Positions 1 to 64,000 of a stretch of 64,000 nucleotides of DNA are shown one piece after another. Position 1 is the first letter of the stretch. Every line of letters begins with the position of its first letter. The translations under genes and the position numbers were made by a program. The notes beneath the pieces were generated by a model that made no database searches, was not told the DNA's origin, and worked only from the letters and a program-made list of their open reading frames with translations. Origin of the DNA: Arachidicoccus sp. (GTDB lineage: Bacteria > Bacteroidota > Bacteroidia > Chitinophagales > Chitinophagaceae); assembly GCA_028283605.1 (NCBI GenBank), contig JAPWKH010000034.1:1-64000 (forward strand). Direction: 5' to 3'.

Positions 1-48
1 CGCAATCAAAAGGCGGTCTAATATTCTCTCTATTCGGAATTTGTAATC

Positions 49-120
49 ACGTTTAATAAGGGTGATATGGAAATATATTTCTTTAATTGGTAGTTGTGCA
101 ACAGTTACCCATGTTAGCGG
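49..120. repeat. 72-bp direct repeat, copy 1
   Basis: This segment matches 2648-2719 over 72 bases without gaps, with 5 mismatches by my count. It contains TAGTTGTGCAACAG, which is the right terminal repeat of the IS1182-like remnant, and ends in ATGTTAGCGG. Its inner part encodes the last residues of the sigma-factor reading frame that ends at 83. Most likely it is the right end of a second, lost insertion-sequence copy plus a shared flank. Bases 1-48 hold no gene that I can see. Confidence 0.8.
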
Positions 121-1364
121 CTGTTTTTTCTTTCAGTCGTTCAATTTCTTTTGTCAGCGTTTGTTTTTCTGTCTTGGATTTTGTCAGCCCGATTGCTTGT
201 TCGTAATGGTAAATTGCTTTGTCAAAGTTTGTGTCGGCATACATGTAACCCAACAATTCGTGGTAATAATTGCTGTCTGTCAATTTTAGTTTTTTGGCTT
301 CGGAAATTGCTTTGTCGTGTCCGTAAACTTTGGCAAATGCAAATGTCCTGTTCAACGCTGTTATAGGTGAATACTCAATGAGAATAAGTTGGTTGTAAAG
401 TTGTAAAATGTGTTGCCATTTGTTTTGGTCTGTTGGTGTAGTGTGCCAATAAGCAATGCCTGCTTCCAAATGATATTTTGAAATTTCGTTTTCGTTACAA
501 GCGTTTACCAAATAGTAATTTCCTTTTTCAATCAGCGTTTTGTCCCACAAACTTTTTATCTTGTTCGTCAAACAAAACGGCTTCGCCTTTGTCGTTTGTC
601 CTTGCTTCAAGCCGTGAACTTTGAAAGCACATTAAAGCAAGTAAAGCGTTTGTCTGCGGTGTGTCTGTATAGTCGTTGTCTGTTAAGATTAGCATTAGTC
701 TTACGGCTTCTGAACAAAAGTCTTTTCGGATTTGCTGATTGTTTGTTTTGGAAAAATAACCTTCGTTAAACAGCAAATACAACGTTTTCAAAACCGTGTC
801 TAACCGTGATTTGATTTCCGTTTCGCTTAATGTTTTGATTTGAAAATTGTCGTTACGAAGATTAGTTCTGGCTCGTAACAATCGCTTTTTTATCGTTTCT
901 GTTTTTGTCAAAAAAGCGTTGGCGATTTCTTCAACACTGAAACCGCAAAGAATTTGAAGTGCCAAACAGATTTGTGCTTCGGTTGAATTGCTTGGATTAC
1001 ATACTACAAAAATCATTGCTAACTGACTGTCCGAAATGTTTTGACTGCTAAATTCAAAGTTTTCTTCTGTTTCAAATTCATTTGGTTTTATGGCTTCTTT
1101 GATTTGTGTTTCAAAAACGGCAATGCGTTTGAAATAATCTTTGGTTTTATTTTTGGCAACTGCATAAAGCCACGCTGTTGGATTTTCGGGTATTCCGTTA
1201 ATTGCCCAATTTTCAGACGCTCTTAGAAATGTGTCGCTGGCAATGTCTTCGGCAATTTCAATATGCTTTAAACCAAAATGACGGCATAAAACAGCCGTCA
1301 TTTTCGCATATTCCTGTCGGAATAAGTGTGGTAAAAGTTCTTTATGTGATTTTGAGTTAATCAC
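83..1364 (-). pseudogene. ECF42-type sigma factor with C-terminal TPR extension, frameshifted
   Basis: Two overlapping minus-strand frames together make one ECF sigma factor of about 415 residues. The first frame (1364 down to about 556) has sigma region 2 at residues 15-80, region 4 at about 135-170, and the extension motif LYLLFNEGYF typical of DUF6596/ECF42 proteins. The TPR-like remainder lies in the next frame (about 560 to 83). The frames join at a run of five T (553-557, + strand): removing one base joins DEQDK directly to SLWDK. ECF42 sigma factors are known to need the C-terminal extension and to sit beside DGPF/YCII proteins, as here. The gene is either disrupted or carries a homopolymer sequencing error. 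The start overlaps the YCII stop by 8 bases. Confidence 0.8.
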
Positions 1365-1704
1365 GCTTTAAAACTTCTCTCACTTCAATGTTTCCGCCTA
1401 CTTGGTCAAAAATCGGATTAGCCTTTGCTATTTCTACCGCTTCGTCAATGTTATCAGCTTTTACAACAATGTAACCGCTGATAAATTCTTTGATTTCTTC
1501 GGTGTAAGGTCCGTCCGTTACTACGTTGTTAGGTTTCACGGTTTTGGCGCTTCCCGGAATTGGCAAAAGTGTGTTGCCTTTGTCCACCAATTTGTTTTGT
1601 GAAGCAATGCCTGCTAACCAATTCATACGTTCCTGCATTTGTTCAGGCGATGGTTTGAAGTCGGCAATGTCTTTCAGTCTGAAAATTAACGCAAATTCTT
1701 TCAT
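1357..1704 (-). CDS. YCII-related (DGPF) family protein
   Basis: A 115-residue protein with the YCII/DGPF fold signature: the motif DGPYTE at about residues 64-69 followed by GYIVVKADNIDEAVEIAK. Members are small dimeric alpha-beta barrel proteins of unclear chemistry that accompany ECF41/ECF42 sigma factors. The gene comes first in the minus-strand pair and overlaps the sigma gene by 8 bases, so the two are probably translationally coupled. Its cellular role is unknown; sigma partner or target gene are both possible. Confidence 0.8.
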   Translation of the reverse strand: MKEFALIFRLKDIADFKPSPEQMQERMNWLAGIASQNKLVDKGNTLLPIPGSAKTVKPNNVVTDGPYTEEIKEFISGYIVVKADNIDEAVEIAKANPIFDQVGGNIEVREVLKRD

Positions 1705-1814
1705 TTTTTTAAAATTTTATTGTTCGTCATAATGACGATTGAGATTCCAGAACGGGGACAAAAGTCGCATTTTTTTGTCGGGGTGTGTCGGTCTAAAATT
1801 GCCGCTAACGACCA

Positions 1815-1922
1815 CGTATTGGCGGTACGTAGGCGTTGGTAATTCAAATAGAAGTTACATAATTTCTTGAAAAATGATTGTATCGCTCAGTTGCTTTGTC
1901 CACCTATCGTAGTGCCAATACG
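1815..1922. repeat. Inverted repeat beside a CCGCTAAC motif
   Basis: CGTATTGGCGGTACGTAGG (1815-1833) is matched in inverted orientation by 1903-1922, with a two-base substitution and one indel, giving arms of about 19 bp around 69 bases. CCGCTAAC at 1802-1809 is the inverse of GTTAGCGG found at 113-120 and 2712-2719. The unit lies between the YCII gene and the insertion-sequence remnant. It could be a cassette boundary, a folded recombination site or a target palindrome; nothing decides between these. Confidence 0.5.
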
Positions 1923-1928
1923 ATGTGT

Positions 1929-2703
1929 CTGTTGCACAACTAAGATATACACATTATGTGAATGATAGAAATTAAGAATGCTTTTTGCGGAATAAATTTT
2001 ATGCAAGGCAAAAAGAACCTCACCCCGCAACTATTCTACAATACAAGTCTCGATCGACTTGTGCCCGAAGATAATCTTTACAGAAAGCTCAACAAGGAGC
2101 TTGATCTTCACTTTATTTATAAATCCACTGCAAAATACTACAGCAGGGAAGGACAAGAGAGTATCGATCCTGTTGTGTTTTTTAAAATATTACTGGTTAA
2201 ATATTTAAACAATATTAACAGTGATCGTGCATTGCTGCGTTATTGTGCCAACTGCTTAGATGTTCGTTTGTTCTTACAATATGATTTAGAGGAAGACCTA
2301 CTCTGGCACAGTACCATCAGCCGCACAAGGCAACTGTATGGCGAAGAAGCGTTTTTAAGTTTGTTTCAAACTGTATTGAAACTATGGTTAGATAAAGGCA
2401 TGATACGAGGCAAGCGGCCAACAAACACGTATTAATGGCAGCATTGTGTTATAATCTGAAGAAATACCTGAAATTCACCCGTAACCTGCCACAAAGTATA
2501 GCGATAGCCTTGCAAAAAATGAAGGGGCAATCCTTTATTTTATTTTTTTGATCTTATGGTTAGCCATACCGGCCAATATGCGGGCATTAAAACTTTATGA
2601 AATTAGCAACCAATAGAAAAACAGCCTCGGGCATTAAGGCTGTATATACGTTTAGTAAGGGTGATATGGAAACATATTTTTTTAATTGGTAGTTGTGCAA
2701 TAG
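1929..2703 (+). mobile_element. IS1182-family remnant with terminal inverted repeats
   Basis: The ends carry a 14-bp inverted repeat, CTGTTGCACAACTA at 1929-1942 and its inverse with one mismatch at 2690-2703. Between them is a transposase with its middle deleted. At about 775 bp the element is less than half the usual IS1182 length, so it is non-autonomous. The exact outer boundary and any target duplication cannot be fixed from this copy alone. Confidence 0.75.
1962..2551 (+). pseudogene. IS1182-family transposase, internal deletion
   Basis: The N-terminal 150 residues match the IS1182 N-terminal (DUF772) region: MQGKK, VPEDNLYRKL, SIDPVVFFKILLVKYL, WHSTISRTRQLYGEE and MIRGK. This frame stops at 2435. 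The usual IS1182 C-terminus (AANKHVLMAALCYNLKKYLK) follows in another frame from about 2414 to the stop at 2549-2551. The whole catalytic DDE centre, some 250 or more residues, is missing, and the two ends meet near 2411-2420. A single internal deletion explains this. The protein cannot be active. Confidence 0.85.
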
Positions 2704-2719
2704 TTACCGATGTTAGCGG
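2648..2719. repeat. 72-bp direct repeat, copy 2
   Basis: Second copy of the repeat at 49-120. It comprises the right end of the IS1182-like remnant and a flank ending ATGTTAGCGG, directly before the 3' end of the HxlR gene. The shared flank outside the element shows that the duplication is larger than the insertion sequence itself, or that both copies entered the same kind of target. Confidence 0.8.
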
Positions 2720-2724
2720 TAGTT

Positions 2725-3084
2725 TTATTTCTTTTTAGGTGGATATTCAATTCCTGCTTCTTTGATTAATTCAAAACCATATTTCATGATTGTTTCAATG
2801 ATGGGAATTGCTTTTCGTCCCTTCTTTGTTAAACTGTATTCTACTTTTGGAGGAACAACAGGGAAAACCACCCTCTTAATTAATTCTTTGCTTTCTAATT
2901 CCCGTAACTGACTTGTCAGCATTTTGTCGGTTATGTGCGGAATGTCTTTTTTGAGTTCGCTAAATCTCTGGGCTTTTTCTTGCAGTCGCCAAAGAATGGG
3001 CATTTTCCAAGTCCCACCAATATGATTTAACGCAAACTCTATTGGTGTGTAGTATAGTCTTTTGTCGTGAAAAAATTCTGGCAT
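2725..3084 (-). CDS. HxlR-family winged-helix regulator
   Basis: A 119-residue protein with the HxlR signature: IGGTWKMPILWRL near residues 22-34, the recognition region LKKDIPHITDKMLTSQLRELE at about 44-64, and VEYSLTKKGR in the wing. HxlR proteins are dimeric DNA-binding regulators that often sense reactive electrophiles or redox state. The cysteine near residue 11 found in some members is absent. The gene is divergent from the MFS transporter at 3193 with a 108-bp shared control region, so it probably represses the pump and itself. Confidence 0.9.
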   Translation of the reverse strand: MPEFFHDKRLYYTPIEFALNHIGGTWKMPILWRLQEKAQRFSELKKDIPHITDKMLTSQLRELESKELIKRVVFPVVPPKVEYSLTKKGRKAIPIIETIMKYGFELIKEAGIEYPPKKK

Positions 3085-3116
3085 ATCGTTTTATCTATTT
3101 ACACTTTCTAAAATGA

Positions 3117-3147
3117 TAGTATAGAACTTAAATGTAAGTATATACTA
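3117..3147. promoter_or_regulatory. Dyad operator between hxlR-like and MFS genes
   Basis: Two nearly concentric inverted repeats lie here: TAGTATA (3117-3123) with TATACTA (3141-3147), and ACTTA (3126-3130) with TAAGT (3135-3139). A symmetric site of about 31 bp between divergent regulator and transporter genes is where an HxlR dimer would bind. The assignment is inference from position and symmetry. Confidence 0.6.
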
Positions 3148-3192
3148 CAATGCAAGTTCATTCTGCAAATTTGCGAAAAAATTTTTAGTCTG

Positions 3193-4335
3193 ATGAGATT
3201 GGATAAAACGCTTTTTGTATTGGCTTTGGGTGTGTTCGGAATTGCCACAACTGAATTTGGTGTAATAGGAATTTTGCCCGAACTCGCTTCGGTATTTAAA
3301 GTAAGCATAGATAAAGCCGGTTGGTTGCTTAGTGCTTTTGCCATTATTGTGGCGGTTTTCGGTCCATTTATGGTTTCTCTATTGTCACCTTATGACAGAA
3401 AAAAAGTATTGGTGTTTTCATTGCTCGTTTTTGCCGTGAGTAATGCCTTGTCTGCGTTGGCAACTAATTTTACCTTTTTGTTGATTGTACGAATGCTGCC
3501 TGCTTTTTTTCACCCTGTTTATTGGTCAATAGCATTGGCAACCGCAGTTGAAAATGCACCGCCCAACCAATCGTCCAAAGCTGTCAGCACCATATTTTCA
3601 GGATTAACGATTGCTACGGTTTTAGGCGTTCCGTTGGCGACTTTGCTGGTTGATTTATGGAACTGGCAATCGTCTTTTTTGCTGTCAGCAATGGTAAATA
3701 TTGCTTCGTTGGCTGGGTTAATGTGGTTACTGCCAACTATAAATGCCACGAACACAAAAACCGGATATTCAAAAAAAGAAATTTTACGAAAACCGCTTTT
3801 GTGGATAAACATTTTGTTGGCTTTCTGCATTATTACGGCAATGTATTCTACGTATGGTTATATGGCTGATTTTCTGAAATCTGTTTCTAAAATGAATGGC
3901 AAAGAAGTAAGCATAATGCTTTTTCTTTTCGGCATTGCAGGTGTTTTCGGCAATCGCATTGTCGGGAAATATATGAGTGGCAAACCGTTTCAAACAACAT
4001 TTCTTTTTCTCGTTGCTTTAATTTTAGTTCACTTATTGTTGTTTGTTTTTGGAAGTTATTTTGTTCCGATGATTGTCATTGTCGGCATTTGGGGTCTGAT
4101 ACATACAGGCGGTTTTTTGATTAGCAATGTCAGCGTGGCTTCGTCTGTTGTTCCCGAAGCCCAGGAATTTGTGAACAGTATTTTTACGTCCTGCGGAAAC
4201 CTTGCTGTAACTGTCGGTGCAATTATTGGCGGATTTTGGATTGTCCACTTTGGCGTTCAACAAGTGGTTTGGTCAAGTGTTTTGTTTTTGGGATTGTCGT
4301 TAATAATTCTTCTTGTCAAGAAAAGACTTGGATAG
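3193..4335 (+). CDS. MFS efflux transporter (DHA1/AraJ-like)
   Basis: A 380-residue membrane protein with about 12 hydrophobic segments. The N-terminus has the DHA1 signature FGIATTEFGVIGILPELA (about residues 16-33), shared with AraJ/SotB-type drug and sugar efflux pumps of the inner membrane, and the loop SPYDRKKVLV follows. The length is normal for the family. Its regulation is probably by the divergent HxlR protein, a common arrangement for inducible efflux. The substrate cannot be told from sequence. Confidence 0.85.
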   Translation: MRLDKTLFVLALGVFGIATTEFGVIGILPELASVFKVSIDKAGWLLSAFAIIVAVFGPFMVSLLSPYDRKKVLVFSLLVFAVSNALSALATNFTFLLIVRMLPAFFHPVYWSIALATAVENAPPNQSSKAVSTIFSGLTIATVLGVPLATLLVDLWNWQSSFLLSAMVNIASLAGLMWLLPTINATNTKTGYSKKEILRKPLLWINILLAFCIITAMYSTYGYMADFLKSVSKMNGKEVSIMLFLFGIAGVFGNRIVGKYMSGKPFQTTFLFLVALILVHLLLFVFGSYFVPMIVIVGIWGLIHTGGFLISNVSVASSVVPEAQEFVNSIFTSCGNLAVTVGAIIGGFWIVHFGVQQVVWSSVLFLGLSLIILLVKKRLG

Positions 4336-4493
4336 AAACGTTTTTTATAATTACAGCTATGGTTTTGGGGCTTGGCGTTCGGGCAGGATTTTATGCACTT
4401 CAGTTCAGCTAAAGTACAAAAGTTGATAGAAATACACAAGTTCAATTTATAACTTTCAGCAAAGCTTTTGGCAATACCTCGTTGTGTGCTGTT

Positions 4494-4949
4494 TTATTTT
4501 CTGTCGCTTTCAATCAGTCGCCTGTGATAATTTATTTGTCCCAAATGATAAGTCAAATGAGTTGTCAAGTGAACTAATAAATATTCTGTTGATGTTTTTT
4601 CTTCAAATACTAAAATCGGATATTCGGTATTCAAAAGATTATCATCAAGACGATCCAATGTTTGATTAATCATTTTGATTGTATTTTCAACCTGTTGAAT
4701 TAGTTCTTGTCTTGGAACATCTTTTGAAGAAAACTCTAACTCTCGATTTCTTAAATAACCTGTCTTGCCTAATTCTTTTCCAATGTATGTGTTTAAATTA
4801 CCAACCAAATGCAAGCAAAGATTACCCGCTGAATTATTAATTTGTCCTGTAACTTTCCAGATATCAGCTTCATTTTTGTATTGTTCAATTTCAGTTATTA
4901 ATCGATTTAAATCTCTGTTGAATAATATTTTTAAAGTACTAATAATCAT
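4494..4949 (-). CDS. DinB-like (DUF1572) protein
   Basis: A 151-residue four-helix-bundle protein of the DinB/YfiT superfamily. Candidate metal ligands are His near residue 47 (LCLHLVGNLN) and the C-terminal cluster LLVHLTTHLTYHLGQINYHR (about 124-143). Members are thought to be metal-dependent thiol transferases; in bacillithiol-producing bacteria some are bacillithiol S-transferases, and bshC is present at 19874-21481. The specific reaction is unknown. The start lies 2 bases from the stop of a phzF-like remnant, so the two were once one operon. 4336-4493 holds no gene. Confidence 0.8.
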   Translation of the reverse strand: MIISTLKILFNRDLNRLITEIEQYKNEADIWKVTGQINNSAGNLCLHLVGNLNTYIGKELGKTGYLRNRELEFSSKDVPRQELIQQVENTIKMINQTLDRLDDNLLNTEYPILVFEEKTSTEYLLVHLTTHLTYHLGQINYHRRLIESDRK

Positions 4950-4951
4950 AG

Positions 4952-5113
4952 TTATAAAATAAATTGTCCTTCTAAAACTGTTACAGCTTCACCTAAAATG
5001 CAAACTTTGTCTTGCAAAAGTTCTGTACTCATTGTTCCTGTTCTTAATGAAGATTGATAGGCATTCAATTTTGTTTTGTTCAATTTTGTTGCCCAATATT
5101 TTGCAACATGAGG
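4952..5113 (-). pseudogene. PhzF-like gene, only the 3' end remains
   Basis: The minus-strand frame ending at 4952 encodes about 53 residues, including VAKYWATKLNKTKLNAYQSS and ending GEAVTVLEGQFIL. This matches the C-terminus of PhzF-family isomerase/epimerase-like proteins (full length about 260-290). An in-frame stop lies just upstream at 5120-5122, and no start or N-terminal domain remains. The fragment abuts the DinB-like gene. 5123-5240 contains no gene I can recognise. Confidence 0.7.
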
Positions 5114-5240
5114 GAATTTTTATCTTAACATTACCAATTTTATTTGAGCTAAGGAGTTGTGGTAAAGATCGATATTGTTCGGATATGGATTTTAGTTTGT
5201 TTTATTTTTGAAAGGCATCCTTCCTGACAGCATAATTTTG

Positions 5241-5274
5241 AGACAGTAAATTGAATTAATTCAATTTACTGTCT
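5241..5274. repeat. Perfect 34-bp palindrome over the thrS stop codon
   Basis: AGACAGTAAATTGAATT (5241-5257) is followed immediately by its exact reverse complement (5258-5274). The right half encodes the last residues of ThrS (DSKLN) and the stop is in the centre. In mRNA it would fold into a 3' hairpin. No T-run follows on the minus strand, so it is not a textbook intrinsic terminator. Confidence 0.85.
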
Positions 5275-7190
5275 ATTTCTTCTTTGATTTGCTGCACAAA
5301 TTCATCCACAGTTTTTGCACCTAAATCGCCGACGGATTGTTTGCGTACGCCAATCGTTTTGCTTTCTGCTTCTTTTTCGCCCACAATCAGCATATAAGGC
5401 GTTTTTGCTAATTCCGTATCACGGATTTTCTTACCGATTTTTTCGTTTCTGTCATCCACTTCTGCGCGAATATCTTTTTGTTTTAGTTGAGCTAAAACTT
5501 CGCGCGCATAAGGGCTGAACTTATCTGAAATAGGCAGAATTTTTACTTGCGTTGGCACTAACCACAAAGGCAATTTTCCTGCGCAATGCTCTAGCAACAC
5601 GGCAACAAATCTTTCCAACGAACCGAACGGCGCACGATGAATCATCACGGGGCGCTTGCGCGAATTATCGCTGTCGATATATTCGAGCTCAAAACGTTCG
5701 GGCAAATTGTAGTCTACCTGAATTGTGCCAAGCTGCCAACTTCTGCCGAGCGCGTCTTTTACCATGAAGTCCAATTTCGGACCATAAAATGCCGCTTCGC
5801 CAAATTCTTCTACCGTCTTCAAACCCTTTTCTGCTGCGGCTTCGCGAATGGCATCTTCTGCAATATCCCAATTTGATTCAGAGCCAATGTATTTGCTTCT
5901 ATCCACTTTATCGCGCAAGGAAACCTGCGCCGTAAAATCTTTAAACCCTAAAGAATTGAAAACATACAACACCAAATCAATCACTTTTTTAAATTCATCT
6001 TTCACTTGGTCGGGACGGCAAAATAAATGTGCATCATCTTGCGTAAAGCCGCGCACGCGCGTTAATCCATGCAACTCGCCTGCTTGTTCATATCGATACA
6101 CCGTACCAAATTCCGCAAAGCGCAATGGCAAATCTTTATACGACTTCGGCGATGTTTTATAAATTTCACAATGATGCGGGCAGTTCATTGGTTTCAATAA
6201 GAACTCTTCGCCTTCGTGCGGCGTTTTGATGGGCTGAAAACTGTCCTTTCCGTATTTTTCATAATGCCCCGAAGTCTTGTACAAATTGATGTTTCCGATG
6301 TGCGGCGTAATTACGGGAAGATAGCCGCTTTCCAATTGCGCTTTCTGTAGAAAGTCTTGCAAACGCTGGCGCAGCATTGCGCCTTTCGGCAACCACAACG
6401 GAAGTCCTGCACCAACTTTTTCGCTAAATGCAAATAGTTCCAACTCTTTTCCCAGCTTGCGATGGTCGCGCTTTTTTGCTTCTTCTAACAAAAACAAATA
6501 TTCTTCCAAATCTTTATTCGCAGGAAAAGTAATCCCGTAAATGCGCGTAAGCATTTTGTTTTTTTCATCACCGCGCCAATACGCGCCTGCAATGTTTGTC
6601 AGCTTTACAGCCTTGATAAAACCTGTGTTCGGAATGTGCGGACCGCGACACAAATCGGTAAAATCGCCTTGCGTGTAAAACGTGATATTGCCATCCTGCA
6701 AGCCGTCAATCAATTCGAGTTTATACGGGTCTTGCTTTTCGGTAAAGTATGCAATGGCATCTTTTTTAGAGACTTCTTTGCGTGCAAATTGTTCTTTGTT
6801 GGACGCGTGTTCGCGCATCTTTTTTTCAATCAACGCCAAATCTTCGTCCGTAATTTTTTTATCGCCCAAATCTATATCGTAATAAAATCCATTCTCAATC
6901 GGCGGACCAATCGCGAATTTTGTATCGGGATAAATTTCCTGCAATGCTTCTGCCATCAGGTGTGCAGAGGAATGCCAAAAAGTGGACTTGCCGCCCGCAT
7001 CGTCCCACGTCAAAAATTTTATGGAAGCATCTTTCGTAATTGCGCAAAACGCATCTACCACTTTTCCATCAATTTCTGCGGCTAACACTTTGCGCATCAA
7101 ACCCTCGCTAATGGACTTCGCAATATCCAGCGCCGAAACACCGCTCTCATATTCGCGCACCGCGCCATCGGGAAAACTAATTTTTATCAT
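5256..7190 (-). CDS. thrS: Threonyl-tRNA synthetase
   Basis: A 644-residue enzyme that charges tRNA-Thr in the cytoplasm. It begins with a TGS domain (MIKISFPDG, residues 1-61). The editing domain has HSSAH at residues 73-77 and the later motif CRGPH. The class II catalytic core contains [10 protein letters not shown] and [10 protein letters not shown], and the C-terminal 100 residues form the anticodon-binding domain. An ATG 11 codons upstream is rejected because it overlaps the -7 box at 7221-7228; the start at 7190 matches family length. All key residues are present. Confidence 0.97.
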
Positions 7191-7220
7191 ACAAATTTTT
7201 CGTTCTTTTTTTAAGGTGTT

Positions 7221-7228
7221 CAAAGGTA
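7221..7228 (-). promoter_or_regulatory. thrS -7 box
   Basis: TACCTTTG on the minus strand fits the Bacteroidota -7 consensus TAnnTTTG. It lies 30 bases before the thrS ATG at 7190 and overlaps the alternative upstream ATG, which decides the start. The neighbouring AT-rich sequence is repeated at about 8269-8296 ahead of the next minus-strand gene. Confidence 0.6.
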
Positions 7229-7267
7229 ATTGTAATTTGGGATTTTTGAATTGATAAAAGAAAACTC

Positions 7268-8209
7268 TTATTTAAAATTCTCCAGCCAACTCAACAATTC
7301 ATCCATGTCCGCGATGCTCCATGAATGCGGATGATATTCATTGTTCGGCTTTCTGAAGCCTTTGTTTTCCGTAGGAATAAAACGTGCATTTTGATTTCCC
7401 AACAAATGCAATTCGTTTATCATTGCAGCAATATCAATGCAGTTAATGTTTGAATAATCAAAAGCGCGATTATTCATCCACCAAGTAATATTGGGTTCGG
7501 TATAAATAGTTATCGGCATTGCACTTAAAAATTTTACTGCCGATTGCGTTGTATCGGAATAAGAATAAGGCGACATCTTATAAAAATTTTGTAAGGCTGT
7601 TTGCGGCGAACCTTGCATTTTCTGTTCAAGCTTAGCAACCATAAATTTATTCTCAGGATTTTCATAAATGCCTTTCATCAACCGAAGATTGCGTTTTGCC
7701 GAATTATAAAATCTTTCAAAATCCAACGGTGGGTCAATAGCAAAAACAGCGTTTGGTTTTTCAGGATAATTATTTTTAACTGCAAGCTCTGCATACTTTA
7801 CAACGCACGCCCCGCCAATCGAATATCCGCCAAGATAAAAAGGCTTCGACTGCAAATGATATTTATCAACACAATAATCAATGATATTTTTGAGAGAATT
7901 TTGCGAAGAATCATCAATGCCGAAAGATTGAATGCCTGTTTCTAACAAAGGAATAATTACCAAAGTTCTTTGCTGCGCAGCCTTTACAGGAAGGTCTGTT
8001 TGTTGCAAAACATCACGCACAGGACTGAACATTCCGTTTATCAAAAACATAAAAGTTTTTATACTGTCTATGCCGTCATTTGGCATTATGGCAACAAACA
8101 TATTTTTGGTTGTATCATTCTTTGAAAGATAGACTGTGCTTATGTTTTGCGCATTTGCGTCAATAATAAACAGAGATAAAAATGCAAAGAGAATAAAAAA
8201 CTTTTTCAT
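7268..8209 (-). CDS. Secreted alpha/beta-hydrolase-like protein
   Basis: A 313-residue protein with a clear signal peptide (residues 1-20, cleavage after DANA). GGYSIGG at about residues 127-133 is a G-x-S-x-G nucleophile elbow with Ser130. [12 protein letters not shown] near 160 and NEYHPHSW near 300 could supply the acid and the His. The likely role is an esterase or other serine hydrolase in the periplasm or outside the cell; the substrate is unknown. It is upstream of thrS on the same strand, but thrS has its own -7 box, so the two are probably transcribed separately. Confidence 0.75.
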
Positions 8210-8325
8210 GATATTCTACTTAAAACTTATCGAATCTTCCACGCTTCCGCAATGCAACATCGAGTTTAAAGGTAATTGTAATTTGAGATTTTTGATTTGA
8301 GATTTTGGAACGAACAGTAAAGAAG

Positions 8326-8604
8326 TTATACTTCAATCAACATCATATCAAGCTCCGTAATTTTTGCAAAATTTTTATCGGCAGTTACCAACGGAATGCC
8401 GTAGACTAATGACGTAGATGCAATAATGACATCGGGAAGTTTTATATTGTATTTTCTTCGCAGGTTAATTGTTTGTTCTTTGAACAGTTCCACTTCGCTG
8501 ATGAATGATATACGAAAGATATATTCCAAAAAAGGCAAAGCGATTTTATTTCCTTCGTGAACGTAGATAAGGAAGTTGGTATCGGCAACAAAATCAATCT
8601 TCAT
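8326..8604 (-). CDS. PIN-domain toxin (VapC-like), short form
   Basis: A 92-residue PIN nuclease-like protein. The four acidic positions of the active site can be traced: D8 (VADTNFLI), E near 38 (ISEVEL), D in KLPDVIIAST and D in TADKNFAKI. Family members have about 125-135 residues. Here SEVELF runs straight into KEQTINLRRKYNIKLPD, so about 30 residues of the helical middle seem to be missing in frame. That may leave it inactive or misfolded. The start overlaps the antitoxin's 3' end by 11 bases. Confidence 0.75.
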   Translation of the reverse strand: MKIDFVADTNFLIYVHEGNKIALPFLEYIFRISFISEVELFKEQTINLRRKYNIKLPDVIIASTSLVYGIPLVTADKNFAKITELDMMLIEV

Positions 8605-8761
8605 TTTTTCTTATTTGAATCTGGTAATTCAAACCTTCTATGTTTCTTTTCAGCTTGCCGAAATGCTTTGATAAATTTCCTTTGCCCGAAGATTTTTTCA
8701 ATTTCTCGGTCAAAATTTTCGACAGATTTTTTGCATTTGCTTTATCAATTACAACTGTCAT
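8594..8761 (-). CDS. Antitoxin partner of the PIN protein
   Basis: A 55-residue basic ORF beginning MTVVIDKANAKNLSKIL and ending QIRKNED, with its stop inside the first codons of the PIN gene (ATGA-type overlap typical of TA operons). It contains a lysine-rich middle and the stretch HFGKLKRNIEGLNYQ, as in small DUF2281/AbrB-like antitoxins associated with PIN toxins, although I cannot name the family firmly. A -7-like box TATCTTCG lies upstream at 8783-8790 (minus strand). Confidence 0.7.
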   Translation of the reverse strand: MTVVIDKANAKNLSKILTEKLKKSSGKGNLSKHFGKLKRNIEGLNYQIQIRKNED

Positions 8762-8841
8762 TGCAAAGAATTTTTATTTCTACGAAGATATATTTTTTTT
8801 CGTTGTTGTGTCTTATAATTGTAGGTCATCGCAAACCCAAT

Positions 8842-8892
8842 GGCTCGTATCTTCACGAGCCATAATTTTTCGGTAGGTGAGAACGCGTACCG
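8842..8892. repeat. Two-hairpin REP-like element, copy 1
   Basis: GGCTCGT (8842-8848) pairs with ACGAGCC (8855-8861). After 9 bases a second hairpin starts with CGGTA and ends with TACCG (8871-8892). The same architecture, with compensatory changes in stem 1, occurs at 24049-24099. It is extragenic, between the TA pair and the HD gene. Confidence 0.75.
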
Positions 8893-9001
8893 AGCTAACT
8901 ATATTTAGTATTTGATATGAGATAATTATATGAAACAATGTTTCTAAAAATAAGTATTCTTACTTTTACTTTCTAAAATAGTCAAAGAGTATATTTACTG
9001 A

Positions 9002-10213
9002 ATGATACAAAGAAAAATTATCAATGATCCTGTGCATGGTTTTATTACCATTAATCATCCGTTGTTGTTTAAAATAATCGATCATCCATATTTTCAAAGA
9101 TTGAGAAGAATTCGCCAGATGGCGATGGCGAGCCTAGTTTATCCGGGCGCTGTGCATACAAGGCTGCATCATGCTTTGGGCGCTTATCATTTAATGTGCT
9201 GCGCCGTCAATGAATTAAAAAATAAAAATGTTGAAATTTCCGCAGACGAAGAGCTTGCCGTAAAATGCGCCATATTGCTGCATGACATCGGGCACGGCCC
9301 TTTTTCTCACGCGCTGGAACATATTGTGGTAAAAGGTGTTTATCACGAACAATTAAGTTTGAAGATAATGCAGCTGCTGAATAATGAATTTAATGGCGAA
9401 CTGCAATTAGCCATTGATATTTTTACAGGCAAATACCATAAACATTTTTTACATCAGCTCATCAGCGGACAGCTGGATATGGACAGAATGGATTATCTCT
9501 CGCGGGATAGTTTTTTTACCGGTGTGAGCGAAGGTGTGATTGGGTACGACAGGATTTTAAAAATGCTTTCTGTAAGTAACAATCAGCTCGTGGTGGAAGA
9601 AAAAGGATTGTATAGTGTAGAGAAATTCTTAATTGCGCGCCGACAAATGTATTGGCAGGTATATTTACACAAAACCGTTTTGTGTGGTGAAAAAATGCTG
9701 GTAAATATTCTTAAACGAGCCAAAGAAATTTTTGATTTGAATGATAAAAATATCGTCCTCAATTCGCCGCTGGATTATTTTTTCATGGAGTTTGACGGTA
9801 AAATAAATGATGAAGTTTTGAAACTTTTTTGTTTGCTCGACGACACAGATATAGAATTTGGATTAAAAAAATGGAGCAATCATCCCGATAAAGTTTTATC
9901 AACGCTCAGCAGAAATGTATTGAACAGGATTTTATTAAAATGCAAGCTGGAATCTGAACCTATTTCTGAACAATTGATTCAAAGTAAAATAGAAAAAACA
10001 AAAGAGCGATTCTCATTATCCGGCAATGAAATAAGTTACTTTGTTTTTACCGGCGAAACGACCAATACGATTTATAATGTTAATGACGAAAATATTCTCA
10101 TGCAAATGAAAGATGGCTCATTAAAAGAATTATCTGCTCTTGAAAATTCGTTAATTCATCAAACACTTTCAGCCCCCGTAAAAAAATTCTACATTTGCTA
10201 TCCGAAAAACTAA
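9002..10213 (+). CDS. HD-domain phosphohydrolase
   Basis: A 403-residue cytoplasmic protein of the dGTPase-like HD superfamily. The metal motif is spread as usual: HTRLHHALG (about 52-60), ILLHDIGHGPFSHALEH (91-107, H94-D95) and the later Asp in MDRMDYLSRD. The N-terminal IINDPVHGFI is characteristic of this group, which is related to SAMHD1 and dGTPases. The likely reaction is hydrolysis of a (deoxy)nucleotide or another phosphoester; the substrate is not known. It is transcribed alone. Confidence 0.9.
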   Translation: MIQRKIINDPVHGFITINHPLLFKIIDHPYFQRLRRIRQMAMASLVYPGAVHTRLHHALGAYHLMCCAVNELKNKNVEISADEELAVKCAILLHDIGHGPFSHALEHIVVKGVYHEQLSLKIMQLLNNEFNGELQLAIDIFTGKYHKHFLHQLISGQLDMDRMDYLSRDSFFTGVSEGVIGYDRILKMLSVSNNQLVVEEKGLYSVEKFLIARRQMYWQVYLHKTVLCGEKMLVNILKRAKEIFDLNDKNIVLNSPLDYFFMEFDGKINDEVLKLFCLLDDTDIEFGLKKWSNHPDKVLSTLSRNVLNRILLKCKLESEPISEQLIQSKIEKTKERFSLSGNEISYFVFTGETTNTIYNVNDENILMQMKDGSLKELSALENSLIHQTLSAPVKKFYICYPKN

Positions 10214-10297
10214 TTTAAATAAAGTATGTTATTATTGAATTAACGGCTACAATTGTCCTATCTCATAATTCATAATTTATAATTCATAATTCACATT

Positions 10298-11335
10298 ATG
10301 CAATTTACTGCAAAACAAATCGCATCTTTTATAAATGCAGATATCGAAGGTGACGAAAATACCATTGTTACAGGTTTTAATAATATTGAAGCTGCTAAAG
10401 AAGGCGACCTGAGTTTTTTATCCAATCCTAAATATGAAGATTTTTTATATGCTTCAAAAGCCTCGCTGGTTATAGCCAATAAAAGCCTTGTATTGAAAAA
10501 AAAGATAACTGCCTCTTTGCTGCGCGTGGACGATGCGTATGCTGCATTTGCCACGCTGTTGAAAATATATCAGGATTTGCAAACAGACAATTTAAATGGT
10601 ATAGAAGAATATGCGCATGTTGCGGCGACCGCCAAAATAGGAGAGAAGGTTTACGTCGGTTCTTTTGCATATGTAAGTGAAAATGTAACAATAGGAAAAG
10701 GTTCTAAGATTTATCCTCAGGCATTCATCGGTGCAAATGTAAAAATCGGGGAAAATGCAATTATTTATCCCGGTGCAAAAATTTACAAGGATTGTATTGT
10801 TGGCAACAACACGATTATTCATTCCGGAGCAGTGATTGGCGCTGACGGATTTGGATTTGCACCCAATCCGGACGGCACTTATCAAAAGATTCCGCAAATA
10901 GGAAATGTAATTATTGAAGACAATGTGGAAATTGGCGCCAATACAACTATTGACCGCGCTACCCTCAATTCAACCATCATTAGAAAAGGAGTAAAGATTG
11001 ATAATCTTGTGCAAATAGCACACAATGTAGAACTTGGGGAAAATACGGCTATTGCCGCGCAAGCAGGCATCAGCGGAAGCACAAAAGTCGGCAGGAATGT
11101 GATGATTGCAGGGCAAGCAGGAATTGTGGGTCACATAAATATAGCAGACGGAACAATTATCACTGCTCAGTCCGGTCTTTCAAAATCTACAAAACCGAAA
11201 CAGATTTTCAGCGGAAGTCCGGCTATTGAACATCATCAGAATAATAGAAGCATCATTGTTTATAAACGTCTTCCCGAACTGGAAAAGAAAATTCAGGAAT
11301 TGGAAAGATTGGTAAAAGAATTGTCAAAACAATAA
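10298..11335 (+). CDS. lpxD: UDP-3-O-acylglucosamine N-acyltransferase
   Basis: A 345-residue enzyme that adds the N-linked 3-hydroxyacyl chain in lipid A synthesis in the cytoplasm. An N-terminal LpxD domain (1-95) is followed by left-handed beta-helix hexapeptide repeats (about 105-290) and a C-terminal helix. The catalytic His is H242 in QIAHNVELG, and GADGFGFAP is the family signature. The next gene (lpxC-fabZ) is co-directional, so lipid A synthesis is clustered here. The upstream gap 10214-10297 has the common AT-rich filler ATAATTCATAATT. Confidence 0.96.
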
Positions 11336-11444
11336 TTGTTTCCTCTATAAAAATGATATGCTGTATTTTCGCAAAATCGGCATTCGTTTTTTCTTTATTT
11401 TTCTATTAATTTATAATTCAATTTTTATTATTCGTTTTGTGATC

Positions 11445-12854
11445 ATGACTGAAGATTTCAATCAAAATAAACAACACACATTAGCCAAATCTATTACTAT
11501 AAGCGGAACAGGATTACACACAGGCGCAGTAGTTGATATGAATTTGATTCCGGCTAATCCCGATTTCGGCATACAATTTCAAAGAACAGACCTTGACGGC
11601 AAACCAATAATTAAAGCGGACTGCGATTTGGTTACCGATACGAGCCGCGGCACCACTTTACAGCTGGGAAATGCAAAAATTTCTACGGTAGAGCATTTGC
11701 TCGCAGCTTTTATAGGTATGGGAATAGATAATGTACTGGTGGAAATCAACGGGCCGGAAATTCCTATTATGGACGGCAGCGCACAGCCTTTTGTAGAAAT
11801 TATCGATAAGGTAGGCGTTGCTGAACAAGAAGCTGAAAAAGTCTGGTACACTTTAAATGATAATATCCATTTTTACGATGATGATAAACGTGTGGAAATG
11901 GTAGCCATGCCATCGGAAAAATACAGCTTAACAGCGCTGATTGATTTTAACAGCCCCGTTTTAGGTACGCAATATGCGCAACTAAAAAAAATGAGCAATT
12001 TCAAAACCGAAATTGCTTCCTGCCGTACATTCAGTTTTTTACATGAACTGGAAATGTTGCTGGAGCACAACCTTATCAAAGGTGGCGATTTAAACAATGC
12101 AATTATCGTTGTAGATAAGCCTGTAACAGCCGATGAACTTGACCGTCTTGCAAAAGTATTCAACAAGGAAAATGTAGGAGTGAGCAAAGACGGCTATCTG
12201 AACCATATTGAATTACGTTTTCCAAACGAGCCGGCCCGTCATAAATTACTGGATATGATCGGCGATCTGGCATTGGTAGGATATCCTGTTAAAGCGCGCG
12301 TATTAGCAAACCGTCCCGGGCACAGCACAAATGTTGCTTTCGCAAAAATGATCAAGCAGCAGATCAAGAAAATAAAAAATTCCCCTGATATTCCTTTATA
12401 CGATTATACAAAACCTCCGTTATATACAACCGAACAAATCGAAAAAATATTGCCTCACCGCTATCCGTTTTTATTAGTGGATAAAATTATCGACTTGACG
12501 GATAATACGATTGTAGGTGTAAAAAATGTAACTTTCAACGAATATTTCTTTCAAGGCCATTTCCCCGGAAATCCTGTAATGCCGGGAGTTTTACAAGTAG
12601 AGGCTCTGGCCCAAACGGGCGGAATATTATGTATCAATCTAATGGGTGAGGGCTCTTATGATACATATTTTTTGAAAATAGATAATTGTAAATTCAAACA
12701 CATGATTCGCCCGGGCGATACGTTGTTATTAAAAATGGAACTCAACAGCCCAATTCGTCGCGGCATTTGCAATATGCACGGAACAGTATTTGTAAATGGG
12801 AAAATTGCCACAGAGGCAGATATGGTAGCGCAAGTTGTAAAAAGAGCGGATTAA
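11445..12854 (+). CDS. lpxC/fabZ: Bifunctional LpxC-FabZ fusion
   Basis: A 469-residue fusion. Residues 1 to about 310 are UDP-3-O-acyl-GlcNAc deacetylase (zinc enzyme, first committed step of lipid A), with [10 protein letters not shown] and the late [14 protein letters not shown] and NRPGHST motifs. Residues about 325-469 are (3R)-hydroxyacyl-ACP dehydratase, with [13 protein letters not shown] and [20 protein letters not shown]. The fusion is typical of Bacteroidota and couples lipid A to membrane fatty-acid synthesis. An upstream in-frame ATG at 11358 adds 29 hydrophobic residues; MTEDFNQ at 11445 is the better start for a cytoplasmic enzyme. Confidence 0.96.
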
Positions 12855-12896
12855 TAGATAAAATCCATTAATCATGCACACAAGTGGAAAAGTAGA

Positions 12897-12929
12897 TTGA
12901 CGTGTTAAACATTGGAAGATATATCTTTG
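12897..12929 (+). promoter_or_regulatory. Promoter of the AraC-type gene
   Basis: TTG at 12897-12899 and TATCTTTG at 12922-12929 are separated by 22 bases, matching the Bacteroidota -33/-7 promoter pattern. The ATG follows 25 bases later at 12955. Confidence 0.6.
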
Positions 12930-12954
12930 TGCAGGATTTTAAATAAGTAACAAG

Positions 12955-13878
12955 ATGACAGATATTGTGAAAATGACTGAAAATGAATGCCTCGAATCGG
13001 GGTTTGACATGGTGTATCAAAAAGAGTACGAAGTCATGGGCTCTATCCGTTCGTCGGTTACTTGTTATCAAACAGAAGATGCATGGGCAAAACAAGATGC
13101 CGGCATGATGATGTATAATGTGCAAAAAAATGAAGAAGATAAAAAACTTGATCTTCGCTTTTGCATTTCGGGAAACAAGTATTGCGACAATGACAAATGC
13201 AGGGAATGTGCCGGTAGAAACATTGGGATATGCGAGAATTCCAAAAACATGATCAGCCTTTTCAGCTTTAGTTTTTTACCCAGTTATTTGCAGCAATTCA
13301 AAAGCAGCGATAAATCTTCAACGAATAAAAAAGATAAGATTCTTTCTTTCGAATATAAAACATCTTTCAGCAAAGTATTTCCTGTTTGTCCTCGCCAGCG
13401 TGATAGTTTGTCCACTTTATTAGAGACAAATTATTCCGGTGCAATGGAAAATATTTTTATTAACTCAAAGATCCATGAAGTGCTTTTGTACAGCATGGAT
13501 TGTTTAGTTGAAGATCAGGATGGCAGAGAAGTTTTTACTTGCCGTTTTCTTGCCGATGAATCGGGCATGGAAAAAATTTATTTGGCAAAAGATGTATTGC
13601 TTGAAAATTTAGGAACACCGATTACAATTAAAGAACTCAGCCGCCGTGTTGCCATCAATGAATGTTATTTAAAAAAAGGATTTAAGGAAGTTTTCGGAAC
13701 AACTATTTTTGATTTTTATCAGCAGCAGCGTATGGATCATGCGAAATATTTGCTGTATCAAAAAGGCTTGAATGTAACTGATGTTGCCAACATTCTCGGC
13801 TATTCATCCATCTCACATTTCTCTTCAGCGTTTAAAAAACAAACCGGCATCAAGCCTTGTGAATTGTTGTTGAAATAA
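12955..13878 (+). CDS. AraC-family regulator with cysteine cluster
   Basis: A 307-residue regulator. The C-terminal 85 residues form the double helix-turn-helix of AraC/XylS proteins: TIKELSRRVAINECYLKKGF and VTDVANILGYSSISHFSSAF. The N-terminal sensing region has five cysteines, C70-x6-C77-x4-C82-x2-C85-x7-C93 (near FCISGNKYC, DKCREC), which may bind a metal or respond to redox state. Target and ligand are unknown. The gene follows lpxC-fabZ but has its own promoter at 12897-12929. Confidence 0.88.
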   Translation: MTDIVKMTENECLESGFDMVYQKEYEVMGSIRSSVTCYQTEDAWAKQDAGMMMYNVQKNEEDKKLDLRFCISGNKYCDNDKCRECAGRNIGICENSKNMISLFSFSFLPSYLQQFKSSDKSSTNKKDKILSFEYKTSFSKVFPVCPRQRDSLSTLLETNYSGAMENIFINSKIHEVLLYSMDCLVEDQDGREVFTCRFLADESGMEKIYLAKDVLLENLGTPITIKELSRRVAINECYLKKGFKEVFGTTIFDFYQQQRMDHAKYLLYQKGLNVTDVANILGYSSISHFSSAFKKQTGIKPCELLLK

Positions 13879-13880
13879 GG

Positions 13881-13918
13881 TTTCACGCAAAGATGCAAAG
13901 GAAATAAGGCACAAAGAA
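13881..13918. repeat. Intergenic repeat of the TTTGTGTCTTTGC type
   Basis: Read on the minus strand this is CTTTGTGCCTTATTTCCTTT followed by GCATCTTTGCGTGAAA. Related pieces occur at 13942-13990, 14721-14760, 16245-16312 and 16951-16971. All are intergenic and surround the TA-rich stretch. Confidence 0.55.
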
Positions 13919-13998
13919 ATTATTTATGTATTTCAACACCTCTGTTCACTCTGTGTGAAACACAATTATCTTTGTTTTTCTAAAGATGGAAACCCTTT

Positions 13999-14416
13999 CT
14001 ATATAAGATTCATCTCGCTCAATATGCCCAAAAACTCATCTGTATTGATAATGTTAATCGTAGGGAAATCTAACTTTTTCGCTTCGTTGAAATGTGCATC
14101 ATTCGTTACCAGATAATCTGCGCCGCTTGCAACTGCTGCATCAAAAAATTTATTATCGTCGGGGTCGGCAGAGATAGCATTCCAATTATAGAAGATGCGT
14201 TGGTAAATTACTTGGCGATTCAACAAATGATTCCGATAACAATTCAGCAATGCCCGCCGCAGCATGTTCAATCAAAATTTCTTCATACTCGTGCAAAATA
14301 TCTTCCGACACAACTAGCTGATAAATGCCTTTTACAAAAGCTCGCCATATCAATTTATGTCGACTGCGTTTACTCAAAGCAATCAACAAAATATTTGAAT
14401 CTAAAACAATCTTCAC
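13999..14416 (-). pseudogene. PIN-domain toxin, frameshifted
   Basis: The N-terminal frame (14416 to about 14218) begins MKIVLDSNILLIALSKRS and runs to LLSESFVESP. The remainder, VIYQRIFYNWNAISADPDDN through YLVTNDAHFNEAKK to the end at 13999, is in the next frame. Removing one base near 14212-14213 (+ strand) restores a single PIN protein of about 138 residues with all catalytic acids (D6, the E of HEYEEIL, D of SADPDDNKFFD and D of TNDAHF). The toxin is therefore probably inactivated by a one-base insertion. The antitoxin lies 6 bases upstream. Confidence 0.8.
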
Positions 14417-14422
14417 TGGAGT

Positions 14423-14656
14423 CTATTTGGAAGATTTGGTGCGGAAATGTTCCTTGCTTAATTTCTCATAATATTCTTCGGTAATGTTATTTTCCGATTC
14501 CCATTTGTCCGTAACGTCTTCAATTTGTTTAGCCAAAAAATGCACAGCTAACTTGCGCGTCTGAACAAAGTCTTCTTCAGGCAAAGGTTTTTTTAGCAAC
14601 CGCAACATTAAGACCTGTTGCTCATTTAATTGCGAATCGTTTAATGCTGTTTCCAT
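14423..14656 (-). CDS. Antitoxin of the frameshifted PIN module
   Basis: A 77-residue acidic protein beginning METALNDSQLNEQQVLMLRL, with a helical C-terminus (DKWESENNITEEYYEKLS). This is the usual antitoxin partner of COG1569 PIN proteins in Bacteroidota. A longer start 8 codons upstream is possible but adds only basic residues. It precedes the toxin by 6 bases and shows no lesion. Confidence 0.7.
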   Translation of the reverse strand: METALNDSQLNEQQVLMLRLLKKPLPEEDFVQTRKLAVHFLAKQIEDVTDKWESENNITEEYYEKLSKEHFRTKSSK

Positions 14657-14684
14657 AATTCCCGTTTTTCTCTTTCTCAAAAGA

Positions 14685-14723
14685 AATCATTTTTCTCAAC
14701 AATAACGGCATTATGAATATTCT
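14685..14723. repeat. 39-bp TA-upstream repeat, copy 1
   Basis: This segment matches 16913-16951 at 34 of 39 positions, with CTCAACAA and AACGGCAT as the conserved core. Each copy lies 30-75 bases upstream of a TA antitoxin start on the minus strand. The minus strand of copy 2 reads as a peptide end (YDAVVVEEDD, stop), so the repeats may be 3' remnants of a gene once located in front of both modules. Confidence 0.6.
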
Positions 14724-14919
14724 TTGTGTCCTTAGTTTTCATTGTCTCTTTGTGTGAAATTAAATTATCTCAATTTCAACCTTGCTTCGGGCAAAGACAG
14801 AAACAACAATTTTGGATTGAACAATGCGAAAGAGAATATTGCTTACACGGCGTTGTTTTAAAGTTTTTGTAATTTTATTCGATAGTTATTTATCCCATTC
14901 CTATTAAATACATAGAAGC

Positions 14920-16215
14920 ATGAACAAATTTTTTCTTTGCTTTATTGTTATCATCATTTCATTCAAACAAGCGTCGGCACAACAAAAAGTATACACACAA
15001 GACATTGACAATTTTTGGATTGCTTATGACAGTATTAAAACGACGAATGACAGCTTAAAACAAATTCATTTTATTCAAACACTTTATATTGATAAAGGAA
15101 CACAAGGCTTAAAGGCTTTCATGCAAGTAAGAAACTATTCTGCTGAATTGTATGTTCAATTAATTAAAAAATATCCGAAATTTTGGAATTCAGTTCGAGC
15201 AAATACTTTAATTGTGAAGTCGAAAGTCCTCGATATTGAAAAAAGCATCAAGAAATTTAAAACACTTTATCCTGAATTGAGAAATGCAAAAATGTATTTT
15301 ACAATCGGTGGTCTTCGTTCGGGTGGAACAACAAAAGATAGCATGGTACTTGTAGGCGCTGAAATTGCAACAGGAGATTCAACAACAGACGTTTCAGAAT
15401 TTCCCGATAAATGGTTAGCAGGAATATTCAAAAATAGTAATTCCGACAACTTTGTTTATCTGAATGTTCACGAGTATGTTCATACGCAACAACATGGAGA
15501 ACACAACAATTTATTGGCAAATGCCATTACAGAAGGCTCTGCGGATTTTATTGCAGAATTAGTTACGGGAAAGCCTTTACGAAGCAATTACATAATATAC
15601 GGCAAAGAACATGAAGAAGAACTAAAAGAGGCATTTAAACAAGATATGTTTGGTGCACCAGTTAATAATTGGCTATACAACGGAAGTTATACAAAGACTG
15701 TTGCCAATTTGGGATATTTTATAGGCTACGATATATGTAAGTCATATTACAAGAATGCAACGAATAAAAAGCAAGCAATTAAAAATATCATTGAGTTAAA
15801 TTATTCAGACTCGACAGCCGTAGAAGATTTTTTAAAGCAATCAAAATTTTATAACGAGCCAATTAATAAAGCACAGATAATCCAGGCGTATCAATTAAAG
15901 CTCCCCAAGCTTATAAAAATAGAAGAATTTAAGAATGGTGATACATTGGTTGATGCTTCTCTTAAACAAATGACATTAGTGTTTTCGCAACCAATGGGCA
16001 AAGGGATGTCAATTTATTATAGCAACAGAGGGAAAGATTTTTATCCAATAACAGGAGTAACAGGTTTTTCTGACGACGAGACAAAACTAAATCTTACTAT
16101 CGATTTAAAACCAAATCATGAATATGAATTCATAATTAAAAATGAAAAATTTATTTCAACAAGCGGCTATCCGCTTTTAAAAGATTATCTAATAAAATTC
16201 AAAACGAAACCGTAG
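14920..16215 (+). CDS. Secreted HExxH metallopeptidase-like protein
   Basis: A 431-residue protein with a signal peptide (1-20, cleavage after QASA). HEYVH at 184-188 is a zinc-binding HExxH motif, with E205 in ITEGSADF as the third ligand, a gluzincin arrangement similar to DUF2268-type proteins. Residues from about 335 to the end resemble an SbsA/Big_5 Ig-like domain (LVFSQPMGKGMSIYYS, then LKPNHEYEFIIKN). It probably acts in the periplasm or on the cell surface; the substrate is unknown. The gene stands alone between two damaged TA modules. Confidence 0.75.
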   Translation: MNKFFLCFIVIIISFKQASAQQKVYTQDIDNFWIAYDSIKTTNDSLKQIHFIQTLYIDKGTQGLKAFMQVRNYSAELYVQLIKKYPKFWNSVRANTLIVKSKVLDIEKSIKKFKTLYPELRNAKMYFTIGGLRSGGTTKDSMVLVGAEIATGDSTTDVSEFPDKWLAGIFKNSNSDNFVYLNVHEYVHTQQHGEHNNLLANAITEGSADFIAELVTGKPLRSNYIIYGKEHEEELKEAFKQDMFGAPVNNWLYNGSYTKTVANLGYFIGYDICKSYYKNATNKKQAIKNIIELNYSDSTAVEDFLKQSKFYNEPINKAQIIQAYQLKLPKLIKIEEFKNGDTLVDASLKQMTLVFSQPMGKGMSIYYSNRGKDFYPITGVTGFSDDETKLNLTIDLKPNHEYEFIIKNEKFISTSGYPLLKDYLIKFKTKP

Positions 16216-16244
16216 ACAATTCACAATTCTAAAATCTAAAATCA

Positions 16245-16312
16245 TCTCTGCGTCTTTGCTCCCTTGTGTCTTTGCATGAAACTCTTTTATCTTTGTTTCC
16301 GCAAAGATGAAA
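16245..16312. repeat. Intergenic repeat with CTTTG motifs and a -7-box dyad
   Basis: It contains CGTCTTTGCTCCCTTGTGTC and TTTGCATGAAA, then TATCTTTGTTTCCGCAAAGA. The last piece is a small dyad (ATCTTTG/CAAAGAT) and recurs at 17745-17765 in front of recG; a looser form is at 13969-13987. It may be decayed promoter or leader copies. Confidence 0.55.
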
Positions 16313-16324
16313 CTCTTTCTACTT

Positions 16325-16605
16325 TTAAAACAAATCGGAGTAAGTTCCTGTTCTATTCAATTCAATCAAAAGCAATTCGTCATCTTCATCCCAATTAACA
16401 GCAAATCGGGTTTCACATGACACTCCCAAAGCTCTTTATAATTACCAATAAGTTTATGTGCTTTATATTTTTTCTCTAATCCTTTAGCGCCACTAATAGC
16501 CAAATTTTTAATAAAATCTTGCAGCAATCGAAAATCTGAAATACTTCTTTTTTTCAGCAATTTTAAATCCTTATCAAACTTTTTGGTTGTTAAGACTATG
16601 TACAT
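16325..16605 (-). pseudogene. YafQ/RelE-type toxin, frameshifted near the C-terminus
   Basis: The intact part begins MYIVLTTKKFDKDLKLLKKR and contains GNYKELWECHVKPDLLLI, as in YafQ-type mRNA endonucleases. After LLLI the frame shifts and stops at 16366. Adding one base near 16393 restores WDEDDELLLIELNRTGTYSD and a stop at 16325, the expected YafQ ending with its catalytic C-terminal strand. The toxin is therefore likely dead. The antitoxin lies 8 bases upstream. Confidence 0.8.
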
Positions 16606-16613
16606 AAAAAAGA

Positions 16614-16841
16614 TTAAATGCTGTTAAACAAAGCATCAACGCTTTCCCAATACGTTACTTTTCCAGCCCGCGCATCATTAATTGCTTTAATCGTTTCTTT
16701 GTTTGGAACTCTGCCCAAATCAAAGTCTTTTTCCGTAAGTTTTTTTCTCGGTTCGCGCAAAGGAATATTCAAAGCATTAGCAAATGCTTTAATAGCTTTT
16801 GACTGATTTTTTGTTTTCGGTACAAGAATTAGCGCTTCCAT
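16614..16841 (-). CDS. Antitoxin of the YafQ-like module
   Basis: A 75-residue protein beginning MEALILVPKTKNQSKAIKAF, with the C-terminal stretch KAINDARAGKVTYWESVDAL, typical of small RelB/DinJ-like antitoxins paired with YafQ-type toxins in Bacteroidota. It reads through without lesions. A -7 box TATCTTTG lies upstream on the minus strand at 16868-16875. Confidence 0.75.
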   Translation of the reverse strand: MEALILVPKTKNQSKAIKAFANALNIPLREPRKKLTEKDFDLGRVPNKETIKAINDARAGKVTYWESVDALFNSI

Positions 16842-16867
16842 GATTTTATTATTTTGTATTTTCTGAA

Positions 16868-16875
16868 CAAAGATA
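16868..16875 (-). promoter_or_regulatory. -7 box of the YafQ-like TA module
   Basis: TATCTTTG on the minus strand, 26 bases before the antitoxin ATG at 16841, fits TAnnTTTG. Confidence 0.55.
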
Positions 16876-16912
16876 CATTTTCATCAAATATTCTTTTTTC
16901 TTTTTCAAAATT

Positions 16913-16951
16913 AATCATCTTCCTCAACAACAACGGCATCATAAATATTCT
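16913..16951. repeat. 39-bp TA-upstream repeat, copy 2
   Basis: Partner of 14685-14723, lying upstream of the YafQ-like TA module and followed by a TTTGCATGAAA repeat piece (16951-16971). The minus strand reads RRENIYDAVVVEEDD and a stop, suggesting the 3' end of a lost coding sequence. Confidence 0.6.
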
Positions 16952-17004
16952 CGCGCCTTTGCATGAAATGATAATCATGTAAATTTGAAACATAATTCAG
17001 TAAT

Positions 17005-17691
17005 ATGTTTTTCATTATCCTCATACTTGCAATACCAATTTTTCTTTGCTTTTGGATTCCGTATAAAAGTGGAAAAAAGAAACTTGGAATAAGAGTAAGT
17101 GTAGCGCTTTTAATTATTTCGTTAATTAGTTTCTTGCCGAATTTTGAATTGTTGAATGTATTTATTTGGTGGTTCATTGTTGCAATCTCAATTGTTTTCT
17201 TAGCTTATTGGATATTCCGATATTATAAAAAGAAAAAAGTTGCTATTATTTTGGCGATTGCTCTTTCCGCATTCTTTTTATATGTGGCATTAAGTCCTTG
17301 GATAGATGATTGGACATTTACGAGAAACAATGCAAAAAATATGTTGAATGAACGCGGCTTTGTTTTGAATGATAAAATAAAAATATTGTCAAATGAAAGC
17401 GGTGGTTTGAGAGATTACTATCATACTTTTTATATTTCTGTTTCCGATAGTGATTATACAAAAATCAAGAATCAAATAATATCACAACATAATTACAAAG
17501 GAAAAAAGACAAATGATTTTTATCCGAATTATCAGAGATACGAAATTGATGACACAATTAGTTGGGAAAATGATTTTGATTATATCTACGATATAACATC
17601 CAAAAAAGAAATGGATGAGGGAACACATCATTGTCAAATCCAACTTGACAAAAAGAAAAATGAATTGGAATATTCATGCGACATTGATTGA
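17005..17691 (+). CDS. Hypothetical membrane protein
   Basis: A 228-residue protein I do not recognise. Residues 1-100 have four hydrophobic segments (about 1-18, 28-46, 50-69 and 78-97) with lysine-rich turns (KSGKKK, YYKKKK). The C-terminal 130 residues are hydrophilic and rich in Tyr/Asp, beginning with WIDDWTFTRNNAKNMLNERG. It looks like an inner-membrane anchor with a soluble domain. It is a single gene between the YafQ module and recG. Function unknown. Confidence 0.6.
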   Translation: MFFIILILAIPIFLCFWIPYKSGKKKLGIRVSVALLIISLISFLPNFELLNVFIWWFIVAISIVFLAYWIFRYYKKKKVAIILAIALSAFFLYVALSPWIDDWTFTRNNAKNMLNERGFVLNDKIKILSNESGGLRDYYHTFYISVSDSDYTKIKNQIISQHNYKGKKTNDFYPNYQRYEIDDTISWENDFDYIYDITSKKEMDEGTHHCQIQLDKKKNELEYSCDID

Positions 17692-17744
17692 TATAAGGAT
17701 AATCTTTTTCATAAATCTCAAATCATAAATCCTATATCATAAAT

Positions 17745-17752
17745 TATCTTTG
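17745..17752 (+). promoter_or_regulatory. recG -7 box
   Basis: TATCTTTG ends 11 bases before the recG ATG (17764), implying a very short 5' leader. The box is part of the dyad ATCTTTG/CAAAGAT also found at 16289-16310. Confidence 0.55.
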
Positions 17753-17763
17753 TTTCCGCAAAG

Positions 17764-19869
17764 ATGAACACATCCGTTTTAGATAATCCAATTGAATACC
17801 TCAAAGGCGTGGGCCCTTTGAAAGGCGATTTGCTGCGCAAGGAATTGAACATTCATACTTTCGGCGATTTGCTCAATCATTTCCCCATTCGACATATTGA
17901 TAAAACACAAGTCAATAAAATAAATGAAATAAAATTTGATGCCGATTTTGTACAAGTTAAAGGACGCATAATTGAGCACGAAATTTTAGGTGCAGGCAGA
18001 GGAAAAAGATTGGTGGCGCAACTGCATGACAACACGGGAAGCCTTGAACTGGTGTGGTTTCAGGGCATTCATTGGGTAGAAAAATTATTGGAGAAAAATG
18101 TAGAGTGGCTCGTATATGGGAAAGTAAGTTTCTTCAATGGCAAGCCGCAGATGGCGCATCCCGAAATGGAAATTGCAGCCGATGTGCAAAGCGAAGGCAA
18201 AGCATTTCTCGAACCCATTTATCCTTCAACAGAAAAATTAAAAGCGCGCGGATTGAACGGAAGACAAATCGGGAAACTCGTGTATAATTTGCTGGCATTG
18301 ATTTCCCTAAAAGATTTACCTGAAAATATTCCGCAACATTTGATTGAAACATTAAAGCTCACACCAAGATTACAGTCGTATAATTATATACATTTCCCAG
18401 CATCTTTACAATCTTATAATCAAGGTTTAAGACGATTAAAGTTTGAAGAATTATTCATTGCACAAATCAGGTTGAACATCACGAAAGTCAGTAGACGCAG
18501 GCATTCCAGAGGAATTTTGTTTGAGAAAGTCGGCGATTTGTTCAATACGTTTTACAATAAATATTTGCCTTTTGAATTGACGAATGCACAAAAACGTGTG
18601 TTGAAAGAAATACGAAACGATACTGCGCACGGACACCAGATGAATCGTTTGTTGCAAGGCGATGTTGGCAGCGGAAAAACGATTGTGGCTTTGTTATGTA
18701 TGTTGTTGGCAGCGGACAATGGTTATCAAAGTTGTTTGATGGCACCTACGGAAATCCTTGCGCAGCAGCACTTTCAGAGTTTAACGACTTTGTTGAAAGA
18801 ATTGCCTGTTGAAATAAAATTGCTTACAGGAAGCACAAAAACAAAAGAGCGAAGAACAATTTTGGAAGCTTTACAAAACGGTTCCGTTAACATGGTAGTA
18901 GGAACACACGCCGTGATTGAAGATAAAGTTCAGTTTAAAAATCTGGGATTTGCTGTAGTAGATGAACAACACAAATTCGGTGTGGCGCAACGTGCGAGAT
19001 TGTGGAACAAAAATGAAGTGCCGCCGCATGTGTTGGTAATGACTGCAACGCCCATTCCGCGTACACTTGCGATGACTGAATATGGCGATTTGGATTACAG
19101 TGTAATAGATGAATTGCCGCCGGGAAGACAACCTGTTTCTACAGTTCATCGATATGAAAATTATCGGATGAAAGTAATGGAATTTGTGCGCAGCGAGATT
19201 GACAAAAGCCGTCAGGCGTATATTATTTATCCTTTGATTGAAGAAAGCGAAAAATTGGATTATGAAGATTTGATGCAAGGTTATGAGCAAGTGAAATCCT
19301 ATTTTCCCGAACATAAATACAAAATTAGTATGGTGCATGGCCGCCAGCCTGCGGAGCAAAAGGAAGAAAATATGCGACGATTTGTTACAGGCGACACACA
19401 AATAATGGTCAGCACAACCGTGATTGAAGTGGGCGTAAATGTTCCCAACGCAAGCGTGATGATTATTGAAAGTTCGGAAAAATTCGGGCTTTCGCAATTG
19501 CATCAGTTACGCGGTAGAGTTGGTCGCGGCGCGGAAAAAAGCTATTGCATTTTATTAACCGGACAAAAACTGAGTAATGATGCGCGTGAAAGAATTAAAA
19601 TTATGTGTGCCACAAACGACGGCTTTAAAATTGCAGAAAAAGATTTGGAACTGCGAGGACCCGGCGAGATTGAAGGCACGCGGCAAAGCGGAGCACTGAA
19701 TTTTAAACTCGCAAGTTTAATCAACGATAGAGAAATGCTAGAAGCAGCAAAGTCTTACGCAGAAAGGATTATAGAGGACGATGAGTTTTTGGAAAAAGAA
19801 GAAAACCTTCCTTTGAAAAATTATCTGATGCTTGTAAAAGGCAAAACGCCGTGGAGTAAGATTTCGTAA
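17764..19869 (+). CDS. recG: ATP-dependent DNA helicase RecG
   Basis: A 701-residue helicase that remodels stalled replication forks and branched DNA. The N-terminal wedge/OB domain (1-270) starts with NPIEYLKGVGPLKGDLL. Helicase motifs follow: Walker A GDVGSGKT near 298-305, APTEILAQQH, Walker B box VVDEQHKFG near 398, MTATPIPRTLA and LRGRVGRG near 580. The length is standard. A nearby -7 box supports the chosen start. 3' ends converge with bshC 4 bases later. Confidence 0.97.
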   Translation: MNTSVLDNPIEYLKGVGPLKGDLLRKELNIHTFGDLLNHFPIRHIDKTQVNKINEIKFDADFVQVKGRIIEHEILGAGRGKRLVAQLHDNTGSLELVWFQGIHWVEKLLEKNVEWLVYGKVSFFNGKPQMAHPEMEIAADVQSEGKAFLEPIYPSTEKLKARGLNGRQIGKLVYNLLALISLKDLPENIPQHLIETLKLTPRLQSYNYIHFPASLQSYNQGLRRLKFEELFIAQIRLNITKVSRRRHSRGILFEKVGDLFNTFYNKYLPFELTNAQKRVLKEIRNDTAHGHQMNRLLQGDVGSGKTIVALLCMLLAADNGYQSCLMAPTEILAQQHFQSLTTLLKELPVEIKLLTGSTKTKERRTILEALQNGSVNMVVGTHAVIEDKVQFKNLGFAVVDEQHKFGVAQRARLWNKNEVPPHVLVMTATPIPRTLAMTEYGDLDYSVIDELPPGRQPVSTVHRYENYRMKVMEFVRSEIDKSRQAYIIYPLIEESEKLDYEDLMQGYEQVKSYFPEHKYKISMVHGRQPAEQKEENMRRFVTGDTQIMVSTTVIEVGVNVPNASVMIIESSEKFGLSQLHQLRGRVGRGAEKSYCILLTGQKLSNDARERIKIMCATNDGFKIAEKDLELRGPGEIEGTRQSGALNFKLASLINDREMLEAAKSYAERIIEDDEFLEKEENLPLKNYLMLVKGKTPWSKIS

Positions 19870-19873
19870 CTTA

Positions 19874-21481
19874 TTATAATTTAATTATCCCAAACTTACT
19901 CTTAATCGTCAAGGAATTTTCCAAAATGTCATCAAAAATTACGCCTCCATACTTCGCATAAAAACCTGCTATATTTTCAACACGTTCCTGTAAACTGTTA
20001 TTGGGAAAAAGTTCAGATTTTAATCTTTCTATTTGTGATTTTTCGATTCTCAATTTCTTTCTTTGCGCAGAAGCAATTTTCTTTTCCAAGTTTTCAGCTC
20101 GCTTGAAAGCCTTGACAAATAAGGATTCCACATGTTGAGATAAAGTTGTATCGGCTTGATTCGCTTTTTCTTTTAAAGATTGATAAACAGATTTTATCTC
20201 GTTTAATTCTTCCTCTAAAGAAATAGTAAGATGCCTGTTCGCAAGAATTTCATTTATGATTTCATGTTCTTTTTTGAACAAAATTTCCAACGGAATATTT
20301 AGTTTGCTAATGATTTCTTGTTGTCGTTCGCTGATTAATAAAAAAGAATTACGCAGCAATAACAAAGGATAAGGAACACTGGCATTTTTAAAAACATTTT
20401 TCAATTCCAGCCAGTAAGCCAACTCACCGCCACCGCCGACAAACGCAATGTTCGGCAAAATCGTTTCCTGAAATACACCGCGCAGCACTACGTTCGCGCT
20501 GAACCTCTCGGGATGATTTTTTACTTCGTCAATGATTTCTTCCTGTGAAAATTGCAGGTTCAAATTACGAACGACATATAAACCATTTTCAATTTCGATG
20601 CGTTCTCTTTTATCATTCAGCAAATAAAAAAGATTCAATTCACGCCCTTCGGTTTGCGCGTGATAATGTTTTTCCGTAAGCGCTGAAACTGTTTGCTGTA
20701 AAGCCTTGTGAGAGAATTGAGTTTGCAATTCTTTCAGAATAATCGGCTCGAACAATCGTTTCAAATTCGCATTATCAGGAATGATAACCAGCAAACCAAA
20801 ACGTCCAAACGCTGCATTTAAAAATTCGAACGTTGCCTGTTGAATATTTTTCCCTTCTTGGTAAGCCGATTTTAAAAGAGTAATCCATTCATTGCCGAAC
20901 GGCTCAACACCAAGCTGCGCCTGCATTTCATCAATCAGCGACAACAAATTTTTATCAACACACATTCTGCCGACCGCGCCCGTTTGTGTTGTGTGCCAGA
21001 TATATTTTTTGCTGTTAATTGTAATGTTGTTCAGCTCGTCCAAATCCGCATCTTCGCTGCCCATGTAATAAACGGGAACAAAATGCTTGTCGGAATATTT
21101 ATTGGAAAGCTCCTGCGCAATTTTTACAACGTGTAAAATTTTATACACAACATACAATGGTCCGCCAAAAATATTCGGCTGATGCGCCGTTGTAATCGTA
21201 AGTGTATTTTGATTTTTTAAAGAAAGAATATTTTGCTGAACAATTGATGAAGGCTGCATTTCAGCGTATTGTTTTTGTAATTCCTCAACTAAAATATCGC
21301 GATTGTGTTGCGGAAAATTTTCTCTTGCATTAATCGAATTTTCAATGCCTTCTTCCGAAACTTCATGCAGAAAAAATGATTTCAAATCTTCTTTTTGTTC
21401 AATATAATCAACGGCTATTTTTGAAAAATAACCTGTGTTTTTATAATCGATAAATTGTGTGTTACAATTGCTTTCGCCCAT
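19874..21481 (-). CDS. bshC: Bacillithiol biosynthesis cysteine-adding enzyme
   Basis: A 535-residue enzyme expected to ligate cysteine to glucosaminyl-malate in the last step of bacillithiol synthesis. Family features are HQPNIFGGPLYVVYKILHVV, the catalytic-core stretch FVPVYYMGSEDADLDELN, and a long coiled coil at about 415-500 (rich in K/E). bshA and bshB are not in the window. Bacillithiol is the low-molecular-weight thiol of many Bacteroidota and would serve DinB-like transferases and the OsmC protein nearby. Confidence 0.93.
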   Translation of the reverse strand: MGESNCNTQFIDYKNTGYFSKIAVDYIEQKEDLKSFFLHEVSEEGIENSINARENFPQHNRDILVEELQKQYAEMQPSSIVQQNILSLKNQNTLTITTAHQPNIFGGPLYVVYKILHVVKIAQELSNKYSDKHFVPVYYMGSEDADLDELNNITINSKKYIWHTTQTGAVGRMCVDKNLLSLIDEMQAQLGVEPFGNEWITLLKSAYQEGKNIQQATFEFLNAAFGRFGLLVIIPDNANLKRLFEPIILKELQTQFSHKALQQTVSALTEKHYHAQTEGRELNLFYLLNDKRERIEIENGLYVVRNLNLQFSQEEIIDEVKNHPERFSANVVLRGVFQETILPNIAFVGGGGELAYWLELKNVFKNASVPYPLLLLRNSFLLISERQQEIISKLNIPLEILFKKEHEIINEILANRHLTISLEEELNEIKSVYQSLKEKANQADTTLSQHVESLFVKAFKRAENLEKKIASAQRKKLRIEKSQIERLKSELFPNNSLQERVENIAGFYAKYGGVIFDDILENSLTIKSKFGIIKL

Positions 21482-21543
21482 ACAAGATGAATTAAAAAGT
21501 AAAAAACAAAAATTAAAAAAATTTACTTTCTACTTTTGCTTTT

Positions 21544-22857
21544 TTAATTTTCAACCACTTCTCCTTCCAAATCATAATCATACGCTTTTGTGATTTTTAT
21601 GTTCACAAATTCGCCGATGCTTAATTTTTTAGTGGAATGAATAATTACTTCATTATCCACTTCAACGCTGTCAAATTCTGTTCTTCCCAAATAACGTCCG
21701 GCTTCTTTTTTATCAATCAATACACGAAAAGTTTTGCCTACTTTTTCCATGTTTTTTTCCAAAGAAATTTCCTGTTGTACTTCCATTATTTCCTGCGCGC
21801 GGCGTTGCTTTTCTTCCGATGGAATATTGTCTTCCAGCACATAAGCGCTTGTATTTTCTTCATGAGAATATTGAAAAATCCCAACTCTATCGAAACGCAT
21901 TCTCACCAAAAAATCTTTCAATTCTTCTACGTCTTCCAGCGTTTCACCGGGAAATCCTGTAATCAACGTTGTGCGCAAACATATACCGGGATTTTTATCA
22001 CGAATCGTTGCAATCAGCGCTTCCATTTCTTCTCGTGTGCTTTGTCGCTTCATCGCTTTCAGCATATTGTTTGCAGCGTGTTGCAATGGCATATCGAGAT
22101 AGTTGCAAATATTCTTCCTTTCGCGCATTATGTCTAATACTTCCATCGGGAATTTATTGGGATAAGCATAATGCAAACGAATCCATTCCAAGCCTTCGAC
22201 GTCTGCCAATTTATTCAGCAAATCCGCAAGGCTTCTCTTTTTATACAAATCCAAACCGTAATAAGTGAGTTCCTGCGCAATCAGCATAATTTCTTTAACA
22301 CCGCGCCGCACAAGGCTTTCGGCTTCTTTAATCAAATCTTCCATCGGGCGCGAAACGTGTGCGCCGCGCATCAAAGGAATGGCGCAGAAGGAACAAGTGC
22401 GGTTGCAACCTTCGCTGATTTTGAGATAAGCATAATGCTGCGGCGTGCTTAAGAAACGTTCGCCTAACAATTCGCTTTTATAATCCGCTTCAAATTTTTT
22501 CAGTATCAAAGGCAATTCCATCGTACCGAACCAAGCGTCTACTTCTGGAATTTCGCTTTCCAGATCGCCGCGATAGCGCTCGCTCAGACAGCCTGTAACA
22601 TAGACCTTATCAAGCTTTCCGCGTTTTTTCAGATTGACTTGTTCTAGAATAGTGTTGATACTTTCTTCCTTTGCTTTATCAATAAATCCGCAAGTATTTA
22701 CAACCACAATGTTGTGGTCGAGCTTTGCATTTTCATGCGCTACATCAATATTATTGGCGCGTAGTTGTCCGCTCAAAACCTCACTGTCTACAAGGTTTTT
22801 GCTGCAACCCAGCGTGATAATGTTTACTTTATCTTTGGTTAAAGTCTTTGCTTTCAT
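21544..22857 (-). CDS. rimO: Ribosomal protein S12 methylthiotransferase
   Basis: A 437-residue radical-SAM enzyme that methylthiolates an Asp of ribosomal protein S12. The N-terminal UPF0004 domain starts NIITLGCSKNLVDSE. The radical SAM cysteines are in EGCNRTCSFCAIPLMRG. The C-terminus is a TRAM domain (about 375-437). The ATG at 22872 is rejected because it overlaps the -7 box TATCTTTG at 22870-22877 (minus strand); MKAKTL at 22857 is the likely start. The length is normal. Confidence 0.95.
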   Translation of the reverse strand: MKAKTLTKDKVNIITLGCSKNLVDSEVLSGQLRANNIDVAHENAKLDHNIVVVNTCGFIDKAKEESINTILEQVNLKKRGKLDKVYVTGCLSERYRGDLESEIPEVDAWFGTMELPLILKKFEADYKSELLGERFLSTPQHYAYLKISEGCNRTCSFCAIPLMRGAHVSRPMEDLIKEAESLVRRGVKEIMLIAQELTYYGLDLYKKRSLADLLNKLADVEGLEWIRLHYAYPNKFPMEVLDIMRERKNICNYLDMPLQHAANNMLKAMKRQSTREEMEALIATIRDKNPGICLRTTLITGFPGETLEDVEELKDFLVRMRFDRVGIFQYSHEENTSAYVLEDNIPSEEKQRRAQEIMEVQQEISLEKNMEKVGKTFRVLIDKKEAGRYLGRTEFDSVEVDNEVIIHSTKKLSIGEFVNIKITKAYDYDLEGEVVEN

Positions 22858-22869
22858 AATTTGGAAACG

Positions 22870-22877
22870 CAAAGATA
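22870..22877 (-). promoter_or_regulatory. rimO -7 box
   Basis: TATCTTTG on the minus strand, 12 bases before the ATG at 22857, rules out the upstream ATG at 22872. Confidence 0.6.
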
Positions 22878-22945
22878 CTGTCTGAACAGGGATTTTTTGG
22901 ATTTATATGATTTCGAGAATGTGGAAAATAAATATCCTTTTCGGA

Positions 22946-23350
22946 TTAATAATAAAAATTTATTATCTGTTTTAAATCAGGATGAAGACTTTTTGAAACA
23001 GGACACGCGTGTGCAATCCGTTCTATGATTGTTTTTTGTTTTTCGTCCAGGTTTAAGTTTTTCGGGAAATAAATATTTACTTCAATCTCGCCGATTCTGC
23101 GAGGGTCTGCATACATTACTTTGGATACATCGATTTTAGTTCCTTTTAAGTCAATTCCCATATCCTCTGTTTTTATGCCGATGGTTGTAATGATGCAGCT
23201 GCCCAAAGCCGTTGCCAACAAATCTGTAGGAGAGAAGCGTTCGCCTTTGCCTTTGTTATCGGTAGGTGCGTCTGTTTCAATGATAGTGCCGCTTTGTAAA
23301 TGTTTACAATCTGCGCGGAGTTCGCCTTTGTAAATGATTTCGGAAGTCAT
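22946..23350 (-). CDS. OsmC-family peroxiredoxin-like protein
   Basis: A 134-residue OsmC/Ohr-superfamily protein with the two conserved redox cysteines C52 (LGSCIITTIG) and C116 (HACPVSKSL), which in this family reduce organic hydroperoxides. The N-terminal strand reads IYKGELRADCKH. It is cytoplasmic and single-gene. A -7-like box TATCTTCG is at 23392-23399 on the minus strand, 41 bases upstream. Classical Ohr proteins are a little longer; this is the YhfA-like subgroup. Confidence 0.9.
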   Translation of the reverse strand: MTSEIIYKGELRADCKHLQSGTIIETDAPTDNKGKGERFSPTDLLATALGSCIITTIGIKTEDMGIDLKGTKIDVSKVMYADPRRIGEIEVNIYFPKNLNLDEKQKTIIERIAHACPVSKSLHPDLKQIINFYY

Positions 23351-23434
23351 TTTATGTATGATTTATGATGTATGATTTTTGAATTCGAGAGCGAAGATAC
23401 ATCACTATATTTTTTTATAAAAGAGCTTTGTTTT

Positions 23435-23451
23435 ATACCAATTCTTGGTAT
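23435..23451. promoter_or_regulatory. parDE operator palindrome
   Basis: ATACCAA-TTC-TTGGTAT is a perfect 7-bp-arm dyad. Its last three bases overlap the -7 box TATATTTG (23449-23456) ahead of parD. A bound ParD dimer would block the promoter, the classical autoregulation of TA operons. The binding itself is inferred. Confidence 0.7.
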
Positions 23452-23456
23452 ATTTG
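23449..23456 (+). promoter_or_regulatory. parDE -7 box
   Basis: TATATTTG fits TAnnTTTG, 14 bases before the parD ATG at 23471, and overlaps the palindrome at 23435-23451. Confidence 0.6.
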
Positions 23457-23470
23457 TAAAAACGGTTTTT

Positions 23471-23716
23471 ATGGCACGCAATACATCTGTTTTACTTGGA
23501 GAACATTTTGAAAGCCTTATTGATAAAGAAGTTGCATCCGGCAGATACAGTTCTGCAAGCGAAGTTGTGAGAGATGCTTTACGATTGTTTGAGTTAGAAA
23601 ACGAGAAGATAAAACATTTAAGAAAAGCATTGGAAAAGGGTGAAAAGAGTGGTATTCACAAGAATTTTGATCCAAAGAAAAATTTGGAAAGCCTGCATAA
23701 AAAATACGTAAAATAA
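23471..23716 (+). CDS. parD: ParD-family antitoxin
   Basis: An 81-residue antitoxin with an N-terminal ribbon-helix-helix (NTSVLLGEHFESLIDKEVAS, then GRYSSASEVVRDALRLFE) for operator binding and a flexible lysine-rich C-terminus that would wrap the toxin. An upstream in-frame ATG at 23372 adds 33 residues but lies ahead of the promoter, so 23471 is chosen. The stop overlaps the parE ATG by one base. Confidence 0.9.
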   Translation: MARNTSVLLGEHFESLIDKEVASGRYSSASEVVRDALRLFELENEKIKHLRKALEKGEKSGIHKNFDPKKNLESLHKKYVK

Positions 23717-24012
23717 TGCCCGCTTATCATTTTACAGAAGATGCCATTGAAGACTTGAATGGAATCTGGTTGTACACATTCGATACTTGGTTACTTGAGC
23801 AGGCAGACAGGTATTATCAGCTTTTGATAGATGAGTGTGAATTTATTGCGCGGCATCCGGACAAAGGAAAATCTATGGAATATATTAAGAAAGGTTATCG
23901 CGCAGCGAAAGTAAAATCGCATATTATTTTTTACAAAACGACAAAAGATGATATGGTTGAAATCGTCAGAATATTGCATCATCAAATGGATGTTGAAAGC
24001 AGATTGCGATAA
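23716..24012 (+). CDS. parE: ParE-family toxin
   Basis: A 98-residue RelE/ParE-fold toxin: YHFTEDAIEDLNGIWLYTFD at the N-terminus, GYRAAKVKSHIIFYKT and VEIVRILHHQMD in the C-terminal strands. ParE proteins poison DNA gyrase; related RelE proteins cleave mRNA, and the sequence alone favours ParE. It is the only one of the four TA toxins in this window that reads through at full family length. Translation is coupled to parD by the one-base overlap. Confidence 0.9.
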   Translation: MPAYHFTEDAIEDLNGIWLYTFDTWLLEQADRYYQLLIDECEFIARHPDKGKSMEYIKKGYRAAKVKSHIIFYKTTKDDMVEIVRILHHQMDVESRLR

Positions 24013-24048
24013 GAAAACACCAATAATTTCCACATCCGCTTTCGCCAT

Positions 24049-24099
24049 GGTTCGTATTTCACGAACCAATTTAATTCCGGTACGTGATGACACGCACCG
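24049..24099. repeat. Two-hairpin REP-like element, copy 2
   Basis: GGTTCGT (24049-24055) pairs with ACGAACC (24061-24067); after 10 bases CGGTACGTG pairs with CACGCACCG (24078-24099, one mismatch). Compared with 8842-8892 both bases of a stem-1 pair have changed (C-G to T-A), so the fold rather than the sequence is preserved. Confidence 0.75.
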
Positions 24100-24150
24100 A
24101 AACAGAAACTCCTTTATATTTCCACTAACTTCCACTTCCTCAAATTACCT

Positions 24151-24158
24151 TATTTTTG
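24151..24158 (+). promoter_or_regulatory. lipA -7 box
   Basis: TATTTTTG fits TAnnTTTG and lies 19 bases before the lipA ATG at 24178. Confidence 0.5.
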
Positions 24159-24177
24159 CAAGATAATTTTTACAATA

Positions 24178-25131
24178 ATGGAAGAAATTCTCAATATAAA
24201 ATCCACACTTTGTTCCACTAATACTGCGGAAGTTCCGCGTACTAAAAAGCCCGACTGGCTTCGCGTAAAACTCCCGATTGGCGAGGAATATAAGCACGTA
24301 CGCAATCTTGTGGACACACATAAATTACATACCATCTGCGAAAGCGGCAATTGCCCCAATATGGGCGAATGCTGGGGTGCAGGCACCGCGACTTTTATGA
24401 TTTTGGGAAACATTTGTACACGCAGTTGCGGGTTTTGCGCGGTGGCAACAGGTCGTCCCGAAGCAGTGGATTGGGACGAGCCGCAGCGTGTAGCCGAAGC
24501 CATTTATCTGATGAAAGTAAAGCACGCCGTGATTACCAGCGTGGACAGAGATGAGATACAGGATGGCGGCTCGATTATCTGGTACAACACAATTAAAGCA
24601 GTGAAAGCCTTGAATCCCGATACGACCTTAGAAACGTTAATTCCCGATTTCAAAGCGCAAAAAGAAAACATTCAGCGTGTGATAGATGCACATCCGGAAG
24701 TAGTTTCTCACAACGTGGAAACTGTTGAACGTTTAACCAAGCAAGTTCGTATTCAGGCAAAATATCGCCGCAGTTTGGAAACCTTACGCATTCTAAAAGA
24801 AGGCGGTATGCGTACCAAAACAGGCATTATGCTTGGGCTTGGCGAAACGAAAGATGAAGTAATTGAAACTTTGAAAGATCTTGCCGGCGTAGGCGTTGAT
24901 GTAATTACGCTCGGCCAATATTTACAACCCACGCAAAAACATTTATCTGTGGCTCGTTTTGTGCATCCCGATGAGTTTGCCGAGCTCCGAGAAATCGGTT
25001 ATGAATTAGGATTTGATTATGTAGAAAGCGGTCCATTGGTTCGTTCTTCTTATCACAGCGAAAAACACGTGCTGCAAGGATATGGAAGAAATAAATGGCT
25101 GAAAGAAAAAGAAAATGCAATAGCAATATAA
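24178..25131 (+). CDS. lipA: Lipoyl synthase
   Basis: A 317-residue radical-SAM enzyme inserting two sulfurs into protein-bound octanoyl groups. The auxiliary cluster motif [12 protein letters not shown] and the SAM cluster motif [10 protein letters not shown] are both intact, and the C-terminal SYHSEKH region is present. The length is standard. No lipB lies nearby in the window. The gene is transcribed from its own -7 box. Confidence 0.97.
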
Positions 25132-25217
25132 TTAACAAGTTCTTTCTTGCTTATAGGTCGAATGCTCTGACTAAATAATAATTAATTTATCAAGTCAACT
25201 TGATTGCCATCTTCATT

Positions 25218-25955
25218 ATGAAAATTATTAAAGCTGCAAAATCCATTTATGTTATTTATGCAGTTCTAATGTTTCTGATAACGATGATGATTGTATTTCC
25301 TTGCATACTCATTTTTTCATTGCTAAATGAAAAGCGCAAAGAGAAATGCAACTATTGGATATTGAGAGCATGGTCTTTCGTTTGGTATAAATTAATATTT
25401 CTCCGTCATAAATCATTCTACTCGGAAGTATATGATAAGCGCAAGCAATACATTTATGTAGCTAATCACAGTTCATATTTAGATATTCCTCAGTTATTGC
25501 TTGCCGTGAAAAGGCCTATAATAATACTTGGCAGGCACGATTTGGCGGCAATTCCTGTTTTTGGAATTATATATAAATCAGTTACAATATCTGTGGACAG
25601 ATCGCAAATTAAAGAGCGCGCAAACAGTTATCAACAATTAAAAAATGTTTTGCAAAACGGCTCCTCTGTTTTTATTTTCCCCGAAGGCAGTTTTAATGAG
25701 ACAGGCAATCTTTTAAAACCGTTTCACGATGGCGCATTCAGGCTTTCCGCAGAGATGAATATTCCAATAAAACCCATTATTTTTCCGGATAATATTAAAA
25801 GGCTTCATTATAAAACCTTGTTCAGCTTATCGCCCGGTATATGCCGCTCTGTATTTTTAAAAGATATATATCCCGATACTTCGAAAGCCAATCCTATAGT
25901 GGCTTTGAAGCAAGAAGTGTTTTATGAAATGGAATCCGCATTGAGAAAATCGTAA
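25218..25955 (+). CDS. 1-acylglycerol-3-phosphate O-acyltransferase (PlsC family)
   Basis: A 245-residue membrane acyltransferase of phospholipid synthesis. Motif I NHSSYLD (H84-D89) and motif III FPEGSFNETG near 158-167 are present. An N-terminal hydrophobic segment (10-36) anchors it. The chosen start MKIIKAAK is six codons inside the longest frame. It stands alone between lipA and dnaA; the acyl donor cannot be read from sequence. Confidence 0.88.
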   Translation: MKIIKAAKSIYVIYAVLMFLITMMIVFPCILIFSLLNEKRKEKCNYWILRAWSFVWYKLIFLRHKSFYSEVYDKRKQYIYVANHSSYLDIPQLLLAVKRPIIILGRHDLAAIPVFGIIYKSVTISVDRSQIKERANSYQQLKNVLQNGSSVFIFPEGSFNETGNLLKPFHDGAFRLSAEMNIPIKPIIFPDNIKRLHYKTLFSLSPGICRSVFLKDIYPDTSKANPIVALKQEVFYEMESALRKS

Positions 25956-26041
25956 GGATAAAATCAGGAATTGTTTCGTTAATTTTTTTATTATTCTTAT
26001 AAATACATTTGCGATAATTAATGAGAAAATGTATAAAATAG

Positions 26042-26083
26042 CTCTCAAATTATGAGAGTTTTCGGAAACCATCTATCCGAAAA
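26042..26083. other. Two adjacent hairpins between plsC and dnaA
   Basis: CTCTCA-5-TGAGAG (26042-26058) is followed directly by TTTTCGG-11-CCGAAAA (26059-26083). They could end the plsC transcript or lie in the dnaA leader. No T-run follows on the + strand, so terminator function is uncertain. The rest of 25956-26231 is very AT-rich and shows no canonical DnaA box. Confidence 0.4.
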
Positions 26084-26231
26084 AAAATTAGAAATAAAAA
26101 CTTTTTTTTTCAACAATATTTCATCACTTTCGTAATCTCGTTCAAAAAAATAAATTCTGGTTGCCAAGCTTATTTGTTTGAACTTTCTACACAACGGATA
26201 TTATATATATTTTATAAAATTTTGTTTGAAA

Positions 26232-27662
26232 ATGAATAAAACGGCGGAATCTGTTTGGAGTAATTGTCTCGATATAATAAAGGATATTGTTGAATGGCAA
26301 CACTTCAAAACTTGGTTTGAACCTATTGTGCCGCTTGAATTGAAGGATAATGTTTTACTTATTCAGGTACCAAGCAATTTTTTTTACGAATATCTTGAAG
26401 AACATTATATCACATTGCTGGCAAAAACGCTCAAACGTCAATTAGGAAGAAATGCAAGGCTTGAATACAGAATAATGATTGATAGCGGAAATAAGACCGA
26501 CAAAGGTTATATGAAAGTGCCTTCCGGCGAAGAGAAAAGCCATTCAAATACATTGGTATTGCCAATGAAAATTACCGGAACCGACGGACTGAATCCATTT
26601 GTAGTACCGGGCATCAAAAGAATGCAAATAGATTCGCAGCTGAATGATAATGATACCTTTGAAAAATTCATTGAAGGTGATTGTAATCGTGTGGCGCGGA
26701 GGGCGGGTAAAACTGTATCCGAGAAGCCGGGCAACAATGCTTTTAATCCATTATTTATATATGGCGGTTCCGGCTTGGGCAAAACGCATTTATTGCATGC
26801 AATAGGCAATGAAGTGAAAAAGCTGCATCCGAACAAAGTAGTCTTATATGTAAGCAGCGAAAAATTCATCAATCAATTTCAGCATCACAGCCGCAACAAT
26901 CAAATAAATGATTTCATCAATTTTTATCAGTTAATAGATGTCTTATTAATTGATGATGTTCAGTTTTTTAATCGTGCGGAAAAAAGCCAGGATGCATTCT
27001 TCGCTATATTCAATCATTTACAGCAAAGCGGCAAACAATTAGCATTAACTTCAGATAAATCACCTAAGGATTTAGATGGGTTGCAAGATAGATTGTTAAG
27101 TCGTTTTCGCTGGGGCTTAAGTGCCGATGTGCAACCGCCCGATTACGAAACTCGTATAGAAATCTTTGAGCAAAAAATGCGCGAAGAAGGATTGGAAATG
27201 CCAAGGGAAGTTGTAAAATATGTAGCATACAATCTTACTACGAATGTAAGAGAATTACGTGGCGCACTCATTTCCTTGCTGGCGCAATCGTCTCTGAACA
27301 AAAGAGATATTGACATAGACCTGGCAAAAAAAGTACTAAGAAACATTATTAAAACAAATAGTAAAGAAGTAACCATTGAAGCCATTCAAAAAATGGTGTG
27401 CGAATATTTCGATGTTCCTTACAACCGCCTTCTGGAAAAAACGCGCAAACGCGAAGTAGTGCAGGCAAGGCAGATAACCATGTACTTATCGAAAGCATTT
27501 ACTAAAAACTCTTTGAAAACAATCGGCGAGCACTTTGGCGGCAGAGACCATACAACAGTAATTCATAGTTGTCAAACGGTAAAAGACCTGATGGACACCG
27601 ACAGTATATTTAAAGAAAATGTGATGGAGTTAACGCAAAAGGTTCAGCTTGCGTCTATGTAA
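26232..27662 (+). CDS. dnaA: Chromosomal replication initiator DnaA
   Basis: A 476-residue initiator ATPase. Domain I begins ESVWSNCLDIIKDIVEWQHF. The AAA+ core has Walker A GGSGLGKTHLLHA and Walker B VLLIDDVQFF, plus the box VII-like stretch DRLLSRFRWGL. Domain IV carries the DnaA-box recognition motif GGRDHTTVIHSCQTV. An ATG 18 codons upstream is less likely; MNKTAESVW matches family N-termini. The length is standard. Confidence 0.97.
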   Translation: MNKTAESVWSNCLDIIKDIVEWQHFKTWFEPIVPLELKDNVLLIQVPSNFFYEYLEEHYITLLAKTLKRQLGRNARLEYRIMIDSGNKTDKGYMKVPSGEEKSHSNTLVLPMKITGTDGLNPFVVPGIKRMQIDSQLNDNDTFEKFIEGDCNRVARRAGKTVSEKPGNNAFNPLFIYGGSGLGKTHLLHAIGNEVKKLHPNKVVLYVSSEKFINQFQHHSRNNQINDFINFYQLIDVLLIDDVQFFNRAEKSQDAFFAIFNHLQQSGKQLALTSDKSPKDLDGLQDRLLSRFRWGLSADVQPPDYETRIEIFEQKMREEGLEMPREVVKYVAYNLTTNVRELRGALISLLAQSSLNKRDIDIDLAKKVLRNIIKTNSKEVTIEAIQKMVCEYFDVPYNRLLEKTRKREVVQARQITMYLSKAFTKNSLKTIGEHFGGRDHTTVIHSCQTVKDLMDTDSIFKENVMELTQKVQLASM

Positions 27663-27751
27663 ATATTTCCTCAACAAAATTTGGAATTTCGTTTCATCGA
27701 CTATACTTTTGCCAACCGTTTGAAGTTAAATATTTTCAGCTGAAAACAATA

Positions 27752-27840
27752 GGTGAGGTGGATGAGTGGCTGAAATCAGTAGTTTGCTAAACTGCCGTAC
27801 GGGTTATTCTGTACCGCGGGTTCGAATCCCGCCCTCACCG
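27752..27840 (+). tRNA. tRNA-Ser(GCT)
   Basis: An 89-nt class II tRNA. The acceptor stem GGTGAGG (27752-27758) pairs with CCTCACC (27833-27839), with G as discriminator. The anticodon loop TTGCTAA gives anticodon GCT at 27786-27788. A long variable arm and the T-loop GGGTTCGAATCCC are present, as expected for serine. CCA is not encoded. Confidence 0.95.
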
Positions 27841-27864
27841 CGAAAGCGAAAAGCTAAAAAAGGC

Positions 27865-27906
27865 AAAAAGCTCTGAAACGTAATGTTTTCGGGCTTTTTT
27901 ATTTTT
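27865..27906 (+). terminator. Intrinsic terminator after tRNA-Ser
   Basis: AAAAAGCTCTGAAAC pairs imperfectly with GTTTTCGGGCTTTTTT (27885-27900), and the T-run continues into ATTTTT. Confidence 0.75.
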
Positions 27907-27944
27907 GGCACAATCAGGAAATATCAAAAAAAATCAAGTTTGTC

Positions 27945-27990
27945 GTGAGTGATTTAGTGAGTGGCAAAAATTGTTAAAAAAATCACTCAC
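27945..27990. repeat. 11-bp perfect inverted repeat downstream of tRNA-Ser
   Basis: GTGAGTGATTT (27945-27955) and AAATCACTCAC (27980-27990) are exact inverse copies separated by 24 bases. A position just behind a tRNA gene is where integrative elements often attach, but no integrase gene is present, so the role is open. Confidence 0.6.
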
Positions 27991-28090
27991 TTTATTGTAA
28001 TTAATTGATAATCAAGTTGTAACGAAAATTAACATCTTGTCTCGTCTAATATGTAATTCTACTTTTGTCTCATTTCAAATTGTAGCATTA

Positions 28091-28171
28091 TGTTGGAAAG
28101 AAGTTTTGGGATGTTTATCTTTTTAAGCCCTCGCCCTCGCAGGGCCCTTGCTCTTATTTATGGCGGATAGC
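28091..28171 (+). CDS. Possible 26-residue small ORF ahead of bioB
   Basis: ATG at 28091 opens a short frame, MLERSFGMFIFLSPRPRRAL and six more residues, stopping at 28171. A -7-like box TACTTTTG lies about 30 bases upstream. The codons for SPRPRRA form a GC-rich patch with the hairpin CCCT-CGC-AGGG in otherwise AT-rich DNA. It may be a leader peptide or chance. The remaining 27991-28313 shows nothing else except the bioB promoter. Confidence 0.3.
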
Positions 28172-28301
28172 GCACTGTGGGGGATTAATTTTTAATTTAT
28201 ATATCAAACAGTTATTAATTTTAATTATAATTACTTCAAAAATTTTCTTCTTTATTTTATATTAATTTGTCCTATTAATTTTCGGCAATTTAGTTTTCTG
28301 C

Positions 28302-28309
28302 TACATTTG
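28302..28309 (+). promoter_or_regulatory. bioB -7 box, four bases before ATG
   Basis: TACATTTG ends at 28309 and the bioB ATG is at 28314. Transcription should begin at or next to the start codon, giving a leaderless mRNA. Confidence 0.6.
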
Positions 28310-28313
28310 TATT

Positions 28314-29414
28314 ATGGATAATACAATAAAAAAAATCTGGACAAAGAAAGAAATAACAGATATATATAATAAGCCTTTTCTGGAATTGATTTATGAAGCC
28401 GCAAATATTCATCATCAATACCACGACCCAAATAAAATACAAATCAGTTCGTTGATTTCTATTAAGACTGGCGGTTGCCCGGAAGATTGTGGTTATTGTC
28501 CGCAAGCCGCGCGTTATCACACCAACATTACTACAAATGATTTAATGTCTGTTTCACAAGTTAAAGCCCAAGCGCTTCGAGCCAAGCAACATGGCATTTC
28601 CCGCCTTTGTTTGGGTGCGGCATGGCGCAATGTAAAGGATGGCGAAGAATTTGATCAGGTGTTAGATATGGTGCGCTCCATTACAAAATTAGATATGGAA
28701 GTGTGCTGCACTTTAGGCATGCTTACAGAAAATCAGGCAAAGCGTTTAGAAGAAGCGGGCTTATATGCTTACAATCACAATATAGACAGCTCGGAAGATT
28801 ATTATAAAGAAATCATTTCCACGCGTGGTTTTGAAGACCGCTTGCAGACGATTAATAATGTAAGAAAAACATCCATAACCATTTGTTCCGGAGGAATCAT
28901 TGGTATGGGCGAAACAATAGAAGACAGGTGCGATATGCTGCGAATATTGGCTAATATGACACCACAGCCGGAAAGCGTACCCATTAATGCATTGGTCGCA
29001 GTGGAGGGAACACCGTTGGAAGAGCAACAACCTGTATCTATCTTTGAAATGGTACGAATGGTAGCAACGGCGCGTATTGTAATTCCGGAAACTCAGGTAA
29101 GGCTTTCTGCCGGAAGAACATCCATGTCGCACGAAGGACAAACTCTTTGTTTTCTGGCTGGAGCGAATTCTATTTTTGCAGGCGATAAATTATTAACCAC
29201 ACCCAATCCCGACATCAACGAAGATAAAAAGTTGTTCGATGCTTTAGGAATTGTGCCACAGACTCCTTTTGAGAAACATCCGAAAAGAGAAGTTGTGGAA
29301 AAAGAAAATACACAGTATCATGCATTGGGCGAAAATCCTCGCTGGACAAGGCCTGCACATACCATCGAACGCAACGAAACAGCTAAAGTAAAATCAAAGA
29401 ATACCGCAGATTAA
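28314..29414 (+). CDS. bioB: Biotin synthase
   Basis: A 366-residue radical-SAM enzyme converting dethiobiotin to biotin. The SAM cluster motif CPEDCGYC is at about residues 55-62, and the NHNIDSSEDYY and GRTSMSHEGQ regions that hold the substrate and second cluster are intact. It has a C-terminal tail beyond the usual core (ending KSKNTAD). Other bio genes are absent from the window. Expression appears to start from a -7 box four bases before the ATG. Confidence 0.96.
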   Translation: MDNTIKKIWTKKEITDIYNKPFLELIYEAANIHHQYHDPNKIQISSLISIKTGGCPEDCGYCPQAARYHTNITTNDLMSVSQVKAQALRAKQHGISRLCLGAAWRNVKDGEEFDQVLDMVRSITKLDMEVCCTLGMLTENQAKRLEEAGLYAYNHNIDSSEDYYKEIISTRGFEDRLQTINNVRKTSITICSGGIIGMGETIEDRCDMLRILANMTPQPESVPINALVAVEGTPLEEQQPVSIFEMVRMVATARIVIPETQVRLSAGRTSMSHEGQTLCFLAGANSIFAGDKLLTTPNPDINEDKKLFDALGIVPQTPFEKHPKREVVEKENTQYHALGENPRWTRPAHTIERNETAKVKSKNTAD

Positions 29415-29480
29415 TAGAAATACTTCTTATTTCATTTTTTTTATTACAGAACATGCTTTTTGCATAATATTTATATATTC

Positions 29481-29488
29481 TATCTTTG
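29481..29488 (+). promoter_or_regulatory. mnmA -7 box
   Basis: TATCTTTG here overlaps a potential TTG start at 29486, which rules that start out and supports GTG at 29504. Confidence 0.6.
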
Positions 29489-29503
29489 CAGAAATTTTAT
29501 ACA

Positions 29504-30610
29504 GTGAGCAAGGGAAAAGTTTTGGTAGCAATGAGCGGCGGTATTGATAGTACGATGGTTGCTCTTATGCTGCATAAGCAAGGATATGAAGTGATCGGTA
29601 TTACGATGAAAACCTGGGATTACGCGAGCAGCGGCGGCAGCCGTAAGGAAACAGGTTGCTGTAACGTGGATAGTTTTAACGATGCGCGGCAAGCAGCTGT
29701 TCAACACGGTTTTCCCCATTTTATATTAGACATAAGAGACGAGTTTGGCGATTTCGTTATTAATAATTTTGTGGACGAATATCTTGCCGGGCGCACACCC
29801 AATCCGTGTGTAATGTGCAATACGCATATCAAATGGCGCGCATTATTGAAACGCGCCGATGCATTGGGTTGCCAATATATTGCAACAGGCCATTATGCCA
29901 ATATTCATCAGCATGAAAACGGCAGGTATTATTTAAGTAAAGGAAGAGATGAAACCAAAGACCAAAGTTATGTACTTTGGGGACTGGAACAGGATCTGCT
30001 GAGCAGAACACTATTGCCACTCGGCAATTACCTGAAATCCGAAATACGCGAGATGGCCGTTGAATATGGCTATCCTGAATTGGCAAAGAAAAGCGAAAGC
30101 TATGAAATATGTTTCGTGCCGGATAATGATTATCGTGGATTTTTGAAACGCAGAGTAGAGGGCCTGGAAGAAAAAGTAGACGGCGGATTTTTTGTTGATA
30201 AAAGCGGAAATATATTGGGAAAGCACAATGGTTATCCTTTTTATACAATCGGTCAGCGCAAAGGTTTGGTAGCGGTTGGGCATCCTGTATATGTAACGGC
30301 GATTGATCCGGATACAAATACGGTAGTTTTGGGCGAAGAAAATGATTTGGCAAAAACAGAAGTATCCATCGGGAAAATTAACTGGCAGAAATATGACGGA
30401 GTACAGGATGGCGCTGAATTATTAACCAAAATAAGATACAAGGATAAAGGTACTTTGGGAGAAATTTTTAATACTGACGATGGCAAAATAAAAGTGCGTT
30501 TGTATTCCAGTGCATCAGGAATTGCGCCGGGACAAAGCGCTGTTTTTTACGAAGGAAATGATGTGATCGGCGGCGGTATCATCCAAAGAGAAATGCCTTC
30601 AATGTTTTAA
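29504..30610 (+). CDS. mnmA: tRNA-specific 2-thiouridylase MnmA
   Basis: A 368-residue enzyme thiolating U34 of tRNA-Lys/Glu/Gln. The PP-loop VAMSGGIDSTM activates the tRNA with ATP; the catalytic cysteines are in NPCVMCNTHIKW and YEICFVPDN. The FYTIGQRKGL and ASGIAPGQSAV motifs mark the central and C-terminal domains. GTG at 29504 is chosen because the only longer start lies inside the -7 box. A strong terminator follows. Confidence 0.95.
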   Translation: MSKGKVLVAMSGGIDSTMVALMLHKQGYEVIGITMKTWDYASSGGSRKETGCCNVDSFNDARQAAVQHGFPHFILDIRDEFGDFVINNFVDEYLAGRTPNPCVMCNTHIKWRALLKRADALGCQYIATGHYANIHQHENGRYYLSKGRDETKDQSYVLWGLEQDLLSRTLLPLGNYLKSEIREMAVEYGYPELAKKSESYEICFVPDNDYRGFLKRRVEGLEEKVDGGFFVDKSGNILGKHNGYPFYTIGQRKGLVAVGHPVYVTAIDPDTNTVVLGEENDLAKTEVSIGKINWQKYDGVQDGAELLTKIRYKDKGTLGEIFNTDDGKIKVRLYSSASGIAPGQSAVFYEGNDVIGGGIIQREMPSMF

Positions 30611-30631
30611 CCGATAATTTTTCCATTATAT

Positions 30632-30659
30632 AAAGCCTGTATTTACTGCAGGCTTTTTT
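30632..30659 (+). terminator. Intrinsic terminator after mnmA
   Basis: AAAGCCTG (30632-30639) pairs with CAGGCTTT (30649-30656) around a 9-base loop, with six T from 30654. Confidence 0.85.
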
Positions 30660-30718
30660 GTTTACCGATGTTTTGCGTATGCTAAATTATTTTCATTGGG
30701 ATATTCTGTCACGTTCCT

Positions 30719-30726
30719 TACCTTTG
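30719..30726 (+). promoter_or_regulatory. yidC -7 box
   Basis: TACCTTTG at 30719-30726, with TTG at 30696-30698 twenty bases upstream, fits the -33/-7 pattern. The start codon is 70 bases downstream. Confidence 0.5.
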
Positions 30727-30796
30727 CCGCTCAAAATTTGGAAGAAGACCGGTTGTTTCATTATCCCGGATTTCATTAAAAATAAAAACAAACGTA

Positions 30797-32644
30797 GTGA
30801 AGGGAGATAAAAATACTATTATAGGTTCGATATTATTGGCAATATTAATTATAGCTTATTTTCTATTAAATAATAAAGACAGAAAGGCTTACGAAGCCCA
30901 GCAGAAAAGAATTCAGGATTCTATTGCCTTGGTGCAGAAAGCACAAATAAAACCAATATCCACAGCAGATTCTTTACATGCAGATTCATTATCAAAATTA
31001 AGTGCGGCGGGAGGTTTTACAGTTGCAGCCATAGGTAACGAACAGACGCAGATTGTTGAAAATGATTTGATGAAAATTTATTTCAGCAATAAAGGAGGAA
31101 GGATAGAAAAAGTGGAACTTAAAAAATATAAATCCTATGATTCGTCTTTAGTGGCTTTGGGTGGTAAGGAATCACAATTGGGATTCGCCGTTAATACCTC
31201 TCCGACAAATTCGGTTTACACGAATGATTTATATTTTTCTGAATTACCTGTTGTAAAAAATGCCGACGGAAGCCAGACAGTTATTTATGAGATTAAAGAA
31301 GCAAACGGACAAAGCGTACAAAATACTTATACCATTCCTAAAAGCGATTATCTTATAGATTGGAATATCAATGTTAATGGCGCTCCGCAGCTGATTACAG
31401 GCAATACATTAAATATTCGCTGGAATACAGTTACTGAGCGTCGCCAATACGCCATTAAATACGAGAAGCAACAATCTTTCCTTTGCTATGATACGCCGGA
31501 AGATGGTTATGATTATAACAATGCCTTAAAAGGAGTAAGCAAGGATTTTAGCAAGGGTGCAAATTGGATAGGGTTTAAGCAACAGTTTTTTAATCAGACA
31601 TTGCTGGCAAAAAATAAATTCAAAAGCGGCAGCGCTGCAATGGCGGCAACATCTTCAGATGCGGACGATACTTCTAAAATTATATTCAATGATTCGGCGA
31701 ATTTGCAATTGCAAATACCTGCAACGGCTTCCGTATCCGTACCGATGCAACTTTACTTTGGGCCGAATGATTATCACGTATTGAAAAAATACGATAATGG
31801 CATGAAGAATATGATAGACCTTGGTTCTGGTATTTTAGCTTTTGTTAAATATATCAACCTGTGGATCATCATGCCGGTATTCACATTTATTGCAAGCTTT
31901 GTAAGCAATTATGGTTGGGTTATTATTTTATTGACGATTTTCATTCGCGTTGTAACTTCTCCGCTTACTTACAAAAGCTATTACAGCAGTGCTAAGATGA
32001 AAGTGCTGAAACCTGAACTGGATCAGTTAAAACAGAAATTTCCCGATCAGCAGACTTTTGCTTTGGAGCAAATGAAGCTCTTCCGCGAAGCGGGCGTAAA
32101 TCCTTTGAGCGGCTGCTTTCCCATTTTATTACAAATCCCTATTTTCTTCGCACTCTATCGTTTCTTTAATTCAAATATAGCATTGCGCGGGCAAGGATTT
32201 TTATGGGCACATGATTTATCTTCTTACGATTCTATTATTCATTTTGGAACGCATATTCCATTACTTGGCGACCATTTAAGTTTGTTTACCATCACTTATT
32301 GTATTACCAGTTTGTTTACGAGCATGTACAACATGAACATGTCCACACAATCAAACGCGCCGGGACAAGAGATGATGAAATACATGCCATACATTATGCC
32401 GTTTGTAATGTTCTTTGCTTTTAACGGATTGCCGGCAGCGCTTACGCTTTATTATACCATCAGCAACCTTGTAACTTTAGGCATTCAGTTGGTCATTCAA
32501 AAATATATTTTGGATCATAATAAGATATTGGCACAGATCAACGAAAAACGAAAGCAGCCCAAACAAAAAAGTAAGTTTCAGGTAAGAATGGAACAAATGC
32601 AGGAGCAGCAAAAGAAAATGCAAGAATTAAGAAAGAAAAATTAA
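30797..32644 (+). CDS. yidC: Membrane protein insertase YidC
   Basis: A 615-residue inner-membrane insertase. One N-terminal membrane segment (GSILLAILIIAYFLL, about 11-25) is followed by a large periplasmic domain to about 345. The conserved 60-kDa core with five membrane segments then follows, including IILLTIFIRVVTSPLTYKSY and NPLSGCFPILLQIPIFFALY. The tail is lysine/glutamine rich (KMQELRKKN) as for ribosome contact. The start is GTG. The length is normal for Bacteroidota. Confidence 0.96.
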   Translation: MKGDKNTIIGSILLAILIIAYFLLNNKDRKAYEAQQKRIQDSIALVQKAQIKPISTADSLHADSLSKLSAAGGFTVAAIGNEQTQIVENDLMKIYFSNKGGRIEKVELKKYKSYDSSLVALGGKESQLGFAVNTSPTNSVYTNDLYFSELPVVKNADGSQTVIYEIKEANGQSVQNTYTIPKSDYLIDWNINVNGAPQLITGNTLNIRWNTVTERRQYAIKYEKQQSFLCYDTPEDGYDYNNALKGVSKDFSKGANWIGFKQQFFNQTLLAKNKFKSGSAAMAATSSDADDTSKIIFNDSANLQLQIPATASVSVPMQLYFGPNDYHVLKKYDNGMKNMIDLGSGILAFVKYINLWIIMPVFTFIASFVSNYGWVIILLTIFIRVVTSPLTYKSYYSSAKMKVLKPELDQLKQKFPDQQTFALEQMKLFREAGVNPLSGCFPILLQIPIFFALYRFFNSNIALRGQGFLWAHDLSSYDSIIHFGTHIPLLGDHLSLFTITYCITSLFTSMYNMNMSTQSNAPGQEMMKYMPYIMPFVMFFAFNGLPAALTLYYTISNLVTLGIQLVIQKYILDHNKILAQINEKRKQPKQKSKFQVRMEQMQEQQKKMQELRKKN

Positions 32645-32712
32645 TTTATAGCAGATTTATACAGTTTATATTACTAAAATAGTCTGTTATGATAAATTGT
32701 TTTGGACTAACC

Positions 32713-32773
32713 CGTCACCCTGAACTTGTTTCAGGGTCTTACCAAGAGATGCCGAACTAAATTCGGTGTGACG
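32713..32773. repeat. 61-bp three-way-junction repeat
   Basis: An outer stem CGTCAC (32713-32718)/GTGACG (32768-32773) encloses two hairpins, CCCTGAA-5-TTCAGGG (32718-32736) and CCGAA-5-TTCGG (32752-32766). It is intergenic after yidC. From memory, similar CGTCACCCTGAA elements are scattered in many Bacteroidota genomes; no other copy is in this window. Confidence 0.7.
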
Positions 32774-32836
32774 CGAAAATAGTATAAAATTTCATCACGG
32801 ATATTGTATTGCGTATTTTGAGTAAACGATCTGTAT

Positions 32837-32844
32837 TATCTTTG
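32837..32844 (+). promoter_or_regulatory. -7 box of the MBL gene, four bases before ATG
   Basis: TATCTTTG ends at 32844; CAGC separates it from the ATG at 32849. A leaderless transcript is expected. Confidence 0.65.
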
Positions 32845-32848
32845 CAGC

Positions 32849-33589
32849 ATGAAAATTATTCCGCTTTCAGAAGGCGCATTTACTATTGATTCCAGTAAAA
32901 AATTTATACCCTTTGATCCTGAGAAAGACGATTTGCAGCAAAGAGCAATCGGCAGTTTACTTGTGGAAATACAACCATTTATAATCATTACTTCCAAAGA
33001 AATTTTATTGCTTGATACAGGTCTTGGATTTAGGAAAGACGGCACTTTACAAATTCATCAATTATTATTACAACATGGAATCGGTTCCGGCGAAGTAACC
33101 AAAGTTCTGATGTCTCATTTGCACAAAGATCACTCGGGCGCTATTAGTTACAAAGATGATTCGGGAATCAGACAATTATCTTTTCCAAATGCTGCATATT
33201 ATGTGCAGGAACAAGAATTGAATTTTGCGTTAGAAAAAAACAGTCCTTCTTACTTGAAAGAAGAAGTGGAAATATTAAAGAATAATCCGCAAACTGTTTT
33301 GCTGAATGGCAGTGGGAAAATAGATAATAATATTTCTTATGAATTAACCGGTGCGCATTCTCCGTACCATCAGGTATTTTGGATAAAAGAAAATGATGAA
33401 ACAATTTTCTTTGGAGGCGATGATGCGCCACAATTAAACCAGATGAAAAAAAGATATATTGCCAAATATGATTTTAACGGAAGAAAATGTATGGAATTAA
33501 GGCAAGAATGGTGGGAGAAGGGTGAACAGGAAAAATGGACATTTCTTTTTTATCATGATGTCAAATATCCTACATTTGCATTCTCCTAA
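32849..33589 (+). CDS. MBL-fold metallo-hydrolase
   Basis: A 246-residue metallo-beta-lactamase-fold protein. The metal motif HLHKDH is in MSHLHKDHSGA (about residues 89-99); GAHSPYHQVFW near 170 supplies the next His and FFGGDDAP the bridging Asp. No signal peptide, so it is cytoplasmic. Such proteins hydrolyse lactones, thioesters or phosphodiesters; the substrate is unknown. It is monocistronic. A hairpin GTGGCGC-12-GCGCCAC follows at 33601-33626, without a T-run. Confidence 0.85.
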   Translation: MKIIPLSEGAFTIDSSKKFIPFDPEKDDLQQRAIGSLLVEIQPFIIITSKEILLLDTGLGFRKDGTLQIHQLLLQHGIGSGEVTKVLMSHLHKDHSGAISYKDDSGIRQLSFPNAAYYVQEQELNFALEKNSPSYLKEEVEILKNNPQTVLLNGSGKIDNNISYELTGAHSPYHQVFWIKENDETIFFGGDDAPQLNQMKKRYIAKYDFNGRKCMELRQEWWEKGEQEKWTFLFYHDVKYPTFAFS

Positions 33590-33780
33590 GATTTTTTTTA
33601 GTGGCGCGATAAGAATAAAGCGCCACCACTATTCAAATTGTGATATGCATTAATTGTAAGAACTACCACAAAACTACATTGCTTTTTTTCTTGACATTTA
33701 CATAATCGGGAAAAAGAATTTACGAAATCGGGAAATTCTAAAATTGAATTATATCCATTTATGATATTCACTTGATAACA

Positions 33781-33813
33781 GAAAAAGCCCGGCAACATTC
33801 GTTCCCGGGCTTT
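33781..33813 (-). terminator. Terminator of the TonB receptor gene
   Basis: AAAGCCCGG (33784-33792) pairs with CCGGGCTTT (33805-33813). On the minus strand the hairpin is followed by a T-run, 20-50 bases after the receptor stop. Confidence 0.8.
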
Positions 33814-33835
33814 ACATTATATCTTTTATTACTTT

Positions 33836-36733
33836 CTAAAAATTAATATTCAACTTAGCAAATACATATCTTCCGTTAAATCCGAATTGCGAAACCGAAC
33901 GCGAATAAACAAAAGTGCCGCTATTTGCATTACCGGAATTAAATATCTTGTCGGGATATACATTAAACAGATTATTAGCGCCAACATTTATTGCAATATT
34001 TTTATTGATAAAATAACTCAAACTTAAATCAGATAAAAATTTGCCCCCGAATATCTGATCTTCAGTATCCACTTTTCCGCCGTCAAAAGCATTTGCGCCG
34101 AAATTTTTGCCACCGGTACTATCAGCCCAATATTGTACAGAACCGAAATAAGAAACTCTTGCCAATACTCCGAATTTTTTATAGCGATATTGAATAGTAA
34201 GAATATCTTTATTCTTCGGAGTATAAGTTTCTATTCGGGATTCATCTGCACGGTTGAAATAGCTGGAAGTTAATCCTGCATTGGAAAGTATTGACGAAGC
34301 ATGAATAATCAAATTGCCGTTATCATCGCGTTTCACTTTATTTACATTCGTTGAATGAGCAAGGCTTATATTCAAACTATTATTTTCTCTAAAATTTTTG
34401 GTATAGCTCAATACGCCTTCGATACCGCGCGAGCGTGTATCAATTGCATTGGCAAATACCGAAGCGCTTCCTGCGCCTGCAGCCGTTAATAATGGTTTTA
34501 TAGCTGCATTTGAGTTAGAGAAAGAATTAGATAAAATAATCCTGTTCTTAATATCTATTTGGTAAGCATCCACTGTTAAATCTAATCCTCTGGTAATGTT
34601 AGCTGTTGCGCCTACAGAATAAGAATGAGAAGTCTCTTGCTTTAATTTCGGTATACCTAAAGCTTTCGCAATTTTAGAATTATTCGGGAAAGTGCCGGCT
34701 TGTACCGGAACAAGGCCGCCACTTGTGCTGTTAGGATCTTGTACAAATAATGTATTTACTTTGGAATAATGTTCCTGCGCCAAAGACGGCGCGCGAAATC
34801 CGCTTGAAGTTGATGCACGTAAAGCCAACCAATCAGTAAGTTTATAACGAGCAGAAAATTTATAATTAAAGGTTCCGCCAAAATCAGAATAGTGTTCATA
34901 TCGGACTGCTGCGGTCACCAAAAAATTCTTCGTTATATCCAATTCATTATCGGTATAAACGGCAATATTATTTCTGTTCCAGCTTCCTGCGTTGGATGGT
35001 AAAAATCCTGAAAACACTTGTGCGCCGGCAATTCCGATGAGACTGTCTTTTCCTGTAAGATCTAAATAAGAATTCGGCTCGCCTGCATTAATGCCATATC
35101 CGTCCACTCTGAACTCAGCGCCGCCTGCAATATTTAACCCTTGCAGCACAGGAAAATTTTTCGATATATCTAAATTGGTCGTAGCCTGATATGTTTTTGT
35201 TTTACCTGCATTGAAAACTGTTTGCAAATCATTCGCGGCTATGTTCGGTAAATATGCCTGCGTGTAGTTAACGGAATTGCTTACACCATATTGAATGGAA
35301 TTATAACCATACGTTTCACTCAAATCAACATTCCAGTTGCTTAGCTTACCGCGAATGCCTGCAGTAAAATGGTAGTCGTGCATTTTATCATTTTCCAACG
35401 GCAAAAATCCGAATGGATAAAGCTGCGCTACAATTGCTGCAGCATTTGCGCCGGAGTATTGCGTAGTTGTTGTAAATGATCCGCCATTAGCCGTTGATGC
35501 TAATTTATACGGATAACGGTACAATCCGCCGGAAATACCGCTTTTTAAATTTACAAGGCCTACTGCATATACTTCTAAATTTTTACTGACAGGATAAGCA
35601 AAATTTAAAACGCCGCCGCCACCGCTAATCTGTGAATTGCCTACGCGCAAATCATATTTGCTTCTGTCTACTCCTTTTTGCTGATCGATTGGATCATCTG
35701 TTGCCACAGTTCCGCTTGAACTCCAGATAGGGCCTGTGTATAAACCTGTGCGGTTGCTTTTATTGCGGCGCAAAAATTCTCCGGAAATATTTAAGTATCC
35801 TTTCTTCAGATTAAAACCATAACTCGCACCTACCTGATAATTTTGCCCGTCATGCACATTTACATGATTTGGTAAAGAGCTTGACGGATTAATCTTATTC
35901 CATGCATAGTTTTTATCATAGCTCGATACGTTCTCGCCGAAGGAAGCCGACAACGAAAATCCTTGCTTCTTTTTTAAAACAAGATTTACCACGCCGGCGA
36001 TTGCATCGGAACCATATTGCGCTGCCGCACCGTCACGAAGAATTTCTATATGATCGATAGCGCTTGCAGGAATAGAATTTAAATCCGTTCCTGTTGTTCC
36101 TTTATTTACAGTTCCGTTTACATTTACAAGAGAAGTTTGGTGGTAGCGTTTGCCATTTACCAATACTAAAACCTGATCCGGGCCTAAGCCTCTCAATTGC
36201 GCAGGATCTGTTTGATCGGTCGCATCGCCTAAAGCCTGGCGAACAGAATTAAACGATGGTGCAAGGTAAGTAAGCAGTTGTGTAAGATCTAATTGCCCAA
36301 CCTGATTAATGACTTGTTTAAGTGAAATAACATCAATAGGAACGGGACTTTCTGTAGCGCTTCGTTTAGGATTGCGAATACCTACAACGGTTACATCGCT
36401 CAGGTTATCGGCTGATTGTAACAAAAAATTTAAAGTAAGCATTTGGCCGGCGACAGCATTAATTTGCTGCGACTGTTTTTGAAAGCCTACATACGATGCA
36501 ACAATAGTATGGTTTCCTGCGAGAATGCTCAAATTATAATTGCCATTCGCATCAGTAAAAACACCTTTGCCATCCACAATAACAGATGCGCCTTGTACTA
36601 TGCCGGTTGTAGTGGTAACCTGTCCGGAAACAGTTGCAGTTTGGGCATGCAATTTAAACGACAGTATAAATATGGCAAGCAAAACGAAAAACCTTTTGAA
36701 ACGATAATTTTTTTTAATTGTAAATTTTTGCAT
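33836..36733 (-). CDS. TonB-dependent outer-membrane receptor
   Basis: A 965-residue receptor with a signal peptide (about 1-30, ending KLHA), a CarboxypepD_reg-like domain (VSGQVTTTTGIVQGASVIVD, about 35-115), a plug (ATESPVPIDVISLKQ; EILRDGAAAQYGSDAIAGVV) and a C-terminal barrel ending RYVFAKLNINF. No SusD gene adjoins it, so it is an orphan TonB transporter for an unknown ligand (siderophore, vitamin or oligomer). The upstream gap 36734-37020 is AT-rich with no gene seen. Confidence 0.92.
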   Translation of the reverse strand: MQKFTIKKNYRFKRFFVLLAIFILSFKLHAQTATVSGQVTTTTGIVQGASVIVDGKGVFTDANGNYNLSILAGNHTIVASYVGFQKQSQQINAVAGQMLTLNFLLQSADNLSDVTVVGIRNPKRSATESPVPIDVISLKQVINQVGQLDLTQLLTYLAPSFNSVRQALGDATDQTDPAQLRGLGPDQVLVLVNGKRYHQTSLVNVNGTVNKGTTGTDLNSIPASAIDHIEILRDGAAAQYGSDAIAGVVNLVLKKKQGFSLSASFGENVSSYDKNYAWNKINPSSSLPNHVNVHDGQNYQVGASYGFNLKKGYLNISGEFLRRNKSNRTGLYTGPIWSSSGTVATDDPIDQQKGVDRSKYDLRVGNSQISGGGGVLNFAYPVSKNLEVYAVGLVNLKSGISGGLYRYPYKLASTANGGSFTTTTQYSGANAAAIVAQLYPFGFLPLENDKMHDYHFTAGIRGKLSNWNVDLSETYGYNSIQYGVSNSVNYTQAYLPNIAANDLQTVFNAGKTKTYQATTNLDISKNFPVLQGLNIAGGAEFRVDGYGINAGEPNSYLDLTGKDSLIGIAGAQVFSGFLPSNAGSWNRNNIAVYTDNELDITKNFLVTAAVRYEHYSDFGGTFNYKFSARYKLTDWLALRASTSSGFRAPSLAQEHYSKVNTLFVQDPNSTSGGLVPVQAGTFPNNSKIAKALGIPKLKQETSHSYSVGATANITRGLDLTVDAYQIDIKNRIILSNSFSNSNAAIKPLLTAAGAGSASVFANAIDTRSRGIEGVLSYTKNFRENNSLNISLAHSTNVNKVKRDDNGNLIIHASSILSNAGLTSSYFNRADESRIETYTPKNKDILTIQYRYKKFGVLARVSYFGSVQYWADSTGGKNFGANAFDGGKVDTEDQIFGGKFLSDLSLSYFINKNIAINVGANNLFNVYPDKIFNSGNANSGTFVYSRSVSQFGFNGRYVFAKLNINF

Positions 36734-37020
36734 GGCAGACTTTTATTTTAATGAATAGATAAATAGCAGGGAAAAGCTATCGTGAAAACTTTAAAAATAA
36801 TCTGAATAGTGGATCAACATCGATAATTCGATGCGGATAAATATTTACATTTTAAGGAGAAGTTGATAAGATGTTTCATCCGGCAAATATAATAAAGGTT
36901 TCTTAATTAGTCTATAAATTTTGTAGGATAATAATTTGTATGTTTATAATCATCTATTTTGGTTTATAATACACATCCCAAAGCGAAAGACTAATTCTTA
37001 AAATTTTTTGAAAAGAAAGA

Positions 37021-38742
37021 TTATTTAAAAATTCTCTTAGGCTTGCCAATCATATTTGAAACGCGATAAACGTTCCCGGTCGATATGGTTTTAGAAGACA
37101 TTGAGGAAAGCGATCTTTGATTTGCGAATAATGATTTACCATTAGTTTGATAAGTGTCTACTCCGGAAATCAAATAAATCATATCTGCCAGACAGTATTC
37201 TTTCGGATCTCCGAAATCATGTGTTATATCATCAAATTCCCTGTAATCAGATTTTATACCTTGATAATATCCTCCTTCGTTATTTGCATTTTTCGTTTCA
37301 AAATTAGGAATCCACATACTGAATTTACCGACACGTATTTCGAAAAAACCTACAGGTTTTCCATAAGTAAATGAAGAAGTATCAGAGAAATCCGAATTTA
37401 TTTGTGTAACAGTAGAATAGGGTTTAACACTGTTTATTACCAATTCGCTTGCCGATGCAGTACCGCTGCTAACTATGAAATATACTTTTTTTAAATCAAG
37501 ATTTCCTGCTTTACTGATCTTTGTAGTTTGTGCGCTCGGAGAAAAATCAAGTTTTGACAATTGTCCTCTTGATAAATTATCGTAATCTTGAGGAATATTA
37601 CTTAATAAGGTAGCTTTTCCGTTTACCATAGTTTGATTGTAATATTCAGTATACATCGTACTATTATTGGCGGAAGAGGGTACAAGGTAATTAATTAAAT
37701 CTTCTGCTGTTGCAACATAGCCGCCTCCGTTGTATCTCAAATCAACTATTATATCTGTTGCCCCTTGGCTTGAGTAACTGGCGAAGGCAGAATCTAATAC
37801 GGGTTTCGCAATTGAAGGATCGATAAAAGATAAGAATGCGAGATAAGCTATTTTATGGCTTCCATAGCTGAGAACTTCGCTTTTAAATATCGGATTAAAA
37901 TTATAAGATATAGCATTTAAAGAATAATCATTAATTTCTTTATTTGATGACTTATATACGCTCAATTTTGCACTTTGTGCATAATAAATTGAGTTTCCGA
38001 CATAATTTATGTTTGTTTCATTGGGACTGCTTGTTGTTCCAAAATCAATATTTAAATCATTCAGTTTTGCAATTATATCTCCTCTATTAATTCCTGCCTT
38101 TTGTGCAGGAGATCCATTGACTACATAGCGAACAACACAGATATATGAAGAGTAGCTTTTCGCAATAGAATTGTTAATAAGATATGTACTATCATCATAA
38201 TAATCAGCCGGGACAAAACTTACTATCATACCTAAGCCGCTATCTTTTCCATCTAAAGTCGCGTCTTCTCTTTCCTTACCAAATTGTACATTTGGTATAA
38301 AACCTGCATTTCCGGTGAAGCTGTTATTAGAATAATATATTTGTGAATATTTAGGCTCAGAATTATCCGGTTCATTAGCAGCAGTATTTTCATCAAATTT
38401 AATTCTCTGTTCGTACAAATTTCCGCTTGCATCTTTGGGGTATCTCGTAAAGGCAAATATTTCATTTGCCAGTCCTAAAGAATCATTTGCATTTTCATAT
38501 CCTCTCGGATTAAAGGATTTATACGTCGGGAGCTGCGTGTTCCAATAATATGTTTGTAAAGCATATAAATAAATTGAATCATATAGCTTGTCCTGAGATG
38601 TTCCGTCAGGCGTTGTTATATCTATATTATTATCTGTATTTCCCCCATCATCCGAATTGTTCAATACTTTCTTACAAGACATAGTAGTTGCAACAGTTAT
38701 CGCCAAAACAGGCAATGCTATAAATTTTATTATTTTAATCAT
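37021..38742 (-). CDS. PDZ/S41-family lipoprotein protease
   Basis: A 573-residue lipoprotein (lipobox TMSC, Cys23) of the C-terminal processing protease family. A PDZ domain lies at about 205-285 (GSPAQKAGINRGDIIAKLND). The catalytic Ser is in VSSGTASASELVINS near 425, with the Lys in TYGKPVGFF near 455. The N-terminal region (residues 30-140) is Bacteroidota-specific. It probably cleaves misfolded or exported proteins in the periplasm or on the outer membrane. Target unknown. Confidence 0.88.
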   Translation of the reverse strand: MIKIIKFIALPVLAITVATTMSCKKVLNNSDDGGNTDNNIDITTPDGTSQDKLYDSIYLYALQTYYWNTQLPTYKSFNPRGYENANDSLGLANEIFAFTRYPKDASGNLYEQRIKFDENTAANEPDNSEPKYSQIYYSNNSFTGNAGFIPNVQFGKEREDATLDGKDSGLGMIVSFVPADYYDDSTYLINNSIAKSYSSYICVVRYVVNGSPAQKAGINRGDIIAKLNDLNIDFGTTSSPNETNINYVGNSIYYAQSAKLSVYKSSNKEINDYSLNAISYNFNPIFKSEVLSYGSHKIAYLAFLSFIDPSIAKPVLDSAFASYSSQGATDIIVDLRYNGGGYVATAEDLINYLVPSSANNSTMYTEYYNQTMVNGKATLLSNIPQDYDNLSRGQLSKLDFSPSAQTTKISKAGNLDLKKVYFIVSSGTASASELVINSVKPYSTVTQINSDFSDTSSFTYGKPVGFFEIRVGKFSMWIPNFETKNANNEGGYYQGIKSDYREFDDITHDFGDPKEYCLADMIYLISGVDTYQTNGKSLFANQRSLSSMSSKTISTGNVYRVSNMIGKPKRIFK

Positions 38743-38774
38743 AAAGATTTTTTGAAAATATATTGACTTTTAGT

Positions 38775-38996
38775 TTATAAATATTTCAGCGGGTTTCTTT
38801 TTGCAAAAAAAACATATCGCTTAATATTCATCCAGAAAAGGAGCACCATATAAACAATCAATGGAGAACCCATCGTAATAAAAGATATATAAATAAACCA
38901 AAGCCTTATGCGCGAACCTGCAACGCCGAGTTTATCGCCTATTGCCGCGCAAACGCCGAAAGCGCGCCATTCAATAAAACTTTTTAGTTTATTCAT
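38775..38996 (-). CDS. PspC-domain protein
   Basis: A 73-residue small membrane protein with the PspC fold: WRAFGVCAAIGDKLGVAGSR, then one hydrophobic stretch (LWFIYISFITMGSPLIVYMV, about 32-52). PspC-domain proteins take part in envelope-stress signalling or act as small membrane modulators. The gene lies 32 bases upstream of the S41 lipoprotein on the same strand, so the two may be co-transcribed. Confidence 0.85.
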   Translation of the reverse strand: MNKLKSFIEWRAFGVCAAIGDKLGVAGSRIRLWFIYISFITMGSPLIVYMVLLFWMNIKRYVFFAKRNPLKYL

Positions 38997-39094
38997 ATTA
39001 CTTGATTTATAACGTAAATAAAGTTAAAATATTTTGTTGCAAATTTTATCTTGTGCTAAATTTATTTCAAAAATATAATTTTTACATTATATAA

Positions 39095-39121
39095 AAAATA
39101 AGCCCCTATGGAAATAGGGGC
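39095..39121 (-). terminator. Terminator-like hairpin after carB C-half
   Basis: GCCCCTAT (39102-39109) pairs with ATAGGGGC (39114-39121) around GGAA; on the minus strand it is followed by TTATTTTTT. It lies 150 bases past the carB stop. The remaining 39122-39272 is AT-rich with no gene and contains CAACCAAAACTAACTGCTTA followed by an aborted ATG frame of four codons. Confidence 0.6.
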
Positions 39122-39272
39122 CGCAACCAAAACTAACTGCTTATGAGAAAAATTTAAACTTTTACTTTGAACATTTAAGAACAAATAGCATGCCAAAATA
39201 AAGAGTAATATTGTATTTTATTTTTTTTAAAACGATAAAAAATTGATGAATGTTACAATTCTAAAATATTTT

Positions 39273-40469
39273 TTATTTACTTAAATGCATACTTCTTTCC
39301 TTATATAAATTTCTGAAGTAAGGGTCGCGAAGATCTTTTATAAAACGAATTGCTTCGCCTGTACTCTTCATTTCAGGCCCTAATTCTTTGTTAACATTCG
39401 GAAATTTGCTAAAGCTAAATACCGGTTCTTTTATGGCAAAACCATCCAGTTTTTTTTCTATTTTGAAATCTTTTAATTTGTTTGCGCCTAACATAATTTT
39501 TGTAGCGATATTCAAAAATGGAATGCCGTAAGCCTTTGCAATAAAAGGAGTTGTACGGCTTGCACGAGGATTTGCTTCAATTACAAATACATTGCCGTCT
39601 TTTATGGCAAACTGTATATTTATCAATCCTTTTATGTTTAAAGCGCGTGCAATTTTTTCCGCATAATGTTCCATTGTTGTAACTTCCAATGGCGTTAGAT
39701 TAAATGCAGGCAATACGGCATTGCTATCGCCGCTGTGAATGCCGGCAGGTTCTATATGTTCCATTACGCCCATTACCAGAAAATCTTCTCCGTCAAAAAT
39801 AGCATCTACTTCCGCTTCCTGACATCTATCCAAAAAATGGTCGATTAATATTTTATTGTCGGGAATATGCTTCAATAAACTTACTACGGCACTCTCAAGT
39901 TCGTCATCATTTATTACGATTCTCATTCTTTGGCCGCCAAGTACATAGCTGGGACGCACCAATACAGGATAACCAACATGATTGGCTACTTCAATTGCCT
40001 GATCTGCATTCCATGCAGTGCCGTATTGCGGATAAGGAATACCAAGCTCTTTCAGCATATCACTGAAACGGCCGCGATCTTCCGCAATATCCATATTGTC
40101 AAAAGAAGTTCCTATAATTTTTATGCCTTTTTCTACTAATCGTTTAGCCAGCTTCAAAGCTGTTTGACCGCCTAACTGAACAATGACGCCTTCGGGTTTT
40201 TCCAGTTCTATGATTTCCCAGATATGCTCCCAGTAAACCGGTTCGAAATACAATTTATCGGCAATATCAAAATCGGTAGATACTGTCTCCGGATTGCAAT
40301 TTACCATAATGGCTTCGTAGCCGCATTCTTTAATGGCCATTAATCCATGTACGCAACAGTAATCAAATTCAATGCCTTGTCCTATGCGGTTTGGGCCACT
40401 GCCTAAAACAATAATTTTCTTTTTTTCTGATGGAATCGATTCGTTGTGGGAGGAAATATTGTTGTTCAT
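39273..40469 (-). CDS. carB: Carbamoyl-phosphate synthase large subunit, C-terminal half only
   Basis: A 398-residue protein equal to the second ATP-grasp half of CarB, which phosphorylates carbamate. It opens with a short new leader and then KKIIVLGSGPNRIGQGIEFD, the start of the C-half. SYVLGGQRM and IEANPRASRTTPFIAK give the ATP and metal sites. It ends SMHLSK, the usual end of Bacteroidota CarB, which lacks the MGS domain. The N-terminal half (about 540 residues) is not upstream; pyrD is. CarB therefore seems split, with its partner encoded elsewhere. Own -7 box at 40489-40496. Confidence 0.9.
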   Translation of the reverse strand: MNNNISSHNESIPSEKKKIIVLGSGPNRIGQGIEFDYCCVHGLMAIKECGYEAIMVNCNPETVSTDFDIADKLYFEPVYWEHIWEIIELEKPEGVIVQLGGQTALKLAKRLVEKGIKIIGTSFDNMDIAEDRGRFSDMLKELGIPYPQYGTAWNADQAIEVANHVGYPVLVRPSYVLGGQRMRIVINDDELESAVVSLLKHIPDNKILIDHFLDRCQEAEVDAIFDGEDFLVMGVMEHIEPAGIHSGDSNAVLPAFNLTPLEVTTMEHYAEKIARALNIKGLINIQFAIKDGNVFVIEANPRASRTTPFIAKAYGIPFLNIATKIMLGANKLKDFKIEKKLDGFAIKEPVFSFSKFPNVNKELGPEMKSTGEAIRFIKDLRDPYFRNLYKERSMHLSK

Positions 40470-40488
40470 TAGTATTTTGAGAATTGCG

Positions 40489-40496
40489 CAAAGATA
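40489..40496 (-). promoter_or_regulatory. carB C-half -7 box
   Basis: TATCTTTG on the minus strand, 19 bases before the ATG at 40469. An own promoter argues that the half gene is a real unit and not a broken one. Confidence 0.6.
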
Positions 40497-40547
40497 ATTT
40501 GAGAATTTTAAAATAAGAAGATAAACCTTGATTATTATATTCAGCCT

Positions 40548-41606
40548 TTAAATTTCCTGTTTTTTACTAACCAATTGCCTGCATAATTTGCCTGCAATGC
40601 CCGGCCCTTCGTAAATAAAACCTGTCCATAATTGTACAAGTTGCGCGCCTGCCTGTATTTTTCCCTCAACGTCTTCTATGGCAAATATTCCGCCGCTTGC
40701 AATTACGGGAATATTGCTGCTTATATTGGATGAAATATATTTTAATACATTTGTGGATATTTGTTGTAAGGGTTTTCCGCTTAATCCTCCGGCACCTATT
40801 TTCTCAATTGTTTTCTTATCTGTTACCAAATTGTCTCTGGAAATGGTTGTGTTCGCAGCGATTATTCCGGAAAGATTTATTTCATCGGAAAGTTCAATAA
40901 TCTCATCTAATTGGCCTTGCGATAAATCAGGCGCTATTTTTAATAAAATTGGTTTTTGTTTGGCTTTGGATTGATTAATATGCTGCAATTCAGAAAATAT
41001 TTTCCGTAAGCTGTCTTTGTCTTGCAAGGCTCTCAATCCTGGCGTATTTGGCGAACTTACATTTACCGTAAAATAGTCAACCGCTTCATATAGCTTTTCA
41101 AAGCAAATTGCATAATCTTTCCATGCAAGTTCATTCTCCGTAATTTTATTTTTTCCGATATTTCCTCCAATAATAAAATTGTCGTCAGGATTTTTTTCTT
41201 TCCACTGTTCTAATCTTCTTCTTACTGCTTCCGCACCTTCATTGTTAAAACCCATGCGATTGATTAAGGCTTTGTCTGCAGGCAAACGAAACAATCTTGG
41301 TTGCTCATTTCCTGACTGAGGCAAAGGTGTAACAGTGCCAATTTCAGTAAATCCAAAACCTAACGATTTTATTTCCTGCAAATACAGCGCATTTTTATCA
41401 AATCCTGCGGCAAGCCCGATCATGTTTCTGAATGTGAGCCCGAAAGTTGTAGTATGTAAAGATTGGTGTTGATAATTAAATGTTTTTTCTATCATTTCTT
41501 TCCCCAAAGCGGTATTGCAAATTTTTTTCAATGCATTCATTGAAAAATAATGAGCTTTTTCGGGAGGCATGGTAAATAATGCCTTTCGTAATAAAGAATA
41601 AATCAT
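40548..41606 (-). CDS. pyrD: Dihydroorotate dehydrogenase (quinone), class 2
   Basis: A 352-residue FMN enzyme of pyrimidine synthesis, membrane-associated and quinone-linked. The N-terminal helix MIYSLLRKALFTMPPEKAHY is typical of class 2 enzymes. The FMN/orotate motifs are GLAAGFDKNA, FTVNVSSPNTPGLRALQ (catalytic Ser) and VIASGGIFAIEDV. A start 17 codons upstream is rejected because the -7 box lies between. It neighbours carB, also a pyrimidine gene, on the same strand. Confidence 0.95.
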   Translation of the reverse strand: MIYSLLRKALFTMPPEKAHYFSMNALKKICNTALGKEMIEKTFNYQHQSLHTTTFGLTFRNMIGLAAGFDKNALYLQEIKSLGFGFTEIGTVTPLPQSGNEQPRLFRLPADKALINRMGFNNEGAEAVRRRLEQWKEKNPDDNFIIGGNIGKNKITENELAWKDYAICFEKLYEAVDYFTVNVSSPNTPGLRALQDKDSLRKIFSELQHINQSKAKQKPILLKIAPDLSQGQLDEIIELSDEINLSGIIAANTTISRDNLVTDKKTIEKIGAGGLSGKPLQQISTNVLKYISSNISSNIPVIASGGIFAIEDVEGKIQAGAQLVQLWTGFIYEGPGIAGKLCRQLVSKKQEI

Positions 41607-41610
41607 AGAG

Positions 41611-41618
41611 CAAATATA
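41611..41618 (-). promoter_or_regulatory. pyrD -7 box, four bases before ATG
   Basis: TATATTTG on the minus strand ends at 41611; the ATG starts at 41606. The spacing equals that of bioB, the MBL gene and comB. Confidence 0.6.
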
Positions 41619-41755
41619 GGCGGCAATTTTTCGCAAATAAAAAATGAGCAACAGCATTTTGAAAAAAAATGTACTTGTGCGTAATAAAGAACAAATAAAT
41701 TCGTTTACATCATAATGTTAATTTATAAACTATTAAAAACACAAATAAGTTTTAC

Positions 41756-42874
41756 ATGAGATTTCAATGGAAAAAAGCAATTGTTTTGTCAATTGCTGTA
41801 ACAGGATTAAGTAAAATAAGTATTGCTCAGGAAAAACCAATTAATATCGTACAAACTTCTGTACCCTTTTTAACTATTTCGCCCGATGCGCGCAGCGGCG
41901 GTATGGCAAATACAGGCATAGCCAATACGCCGGATGCATTTTCTACTTTTTGGAATAATGCTAAAATTCCTTTCTCTACTTCAAACGGACAAATAGGATT
42001 AACATATACGCCATGGCTGAGCGATATTACGAGCGATGTATATCTTCTTACTTTAGCAGGATATTATAAACCCGATGAAAGTTCTGCCATTTCCGGCGGC
42101 GTGCGGTATTTCAATCTGGGAAGCATTCCTTTGTCACTCGATGGAGGAGATCACGCAATTGATAACGGAACGGCTAATCCAAAAGAATTTTCCTTAGAAG
42201 CCGGTTACTCCCGCAAACTTAGTGATAAGTTCGGCGTGGGCGCAACATTCAGATATATCCATTCCAATTTAGGCAGCGGCGTAATAGACGGAACGGAATA
42301 TAAAGCCGGGAATGCTTATGCTTTCGATCTTTCAGGTTATTACAATGGTTTGGACGAAACTGGTCAGGGTTTGACGGCAGGAATCACATTATCCAATTTA
42401 GGTACAAAAATTTCTTATTCTTCAGATGCTGACAGTAAAATGTTTTTGCCGGCAAATTTCGGAATCGGAGGCGCTTATCATGCCGTGCTGGATGATGACA
42501 ATAAATTAACCTTCGGGTTAGATGTTGATCACTTGATGGTTCCAAAATTAGATACAGCGCAGGGGTTGGTAGATTATTATTCAACCGGCGTCGCAAGCGG
42601 ATGGGGGAAATCATTTAACAACAATGCTTATGCATTTTCTCTCGGTGCGGAATACGGCTATGACGATATGTTTTTTTTACGAGCAGGATATCATGCTGAA
42701 ACAAAAAGTGAAGGCGATATGAAATATTTTACCGCAGGCGTAGGCATCAAATATAATGTGTTGAAATTTGATTTTGCTTATCTCGCGCCATCAGGCAGCG
42801 GAGTGAACAGGAATCCGTTATCAAACACTTTACGCTTCAGCCTTACATTTGATCTGGGTTCACAAAACAACTAA
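41756..42874 (+). CDS. porV: Type IX secretion system protein PorV
   Basis: A 372-residue outer-membrane beta-barrel with a signal peptide (1-24, ending SIAQ). The PorV/LptO signature is FLTISPDARSGGMANTGIA followed by alternating barrel strands ending LRFSLTFDLG. PorV carries T9SS cargo from the translocon to the attachment complex that links it to A-LPS. Its presence implies T9SS cargo proteins elsewhere. It is monocistronic with a terminator behind. Confidence 0.93.
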   Translation: MRFQWKKAIVLSIAVTGLSKISIAQEKPINIVQTSVPFLTISPDARSGGMANTGIANTPDAFSTFWNNAKIPFSTSNGQIGLTYTPWLSDITSDVYLLTLAGYYKPDESSAISGGVRYFNLGSIPLSLDGGDHAIDNGTANPKEFSLEAGYSRKLSDKFGVGATFRYIHSNLGSGVIDGTEYKAGNAYAFDLSGYYNGLDETGQGLTAGITLSNLGTKISYSSDADSKMFLPANFGIGGAYHAVLDDDNKLTFGLDVDHLMVPKLDTAQGLVDYYSTGVASGWGKSFNNNAYAFSLGAEYGYDDMFFLRAGYHAETKSEGDMKYFTAGVGIKYNVLKFDFAYLAPSGSGVNRNPLSNTLRFSLTFDLGSQNN

Positions 42875-42903
42875 TAAAATATATTTTCTTCAGTTAATTT
42901 TAA

Positions 42904-42928
42904 AGGCGAAGTTTATCTTCGCTTTTTT
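42904..42928 (+). terminator. Intrinsic terminator after porV
   Basis: GCGAAG (42906-42911) pairs with CTTCGC (42917-42922) around TTTAT and is followed by six T. Confidence 0.85.
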
Positions 42929-42945
42929 GTTATACAATTAATTCT

Positions 42946-43434
42946 ATGAATATAAGAATAGGGCAGGGGATAGATTTTCATCAATTAACGGAAGGCAGAA
43001 AATTATGGCTCGGGGGCGTGGAGATTCCGCATAGCAAAGGCGCACTCGGCCACAGCGATGCAGATGTATTGCTGCATGCATTGTGTGATGCATTGCTGGG
43101 AGCTTTATCGCTCGGTGATATTGGTACACATTTTCCCGACACATCAGACGAGTATAAAAATATTGACAGTAAAATATTATTGAGAAGAACTTACGCTTTA
43201 ATTAAAGAAAAGAATTATCGTGTAATAAATGCCGATGCTACTGTATGTCTGCAACTCCCTAAGATAAAACCTTATATTAACGATATGAGAAGAATAATCG
43301 CCGCAATTCTTGAGATTACAGAAAATGATATTTCTATCAAAGCAACTACTACAGAAAAAATGGGGTTTGCAGGCCGGGAAGAAGGATTGTTTGCACAAGC
43401 GGTTATTTTACTGGAGCAACATGAAAGTCTATAA
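42946..43434 (+). CDS. ispF: 2-C-methyl-D-erythritol 2,4-cyclodiphosphate synthase
   Basis: A 162-residue trimeric zinc enzyme of the MEP isoprenoid pathway. The zinc ligands are D8 and H10 (GIDFHQL) and H42 in HSDADVLLHALCDALLGA. The C-terminal KATTTEKMGFAGREEG closes the active site. The length is standard. It starts 17 bases after the porV terminator, ahead of dut. Confidence 0.96.
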   Translation: MNIRIGQGIDFHQLTEGRKLWLGGVEIPHSKGALGHSDADVLLHALCDALLGALSLGDIGTHFPDTSDEYKNIDSKILLRRTYALIKEKNYRVINADATVCLQLPKIKPYINDMRRIIAAILEITENDISIKATTTEKMGFAGREEGLFAQAVILLEQHESL

Positions 43435-43496
43435 TTATATAAGTAAATGTCCCCATTTTCTGATTAAACAATTATTTTCGCGCAATAGTTTATAAT

Positions 43497-43952
43497 ATGG
43501 AAAAGATAACGGTAAACATTATTAATCAATCGAAATTCCCATTGCCTCATTATGCCACCGAAGGCTCTTCCGGTATGGATTTATGTGCAAATACTGAAGA
43601 AGAAATTACGCTTGAACCTTTGGAGAGAATATTGATACCAACAGGATTGTCTATTGAATTGCCGGTAGGTTATGAAGCGCAGATACGCCCGAGAAGCGGG
43701 CTGGCAATCAAGCAAGGCCTTACATGCTTAAATACTCCGGGAACTATTGATGCCGACTATCGTGGCGAAATAAAAGTAATTTTAATTAATTTATCCAATG
43801 AAAAACAAATCATTCACCCCGGCGATAGAATTGCTCAAATGGTAATTCAAAATATCGTACAGGTTGAATGGACGCCTGCCGAAAAATTAAATGAAACAGT
43901 TCGTGGCGCAGGAGGGTTCGGCCATACAGGCGTAAAAAATATACGCAACTAA
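43497..43952 (+). CDS. dut: dUTP diphosphatase
   Basis: A 151-residue trimeric dUTPase. The five family motifs are visible: [33 protein letters not shown] and [10 protein letters not shown]. It converts dUTP to dUMP, keeping uracil out of DNA and feeding dTMP synthesis. The next gene starts one base after its stop. Confidence 0.96.
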
Positions 43953-43953
43953 C

Positions 43954-44790
43954 ATGAAAAAAATCGTATTGTTCACAACCATTTTTGTATCGCTTACTTA
44001 TTTCTCATGCAAACCTGTAAAAAAAGCCGAGAAAGTACAAAAGCAAATTGCAAGAAAGGATACCTCTAAAATCGTAATTGTTTCGGATTCTTCTCAAAGT
44101 GCGGAACTGGATACTTTGCATCAAACTTTGAAAGACCTTGACAGCAACGATATAAAAGGGTTTCAAACTTTTTCGGGAAAAGCAAAATTAGATTATAACG
44201 ATAATGAAAATAGTCAAAGCGCAACGGCAAATATTCATATTAAAGAAGACAGTGTTATCTGGATTTCTATAACTGCTATTTTAGGAATAGAAGCAGTAAG
44301 AGTAAAAATTACACCGGATAGCCTTATTATCATGAATAAATTGAAACATACCGTATCGAGGCGCAGCATAAATTTTATTCAAGAATTTCTGAAAGTGCCG
44401 CTTGGTTTTAATGATCTGCAGGATATAATTTTAGGTAATTCGATTTTTATGCAAGGTGACATTACATCATATAAACATACGCGCAATCAATGGTTTGTGA
44501 CCATTGCAGGAAAAGAACTTACGAATTTTGTAACCGTTACGGATAAAAATAAAAAATTTTATATTCGCCACCTGCGATTACAGGATTCTACCGGAATTAA
44601 TAACAGAATATGTGATATGACCTTTAATACACATCAGCTAATCAATAACTATTGGTTTTCGCAAAACAGGATTATAGAAGTCTCCGACAGCGTTACAAAA
44701 CTTCAAATCAAATTACAATTTAAAAATTTTGATTTTGGGTTACCGGTTACATTTTCTTTTAACATTCCGGATAGTTACGAAGAAAAATAA
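43954..44790 (+). CDS. DUF4292 lipoprotein
   Basis: A 278-residue lipoprotein (lipobox YFSC, Cys19) of the DUF4292 family, which in Bacteroidota regularly sits between dut and an EnvC-like gene. The core is a LolA/LolB-like lipid-binding sheet (FQTFSGKAKLDYND; EDSVIWISITAILGIEAVRV). The family may handle lipoproteins or lipids in the periplasm, but its function is unproven. It is probably translated together with dut (1-base gap) and followed after 44 bases by the LytM protein. Confidence 0.85.
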   Translation: MKKIVLFTTIFVSLTYFSCKPVKKAEKVQKQIARKDTSKIVIVSDSSQSAELDTLHQTLKDLDSNDIKGFQTFSGKAKLDYNDNENSQSATANIHIKEDSVIWISITAILGIEAVRVKITPDSLIIMNKLKHTVSRRSINFIQEFLKVPLGFNDLQDIILGNSIFMQGDITSYKHTRNQWFVTIAGKELTNFVTVTDKNKKFYIRHLRLQDSTGINNRICDMTFNTHQLINNYWFSQNRIIEVSDSVTKLQIKLQFKNFDFGLPVTFSFNIPDSYEEK

Positions 44791-44834
44791 TTTTCTTTAA
44801 TTTTAATGAATTACTAATTATAAAAAAGATTCTG

Positions 44835-46367
44835 ATGCATAAAAAATTGTTTGTTCTCTCGATTGTTGTGTTCATGGCTTTCGTACACAGTTTCGGGCAG
44901 CAAACAAGAGCCGAAATACAGCAAAGGCAAAAAGAATTGCAACAAGAACTGGATGACTTAAACACATCTCTTAGCGATGTACGCAAAAGCCAGAAAATAT
45001 CAATTCGCGAATTAAACCTTTTAGAGCAGAAAATAAAAGCGCGCCAACAGCTTATTGTAAATATTAATAATCAGTTAGAAGATCTGGATGAAACTATAGT
45101 AAAATGCAACCGGGAAGTCGATTCCTGTAAAAGACAATTAGACACTTTAAGAGGAAAATATGCAGAGAGCCTTGTATTTGCTTATAAAAACAGAAACAGC
45201 TACAATTATATCAATTTTTTATTTTCTTCCAGTTCCTTCAACGACGCTTTCCGCAGAGTAGCCTATTTAAAAAGTTACCGCCAGTTCAGAGAATCGCAAG
45301 CTGCAATTATTGTAAAAGCGCAAGCTATGCTTACTTCAAATATTGCCAAATTGGAAGCTTCGAAGAAGCAGAAAAACAATACCCTTACATTGCAAGGCTC
45401 GCAATTAGAAGGATTACAAAGCGACAGAAAAGATAAGGATAGCACCATTACTTTATTAAAAGGGCAGGAGGGAGATCTGAATAAAGAAATTGCTGCAAAT
45501 GCTGTAAAACGGAGAAGATTGCAAACAGCGCTGCAAGCAGCAATACGAAGGGAAATTGCCGAAGCCGAACGACGCGAACGCGAAAGGCAAGCAAAAATTG
45601 CCGCCGCCAAACGTGAAGAAGAAGAACGTGAAAGAATAGCCGAACAGCAAAAAGCGCTTACAGAAAGGCAACATCAGGAAGTAGCAATAAACACACCAAC
45701 CCCGAATAATTCGGTAAAAACAACAACACCTGCAACAAAGACACCTATCCGTAAACCAACCCAAACAAATACCCAAACATCCAAAGCAACTACACCTGTA
45801 AAACCAGTGCCAACTCCTCAGCAAGTACAACCCACGCAAACGCAACCAACACCTGTTCAGAAATCGGGAGACTTGGCTATAGCTGAAAATAAAAATAATC
45901 CTGCAAGAGAAAATCGTTCGTATAACGTTTTGGAAAATACCGATGAATCTTTAACGCAGTCTCTTGATTTTGAAAAAAACAGAGGCAAGCTTCCGTGGCC
46001 GGTAAGCGGAGGCTTCATATCCGAAAGCTATGGCATACAAACAATACCGGGAACAACTCTCAAACAAGACAATCCCGGTATTGAAATATCAACCAATAGT
46101 GGTAATGGAGCAGTAAGATCAGTCGCTTCCGGAATGGTATCTGTAGTTTTAAATGACGATGGATATTCTGTGATCATACGTCATGGCAAGTATTTTACTA
46201 CTTATAATAATCTAAGCAGCGTGAATGTAAATCGCGGAGACGAAGTAAAAGCCGGAACGGTAATAGGCCAAATGTCCTCCGACGGCGCTACTAAAAGCAT
46301 GTTCTTCATGGTAACGGACAGCAAAGGAAACTCATTAAATCCAACATACTGGATCGGGGGCAAATAA
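44835..46367 (+). CDS. EnvC-like coiled-coil/LytM protein (degenerate M23)
   Basis: A 510-residue exported protein: signal peptide 1-21, a long coiled coil (about 25-270, including RREIAEAERRERERQAKIAA), a Thr/Pro/Gln-rich linker (280-345) and a C-terminal LytM domain (385-510). The zinc ligands of active M23 enzymes are replaced: PGIEIS in place of HxGxD, TTYNNLSS in place of YxHL, and MFFMVTDSKG in place of LHFE. As in E. coli EnvC, it should activate amidases at the divisome rather than cut peptidoglycan itself. Confidence 0.88.
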   Translation: MHKKLFVLSIVVFMAFVHSFGQQTRAEIQQRQKELQQELDDLNTSLSDVRKSQKISIRELNLLEQKIKARQQLIVNINNQLEDLDETIVKCNREVDSCKRQLDTLRGKYAESLVFAYKNRNSYNYINFLFSSSSFNDAFRRVAYLKSYRQFRESQAAIIVKAQAMLTSNIAKLEASKKQKNNTLTLQGSQLEGLQSDRKDKDSTITLLKGQEGDLNKEIAANAVKRRRLQTALQAAIRREIAEAERRERERQAKIAAAKREEEERERIAEQQKALTERQHQEVAINTPTPNNSVKTTTPATKTPIRKPTQTNTQTSKATTPVKPVPTPQQVQPTQTQPTPVQKSGDLAIAENKNNPARENRSYNVLENTDESLTQSLDFEKNRGKLPWPVSGGFISESYGIQTIPGTTLKQDNPGIEISTNSGNGAVRSVASGMVSVVLNDDGYSVIIRHGKYFTTYNNLSSVNVNRGDEVKAGTVIGQMSSDGATKSMFFMVTDSKGNSLNPTYWIGGK

Positions 46368-46403
46368 ATATTTAAGCCAGATAGTTTTACAATTTAATTT
46401 TGT

Positions 46404-46481
46404 GGGAGTATCTCCCAAATTGTATAATTCAAAAATCGGGGGTTGAAATTTTAGTATGCTAAATTATAGCCCCTTTTATTT
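46404..46481 (+). terminator. Double hairpin after the envC-like gene
   Basis: GGGAG-TAT-CTCCC (46404-46416) is followed by a longer stem (GGGG with CCCC and TTTTAG with CTAAA, 46438-46473) and TTTTATTTT. Together they should end the dut-envC transcript before the sigma-factor gene. Confidence 0.65.
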
Positions 46482-46581
46482 TCCAAGTCTCTGTTTACAA
46501 AAGATATTGGAATAGCAAACCACAACTTTTAAAATCAATTCCGAATTTTACTATTTTCAAATAGCGCAATATGTTTTTAAT

Positions 46582-46589
46582 TAACTTTG
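46582..46589 (+). promoter_or_regulatory. Sigma-factor gene -7 box
   Basis: TAACTTTG overlaps a potential TTG start at 46587, so translation must begin downstream, at ATG 46608. Confidence 0.55.
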
Positions 46590-46607
46590 AATATTTCAAT
46601 ATCTACT

Positions 46608-47207
46608 ATGGGGGGTATTTATACAGCATATTCTGACAAACAATTACTTACGTTTTTATCGGAAAATAATGAAGCGGCATTTACTGAAATTTTTGAAAGA
46701 TATCGTGAGCGATTGTTCTTTTATATAAAGAAGCACACGAAGTCTTCTGAAATAGCAGAAGAAATAGTGACCGATATTTTTATGAAACTGTGGGTTGGTA
46801 GAGATTTGACAGCAAAAATTGAAGATTTAGCAGGTTTTTTACATAAAGTTGCTTACTATAAGGCAATGGATTTTTTAAGAGTTACTGTCCGTCATGCACG
46901 ATTACAACAAGTTTATGTAACTCATGCATTTAATTCCAAGCCCGAGAAAAGCGTGCATGATATAATGATAGATGCTGAAGATCGCGAAATATTATATAAA
47001 GCAATTAATAAACTCCCACCTCAACGGCAGACTATTTACCGCCTTAGCAGAGAAGAGGGACTAACGCATGAAAAGATAGCCGAAATACTTAATCTTTCCA
47101 GAAGTACAATAAATAATCAACTCGTAAGTGCCGTTCGATCTATTGAATTGTATATAAGAAAAAAAAGAGGATTGCATACATTATACTTTTTTTTTATATA
47201 CATATAA
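46608..47207 (+). CDS. ECF sigma factor, FecI-like
   Basis: A 199-residue ECF sigma factor. Region 2 is AAFTEIFERYRERLFFYIKK to VAYYKAMDFLR (about 20-90); region 4 is LPPQRQTIYRLSREEGLTHE and KIAEILNLSRSTINNQLVSA (about 130-180). It pairs with the FecR protein 168 bases downstream and should switch on the SusC/D operon when the receptor binds ligand. The C-terminus ends in a hydrophobic tail (LYFFFIYI), slightly unusual. Confidence 0.92.
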   Translation: MGGIYTAYSDKQLLTFLSENNEAAFTEIFERYRERLFFYIKKHTKSSEIAEEIVTDIFMKLWVGRDLTAKIEDLAGFLHKVAYYKAMDFLRVTVRHARLQQVYVTHAFNSKPEKSVHDIMIDAEDREILYKAINKLPPQRQTIYRLSREEGLTHEKIAEILNLSRSTINNQLVSAVRSIELYIRKKRGLHTLYFFFIYI

Positions 47208-47375
47208 GAGTATAGATTGATTTTAAAATTCTATATTAATTTAACTTTCAGAAGAGCATACAACCTGCTCAAAATCCCATATTATTATATATAAATAATA
47301 AATATGTTAAAAAACTACTTTAACGAATAGTTATATTTTTTGACTAATGACGATATATATGTAATAAGATTCATT

Positions 47376-48557
47376 ATGCCGGAAAGCAAGACCAGATTAC
47401 AATATCTTTATGAGCAATTTGTACATGATAATGCAACAGCAAACGAGGTTGCAGAATTTTGGGCATTGTTGCAAAAGGCTGATGAAAACGATGCAGTTTC
47501 ACATTCTGTTTTTCAAGAATATAACAATAGCAATTCAGCACAGGAAAGCACATCTGTCAACTGGGCAATTGTTTTAGATAAAATATTCAAAACAAACGAA
47601 AGCGAAAAAAATGTAGCGCTTCGATTGCGAAAACAAATTTCATTCTATGCTGCGGCTATTCTCTTTTTGTTTTTTGTATGTAGTGGCATATGGTTTTGGC
47701 ATAATAAACAAGCCACACAACAGCTTGGCGATAATCTTATCGGTCAAGACAAAAAACCAGGATATAGCGGCGCAGTACTAACTTTAGCAAATGGGCAACA
47801 AATAATACTCGATAGTTCAGGTATCATCCCGATAAATATTCAAGGAACTACACAGATTGTCAAAAATGGCGGTAAAATTTGCTATTCTCCGAATGCCCAA
47901 AAGTCTTCATCGGTTGCTTATAATACACTTTCTACTCCCAAAGCCAGAGAGTTTGAAGTTTTATTGCCGGATGGTTCGCATGTATGGTTAAATGCCGCTT
48001 CTTCCTTACGATATCCAACGGCTTTTAAAGGAAATAATAGACAAGTGGAATTAACTGGAGAAGCATATTTTGAAGTTGCACATAACGCTACAAAGCCTTT
48101 TATTGTTAAAGTGCGCGATATGGAAGTAAAAGTATTAGGCACTCATTTTAATATTAATGCATACAGTGACGAACCAAGCATAAATACCACATTACTTGAA
48201 GGAAGTGTAAATATTTCAACTCACTCTTTTAGTCAAATGCTTAAACCCGGATGGCAGGCAAAAATAAGTAATAGTAATAGTAATAGTAATATTAGTATTG
48301 ATAAAGATATAGATGTTAATGAAGCAACTGCTTGGAAAAATGAGAAGTTTATATTCAAGGATGCAAACTTACAGGACATTATGCGCCAAATTTCACGTTG
48401 GTACAATGTGGAAATAGTTTATAACGGTGACATTACAAATGAAATGTTCAATGGAGTAATAGACAGAAAAGCAAACCTTTCAAGGATATTGAAAGTATTA
48501 GAATTAGGCGGAGTTCATTTTAAGCTAAAAGAGAACAAACTGTTTGTTAATCCGTAA
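47376..48557 (+). CDS. FecR-family anti-sigma factor
   Basis: A 393-residue inner-membrane regulator: cytoplasmic sigma-binding part (1-85), one membrane helix (about 89-108), periplasmic FecR domain (FEVLLPDGSHVWLNAASSLR; VKVLGTHFNINAYSD) and C-terminal DUF4974 (FKDANLQDIMRQISRWYNVE), which contacts the STN domain of the receptor. ATG 47376 is preferred to a TTG 36 bases earlier. A hexanucleotide tract AGTAAT x4 (48267-48290) encodes a Ser-Asn repeat between the two periplasmic domains. 47208-47375 holds no gene. Confidence 0.92.
   Translation: MPESKTRLQYLYEQFVHDNATANEVAEFWALLQKADENDAVSHSVFQEYNNSNSAQESTSVNWAIVLDKIFKTNESEKNVALRLRKQISFYAAAILFLFFVCSGIWFWHNKQATQQLGDNLIGQDKKPGYSGAVLTLANGQQIILDSSGIIPINIQGTTQIVKNGGKICYSPNAQKSSSVAYNTLSTPKAREFEVLLPDGSHVWLNAASSLRYPTAFKGNNRQVELTGEAYFEVAHNATKPFIVKVRDMEVKVLGTHFNINAYSDEPSINTTLLEGSVNISTHSFSQMLKPGWQAKISNSNSNSNISIDKDIDVNEATAWKNEKFIFKDANLQDIMRQISRWYNVEIVYNGDITNEMFNGVIDRKANLSRILKVLELGGVHFKLKENKLFVNP
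48267..48290. repeat. AGTAAT tandem repeat inside fecR
   Basis: Four perfect copies of a 6-bp unit encode (SN)n in the linker between the FecR and DUF4974 domains. Copy-number change would lengthen the linker without a frameshift. Confidence 0.8.
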
Positions 48558-48674
48558 TATATTTTGAATAAGAATATCCCATTTCATCACCACTCAAAAA
48601 CAGAAAAAATGATTAAACACAATTCAGAAAAAATATAAAGCAAATAGAAAAATAAACAATCATTAAAAAAATAA

Positions 48675-48702
48675 CCGGATAATGACTGCCATCATTATCC
48701 GG
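48675..48702 (+). promoter_or_regulatory. Hairpin in the fecR-susC intergenic region
   Basis: CCGGATAATGA (48675-48685) and TCATTATCCGG (48692-48702) form a perfect 11-bp stem with a 6-base loop. No T-run follows directly. It may cap the fecR transcript, stabilise the susC mRNA, or be a control site in the susC leader. Confidence 0.6.
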
Positions 48703-48770
48703 AATGCCAAAAGTGATTTTAAAAAAAGCGTTACCCAATTTCAAAACTTAAACTTAAGCCATACAAAAGT

Positions 48771-51700
48771 ATGAAATTAATCTTATGCGAAAAAAAGGAG
48801 CATGCTCCCTGCTTGCTATCCGGTAAAATACTATTGCAGATGAAACTTACGGTTTTCATTATGTTACTTTCCATTATTCAGGTATTTGGTAAAGCTGATG
48901 CACAAAGGATCAATTTATCCGGCAAAAACATATCAACTATTGCTGCTTTAAATACAATTCAAGCACAAAGCGGATACGATATATTTTACAGCTCGCACGA
49001 AGTCAAAGATGTAAAAATTAATCTTTCTCTTAATAACGTCTCTGTTGAAACTGCCTTAAGAAATGTATTGGATAAACAAAATCTAGAATTTAGTATCGAT
49101 GATCGAATTATTACGATTCATAAAAAAAGAGCGGCATCTATCATTACAACTGCATTGCCAGTTTCCGTACATGTTAAAGGAATAGTAGAAGATGAAAATG
49201 GCAAATCATTGTCCGGTGCTACAGTACAAGTGCTAGGCAAAAATATTTTTACAATGAGCACAGATGCAGACGGAGCATTTTCTTTTGATACCAACGAAGG
49301 AGATACTACCATTCAGGCAACATTTGTTGGATATAAAACCCAAAGCGTACACTTATTGGCAAACAAAACAAATTACACAATTGTACTTCCTATAATAGAT
49401 GCTAATCTAAAAGAAGTTGTTACAACGGGTATGTTTAATAAACCAAAAGAGAGTTTTACAGGTGCGGTAACCGTAATTACAAAAGATCAAATAAAAATGT
49501 TTGGTAATAGAAATTTACTTAAAACTATTGCGAACATTGATCCTTCTTTTAATATAACAGAACGCAATAATTACGGATCAGACCCAAATGTTTTGCCTGA
49601 TATTGATATTCGAGGCAGTACAACACTTGCTTCTGTAAATGATTTGCAAAGTAATGTAAGAAATACGCTGAATTTGCCTCTATTTATTTTAGATGGATTT
49701 GAGGTTTCTTTAGAGCGTGTATATGATATGAATCAAAGCGATGTAGAATCCGTTGTCATATTAAAAGATGCAAGTTCTACGGCCATGTATGGATCAAGAG
49801 GTGCGAACGGAGTTGTGGTAATTACATCTATTAAGCCGGTAGCAGGAAAGTTGAAAGTGTCTTATTCGGCAGGTGTAAATCTTGAGATACCTGATATTTC
49901 AAGCTATCATCTTCTAAATGCAACGGATAAATTAGCGCTTGAAAAATCTGTAGGACTTTATACTGCCACAGATTATTATTCACAAGATTTGCTGAGTACC
50001 TTGTACAATGCAAATTTAAAATCTGTAAAAGAAGGCGTTAACACCAACTGGGCGAAGGTGCCATTGCATACCGGAATTGGACAATATCACAAACTGGATT
50101 TAAGCGGTGGCGATGCTCAGTTTCGTTATGTGATGAACATTTCATATAATCAAATTACCGGCGCTATGAAAGGATCCAAAAGAGACAACTTCAATGGATC
50201 TATGAATATTATGTATTTACTCAAAAAAGTACGTTTTTCTAATAATTTGACGATAGGCTTTGACAATGCAGCTAATAGTACTTATGGAGACTATAGTACT
50301 TATGTATCTATGAATCCTTATTGGAATCCATACAATGCCGATGGCACGCCTGTAAAAATGTTTAATACATTTGGTAGTCAAACGCAACCCAATCCGGCAT
50401 ATAATGGTTCATTAACCGATTTCAACAAAGCACAATATACCTCTATTCGAAATACAACATCTATCGATTGGGATATCTTAAAAACTCTAAAATGGAGCAA
50501 CTCTGTAGGATATAGCAGGCAAATTGGAGGAACCGATGTCTTTATGTCTCCATCTAATTCCAACTATTGGCAAACTACTACCGTTTCATTAAAAGGGTCT
50601 TATTCTAAAGGAAACAGTTTTGAACAAGGCTATCAATTCCGTACTAATCTATCTTATGGTCAAGTATTCGGTTTACATAGTTTATACGTGGGGGCAAACG
50701 CACAGATATTGGAAAACAAAAGTAATTCCACTTCAATGTATGTTACAGGATTTATAAATGATCAGGAAACAGATATATCAAATGGTTATACCTATAGCGG
50801 AGACAGACCTTCCACTTCTGAATCGACTGTGCGTAGCGTTGAATTTAGTGGTACGATGAACTATAACTATAACAGCCGATATTTTGCAGACGCATCCTAT
50901 AATGTTAGCGGTGGTTCATCATTTGGACCTGATACACGATTCGGAAGATTTTGGTCAGTCGGTCTTGGATGGACCATTAGTAATGAACAATTTTTTAAGA
51001 ATAATATTTCATTTATTAATTTACTGAGATTGCGATACAACTATGGTGTAAGCGGAGGGCTCAATTTTGAACCATATCAATCATTAACAACCTACTCATA
51101 TGATCGAACCGCATTATACAGAACATTAATAGGTACCACACTTACAGCATTAGGCAATCCGGATCTTTCATGGCAAAATTCATTTCAACATAACTATGGA
51201 TTAGACGTCTCATTTCTTAATGGCAGAATATCACTCACTGCAAATTATTATCGCAAAAATACACCCAATACTATTACACAAGCTTACTTGCCTATTTCAC
51301 ACGGTTTTACAAGCTATACGGAAAACATGGGAGAGGTCAGAAATACAGGAACCGATGTATCACTTTCAGCTTATATCATTCGTGACGATGTAAAAAAATT
51401 TACTTGGGCAGTCACCGCCTCAATCTCTAATAACAAAAACGTGTTAGTCAAATTAAGTGACGCCTTAAAAAAGGCTAATGAAGCATATGCATCTCAAAAC
51501 TCTTCGTCCGGGCTTTATTATGAATATGTAGAAGGGCAATCAATTGATGAAATATATGTAGTAAAATCTCCAGGAGTAGATGCCACAAGTGGTAAAGTTC
51601 TTTATGAAAATTTAGATGGTACCATTACAACTTCTATTTCAGGTGTGGGCAAGATAGCTGTAGGAAGCTCTCAGCCAAAAATAAATGGACGTATGAGTAC

Positions 51701-52124
51701 CATGTTTAGATATGGATCCTTTGTCGCCAATATTGGATTTGCAGCAAGGTTAGGAGGGAAAAAACTGAATCAAACTTTATTGAGCCGTGTAGAAAATGCT
51801 TATATCCGACTCAATGTTGACAAACGTGTAAGCGAAAAACGCTGGCAAAAACCTGGAGATATAACTCCATATAAATCTATATTAAACACAGACAACACTT
51901 ATGCTAATGATAGGTTTGTGTTTACAGAAAATACTATTATGCTCAATAATGTCAATCTGAGTTATGAACTTCCCATGAAATGGGTAAAACATTTGAGTAT
52001 GCAGCGGATTGCAGTCACAGCTTCCATGAGTGATCTTTTTTACTGGAGCAATATTGAACAGGAACGTGGCACCTCTTATCCGTATACGCTGAAACCCAGC
52101 TTTTCAATTTCATGTACTTTTTAG
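48771..52124 (+). CDS. SusC/RagA TonB-dependent receptor with STN domain
   Basis: A 1117-residue receptor. A long N-terminal leader ends at KADAQ. An STN signalling domain (about 45-115, INLSLNNVSVETALRNVLDK) marks it as a transducer to FecR. Then come a CarboxypepD_reg-like domain (VKGIVEDENGKSLSGATVQV, about 133-215), the plug with the SusC hallmark MYGSRGANGVVVITS, and a large barrel ending KPSFSISCTF. With SusD it forms a pedal-bin importer. ATG 48840 would also give a signal peptide, but the long leader is usual for this group. Confidence 0.93.
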   Translation: MKLILCEKKEHAPCLLSGKILLQMKLTVFIMLLSIIQVFGKADAQRINLSGKNISTIAALNTIQAQSGYDIFYSSHEVKDVKINLSLNNVSVETALRNVLDKQNLEFSIDDRIITIHKKRAASIITTALPVSVHVKGIVEDENGKSLSGATVQVLGKNIFTMSTDADGAFSFDTNEGDTTIQATFVGYKTQSVHLLANKTNYTIVLPIIDANLKEVVTTGMFNKPKESFTGAVTVITKDQIKMFGNRNLLKTIANIDPSFNITERNNYGSDPNVLPDIDIRGSTTLASVNDLQSNVRNTLNLPLFILDGFEVSLERVYDMNQSDVESVVILKDASSTAMYGSRGANGVVVITSIKPVAGKLKVSYSAGVNLEIPDISSYHLLNATDKLALEKSVGLYTATDYYSQDLLSTLYNANLKSVKEGVNTNWAKVPLHTGIGQYHKLDLSGGDAQFRYVMNISYNQITGAMKGSKRDNFNGSMNIMYLLKKVRFSNNLTIGFDNAANSTYGDYSTYVSMNPYWNPYNADGTPVKMFNTFGSQTQPNPAYNGSLTDFNKAQYTSIRNTTSIDWDILKTLKWSNSVGYSRQIGGTDVFMSPSNSNYWQTTTVSLKGSYSKGNSFEQGYQFRTNLSYGQVFGLHSLYVGANAQILENKSNSTSMYVTGFINDQETDISNGYTYSGDRPSTSESTVRSVEFSGTMNYNYNSRYFADASYNVSGGSSFGPDTRFGRFWSVGLGWTISNEQFFKNNISFINLLRLRYNYGVSGGLNFEPYQSLTTYSYDRTALYRTLIGTTLTALGNPDLSWQNSFQHNYGLDVSFLNGRISLTANYYRKNTPNTITQAYLPISHGFTSYTENMGEVRNTGTDVSLSAYIIRDDVKKFTWAVTASISNNKNVLVKLSDALKKANEAYASQNSSSGLYYEYVEGQSIDEIYVVKSPGVDATSGKVLYENLDGTITTSISGVGKIAVGSSQPKINGRMSTMFRYGSFVANIGFAARLGGKKLNQTLLSRVENAYIRLNVDKRVSEKRWQKPGDITPYKSILNTDNTYANDRFVFTENTIMLNNVNLSYELPMKWVKHLSMQRIAVTASMSDLFYWSNIEQERGTSYPYTLKPSFSISCTF

Positions 52125-52153
52125 CTAAAAATAATTTAAACAAATAAAATATT

Positions 52154-53584
52154 ATGAAGAAAATTCAATTGCTTATTTTATTGTCGCTATTACTGATAGT
52201 AAGCTCATGTAATAAGTATTTAACTGTTGAGCCTGCTGCCGAAACTACAAAAGATAAGCTATTTAATAGCACGCAGGGTTATCAAGATGCGCTTGCGGGA
52301 ATCTATATAGATATGAGAAAAAATTATTCTCCTGCAAGCTTTTTGGTAAACGGAGATATTGAATTTATGGCTCAGCTTTGGTATGCCACTGTACCCGCTA
52401 CTTCTAATTACCAAATGGTTCATCATGATTATACTGCCACCCAGGCAGATGCCGATCTAGGAACGATGTTTTTAAATCAATATAATGTAATTGCCAATAT
52501 AAATTCATTGTTAGATGGGCTATCAACACAAAATATATTAGATTCAAATGTTGCTGCATTGATAGAAGGAGAAGCCTTAGCATTAAGAGCATTTAATCAT
52601 TTTGACCTAATTCGAATTTTTGGGCCTATGCCGAATAATATTGGTTCAAAAGCTTATTTGCCTTATGCCACTACTTTAACTAAAGATTCATATACTTATG
52701 ATACATATGAAAGTTACATGACTAAGTTATTGGCGGACTTGGATAAAGCGGAACCTCTATTATTAGCTTATGATCCTATTTTAAAATATGCACCAGCGGC
52801 TCTAAATACTACATGGGCATCTAAGGCATCTGCTGGATACACCACAATGTTTTGGTACTATAGGCAAAACAGAATGAACTATTATGCTGTACTTGGTTTG
52901 AAGGCGCGAGTCTACTTATGGATGGGCGATAAAACAAATGCAATGAAATATGCAAAAATGGTTATTGACGCTGTCAATACTGATAATACCAAAAAATTTA
53001 CATTTGGAACAAGGGCAAATCTATCTACCAAAAATTATGTTTTTTTTACGGAGCATCTGTTTGGGCTAAATATAACTACGTTTGATGATGGTACGATGTC
53101 AAGTAGTTCACTCGCAACGAATGTTACTCCTCAAACTAGAACATTGGGTGATTTATATGAAAACACTCCGGATTTGAGATATTCTCTTTTTTATAGTATC
53201 TATTCCAGCACTACAGGCACCACAAGTTCATCAACAAAAAAATATGCTGAGATGGTGGCGGCCACAGGAAGTACCAATCCATTTTCCGTTCCTTTGATAC
53301 GACTTTCAGAGATGTATCTTATCATGTGTGAATGTGCTTCTTTGGATGATGCCAATACCTATTTCTCCACGTTTATGACGGCCAAAGAAGCTACTGCTGT
53401 TACCCTTACCGATGCAAATAGAAATGATATAATACTTCGGGAGTACATCAAAGAGTTTTATGGAGAAGGGCAGTCATTTTATGCTTATAAACGTTTTGGC
53501 ACAACAGATATGCTATGGAGCGATCATACCACAAGTGATGCGCAATACGTAGTACCATTGCCTACTGAAGAAACCAATAACTAA
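52154..53584 (+). CDS. SusD/RagB-family lipoprotein
   Basis: A 476-residue surface lipoprotein (lipobox VSSC, Cys19), starting NKYLTVEPAAETTKDKLF as is typical of SusD-like proteins. The TPR-containing core has ALAGIYIDMRKN and GEALALRAFNHFDLIRIFG; the C-terminus has PLIRLSEMYLIMCECA and REYIKEFYGEGQSFYAYKR. It binds the ligand and delivers it to the SusC barrel. It is 29 bases behind susC in the same operon. Confidence 0.93.
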   Translation: MKKIQLLILLSLLLIVSSCNKYLTVEPAAETTKDKLFNSTQGYQDALAGIYIDMRKNYSPASFLVNGDIEFMAQLWYATVPATSNYQMVHHDYTATQADADLGTMFLNQYNVIANINSLLDGLSTQNILDSNVAALIEGEALALRAFNHFDLIRIFGPMPNNIGSKAYLPYATTLTKDSYTYDTYESYMTKLLADLDKAEPLLLAYDPILKYAPAALNTTWASKASAGYTTMFWYYRQNRMNYYAVLGLKARVYLWMGDKTNAMKYAKMVIDAVNTDNTKKFTFGTRANLSTKNYVFFTEHLFGLNITTFDDGTMSSSSLATNVTPQTRTLGDLYENTPDLRYSLFYSIYSSTTGTTSSSTKKYAEMVAATGSTNPFSVPLIRLSEMYLIMCECASLDDANTYFSTFMTAKEATAVTLTDANRNDIILREYIKEFYGEGQSFYAYKRFGTTDMLWSDHTTSDAQYVVPLPTEETNN

Positions 53585-53626
53585 AATTTTTATTAATTGA
53601 TTAATAAAAAAAGAAATTAAAGAATC

Positions 53627-54412
53627 ATGATAAAGATATTTAAATATAACAGCATTTTATTATTAGGATTACTCCTATTTATCTCATGCCATAAAGATGA
53701 ACCATCTACATACTCAGGTTCCGAGTATCTTGAGTTTGATTACACTAGCGATATACAGCAGGTTACTTCTGCCTATTCCACTTTTTATTATAAAGACTCT
53801 ACGGTAAAGTATGATACGGTTTATTTTGCCGTGCATGCATTGGGCGTTGTCCCAACAAAAACTAGCTATATAAAGTTTAAAGCCTATAAGGACACATCGG
53901 CTTCGCCGGCATATCCGGATGCTGTTGCTGGTGTACACTATATACCTTTTGATGATGCCAATATGATGGCACAAATGAAAATGGAGGCTGGTGAGGTAAG
54001 TGCAAGTGTCCCCGTAATATTGAAGCGGGACAAATCATTGAAAGACTCGGTGTACCAACTTCTTTTCACGATTGACTACTCAGATGATTTTTTGCCGGGA
54101 AATGCAAAGCATATACTTGGAGCCGTGTACATTTCCGATAAATTAAGTCAACCCTCCAATTGGACATCATCTTTTTTCTTGGGAACTTATGGACCGGTTA
54201 AACATCAGTTTATTATTGAACAATCAGGAGAGCGCTGGGACGCGGCATTTATCAGTACTCTTACAGGAAACACAAGTTTACAATCATATTATCTTTTCAA
54301 ATTTACACAAGCGTTAAAAACTGTAAATGCGGAACGTATAGCAGAAGGTCTTACGGAATTGAGGGAAGATCCTTCCTCACCTAGTTCTGCTGTTACATTC
54401 CCTTCTCTTTAA
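53627..54412 (+). CDS. DUF4843 lipoprotein
   Basis: A 261-residue lipoprotein (lipobox FISC, Cys21) of the DUF4843 family, normally found third in SusC/SusD operons of this class. Ig-like strands appear in YDTVYFAVHALGVVPTKTSY and VPVILKRDKSLKDSVYQLLF. It is probably surface-exposed and helps ligand capture; no activity is known. 42 bases separate it from susD. Confidence 0.85.
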   Translation: MIKIFKYNSILLLGLLLFISCHKDEPSTYSGSEYLEFDYTSDIQQVTSAYSTFYYKDSTVKYDTVYFAVHALGVVPTKTSYIKFKAYKDTSASPAYPDAVAGVHYIPFDDANMMAQMKMEAGEVSASVPVILKRDKSLKDSVYQLLFTIDYSDDFLPGNAKHILGAVYISDKLSQPSNWTSSFFLGTYGPVKHQFIIEQSGERWDAAFISTLTGNTSLQSYYLFKFTQALKTVNAERIAEGLTELREDPSSPSSAVTFPSL

Positions 54413-54430
54413 ATATATAAAACATTAAAG

Positions 54431-56026
54431 ATGTCAAACTTAAAATACATATATATATTCTTCATAGCTTGTTTAATCATGGTGTATTCCAGTTGTAAGA
54501 AAAATGATTATTCAATCAATGAATTGCCAGACATTACTATTACTGCGGATGCGGCTACCGAACATAGTATAGGCGATACCGTTAGAATTAGCCCGGAAAT
54601 TAGCTATGGTGGACAATCAGCAGAATTTACCTATAAATGGTATAAAGTAGTAACGCTACCTAGCTATGCTCAAGTATTGGTACAACTTTCGACAGATAAT
54701 GATTTTGTTGCAGTTATGGATAGTTTAGGAACATATGAAGTGAGAGAAGAAGTGACAAATGTAAGCACTGGCATAACAGCTGCTATTACGTTAAGTTGGA
54801 ATGTGGTAAGCCGTGCAGAACGTGGTTGGTACATCTTAAAAAGTACTTCAGATGGCAATACGGATATGGATGCTTTTCTTACGACAACTTCAGGAAATTT
54901 GAATTTGACTGATATCGTAACCGCTAAAAAAGGAAGCCCAATGACAGGAAATCCTGTTGGTATTGCATTTACCTCAGTATATTATGCTTTGGATACAGTG
55001 ACAAATAAATTTTCATATAACAATAGTTGTTTGATGCCTGTCAGCACTAAAGAGATTATGGCATATAGAATTAAAGATGAGAAAATACTGGCTAAGACAA
55101 ATCGTTTGTTTTACGAAGTGCCGGACTCAACCACCCGAAGTTTTGAAGGTTTGGCCTCCGATCCAAACTTGATGGTTTTGGTAAATCATGGTCGCTTGCA
55201 TGGAATGAATCCTATTTCCAACTGTTTTTTACCCGAGCGTTTAGGTGATTATTCACTTTCTCCTTATTTTACTTTGACACCTCATCTTACTTCTACTGAT
55301 GCAGGTTACATATTAGGTTTTGACCAGCAGAGTGAATCGTTTGTGATTGTTAGGTATAAGCAAACTGATTTGAGTTATTTCCCGGACGTATATTTAAATA
55401 GCTCCTCTGGGACACAATATAATATTTCATCCAATAATATGGGAGGAAAGTTGATTTTTCTGGAAAATACAGATGGTTCTCTAGATACGCTACTGACAAC
55501 AAATGGAAGAGCTTATGGTTTGTTGCGAAAAGACAATAGTAAGGATTTAGTATTACTTGGATTAAACCTTGCGGAATTAATACCCACTCGTTATAATGGC
55601 GCACATAGTCCGGTTCGTTACGCCGATACCATAACAGAAGCAAAACATTCAGACATAACTTCAGCAAGCCTTTATGCATTGAATAAAAATAACCCTATAC
55701 TATATTATACCAATGATAATCAAATAGGCGCATATAATATAGAAAGCAAAAGTAGCCAAAACATATATAGTTTTCCTTCGGGCGAGACGATAACTTATAT
55801 TAAGTTTATCGATTGTGAATACGACACACCTACGACTAACAATTTTACACAATTGGTTGTAGCTACCTATAATAATGGTCATTACAAGGTGTATAGATTT
55901 ACTGTTTTGGGTAATACTTTGGTTCAGTCTGGTTCAGTAATGGAGGGCAATGGTAAAGTAAAATCATTGATCTATACAACTCCTAATACCACTTCCTTTT
56001 TTAATGCGATGTATCGGTATTATTGA
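54431..56026 (+). CDS. PKD-like family lipoprotein
   Basis: A 531-residue lipoprotein (lipobox YSSC, Cys22). Residues about 35-140 form a PKD/Ig-like domain (EISYGGQSAEFTYKWYKV; ITLSWNVVSRAERGWYILKS). The rest resembles a beta-propeller-like binding domain without catalytic motifs. Proteins of this type follow DUF4843 in the same operon in many Bacteroidota. It likely serves as a surface binding protein; the ligand is unknown. Confidence 0.8.
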   Translation: MSNLKYIYIFFIACLIMVYSSCKKNDYSINELPDITITADAATEHSIGDTVRISPEISYGGQSAEFTYKWYKVVTLPSYAQVLVQLSTDNDFVAVMDSLGTYEVREEVTNVSTGITAAITLSWNVVSRAERGWYILKSTSDGNTDMDAFLTTTSGNLNLTDIVTAKKGSPMTGNPVGIAFTSVYYALDTVTNKFSYNNSCLMPVSTKEIMAYRIKDEKILAKTNRLFYEVPDSTTRSFEGLASDPNLMVLVNHGRLHGMNPISNCFLPERLGDYSLSPYFTLTPHLTSTDAGYILGFDQQSESFVIVRYKQTDLSYFPDVYLNSSSGTQYNISSNNMGGKLIFLENTDGSLDTLLTTNGRAYGLLRKDNSKDLVLLGLNLAELIPTRYNGAHSPVRYADTITEAKHSDITSASLYALNKNNPILYYTNDNQIGAYNIESKSSQNIYSFPSGETITYIKFIDCEYDTPTTNNFTQLVVATYNNGHYKVYRFTVLGNTLVQSGSVMEGNGKVKSLIYTTPNTTSFFNAMYRYY

Positions 56027-56097
56027 TCATTATATTAAAATTATAAACAAAAATTAGGCATTTCAATTATTATTAAATTATAAAATAAGGCAATTAG

Positions 56098-57219
56098 ATG
56101 AAGAAGAATTTATTATTGGTATTGGCGGCATTTCCGATTGGTGTATATGCGCAACAGCATTTTAAAATTGTTGGGAAATTGCATAAGGTGCAATATCCGG
56201 CTCATGCTTATGTATATTATCAGCAAAATGGAGCTTTACGTTTTGATTCTACCACTGTTAAGGATGATATGTTTACTTTGGAAGGAAATGTTTCAGAACC
56301 AATGAAAGCATTCGTTTTGCTTTTCCAACGAGGGTTAACAAGCAAACAAATTGCAGGTCCCGATCAAGTGGGTGTTTATTTGGAAGATGGAACAATCTAT
56401 ATTAATTCTGCCGACACATTAACACATGCAACTGTAAGTGGAACTAAGCTGAATGAAGATCAGCAAACTTTAATAAATACGCTGGCTCCCTTTAAGAAAA
56501 AAGAAACTGATTTGAATAATACATACAAATCAGCGGAAGGAGATAGCGATTTGCAACTTACAACTAAAAAGCAATACGAATCTTTACTGGAAGAGAAGGA
56601 AAAGACAGAAATTTCGTTTATTAAAAGTCATAATACTTCGTTGGTAAGTTTAAATTTAATTCGTCAGGCTTTTGATCCAATTAATAACCAAAATAAGGCG
56701 CAAGAATTAATAAAATCGCTCAGTAAAGATTTACAGGAACATCCTGCAGCAAAAAGATATTTTGAGACTGCACAGAAGGCTCAAGCGGTAAATGTCGGAG
56801 CAATAGCGCCTGATTTCTCCATGAAAAACACAAAAGAAGAGATGGTATCTTTATCTTCATTTAAAGGAAAATATGTATTGCTTGATTTTTGGGCGAGCTG
56901 GTGCGGGCCATGCCGTGCAGAAAACCCAAACGTTATCAATGCTTACAATGCATATAAGGAAGATAATTTTACTGTGTTAGGTGTATCATTGGATGGAGGC
57001 ACTAATGGACGCGAAAATTGGTTAGGCGCCATACAAAAAGATGGCTTGCCTTATGAACAACTTTCAGATTTACAGGGGAATAATAATGCTGCAGCACGTC
57101 TTTATATGGTTACAGAAATTCCAACCAATTTCTTGATAGATCCAAATGGAAAGATTATTGCCAAAAATTTAAGAGGCACATCATTAATGGATAAATTGAA
57201 AGAAATACTTTCTAAATAA
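56098..57219 (+). CDS. TlpA-like thiol:disulfide protein with DUF4369 (CGPC)
   Basis: A 373-residue exported protein: signal peptide (1-18, ending VYA), an N-terminal DUF4369 domain (about 22-120), a helical linker, and a thioredoxin/AhpC-TSA domain with WASWCGPC (Cys269/Cys272) and the cis-Pro region EIPTNFLIDPNGKII. It should reduce or isomerise disulfides in the periplasm, perhaps of the operon's receptors or of the imported ligand. It is 71 bases from the previous gene and has a tandem paralogue downstream. Confidence 0.88.
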   Translation: MKKNLLLVLAAFPIGVYAQQHFKIVGKLHKVQYPAHAYVYYQQNGALRFDSTTVKDDMFTLEGNVSEPMKAFVLLFQRGLTSKQIAGPDQVGVYLEDGTIYINSADTLTHATVSGTKLNEDQQTLINTLAPFKKKETDLNNTYKSAEGDSDLQLTTKKQYESLLEEKEKTEISFIKSHNTSLVSLNLIRQAFDPINNQNKAQELIKSLSKDLQEHPAAKRYFETAQKAQAVNVGAIAPDFSMKNTKEEMVSLSSFKGKYVLLDFWASWCGPCRAENPNVINAYNAYKEDNFTVLGVSLDGGTNGRENWLGAIQKDGLPYEQLSDLQGNNNAAARLYMVTEIPTNFLIDPNGKIIAKNLRGTSLMDKLKEILSK

Positions 57220-57284
57220 ATCATTCTAAAAAATAAATTGAACGTGTGGTTAAGTAAAATCGCACATTACAAAAATCAGTGATA

Positions 57285-58406
57285 ATGAAGAAATATATAT
57301 TGTTCATTTGTTTATTTATTTCAGTTATTGGATTCTCTCAGGTAAAATATACCATCAAGGGTTCTATGAAAAATATCAATGGCGCTGCAGCCTGTGTGTA
57401 CTATAAGATAGACGGTAAAGATTTCCTTGATACGGCAACCATTATCAATGGCAAATTTGTAATCCAAGGTACAGTTCCTTACGAATTAAAAGCAACCATA
57501 TTTGTTCGTCCAATCAAATACAGTTTTATTGAACAGCCCAACCGCTCAGATCAGATTGATGTATATTTGGAAAGTGGTATCATTACAATCAACTCTACAG
57601 ATTCCCTAAAGTATGCAACGATTGGAGGTACTCCATTAAACAATAATTATCGCCAACTCGTTAAGTTATTAACACCTTTTAAAATAGAAGAAGAAGCCTT
57701 GTATGTTGCAAAAAGGCGTGCGCAGGATATTCCGGATGAAATGCCAAAGGTGATGGCTGCCTACCAGGAAATGGCAAACAGGCAAAATCCCATTCAATTT
57801 CAGTTTATCAATACCCATTTAAATTCATTGGTTGCGTTGGATTTGCTTTCTGAAACCGTAGACCCCGCATTTCAACTTTCAACGGCTAAAACGTATTTCA
57901 ATAAATTTCCTAAACGTTTGCAAGAATCTCCTACAGGAAAGACCTATTCCGGTCTTTTTAATGTTGCCGTCGGTTGTCAGGCCCCGGACTTTTCTTCCAA
58001 AAATATGGATGGTAAACAAGTTTCACTATCTTCCTATAAAGGCAAATATGTACTGCTCGATTTTTGGGCGAGTTGGTGTATGCCATGCAGAGCAGATAAT
58101 CCATATATTAAAAAGATATACGAAAAATTTAAGGATAAAAATTTTGCTATATTAGGATACTCTCTAGACTACGGACCTCAAGGAAAAAAGTACTGGCAAA
58201 AAGCTATAACTATGGATAGCGTTACATGGGACCAGGCTTCTGACTTGGAAGGCTTTCAAAGTGTTCCGAGTAAATTGTACAGTATCACTGCCGTGCCTAC
58301 TAATTTTTTGATTGATCCGTCAGGAAAGATTATTGCAAAAAACCTACACAGGGAAGCGCTAGAAAACAAATTGTCCGCTTTATTAAAAGCGCATTTCAAA
58401 CAATAA
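57285..58406 (+). CDS. TlpA-like thiol:disulfide protein with DUF4369 (CMPC)
   Basis: A 373-residue paralogue of the preceding protein: signal peptide (1-18, ending GFSQ), DUF4369 domain, helical linker, thioredoxin fold with WASWCMPC (Cys265/Cys268) and AVPTNFLIDPSGKII. The X-X pair of the active site is Met-Pro instead of Gly-Pro, which would change the redox potential. ATG 57285 is preferred to a GTG two codons earlier. Last gene of the SusC/D locus. Confidence 0.87.
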   Translation: MKKYILFICLFISVIGFSQVKYTIKGSMKNINGAAACVYYKIDGKDFLDTATIINGKFVIQGTVPYELKATIFVRPIKYSFIEQPNRSDQIDVYLESGIITINSTDSLKYATIGGTPLNNNYRQLVKLLTPFKIEEEALYVAKRRAQDIPDEMPKVMAAYQEMANRQNPIQFQFINTHLNSLVALDLLSETVDPAFQLSTAKTYFNKFPKRLQESPTGKTYSGLFNVAVGCQAPDFSSKNMDGKQVSLSSYKGKYVLLDFWASWCMPCRADNPYIKKIYEKFKDKNFAILGYSLDYGPQGKKYWQKAITMDSVTWDQASDLEGFQSVPSKLYSITAVPTNFLIDPSGKIIAKNLHREALENKLSALLKAHFKQ

Positions 58407-59190
58407 ATTACAATGCATTTCAATGCCTCAAGTTGATAAAATCCATTAAAGCAACTTTCTCGTCCTGAAATAGCTTTACACAAACAAATTTCAGATGACG
58501 ACACAAAATAGAAAAATCAATGCCGATGGGCTTTTGAAGCGTAAGTCCTGGCAACGTTTGAAAAAAATCTGCCAAAAACAAGGTTATACGAGACGTAACT
58601 GTGGGTCATATGGGTTATTGCGAAACCAATATTTTGCCTTTACCCAATTAATTTTCGGAAGAAAAGTAAATAAATTATTGTAAGATATTTTCGATAGATA
58701 GTTTAGTAGTTGTTTAAATTGACACCCGAAATATTGAATAACAAAATCAGTTGGATTATTGCCTTTGCTGATGATAATATTTTTTAAGAAGAAACAGAAT
58801 ACATCTTTATTCTTAGGTGAGGGGTACCAGAAATGCCAGTTCTTTATCCGGTTCCGTTGAGTGTTCAATACCACAGTGGAATAGATGGAAATGATTTGTT
58901 TTGTATCCTTGATTGGAAGTTCGCTCTTTAAGTAGGCTGATTAATAAGCACAAAAAAGACTTGCAGATATAGCTTATTCATTGCTATACTTGCAAGTCCC
59001 TCTATATCTTGTAAAAAAGTGATTCTAAATAACTCCAACTTGGGGCACAAGGCAGAAAATGCCCGAATTTCAGAAGGCTGCTCAATATTGAACAATTCTT
59101 TTTCTTTCATTTTTAGTAAGGTGTGCTCAAATACCGGATGGATTCCAGATGTTCTAAACGATAGTTAAAAGACGACATTCTTATTTTCCC
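58407..59190. other. 784-bp region without a recognisable gene
   Basis: Only short open frames occur here. The longest is on the minus strand, 58584-58874 (96 codons, containing WHFWYPSPKNKDVFC), open 15 codons further upstream if no start is demanded. A 60-codon minus frame lies at 58928-59110 (MKEKELFNIEQPSEIRAFSA). I recognise neither. They may be pieces of one decayed minus-strand gene interrupted by a stop near 58930. The region also contains the terminator hairpin at 58952-58998. Confidence 0.4.
58952..58998 (-). terminator. Strong minus-strand terminator hairpin
   Basis: GACTTGCAGATATAGC (58958-58973) and GCTATACTTGCAAGTC (58983-58998) pair over 16 bases with two mismatches and a 9-base loop. 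On the minus strand it is followed at once by six T (58957-58952). No recognised gene lies upstream of it on that strand. Confidence 0.7.
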
Positions 59191-59198
59191 TAAATTCG
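59191..59198 (+). promoter_or_regulatory. comB -7-like box, four bases before ATG
   Basis: TAAATTCG, a TTCG variant of the -7 consensus, ends at 59198 and CCGC leads to the ATG at 59203. The spacing matches bioB, the MBL gene and pyrD. Confidence 0.5.
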
Positions 59199-59202
59199 CC
59201 GC

Positions 59203-59931
59203 ATGGAAAAACCTCAGTTGCATACGATACTCACTCCTAAGTTGCTGGATTTATATGATGCAGAAAACAGCATTGTTGTCATCATCGATGTATTTCGCGC
59301 TACTTCTACCATTGCTACAGCATTGTATAATGGCGCTAAAGAAATTTATCCTGTCGCCGATGTGCAGGAATGTATTCTATTAGGGAAAAATTTAAATGCC
59401 ATTACGGCGGGAGAGAGAGATGGAAAAGTAATTGAAGGACTGCAATTTGGAAATTCGCCAACTGAATATTCCCAGGATGTAATAGAAAATAAAATATTAG
59501 TCATTACCACAACCAACGGCACTAAAATGCTTCAAATGGCTTTAGACCAAAATGCCGATTCAATTATTACAGGTTCATTTCCAAATCTTGGAGCAGTATG
59601 CGAGTATCTTATCAGTCAAAATAAAAATGTATTGCTTGGCTGTTCGGGATGGAAAGACAGGTTCAATCTGGAAGATGTTTTATTTGCCGGTGCAGTTGTC
59701 AGTAAGGTTTCTGAGCATTTTACTATCCATTGCGATAGCAGCCTAATGGCAAAAGAATTGTATGAACTTCACCAAAAAGATATAAAACAATTCATCCGTA
59801 AAACAACACATTGGCATAGGTTGGAAGCGTATGGATTGGAAAAAGACCTTGAATATTGCGTTACGGAAAATGCAGCCAATGTACTTCCGTTGTATAATAA
59901 AGAGAAAAGAGCATTGCTAATTCATCGGTAA
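59203..59931 (+). CDS. comB: 2-phosphosulfolactate phosphatase family protein
   Basis: A 242-residue ComB-family Mg-dependent phosphatase. Signature stretches are VVIIDVFRATSTIATAL, AGERDGKVIEGLQFGNSP and ITTTNGTKMLQ. In methanogens ComB serves coenzyme M synthesis; in bacteria without that pathway it is assigned to sulfolactate metabolism or an unknown phosphatase role. It is monocistronic. No other sulfolactate gene is in the window. Confidence 0.88.
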   Translation: MEKPQLHTILTPKLLDLYDAENSIVVIIDVFRATSTIATALYNGAKEIYPVADVQECILLGKNLNAITAGERDGKVIEGLQFGNSPTEYSQDVIENKILVITTTNGTKMLQMALDQNADSIITGSFPNLGAVCEYLISQNKNVLLGCSGWKDRFNLEDVLFAGAVVSKVSEHFTIHCDSSLMAKELYELHQKDIKQFIRKTTHWHRLEAYGLEKDLEYCVTENAANVLPLYNKEKRALLIHR

Positions 59932-59998
59932 AGATGATTATTAACAAAGAATTTCAAAAGGATTTTCAAACTTTACGAAAATTATATTACCGGTATTC

Positions 59999-61870
59999 AT
60001 GAAACAAAAAACCTGCTTAATCGTAATATTTATTTCATTTGTTTCGCTTCTTAATGCGCAGTCTTTAACGCTTTCAGTATCTTCCAAAACAATCGGCTCC
60101 AAAGATGCGCTACAAGTAACTTATTCTTTTAAAAATGTAAACCTGCAGCAAGCGCCTGATATTTCTTTTGAAGGATGGACAGTGGAAGAAGGGCCGGATG
60201 TATCGCATAGTTATCAGAATATAAACGGACAGTCTTCTACTTCGCTTGATTTAACTTACGTTCTTATACCAACACATACAGGCACGCTGGTTGTTCCCGG
60301 AATTTCAGTATCGGTTTCCGGTAAAAAAATCAGCTGTAATCCGGCTGCTGTAAATGTTTCTTCCAAAGCACATTTACAAAATGATAATAATGATCAATCG
60401 GGAAATAATCCTTATCAGCAAATACAGCAAATGCAGCAACAAATGCAACAGCAAATGTCTGCGATTTTTGGTAATATGGATGATAATATGCCGCAACCCG
60501 ATCTCACAGGAATCATTGTAAAGCCGGGGCAAAGTTTGGAAGATGCTGCAAGAGGCAAAGTATTTATAAAAGTAATACCATCAAAAACTACATGCTATTT
60601 AGGCGAGCCTATATCGGTAAATTATGAAATATACAGCAATGTAAATTGCACGGCAAATCCTGTCCATATACCGAGTTTCGGCAGTTTCAGCGTTACGGAT
60701 ATTAACCAGAACAATGCCGTATACAGCGTAAATGTAGATGGTAAAAATTACCGTGCGCAAACTATCCGCAAAGCGCAATTAACCGCATTAAAAACGGGAG
60801 ATCTCAGATTAGATTCCGCAGTACTGAGTTGCAGAATAAATTATACAGAAGCAACTGATCCGGGCAATGTAAAAACAGGAAACATTACAATCAAAAGTAA
60901 TCTCGCTATTATTCATGTATTGCCTTTACCGGATAAAAACAAACCCGCAGATTTTAGTGGCGCGGTAGGTTCTTTTGCCATTTCGGCTTCGCCGGAAAAA
61001 ATAAATTTACCGGCTGAAGAAAACAATACGCTACATATTCAGATTACGGGAACAGGAACGCTTGATAATGTATCGCAGCCTCAAATAAATTTTCCGGAAA
61101 TCATTCAGGCTTTCGATGCCAAAGACAGTCAAAGCATTGATAAATCTACATTTCCAATGCCTGTAACGCGCGTATTTGATATTCCTTTTATAGGCAATGA
61201 GAAAGGAAACGCAATTATTCCGCCTATAAAATTCACTTATTTCGATACGAAAAAAAATGATTACCAAACCATTTCCACAGATAGTATAAAAATTGTTTTT
61301 ACTACTCCTTTGCATCATGATTATAAATCCGATAAAGAAATTATTAATGATGAAGGAAATAAGAAATATTTGTGGATACTTGCAATAGTGGTCATAGTAG
61401 CGCTTCTTTATTATTTTATTAAAGAAAAATTTTCAAAAAATACAACAACCGATTCGGAATCACTTGTTCAGCCGGTAAAAATAGATGAGCCGATACCGAC
61501 AGAAAATATTGCTATAATTCCGGAGGAAATTAATAACAAAGAAGCTTTGTTGCAAGATAAAAAAGATAAGCTGAGCGAAGCATTCAGTCATTTAGAAAGC
61601 GAAACGGACAGCCACCAGTTTTTTGTATTGGCAAAGGCGCTGTTGATTCAATATTTGCAGGATAAACTTGATAGCAATAGTATCGATGAAAATGAATTAT
61701 TGCATGAGGTCCAAATAAAATATCCTGAAGAATACAACGGTTTGATGAATTTATTTACGCGTTGCAATAAAGCATTGTATTTACCGATAGTTTCTGCAAC
61801 GGAACATGACGAAATATTAAAAAGAATAAAAATACTTGTTCATTCATTTATTTATTCCGTAAACTTATAA
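59999..61870 (+). CDS. batD: BatD-family protein
   Basis: A 623-residue exported membrane protein: signal peptide (1-20, ending LLNAQ), tandem Ig-like domains (LSVSSKTIGSKDALQVTYSF; GEPISVNYEIYSNVNC), a Gln/Met-rich linker at about 138-155, one membrane helix near 456-475 (LWILAIVVIVALLYYFIK) and a cytoplasmic tail. BatD belongs to the Bacteroides aerotolerance operon, linked to oxidative stress and MoxR ATPases; batA/B/C are not here. Its last 19 bases overlap the response-regulator gene on the opposite strand. Confidence 0.85.
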   Translation: MKQKTCLIVIFISFVSLLNAQSLTLSVSSKTIGSKDALQVTYSFKNVNLQQAPDISFEGWTVEEGPDVSHSYQNINGQSSTSLDLTYVLIPTHTGTLVVPGISVSVSGKKISCNPAAVNVSSKAHLQNDNNDQSGNNPYQQIQQMQQQMQQQMSAIFGNMDDNMPQPDLTGIIVKPGQSLEDAARGKVFIKVIPSKTTCYLGEPISVNYEIYSNVNCTANPVHIPSFGSFSVTDINQNNAVYSVNVDGKNYRAQTIRKAQLTALKTGDLRLDSAVLSCRINYTEATDPGNVKTGNITIKSNLAIIHVLPLPDKNKPADFSGAVGSFAISASPEKINLPAEENNTLHIQITGTGTLDNVSQPQINFPEIIQAFDAKDSQSIDKSTFPMPVTRVFDIPFIGNEKGNAIIPPIKFTYFDTKKNDYQTISTDSIKIVFTTPLHHDYKSDKEIINDEGNKKYLWILAIVVIVALLYYFIKEKFSKNTTTDSESLVQPVKIDEPIPTENIAIIPEEINNKEALLQDKKDKLSEAFSHLESETDSHQFFVLAKALLIQYLQDKLDSNSIDENELLHEVQIKYPEEYNGLMNLFTRCNKALYLPIVSATEHDEILKRIKILVHSFIYSVNL

Positions 61871-62559
61871 CCAACGCCTCTTACTGAATGAAAATAGCGC
61901 GGGCTGCGTGAATCTTTTTCAAAATATTTTCGGAAGTTGAGAATAAAATTGTCGATAGTGCGTGTGGCGGGATAAACATTGTATCCCCATACTACCTGCA
62001 ATATTTTTTCGCGCGTTACTACTTCGTTTTTATTTTCTATCAGCAGTTTCAAAAGCATGGTTTCTTTTTTACTCAGATCAATTTTTTCATTTTGCCATGT
62101 AATGGCTTCCTGCGCATTAAACGTTATATGATTATCACCAAAAGAATAATCTTCTCCTATATTTTCGCGTACCTGAAGCTTTCTGTTTTTTAGAATTAAT
62201 TTTTCTACGCGCAGCATCAGTTCTTCCAGATCGAATGGTTTGGTAAGATAATCATCGGCGCCTTTTTTTAACCCGGAGATTTTGTCGGCCGTAGTATTTT
62301 TTGCACTTAACATCAATATCGGCGATTCTATATTTTGAATGCGTATGCGCTCTGTAGCGCTGATGCCGTCTAATTCCGGCAGCATAATATCCATAATAAT
62401 CAAATCGAAATATTCATTGTTTACTGCGTCAATAGCTTTGCTGCCGTCATACGCGGAAGTAACTGAATAGCCTTCCATTTCTAAATTCAGCTTTAATGCT
62501 TCATGCAAGTTTTCTTCATCTTCCACCAATAATATATTTCCAGAATTTTGTGTGTTCAT
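61852..62559 (-). CDS. OmpR-family response regulator
   Basis: A 235-residue two-component regulator. The receiver domain has the acidic pocket VEDEEN (12-17), phosphoacceptor D57 (LIIMDIMLPELDG) and the conserved Lys in MLSAKNT. The winged-helix output domain spans about 135-235, with REKILQVVWGYNVYPATRTI and SVRGVGYKF. It is 24 bases downstream of its sensor kinase. Convergent overlap with batD (61852-61870) may allow antisense interference. Confidence 0.94.
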   Translation of the reverse strand: MNTQNSGNILLVEDEENLHEALKLNLEMEGYSVTSAYDGSKAIDAVNNEYFDLIIMDIMLPELDGISATERIRIQNIESPILMLSAKNTTADKISGLKKGADDYLTKPFDLEELMLRVEKLILKNRKLQVRENIGEDYSFGDNHITFNAQEAITWQNEKIDLSKKETMLLKLLIENKNEVVTREKILQVVWGYNVYPATRTIDNFILNFRKYFEKDSRSPRYFHSVRGVGYKFTE

Positions 62560-62583
62560 CTTTTTAAAAGATTAAATGAATAA

Positions 62584-63561
62584 TTAAATCGCCGGAATGC
62601 GCACTGTAAAAATACTTCCGTTCGGCCGATTATCCTTCACATCGATGCTGCCGCGATGGTCTTTTACAATCTTCTTACAAAGGAACAATCCCAAGCCTGT
62701 CCCTTTGGAGTTACGAACGGATTCATCTCCAACACGATAAAATTTTTGAAAAACTTTTTGTTTGTTATCATTGCTTATGCCAAGCCCTTCATCTATAATT
62801 TCCAGCACCGCATTTTTTGAAACTATAGTAAGCTGTACGCCCACAGGCGTTTTTGCGGGAGAATACTTTAAAGCGTTATCTATAAGATTATTTACCAGTA
62901 ATTCCAGCAATAGCTCTTCGCCGCTTACGTGGATATTATCTTCAATATTACTATAGAAATTTCTATCCGGCTCACGATTGGAAAAATATTGTACGCGGTC
63001 TTCTATAAGTTCGCTTAGATTTACTTCATCTCTTGATATTACATATTTTCCGCCTTCTAACTGAGCAGTGATCAAAATATTACTCGTCAATACATTAAGC
63101 CTTTCGGTCTCTAAAAGCGTGTTGGAAATAAGTTTCTGTTGCTGTTCGGGCTGTAGTTTTCTTTTTTGCAATGTTTCTAAATTCAACCGCGAAACGGCTA
63201 TTGGCGTTTTAAGTTCATGCGTAATCGCCATCATAAAATTCTGTTGCTGGTCAGCCGTTTTAATTTGCTTTCTTACCACGCGGTACACATACGCTGCGCC
63301 AACCATTATCAACACAAAAAAAGTAATGCCTTCTCCGGCGTATTGCCAGGATTTTCTATACATCGCCTCGTTTAGCGCCGTTAATTTTTGACTGTACAAT
63401 ACATCATCTTTCTTTAATTGTTCATAGCGGAAATTATACATTTGTTTTGCTTGCTTTTCCAGCTCAAAATACCACAGTACCAATGCAGAAACAATATACA
63501 GCAGCAAAAACCAGTATGCTATGCTAATAAAGGATAATTTATGCTTCTTCGCTTTTTGCAA
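62584..63561 (-). CDS. Sensor histidine kinase
   Basis: A 325-residue inner-membrane kinase. Two membrane segments (about 12-31 and 79-94) enclose a short periplasmic loop of about 45 residues, too small for a PAS or Cache sensor. The HisKA motif MAITHELKTP holds H115. The ATPase domain has the N-box LLVNNLIDNALKYSPA and G boxes DEGLGIS and GTGLGLFLCK. It works with the adjacent OmpR-type regulator. No HAMP domain is evident. It may sense membrane or envelope state. Confidence 0.93.
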   Translation of the reverse strand: MQKAKKHKLSFISIAYWFLLLYIVSALVLWYFELEKQAKQMYNFRYEQLKKDDVLYSQKLTALNEAMYRKSWQYAGEGITFFVLIMVGAAYVYRVVRKQIKTADQQQNFMMAITHELKTPIAVSRLNLETLQKRKLQPEQQQKLISNTLLETERLNVLTSNILITAQLEGGKYVISRDEVNLSELIEDRVQYFSNREPDRNFYSNIEDNIHVSGEELLLELLVNNLIDNALKYSPAKTPVGVQLTIVSKNAVLEIIDEGLGISNDNKQKVFQKFYRVGDESVRNSKGTGLGLFLCKKIVKDHRGSIDVKDNRPNGSIFTVRIPAI

Positions 63562-63582
63562 TCTGTTTATATTACAATGTAT

Positions 63583-64000
63583 TTAATAATTCCCTTCCGC
63601 TTTTTCTCCCGAAATGATGGCTACACTTGTGCTGCAGCCTAATCGCGTTGCGCCTGCTTCCACCAATTCTTTAGCAAACTCATAAGTGCGGATTCCTCCG
63701 CTGGCTTTTATTTGTACGCCTTGGGGCAAATTTTCTTTGAATAATTTTACCGCATGTACGGATGCGCCTTTCTCTGCATATCCGGTAGATGTTTTTAAAA
63801 AATCAATCCCTGCAGCGCCGTATAACTGACAGCATTTTATAATTTCATCATCGGTCAAAATACCGCTTTCGATAATGATTTTTACAACTTTGTTTTTTTC
63901 TTTAATAATGGGAACGAGATGATTAATTTCATTCGCAAGGTATTCCCAATCGTTGTTTTTCAATGCGATTAAATTGATAACGATGTCGAGTTCGTCCGCA
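63583..64000 (-). CDS. deoC: Deoxyribose-phosphate aldolase (partial, runs off the window)
   Basis: The C-terminal 139 residues of DeoC, a class I aldolase splitting 2-deoxyribose 5-phosphate in nucleoside breakdown. The frame stays open to the window edge and reads ADELDIVINLIALKNNDWEY at its truncated start. The Schiff-base Lys is in DFLKTSTGYA and the second active-site Lys in QIKASGGIRT. The stop at 63583 lies 21 bases before the histidine-kinase start, so co-transcription is possible. Confidence 0.93.
   Translation of the reverse strand, partial: ADELDIVINLIALKNNDWEYLANEINHLVPIIKEKNKVVKIIIESGILTDDEIIKCCQLYGAAGIDFLKTSTGYAEKGASVHAVKLFKENLPQGVQIKASGGIRTYEFAKELVEAGATRLGCSTSVAIISGEKAEGNY

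Follow-up and report, generated by a model that had tools for sequence, protein, structure and literature searches.

The usual reading of a SusCD pair is as a sugar importer, and pairs importing oligopeptides are also known: RagAB of P. gingivalis (PMC7782687) and BT2263-2264 of B. thetaiotaomicron (PMC10132118) are of this kind. Peptidase-bearing susCD loci predicted to serve oligopeptides were described in Flavobacterium collinsii; these combine SusCD with peptidases, and the portion of that report considered here makes no mention of thioredoxins, DUF4843 or PKD_2 (PMC10132118). The locus studied lies in the window (the whole 64,000-nucleotide stretch of Arachidicoccus sp. DNA that was analysed). 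It is like RagAB and BT2263-2264 in its SusC/SusD pair and in the peptide ligand proposed for it, and differs from both in that it also has thioredoxins, the lipoproteins DUF4843 and PKD_2, and an STN/FecR/sigma triad. 

Eight co-directional genes of the + strand extend from position 46587 to 58406, starting with a sigma factor and ending with two DUF4369-thioredoxins (Table 1); the genes, their domains and the CGPC and CMPC motifs were all present as the first-pass annotation had described. The SusC protein scored 554 bits against TIGR04056 (cut-off 368) and 54 bits against TIGR04057, and the adjoining gene encodes a SusD protein above the cut-offs of SusD_RagB (27.5, cut-off 23.1) and SusD-like_3 (43, cut-off 27). 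Signalling is predicted from the STN domain on the transporter and the adjoining FecR and ECF sigma factor genes; the sigma factor reached 113.7 bits against TIGR02985, below the cut-off of 126.4. Genome-wide, DUF4843 and PKD_2 each gave a single match, the operon's own, and a scan of the genome's contigs gave one locus. The intergenic gaps measure 18 to 71 bases from SusC to the last gene, 132 bases between sigma factor and FecR, and 213 bases between FecR and SusC. Two terminator-like sites were reported on the + strand, both within genes, and the number of such sites in the scan (8) showed no excess over the shuffle mean (8.0).

Table 1. Features of the SusCD operon and the gap that follows it.
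Feature	Position	Strand	Remarks
ECF sigma factor	46587..47207	+	Sigma70_r2, r4_2; first start TTG, in-frame ATG at 46608
FecR-type anti-sigma factor	47340..48557	+	FecR 1.2e-19, FecR_C 3.6e-19
SusC/RagA TonB-dependent transporter, N-terminal STN	48771..52124	+	STN, Plug, beta-barrel
SusD/RagB-like lipoprotein lid	52154..53584	+	SusD-like_3, SusD_RagB
DUF4843 lipoprotein	53627..54412	+	PF16132 4.4e-15
PKD_2 lipoprotein	54431..56026	+	PF16407 3.2e-14
DUF4369-thioredoxin protein 1, CGPC	56098..57219	+	DUF4369, AhpC-TSA; apparent signal peptide (by eye)
DUF4369-thioredoxin protein 2, CMPC	57279..58406	+	DUF4369, AhpC-TSA; apparent signal peptide (by eye)
Gap at position of L040's trypsin-like gene	58407..59202	+	No remnant by tblastn

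No enzyme stands directly after the operon; the next gene begins 796 bases further, at 59203, and belongs to the 2-phosphosulfolactate phosphatase family. Upstream, a gene at 44835-46367 encodes a peptidase M23 domain (best NCBIfam match EnvC-like, below cut-off) and was left out of the operon count. Domain profiles detected no carbohydrate-active enzyme among the operon genes, so the operon does not classify as a polysaccharide utilisation locus, in agreement with the earlier view that it is not a normal one. The operon also contains no peptidase gene, the usual, non-strict mark of oligopeptide SusCD transporters. The reported absence of any degradative enzyme held for the region after the last gene as well, since tblastn with the trypsin-like protein of the related locus L040 gave no match in the gap. 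The gene order SusC, SusD, DUF4843, PKD_2 assigns the operon to the class of loci compared below.

The comparison set consisted of 44 loci picked by PKD_2 from 15 other genomes, 14 of the loci coming from one genome, and is thus not a set of independent loci. The search for the gene set across relatives, as previously suggested, found SusC, SusD and DUF4843 ahead of PKD_2 in 44/44 loci. For these core genes the labels, assigned by phmmer, are in part circular, as the representatives included positional neighbours from every third locus; Pfam confirmed DUF4843 in 37 of the 37 aligned proteins. The operon is one example of a recurrent kind of locus. In the tails, delimited by a gap limit of 350 bases, a thioredoxin was present in 31 loci and absent from 13, a peptidase-type gene was present in 18 (in one as a fragment) and absent from 26, and an ABC gene was found in nine; at a limit of 500 bases L054 gains a thioredoxin and a trypsin-like gene (32/44 and 19/44). 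The peptidase-type families were trypsin-like, met-zincin DUF4953, S46, S41, aspartyl, M16 and alpha/beta hydrolase, and in L048 two DUF4369-thioredoxin modules are fused in one protein. L086, which has neither a PKD_2 reading frame nor adjoining SusC/D, was left out, and L041 and L069, with PKD_2 split over two frames, were kept in the tail count. With a peptidase-type gene in 18 loci, the lack of an enzyme cannot count as a defining trait, which corrects the first-pass annotation. Among the representatives and 25 otherwise unlabelled proteins scanned, the PKD_2 tails showed no glycoside hydrolase, and a missing CAZyme was rejected; in place of the deleted CAZyme that had been considered, the relatives revealed a peptidase that the window has probably lost. 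The unlabelled proteins (first six tail genes, at least 150 aa, best 25 of 42 families listed) include glycosyl transferases and one M20 peptidase.

The window's own clade comprises the window, L080 and L040; in the SusC tree, from which the short SusC frame of L041 was excluded and in which L054 was counted with its 500-base tail, the window pairs with L080 and L040 is next (SH-aLRT 99 and 100). In L040 a trypsin-like gene overlaps the end of the second thioredoxin gene by one base, and L080 retains only pieces resembling both ends of that gene, so that enzyme absence does not characterise the clade either. The gene was probably lost, rather than gained, in this clade. Because the L040 protein is without the expected catalytic Asp, it may itself be inactive.

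Two sets of control SusC loci were examined. Control 1 (the 20 best-scoring of 48 SusC matches in the window's own genome) consists of loci that share SusC, SusD and partly sigma and FecR with the window, and that differ by their own glycoside hydrolases and sulfatases (GH2, GH16, GH26, GH35, GH88, GH92 and sulfatases among the best 25 of 88 tail protein families listed) and by the lack of a thioredoxin in all 20 tails; no tail had a peptidase-type gene. The stretches L101 and L104 of this control contain thioredoxin genes that belong to neighbouring loci. In control 2 (the 20 lowest listed SusC matches from three genomes), six tails had a thioredoxin and three a peptidase, and two loci had the ABC-MutS tail. 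Pooled, the controls gave 6/40 and 3/40 for thioredoxin and peptidase (Fisher 2.3e-7 and 3.5e-4, respectively, against the comparison loci, which are not independent), the control peptidases being sought by similarity to the PKD_2-tail families, with a 69-protein profile scan added for control 1 only. The expected association of the thioredoxins with SusC/D was thereby borne out (31/44 comparison tails against 6/40). The thioredoxin/peptidase tail is enriched in DUF4843/PKD_2 loci, yet extends past that class, because control 2 contains such tails; an exclusive link of thioredoxin to the class was dropped. A thioredoxin occurs together with a peptidase in L124 and L134, which have no DUF4843 or PKD_2 labels, and L089, L090 and L092 (the same locus as L121 of control 2) link a thioredoxin to SusCD in the window's own genome. 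L115, L121, L124, L128, L130, L134, L089 and L090 share with the window a SusC, a SusD and either one or two thioredoxins, in some cases with a peptidase as well. They differ in bearing no DUF4843/PKD_2 label: the two extra lipoproteins are absent or belong to a different family, BT_3987-like in L089 and L090.

The two thioredoxin-like proteins share with TlpA/ResA-type periplasmic thioredoxins the AhpC-TSA/thioredoxin domain, a WASWCxPC motif and the nearly invariant proline P342, and both cysteines of the CXXC motif are invariant in 35 aligned proteins. They differ from TlpA/ResA by an extra N-terminal DUF4369 domain and by scores that fall short of the ResA, TlpA and DsbE cut-offs in NCBIfam. 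The DUF4369-thioredoxin of L090 shows 66.7% identity to window protein 1, and that locus further encodes a thioredoxin and a trypsin-like peptidase. A DsbD-type membrane protein is also encoded in the window's genome.

The enrichment of the comparison tails in thioredoxins and peptidases supports the reading, which we regard as fairly probable on sequence grounds, that the operon encodes a SusCD-type importer of peptides or protein fragments with periplasmic disulfide reduction; the odds of peptide import were left unchanged by control 2 because the loci added by it show the same kind of tail. The SusD, DUF4843 and PKD_2 lipoproteins would catch the ligand at the cell surface, SusC would carry it across the outer membrane in a TonB-energised step, and contact with SusC would be passed through the STN domain and FecR to the sigma factor, switching on the operon. 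In the periplasm both thioredoxins, supplied by the DsbD-type reductase, would open the disulfides of the imported peptide, which would then be digested by periplasmic peptidases, encoded elsewhere once the operon's own trypsin-like gene had decayed in the clade. We infer the ligand, the redox direction and the sensing route; export by signal peptides and the surface position of the lipoproteins are likewise predicted. Counted against peptide import were the 26 tails without a peptidase-type gene, the 13 without a thioredoxin and the nine with an ABC gene, together with the wider spread of the thioredoxin link, the best structural match of SusD and the lack of a convincing one for DUF4843 or PKD_2 (see below), and the missing Asp of the L040 protein. 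By gene neighbourhood, these loci point to repeated non-sugar use of SusCD; the swappable enzyme tail and recurring thioredoxin would make a clear test case for import coupled to disulfide reduction, and they suggest that the uncharacterised lipoprotein families DUF4843 and PKD_2 take part in peptide capture.

The earlier suggestion that the redox proteins maintain the lipoproteins, here widened to redox upkeep of the transporter as well, has co-location in its favour and very nearly negligible probability. The window's transport proteins have 0 to 3 cysteines each beyond the lipid anchor, and in alignments of the window with L040-L076 only (A1-A3) the anchor is conserved (SusD C19 in 36/37 loci, DUF4843 C21 in 37/37, PKD_2 C22 in 36/36), with no other widely conserved cysteine column in SusC, SusD, DUF4843 or PKD_2 (best SusD C394, 18/37). 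Mean cysteine numbers are nearly alike in loci that have a thioredoxin (31) and those that lack one (11). L051 was excluded from these means and from the alignments of DUF4843 and SusD, and L041 and L069 from the PKD_2 alignment and the means. Because of these few cysteines, SusC, SusD, DUF4843 and PKD_2 are unlikely clients of the thioredoxins. STN, FecR and FecI triads are a classic feature of iron uptake, and a thiol-bound metal, or a siderophore, as the ligand would fit the triad; the tails contain thioredoxins, peptidases or ABC genes, with no metal or siderophore family among those listed (best 25 of 42 in one scan), which makes such a ligand highly improbable. Of the ligands needing thiol handling named earlier, the peptide stands as the best reading and the metal is not supported.

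Instead of the ligand, the thioredoxins might act on peptidases or on a general pool in the periplasm, aiding protein digestion through help with folding or stress. Co-occurrence of a thioredoxin and a peptidase-type gene in 15/44 comparison loci (the fragment of L080 included) would suit this, but 16 of the 31 thioredoxin tails lack a peptidase-type gene and the window retains both thioredoxins without one, so we hold it possible but rather unlikely. Slightly more doubtful is the reading that the ligand is a lanthipeptide-like natural product with a disulfide or thioether, serving as nutrient, signal or cue and not as food protein. It would agree with the lack of a peptidase gene in the operon, with the rarity of close PKD_2 orthologues (1/393 other family genomes, E 1e-30) and with DUF4369 proteins of the window's genome adjoining C39 peptide exporter genes, near LanC in L093 and a C39-VKOR-thioredoxin protein in L094, a neighbourhood that also counts towards peptide import in general; these C39 clusters lie on other contigs with no direct link to the operon, however, and many enzyme-bearing comparison tails look digestive. 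In a speculative and rather improbable extension of peptide import, SusCD loci with thioredoxin tails would make up a class that imports cross-linked peptides, whether disulfide-rich or lanthipeptide-like. The DUF4843/PKD_2 loci would be its most regular part, the paired thioredoxins with their different CXXC motifs would open the ligand in two steps once it had entered, and the peptidase would be an exchangeable add-on dropped by the window's clade for a cue or special cargo, not food.

The SusD profile matched 37 distinct solved sequences, the best being 3kez (9.8e-50), annotated as a putative sugar-binding protein, with RagB far from the best (2.5e-11). Searching solved structures by sequence gave no convincing match for PKD_2 (best 6nz0, 0.012) or DUF4843 (best 3nqk, 0.005), and an expected likeness to the BT2261/BT2262 lipoproteins did not appear. 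AlphaFold models from two-row alignments (window and L040) had mean pLDDT values of 34.9 for PKD_2 and 37.0 for DUF4843.

Within the clade, thioredoxin protein 1 shows 57-58% identity to the first thioredoxins in L040 and L080, and the second thioredoxin has the CMPC motif in all three loci. SusC of the window is 61-69% identical to that of the clade loci, against only 21-25% for the sigma factor and only 13% for the FecR N-terminus, a difference that may reflect exchange or fast divergence. L040 and L080 also differ from each other in the sigma factor and the FecR N-terminus.

The eight genes that the first-pass annotation had described in the window (ECF sigma factor, FecR, STN-containing SusC, SusD, DUF4843, PKD_2 and two DUF4369-thioredoxins) were confirmed on one strand with the domains named there. 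The window genome gave one match each for DUF4843 and PKD_2, 10 for DUF4369 and 48 for SusC. A PKD_2 match was present in 10 of 39 genomes searched as relatives and in 5 of 296 genomes of a phylum sample, both counts taking in the window's own. The comparison set was assembled from stretches of 20 kb (one of 14.5 kb) around 36 PKD_2 matches in relatives, the named locus L040 of Pedobacter sp. HMWF019 (17.7 kb), locus L080 of a family genome, and seven PKD_2 matches from the rest of the phylum. The PKD_2 orthologue of L080 was 67% identical to that of the window; at E 1e-30 a search of 394 family genomes gave no match other than these two. One of the 45 fetched loci (L086), with neither a PKD_2 reading frame nor an adjoining SusC/D, was left out. 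In all 44 remaining loci PKD_2 was preceded by SusC, SusD and DUF4843, the last confirmed by Pfam in 37/37 proteins submitted (window and 36 loci), and same-strand FecR and sigma factor genes were found in 42/44 and 39/44, respectively. In L041 and L069, both on a single contig of one genome (G002), PKD_2 was broken into two frames, which may reflect sequencing error or decay.

The tail behind PKD_2 (behind SusC-SusD in controls) was delimited by gaps of at most 350 bases between successive genes, and its genes were classified by Pfam on representatives, the remainder being assigned with phmmer. A thioredoxin-type protein was present in 31 of the 44 comparison tails and a peptidase-type gene in 18, counting the fragment in L080 and the alpha/beta hydrolases of two loci, which are weak calls; both types occurred together in 15. 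An ABC gene was found in 9/44, and none of the three in 4/44. On the SusC tree (44 rows) a minimum of 8 changes was required for the thioredoxin label and of 12 for peptidase presence, so the tails have frequently been swapped or lost. The window-like state, thioredoxin without a peptidase label, occurred in 15 comparison loci as grouped on the tree.

Positions of the window locus, and loci (L numbers, fetched loci) bearing peptidase-type tail genes or DUF4369 regions
Feature	Position or loci	Remark
Window locus, eight genes	46587-58406, + strand	
Downstream neighbour	begins at 59203	796 bases past last operon gene; different family
Trypsin-like tail genes	L040, L056, L080	fragment in L080; in L054 beyond a gap of ~360 bases
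Met-zincin DUF4953 tail genes	L045, L052, L065, L075	
S46 tail genes	L062, L066	
S41 tail gene	L047	
Aspartyl peptidase-type tail genes	L041, L055, L083, L084	
M16 tail genes	L071, L073, L083, L084	
Alpha/beta hydrolase tail genes	L063, L070	
DUF4369 regions near peptide-type transport	window, L089, L090, L092, L093, L094	
DUF4369 regions away from it	L088, L091	

The 20 best-scoring other SusC loci of the window's genome, used as the first control set, had no thioredoxin (0/20) and no homologue of the comparison-tail peptidases (0/20) in their tails; glycoside hydrolases 2, 16, 26, 35, 88 and 92 and sulfatases were among the Pfam families listed for 69 of their tail proteins. In a second set of 20 lower-scoring SusC loci from three genomes, thioredoxins were found in 6, peptidases in 3 and ABC-MutS in 2 tails. 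Comparison and pooled control loci, which are not independent, differed in thioredoxin (31/44 vs 6/40, Fisher 2.3e-7) and peptidase (18/44 vs 3/40, Fisher 3.5e-4); against the first set alone the values, under the same dependence, were 2.9e-8 and 2.9e-4. The thioredoxin, peptidase and ABC-MutS tails of the second set were borne by SusC-SusD pairs without DUF4843/PKD_2 labels, and DUF4369-thioredoxins were present at three such loci of the window genome (L089, L090 and L092). The window finding is therefore part of a wider set, that of SusCD loci bearing peptide-type tails, with the DUF4843/PKD_2 loci as its denser part.

The window, L080 and L040 were grouped on the SusC tree with an SH-aLRT of 100, and the window and L080 with 99. 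Identities to the window's proteins in L080 and L040 were 69 and 61% for SusC and 76 and 64% for SusD. Each of the three loci has two thioredoxins, with CGPC, CVPC and CVPC, respectively, in protein 1 and CMPC throughout in protein 2. In L040 a 474-aa trypsin-like gene follows, its start sharing one base with the end of thioredoxin protein 2; by alignment, with motifs read by eye, its product has the His and GDSGG motif and lacks the expected Asp, which is present in the trypsin-like proteins of L054 and L056. Remnants in L080 resemble two segments of the L040 protein, residues 9-53 at E 0.012 and residues 385-468 at E 1e-20. No such remnant was found in the window's gap behind thioredoxin 2, and the only matches to the trypsin-like protein in the window genome were two distant ones, at 30 and 25% identity. 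From these three loci, too few to fix the direction, the simplest reading would be loss of the gene after the split from L040. Sigma factor (21-25%) and FecR N-terminus (13%) were far less conserved between the window and these loci than SusC and SusD, and the regulator could have been exchanged.

The window locus represents a variant SusCD import system, with peptides as its most likely ligand. Oligopeptides are given as ligands of BT2263-2264 (Bt2261-64) and RagAB in sections of PMC10132118 and PMC7782687, peptidases in PUL are mentioned in a part of PMC7768429, and a table of PMC10434189 lists a DUF4369 protein. DUF4843 is named in two of the papers listed. Among the literature matches listed for SusCD, SusC or SusD with peptide, thioredoxin, TlpA, DUF4369 and thiol-disulfide themes, no title concerned SusCD loci with thioredoxins. 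Elsewhere in the window genome, the SusCD locus L090 encodes a trypsin-like peptidase together with a thioredoxin and a close paralogue of window protein 1, a DUF4369-thioredoxin (CRPC) of 66.7% identity. On the same contig (C9), a C39 ABC exporter, preceded by a LanC-like gene, and an HlyD protein flank two separate frames in L093, a short one with DUF4369 and one that is thioredoxin-like; in L094 (contig C3) a C39-VKOR-thioredoxin protein is encoded upstream, and a DUF4369-thioredoxin gene lies ahead of C39-ABC exporter frames that are split. Both are apparent peptide-export clusters. With SusCD counted as import, 6/8 DUF4369 regions of the genome lie near peptide-type import or export.

The earlier interpretation had offered two roles for the thioredoxins, thiol-disulfide handling of the ligand or upkeep of the lipoproteins, and it was supported in part. 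After the lipid anchor, the window's SusC has 1 cysteine (counted from residue 51), SusD 2, DUF4843 none and PKD_2 3. The anchor cysteine is the sole widely conserved one in the transport proteins, the next-best columns being SusD C394 (18/37) and at most 9/45 in the others, and mean cysteine numbers were nearly alike whether a thioredoxin was present (31 loci) or absent (11 loci). Because cysteines are so few, poorly conserved and similar in number in both groups, the transporter is an improbable client, and redox upkeep of transporter or lipoproteins is unlikely. Handling of the ligand is retained, in that the thioredoxins would probably reduce the imported cargo, and the SusCD-thioredoxin pattern is consistent and testable. 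The window genome encodes a DsbD-type membrane protein and two VKOR-domain proteins, so both reduction and oxidation routes may exist. A single protein of L048 holds two DUF4369-thioredoxin modules (CGPC, CGWC), and by motif reading a 681-aa protein of L049 has two CGPC motifs.

An ABC ATPase with a GldG-like membrane protein was observed behind PKD_2 in L043, L059, L067, L071, L073, L074, L076 and L087, and behind SusD in L122 and L123. Three of these 10 tails have an M16 peptidase and 8 carry MutS-like labels (Pfam MutS III and V on L059 only), the MutS-like pair being odd company for an uptake operon.
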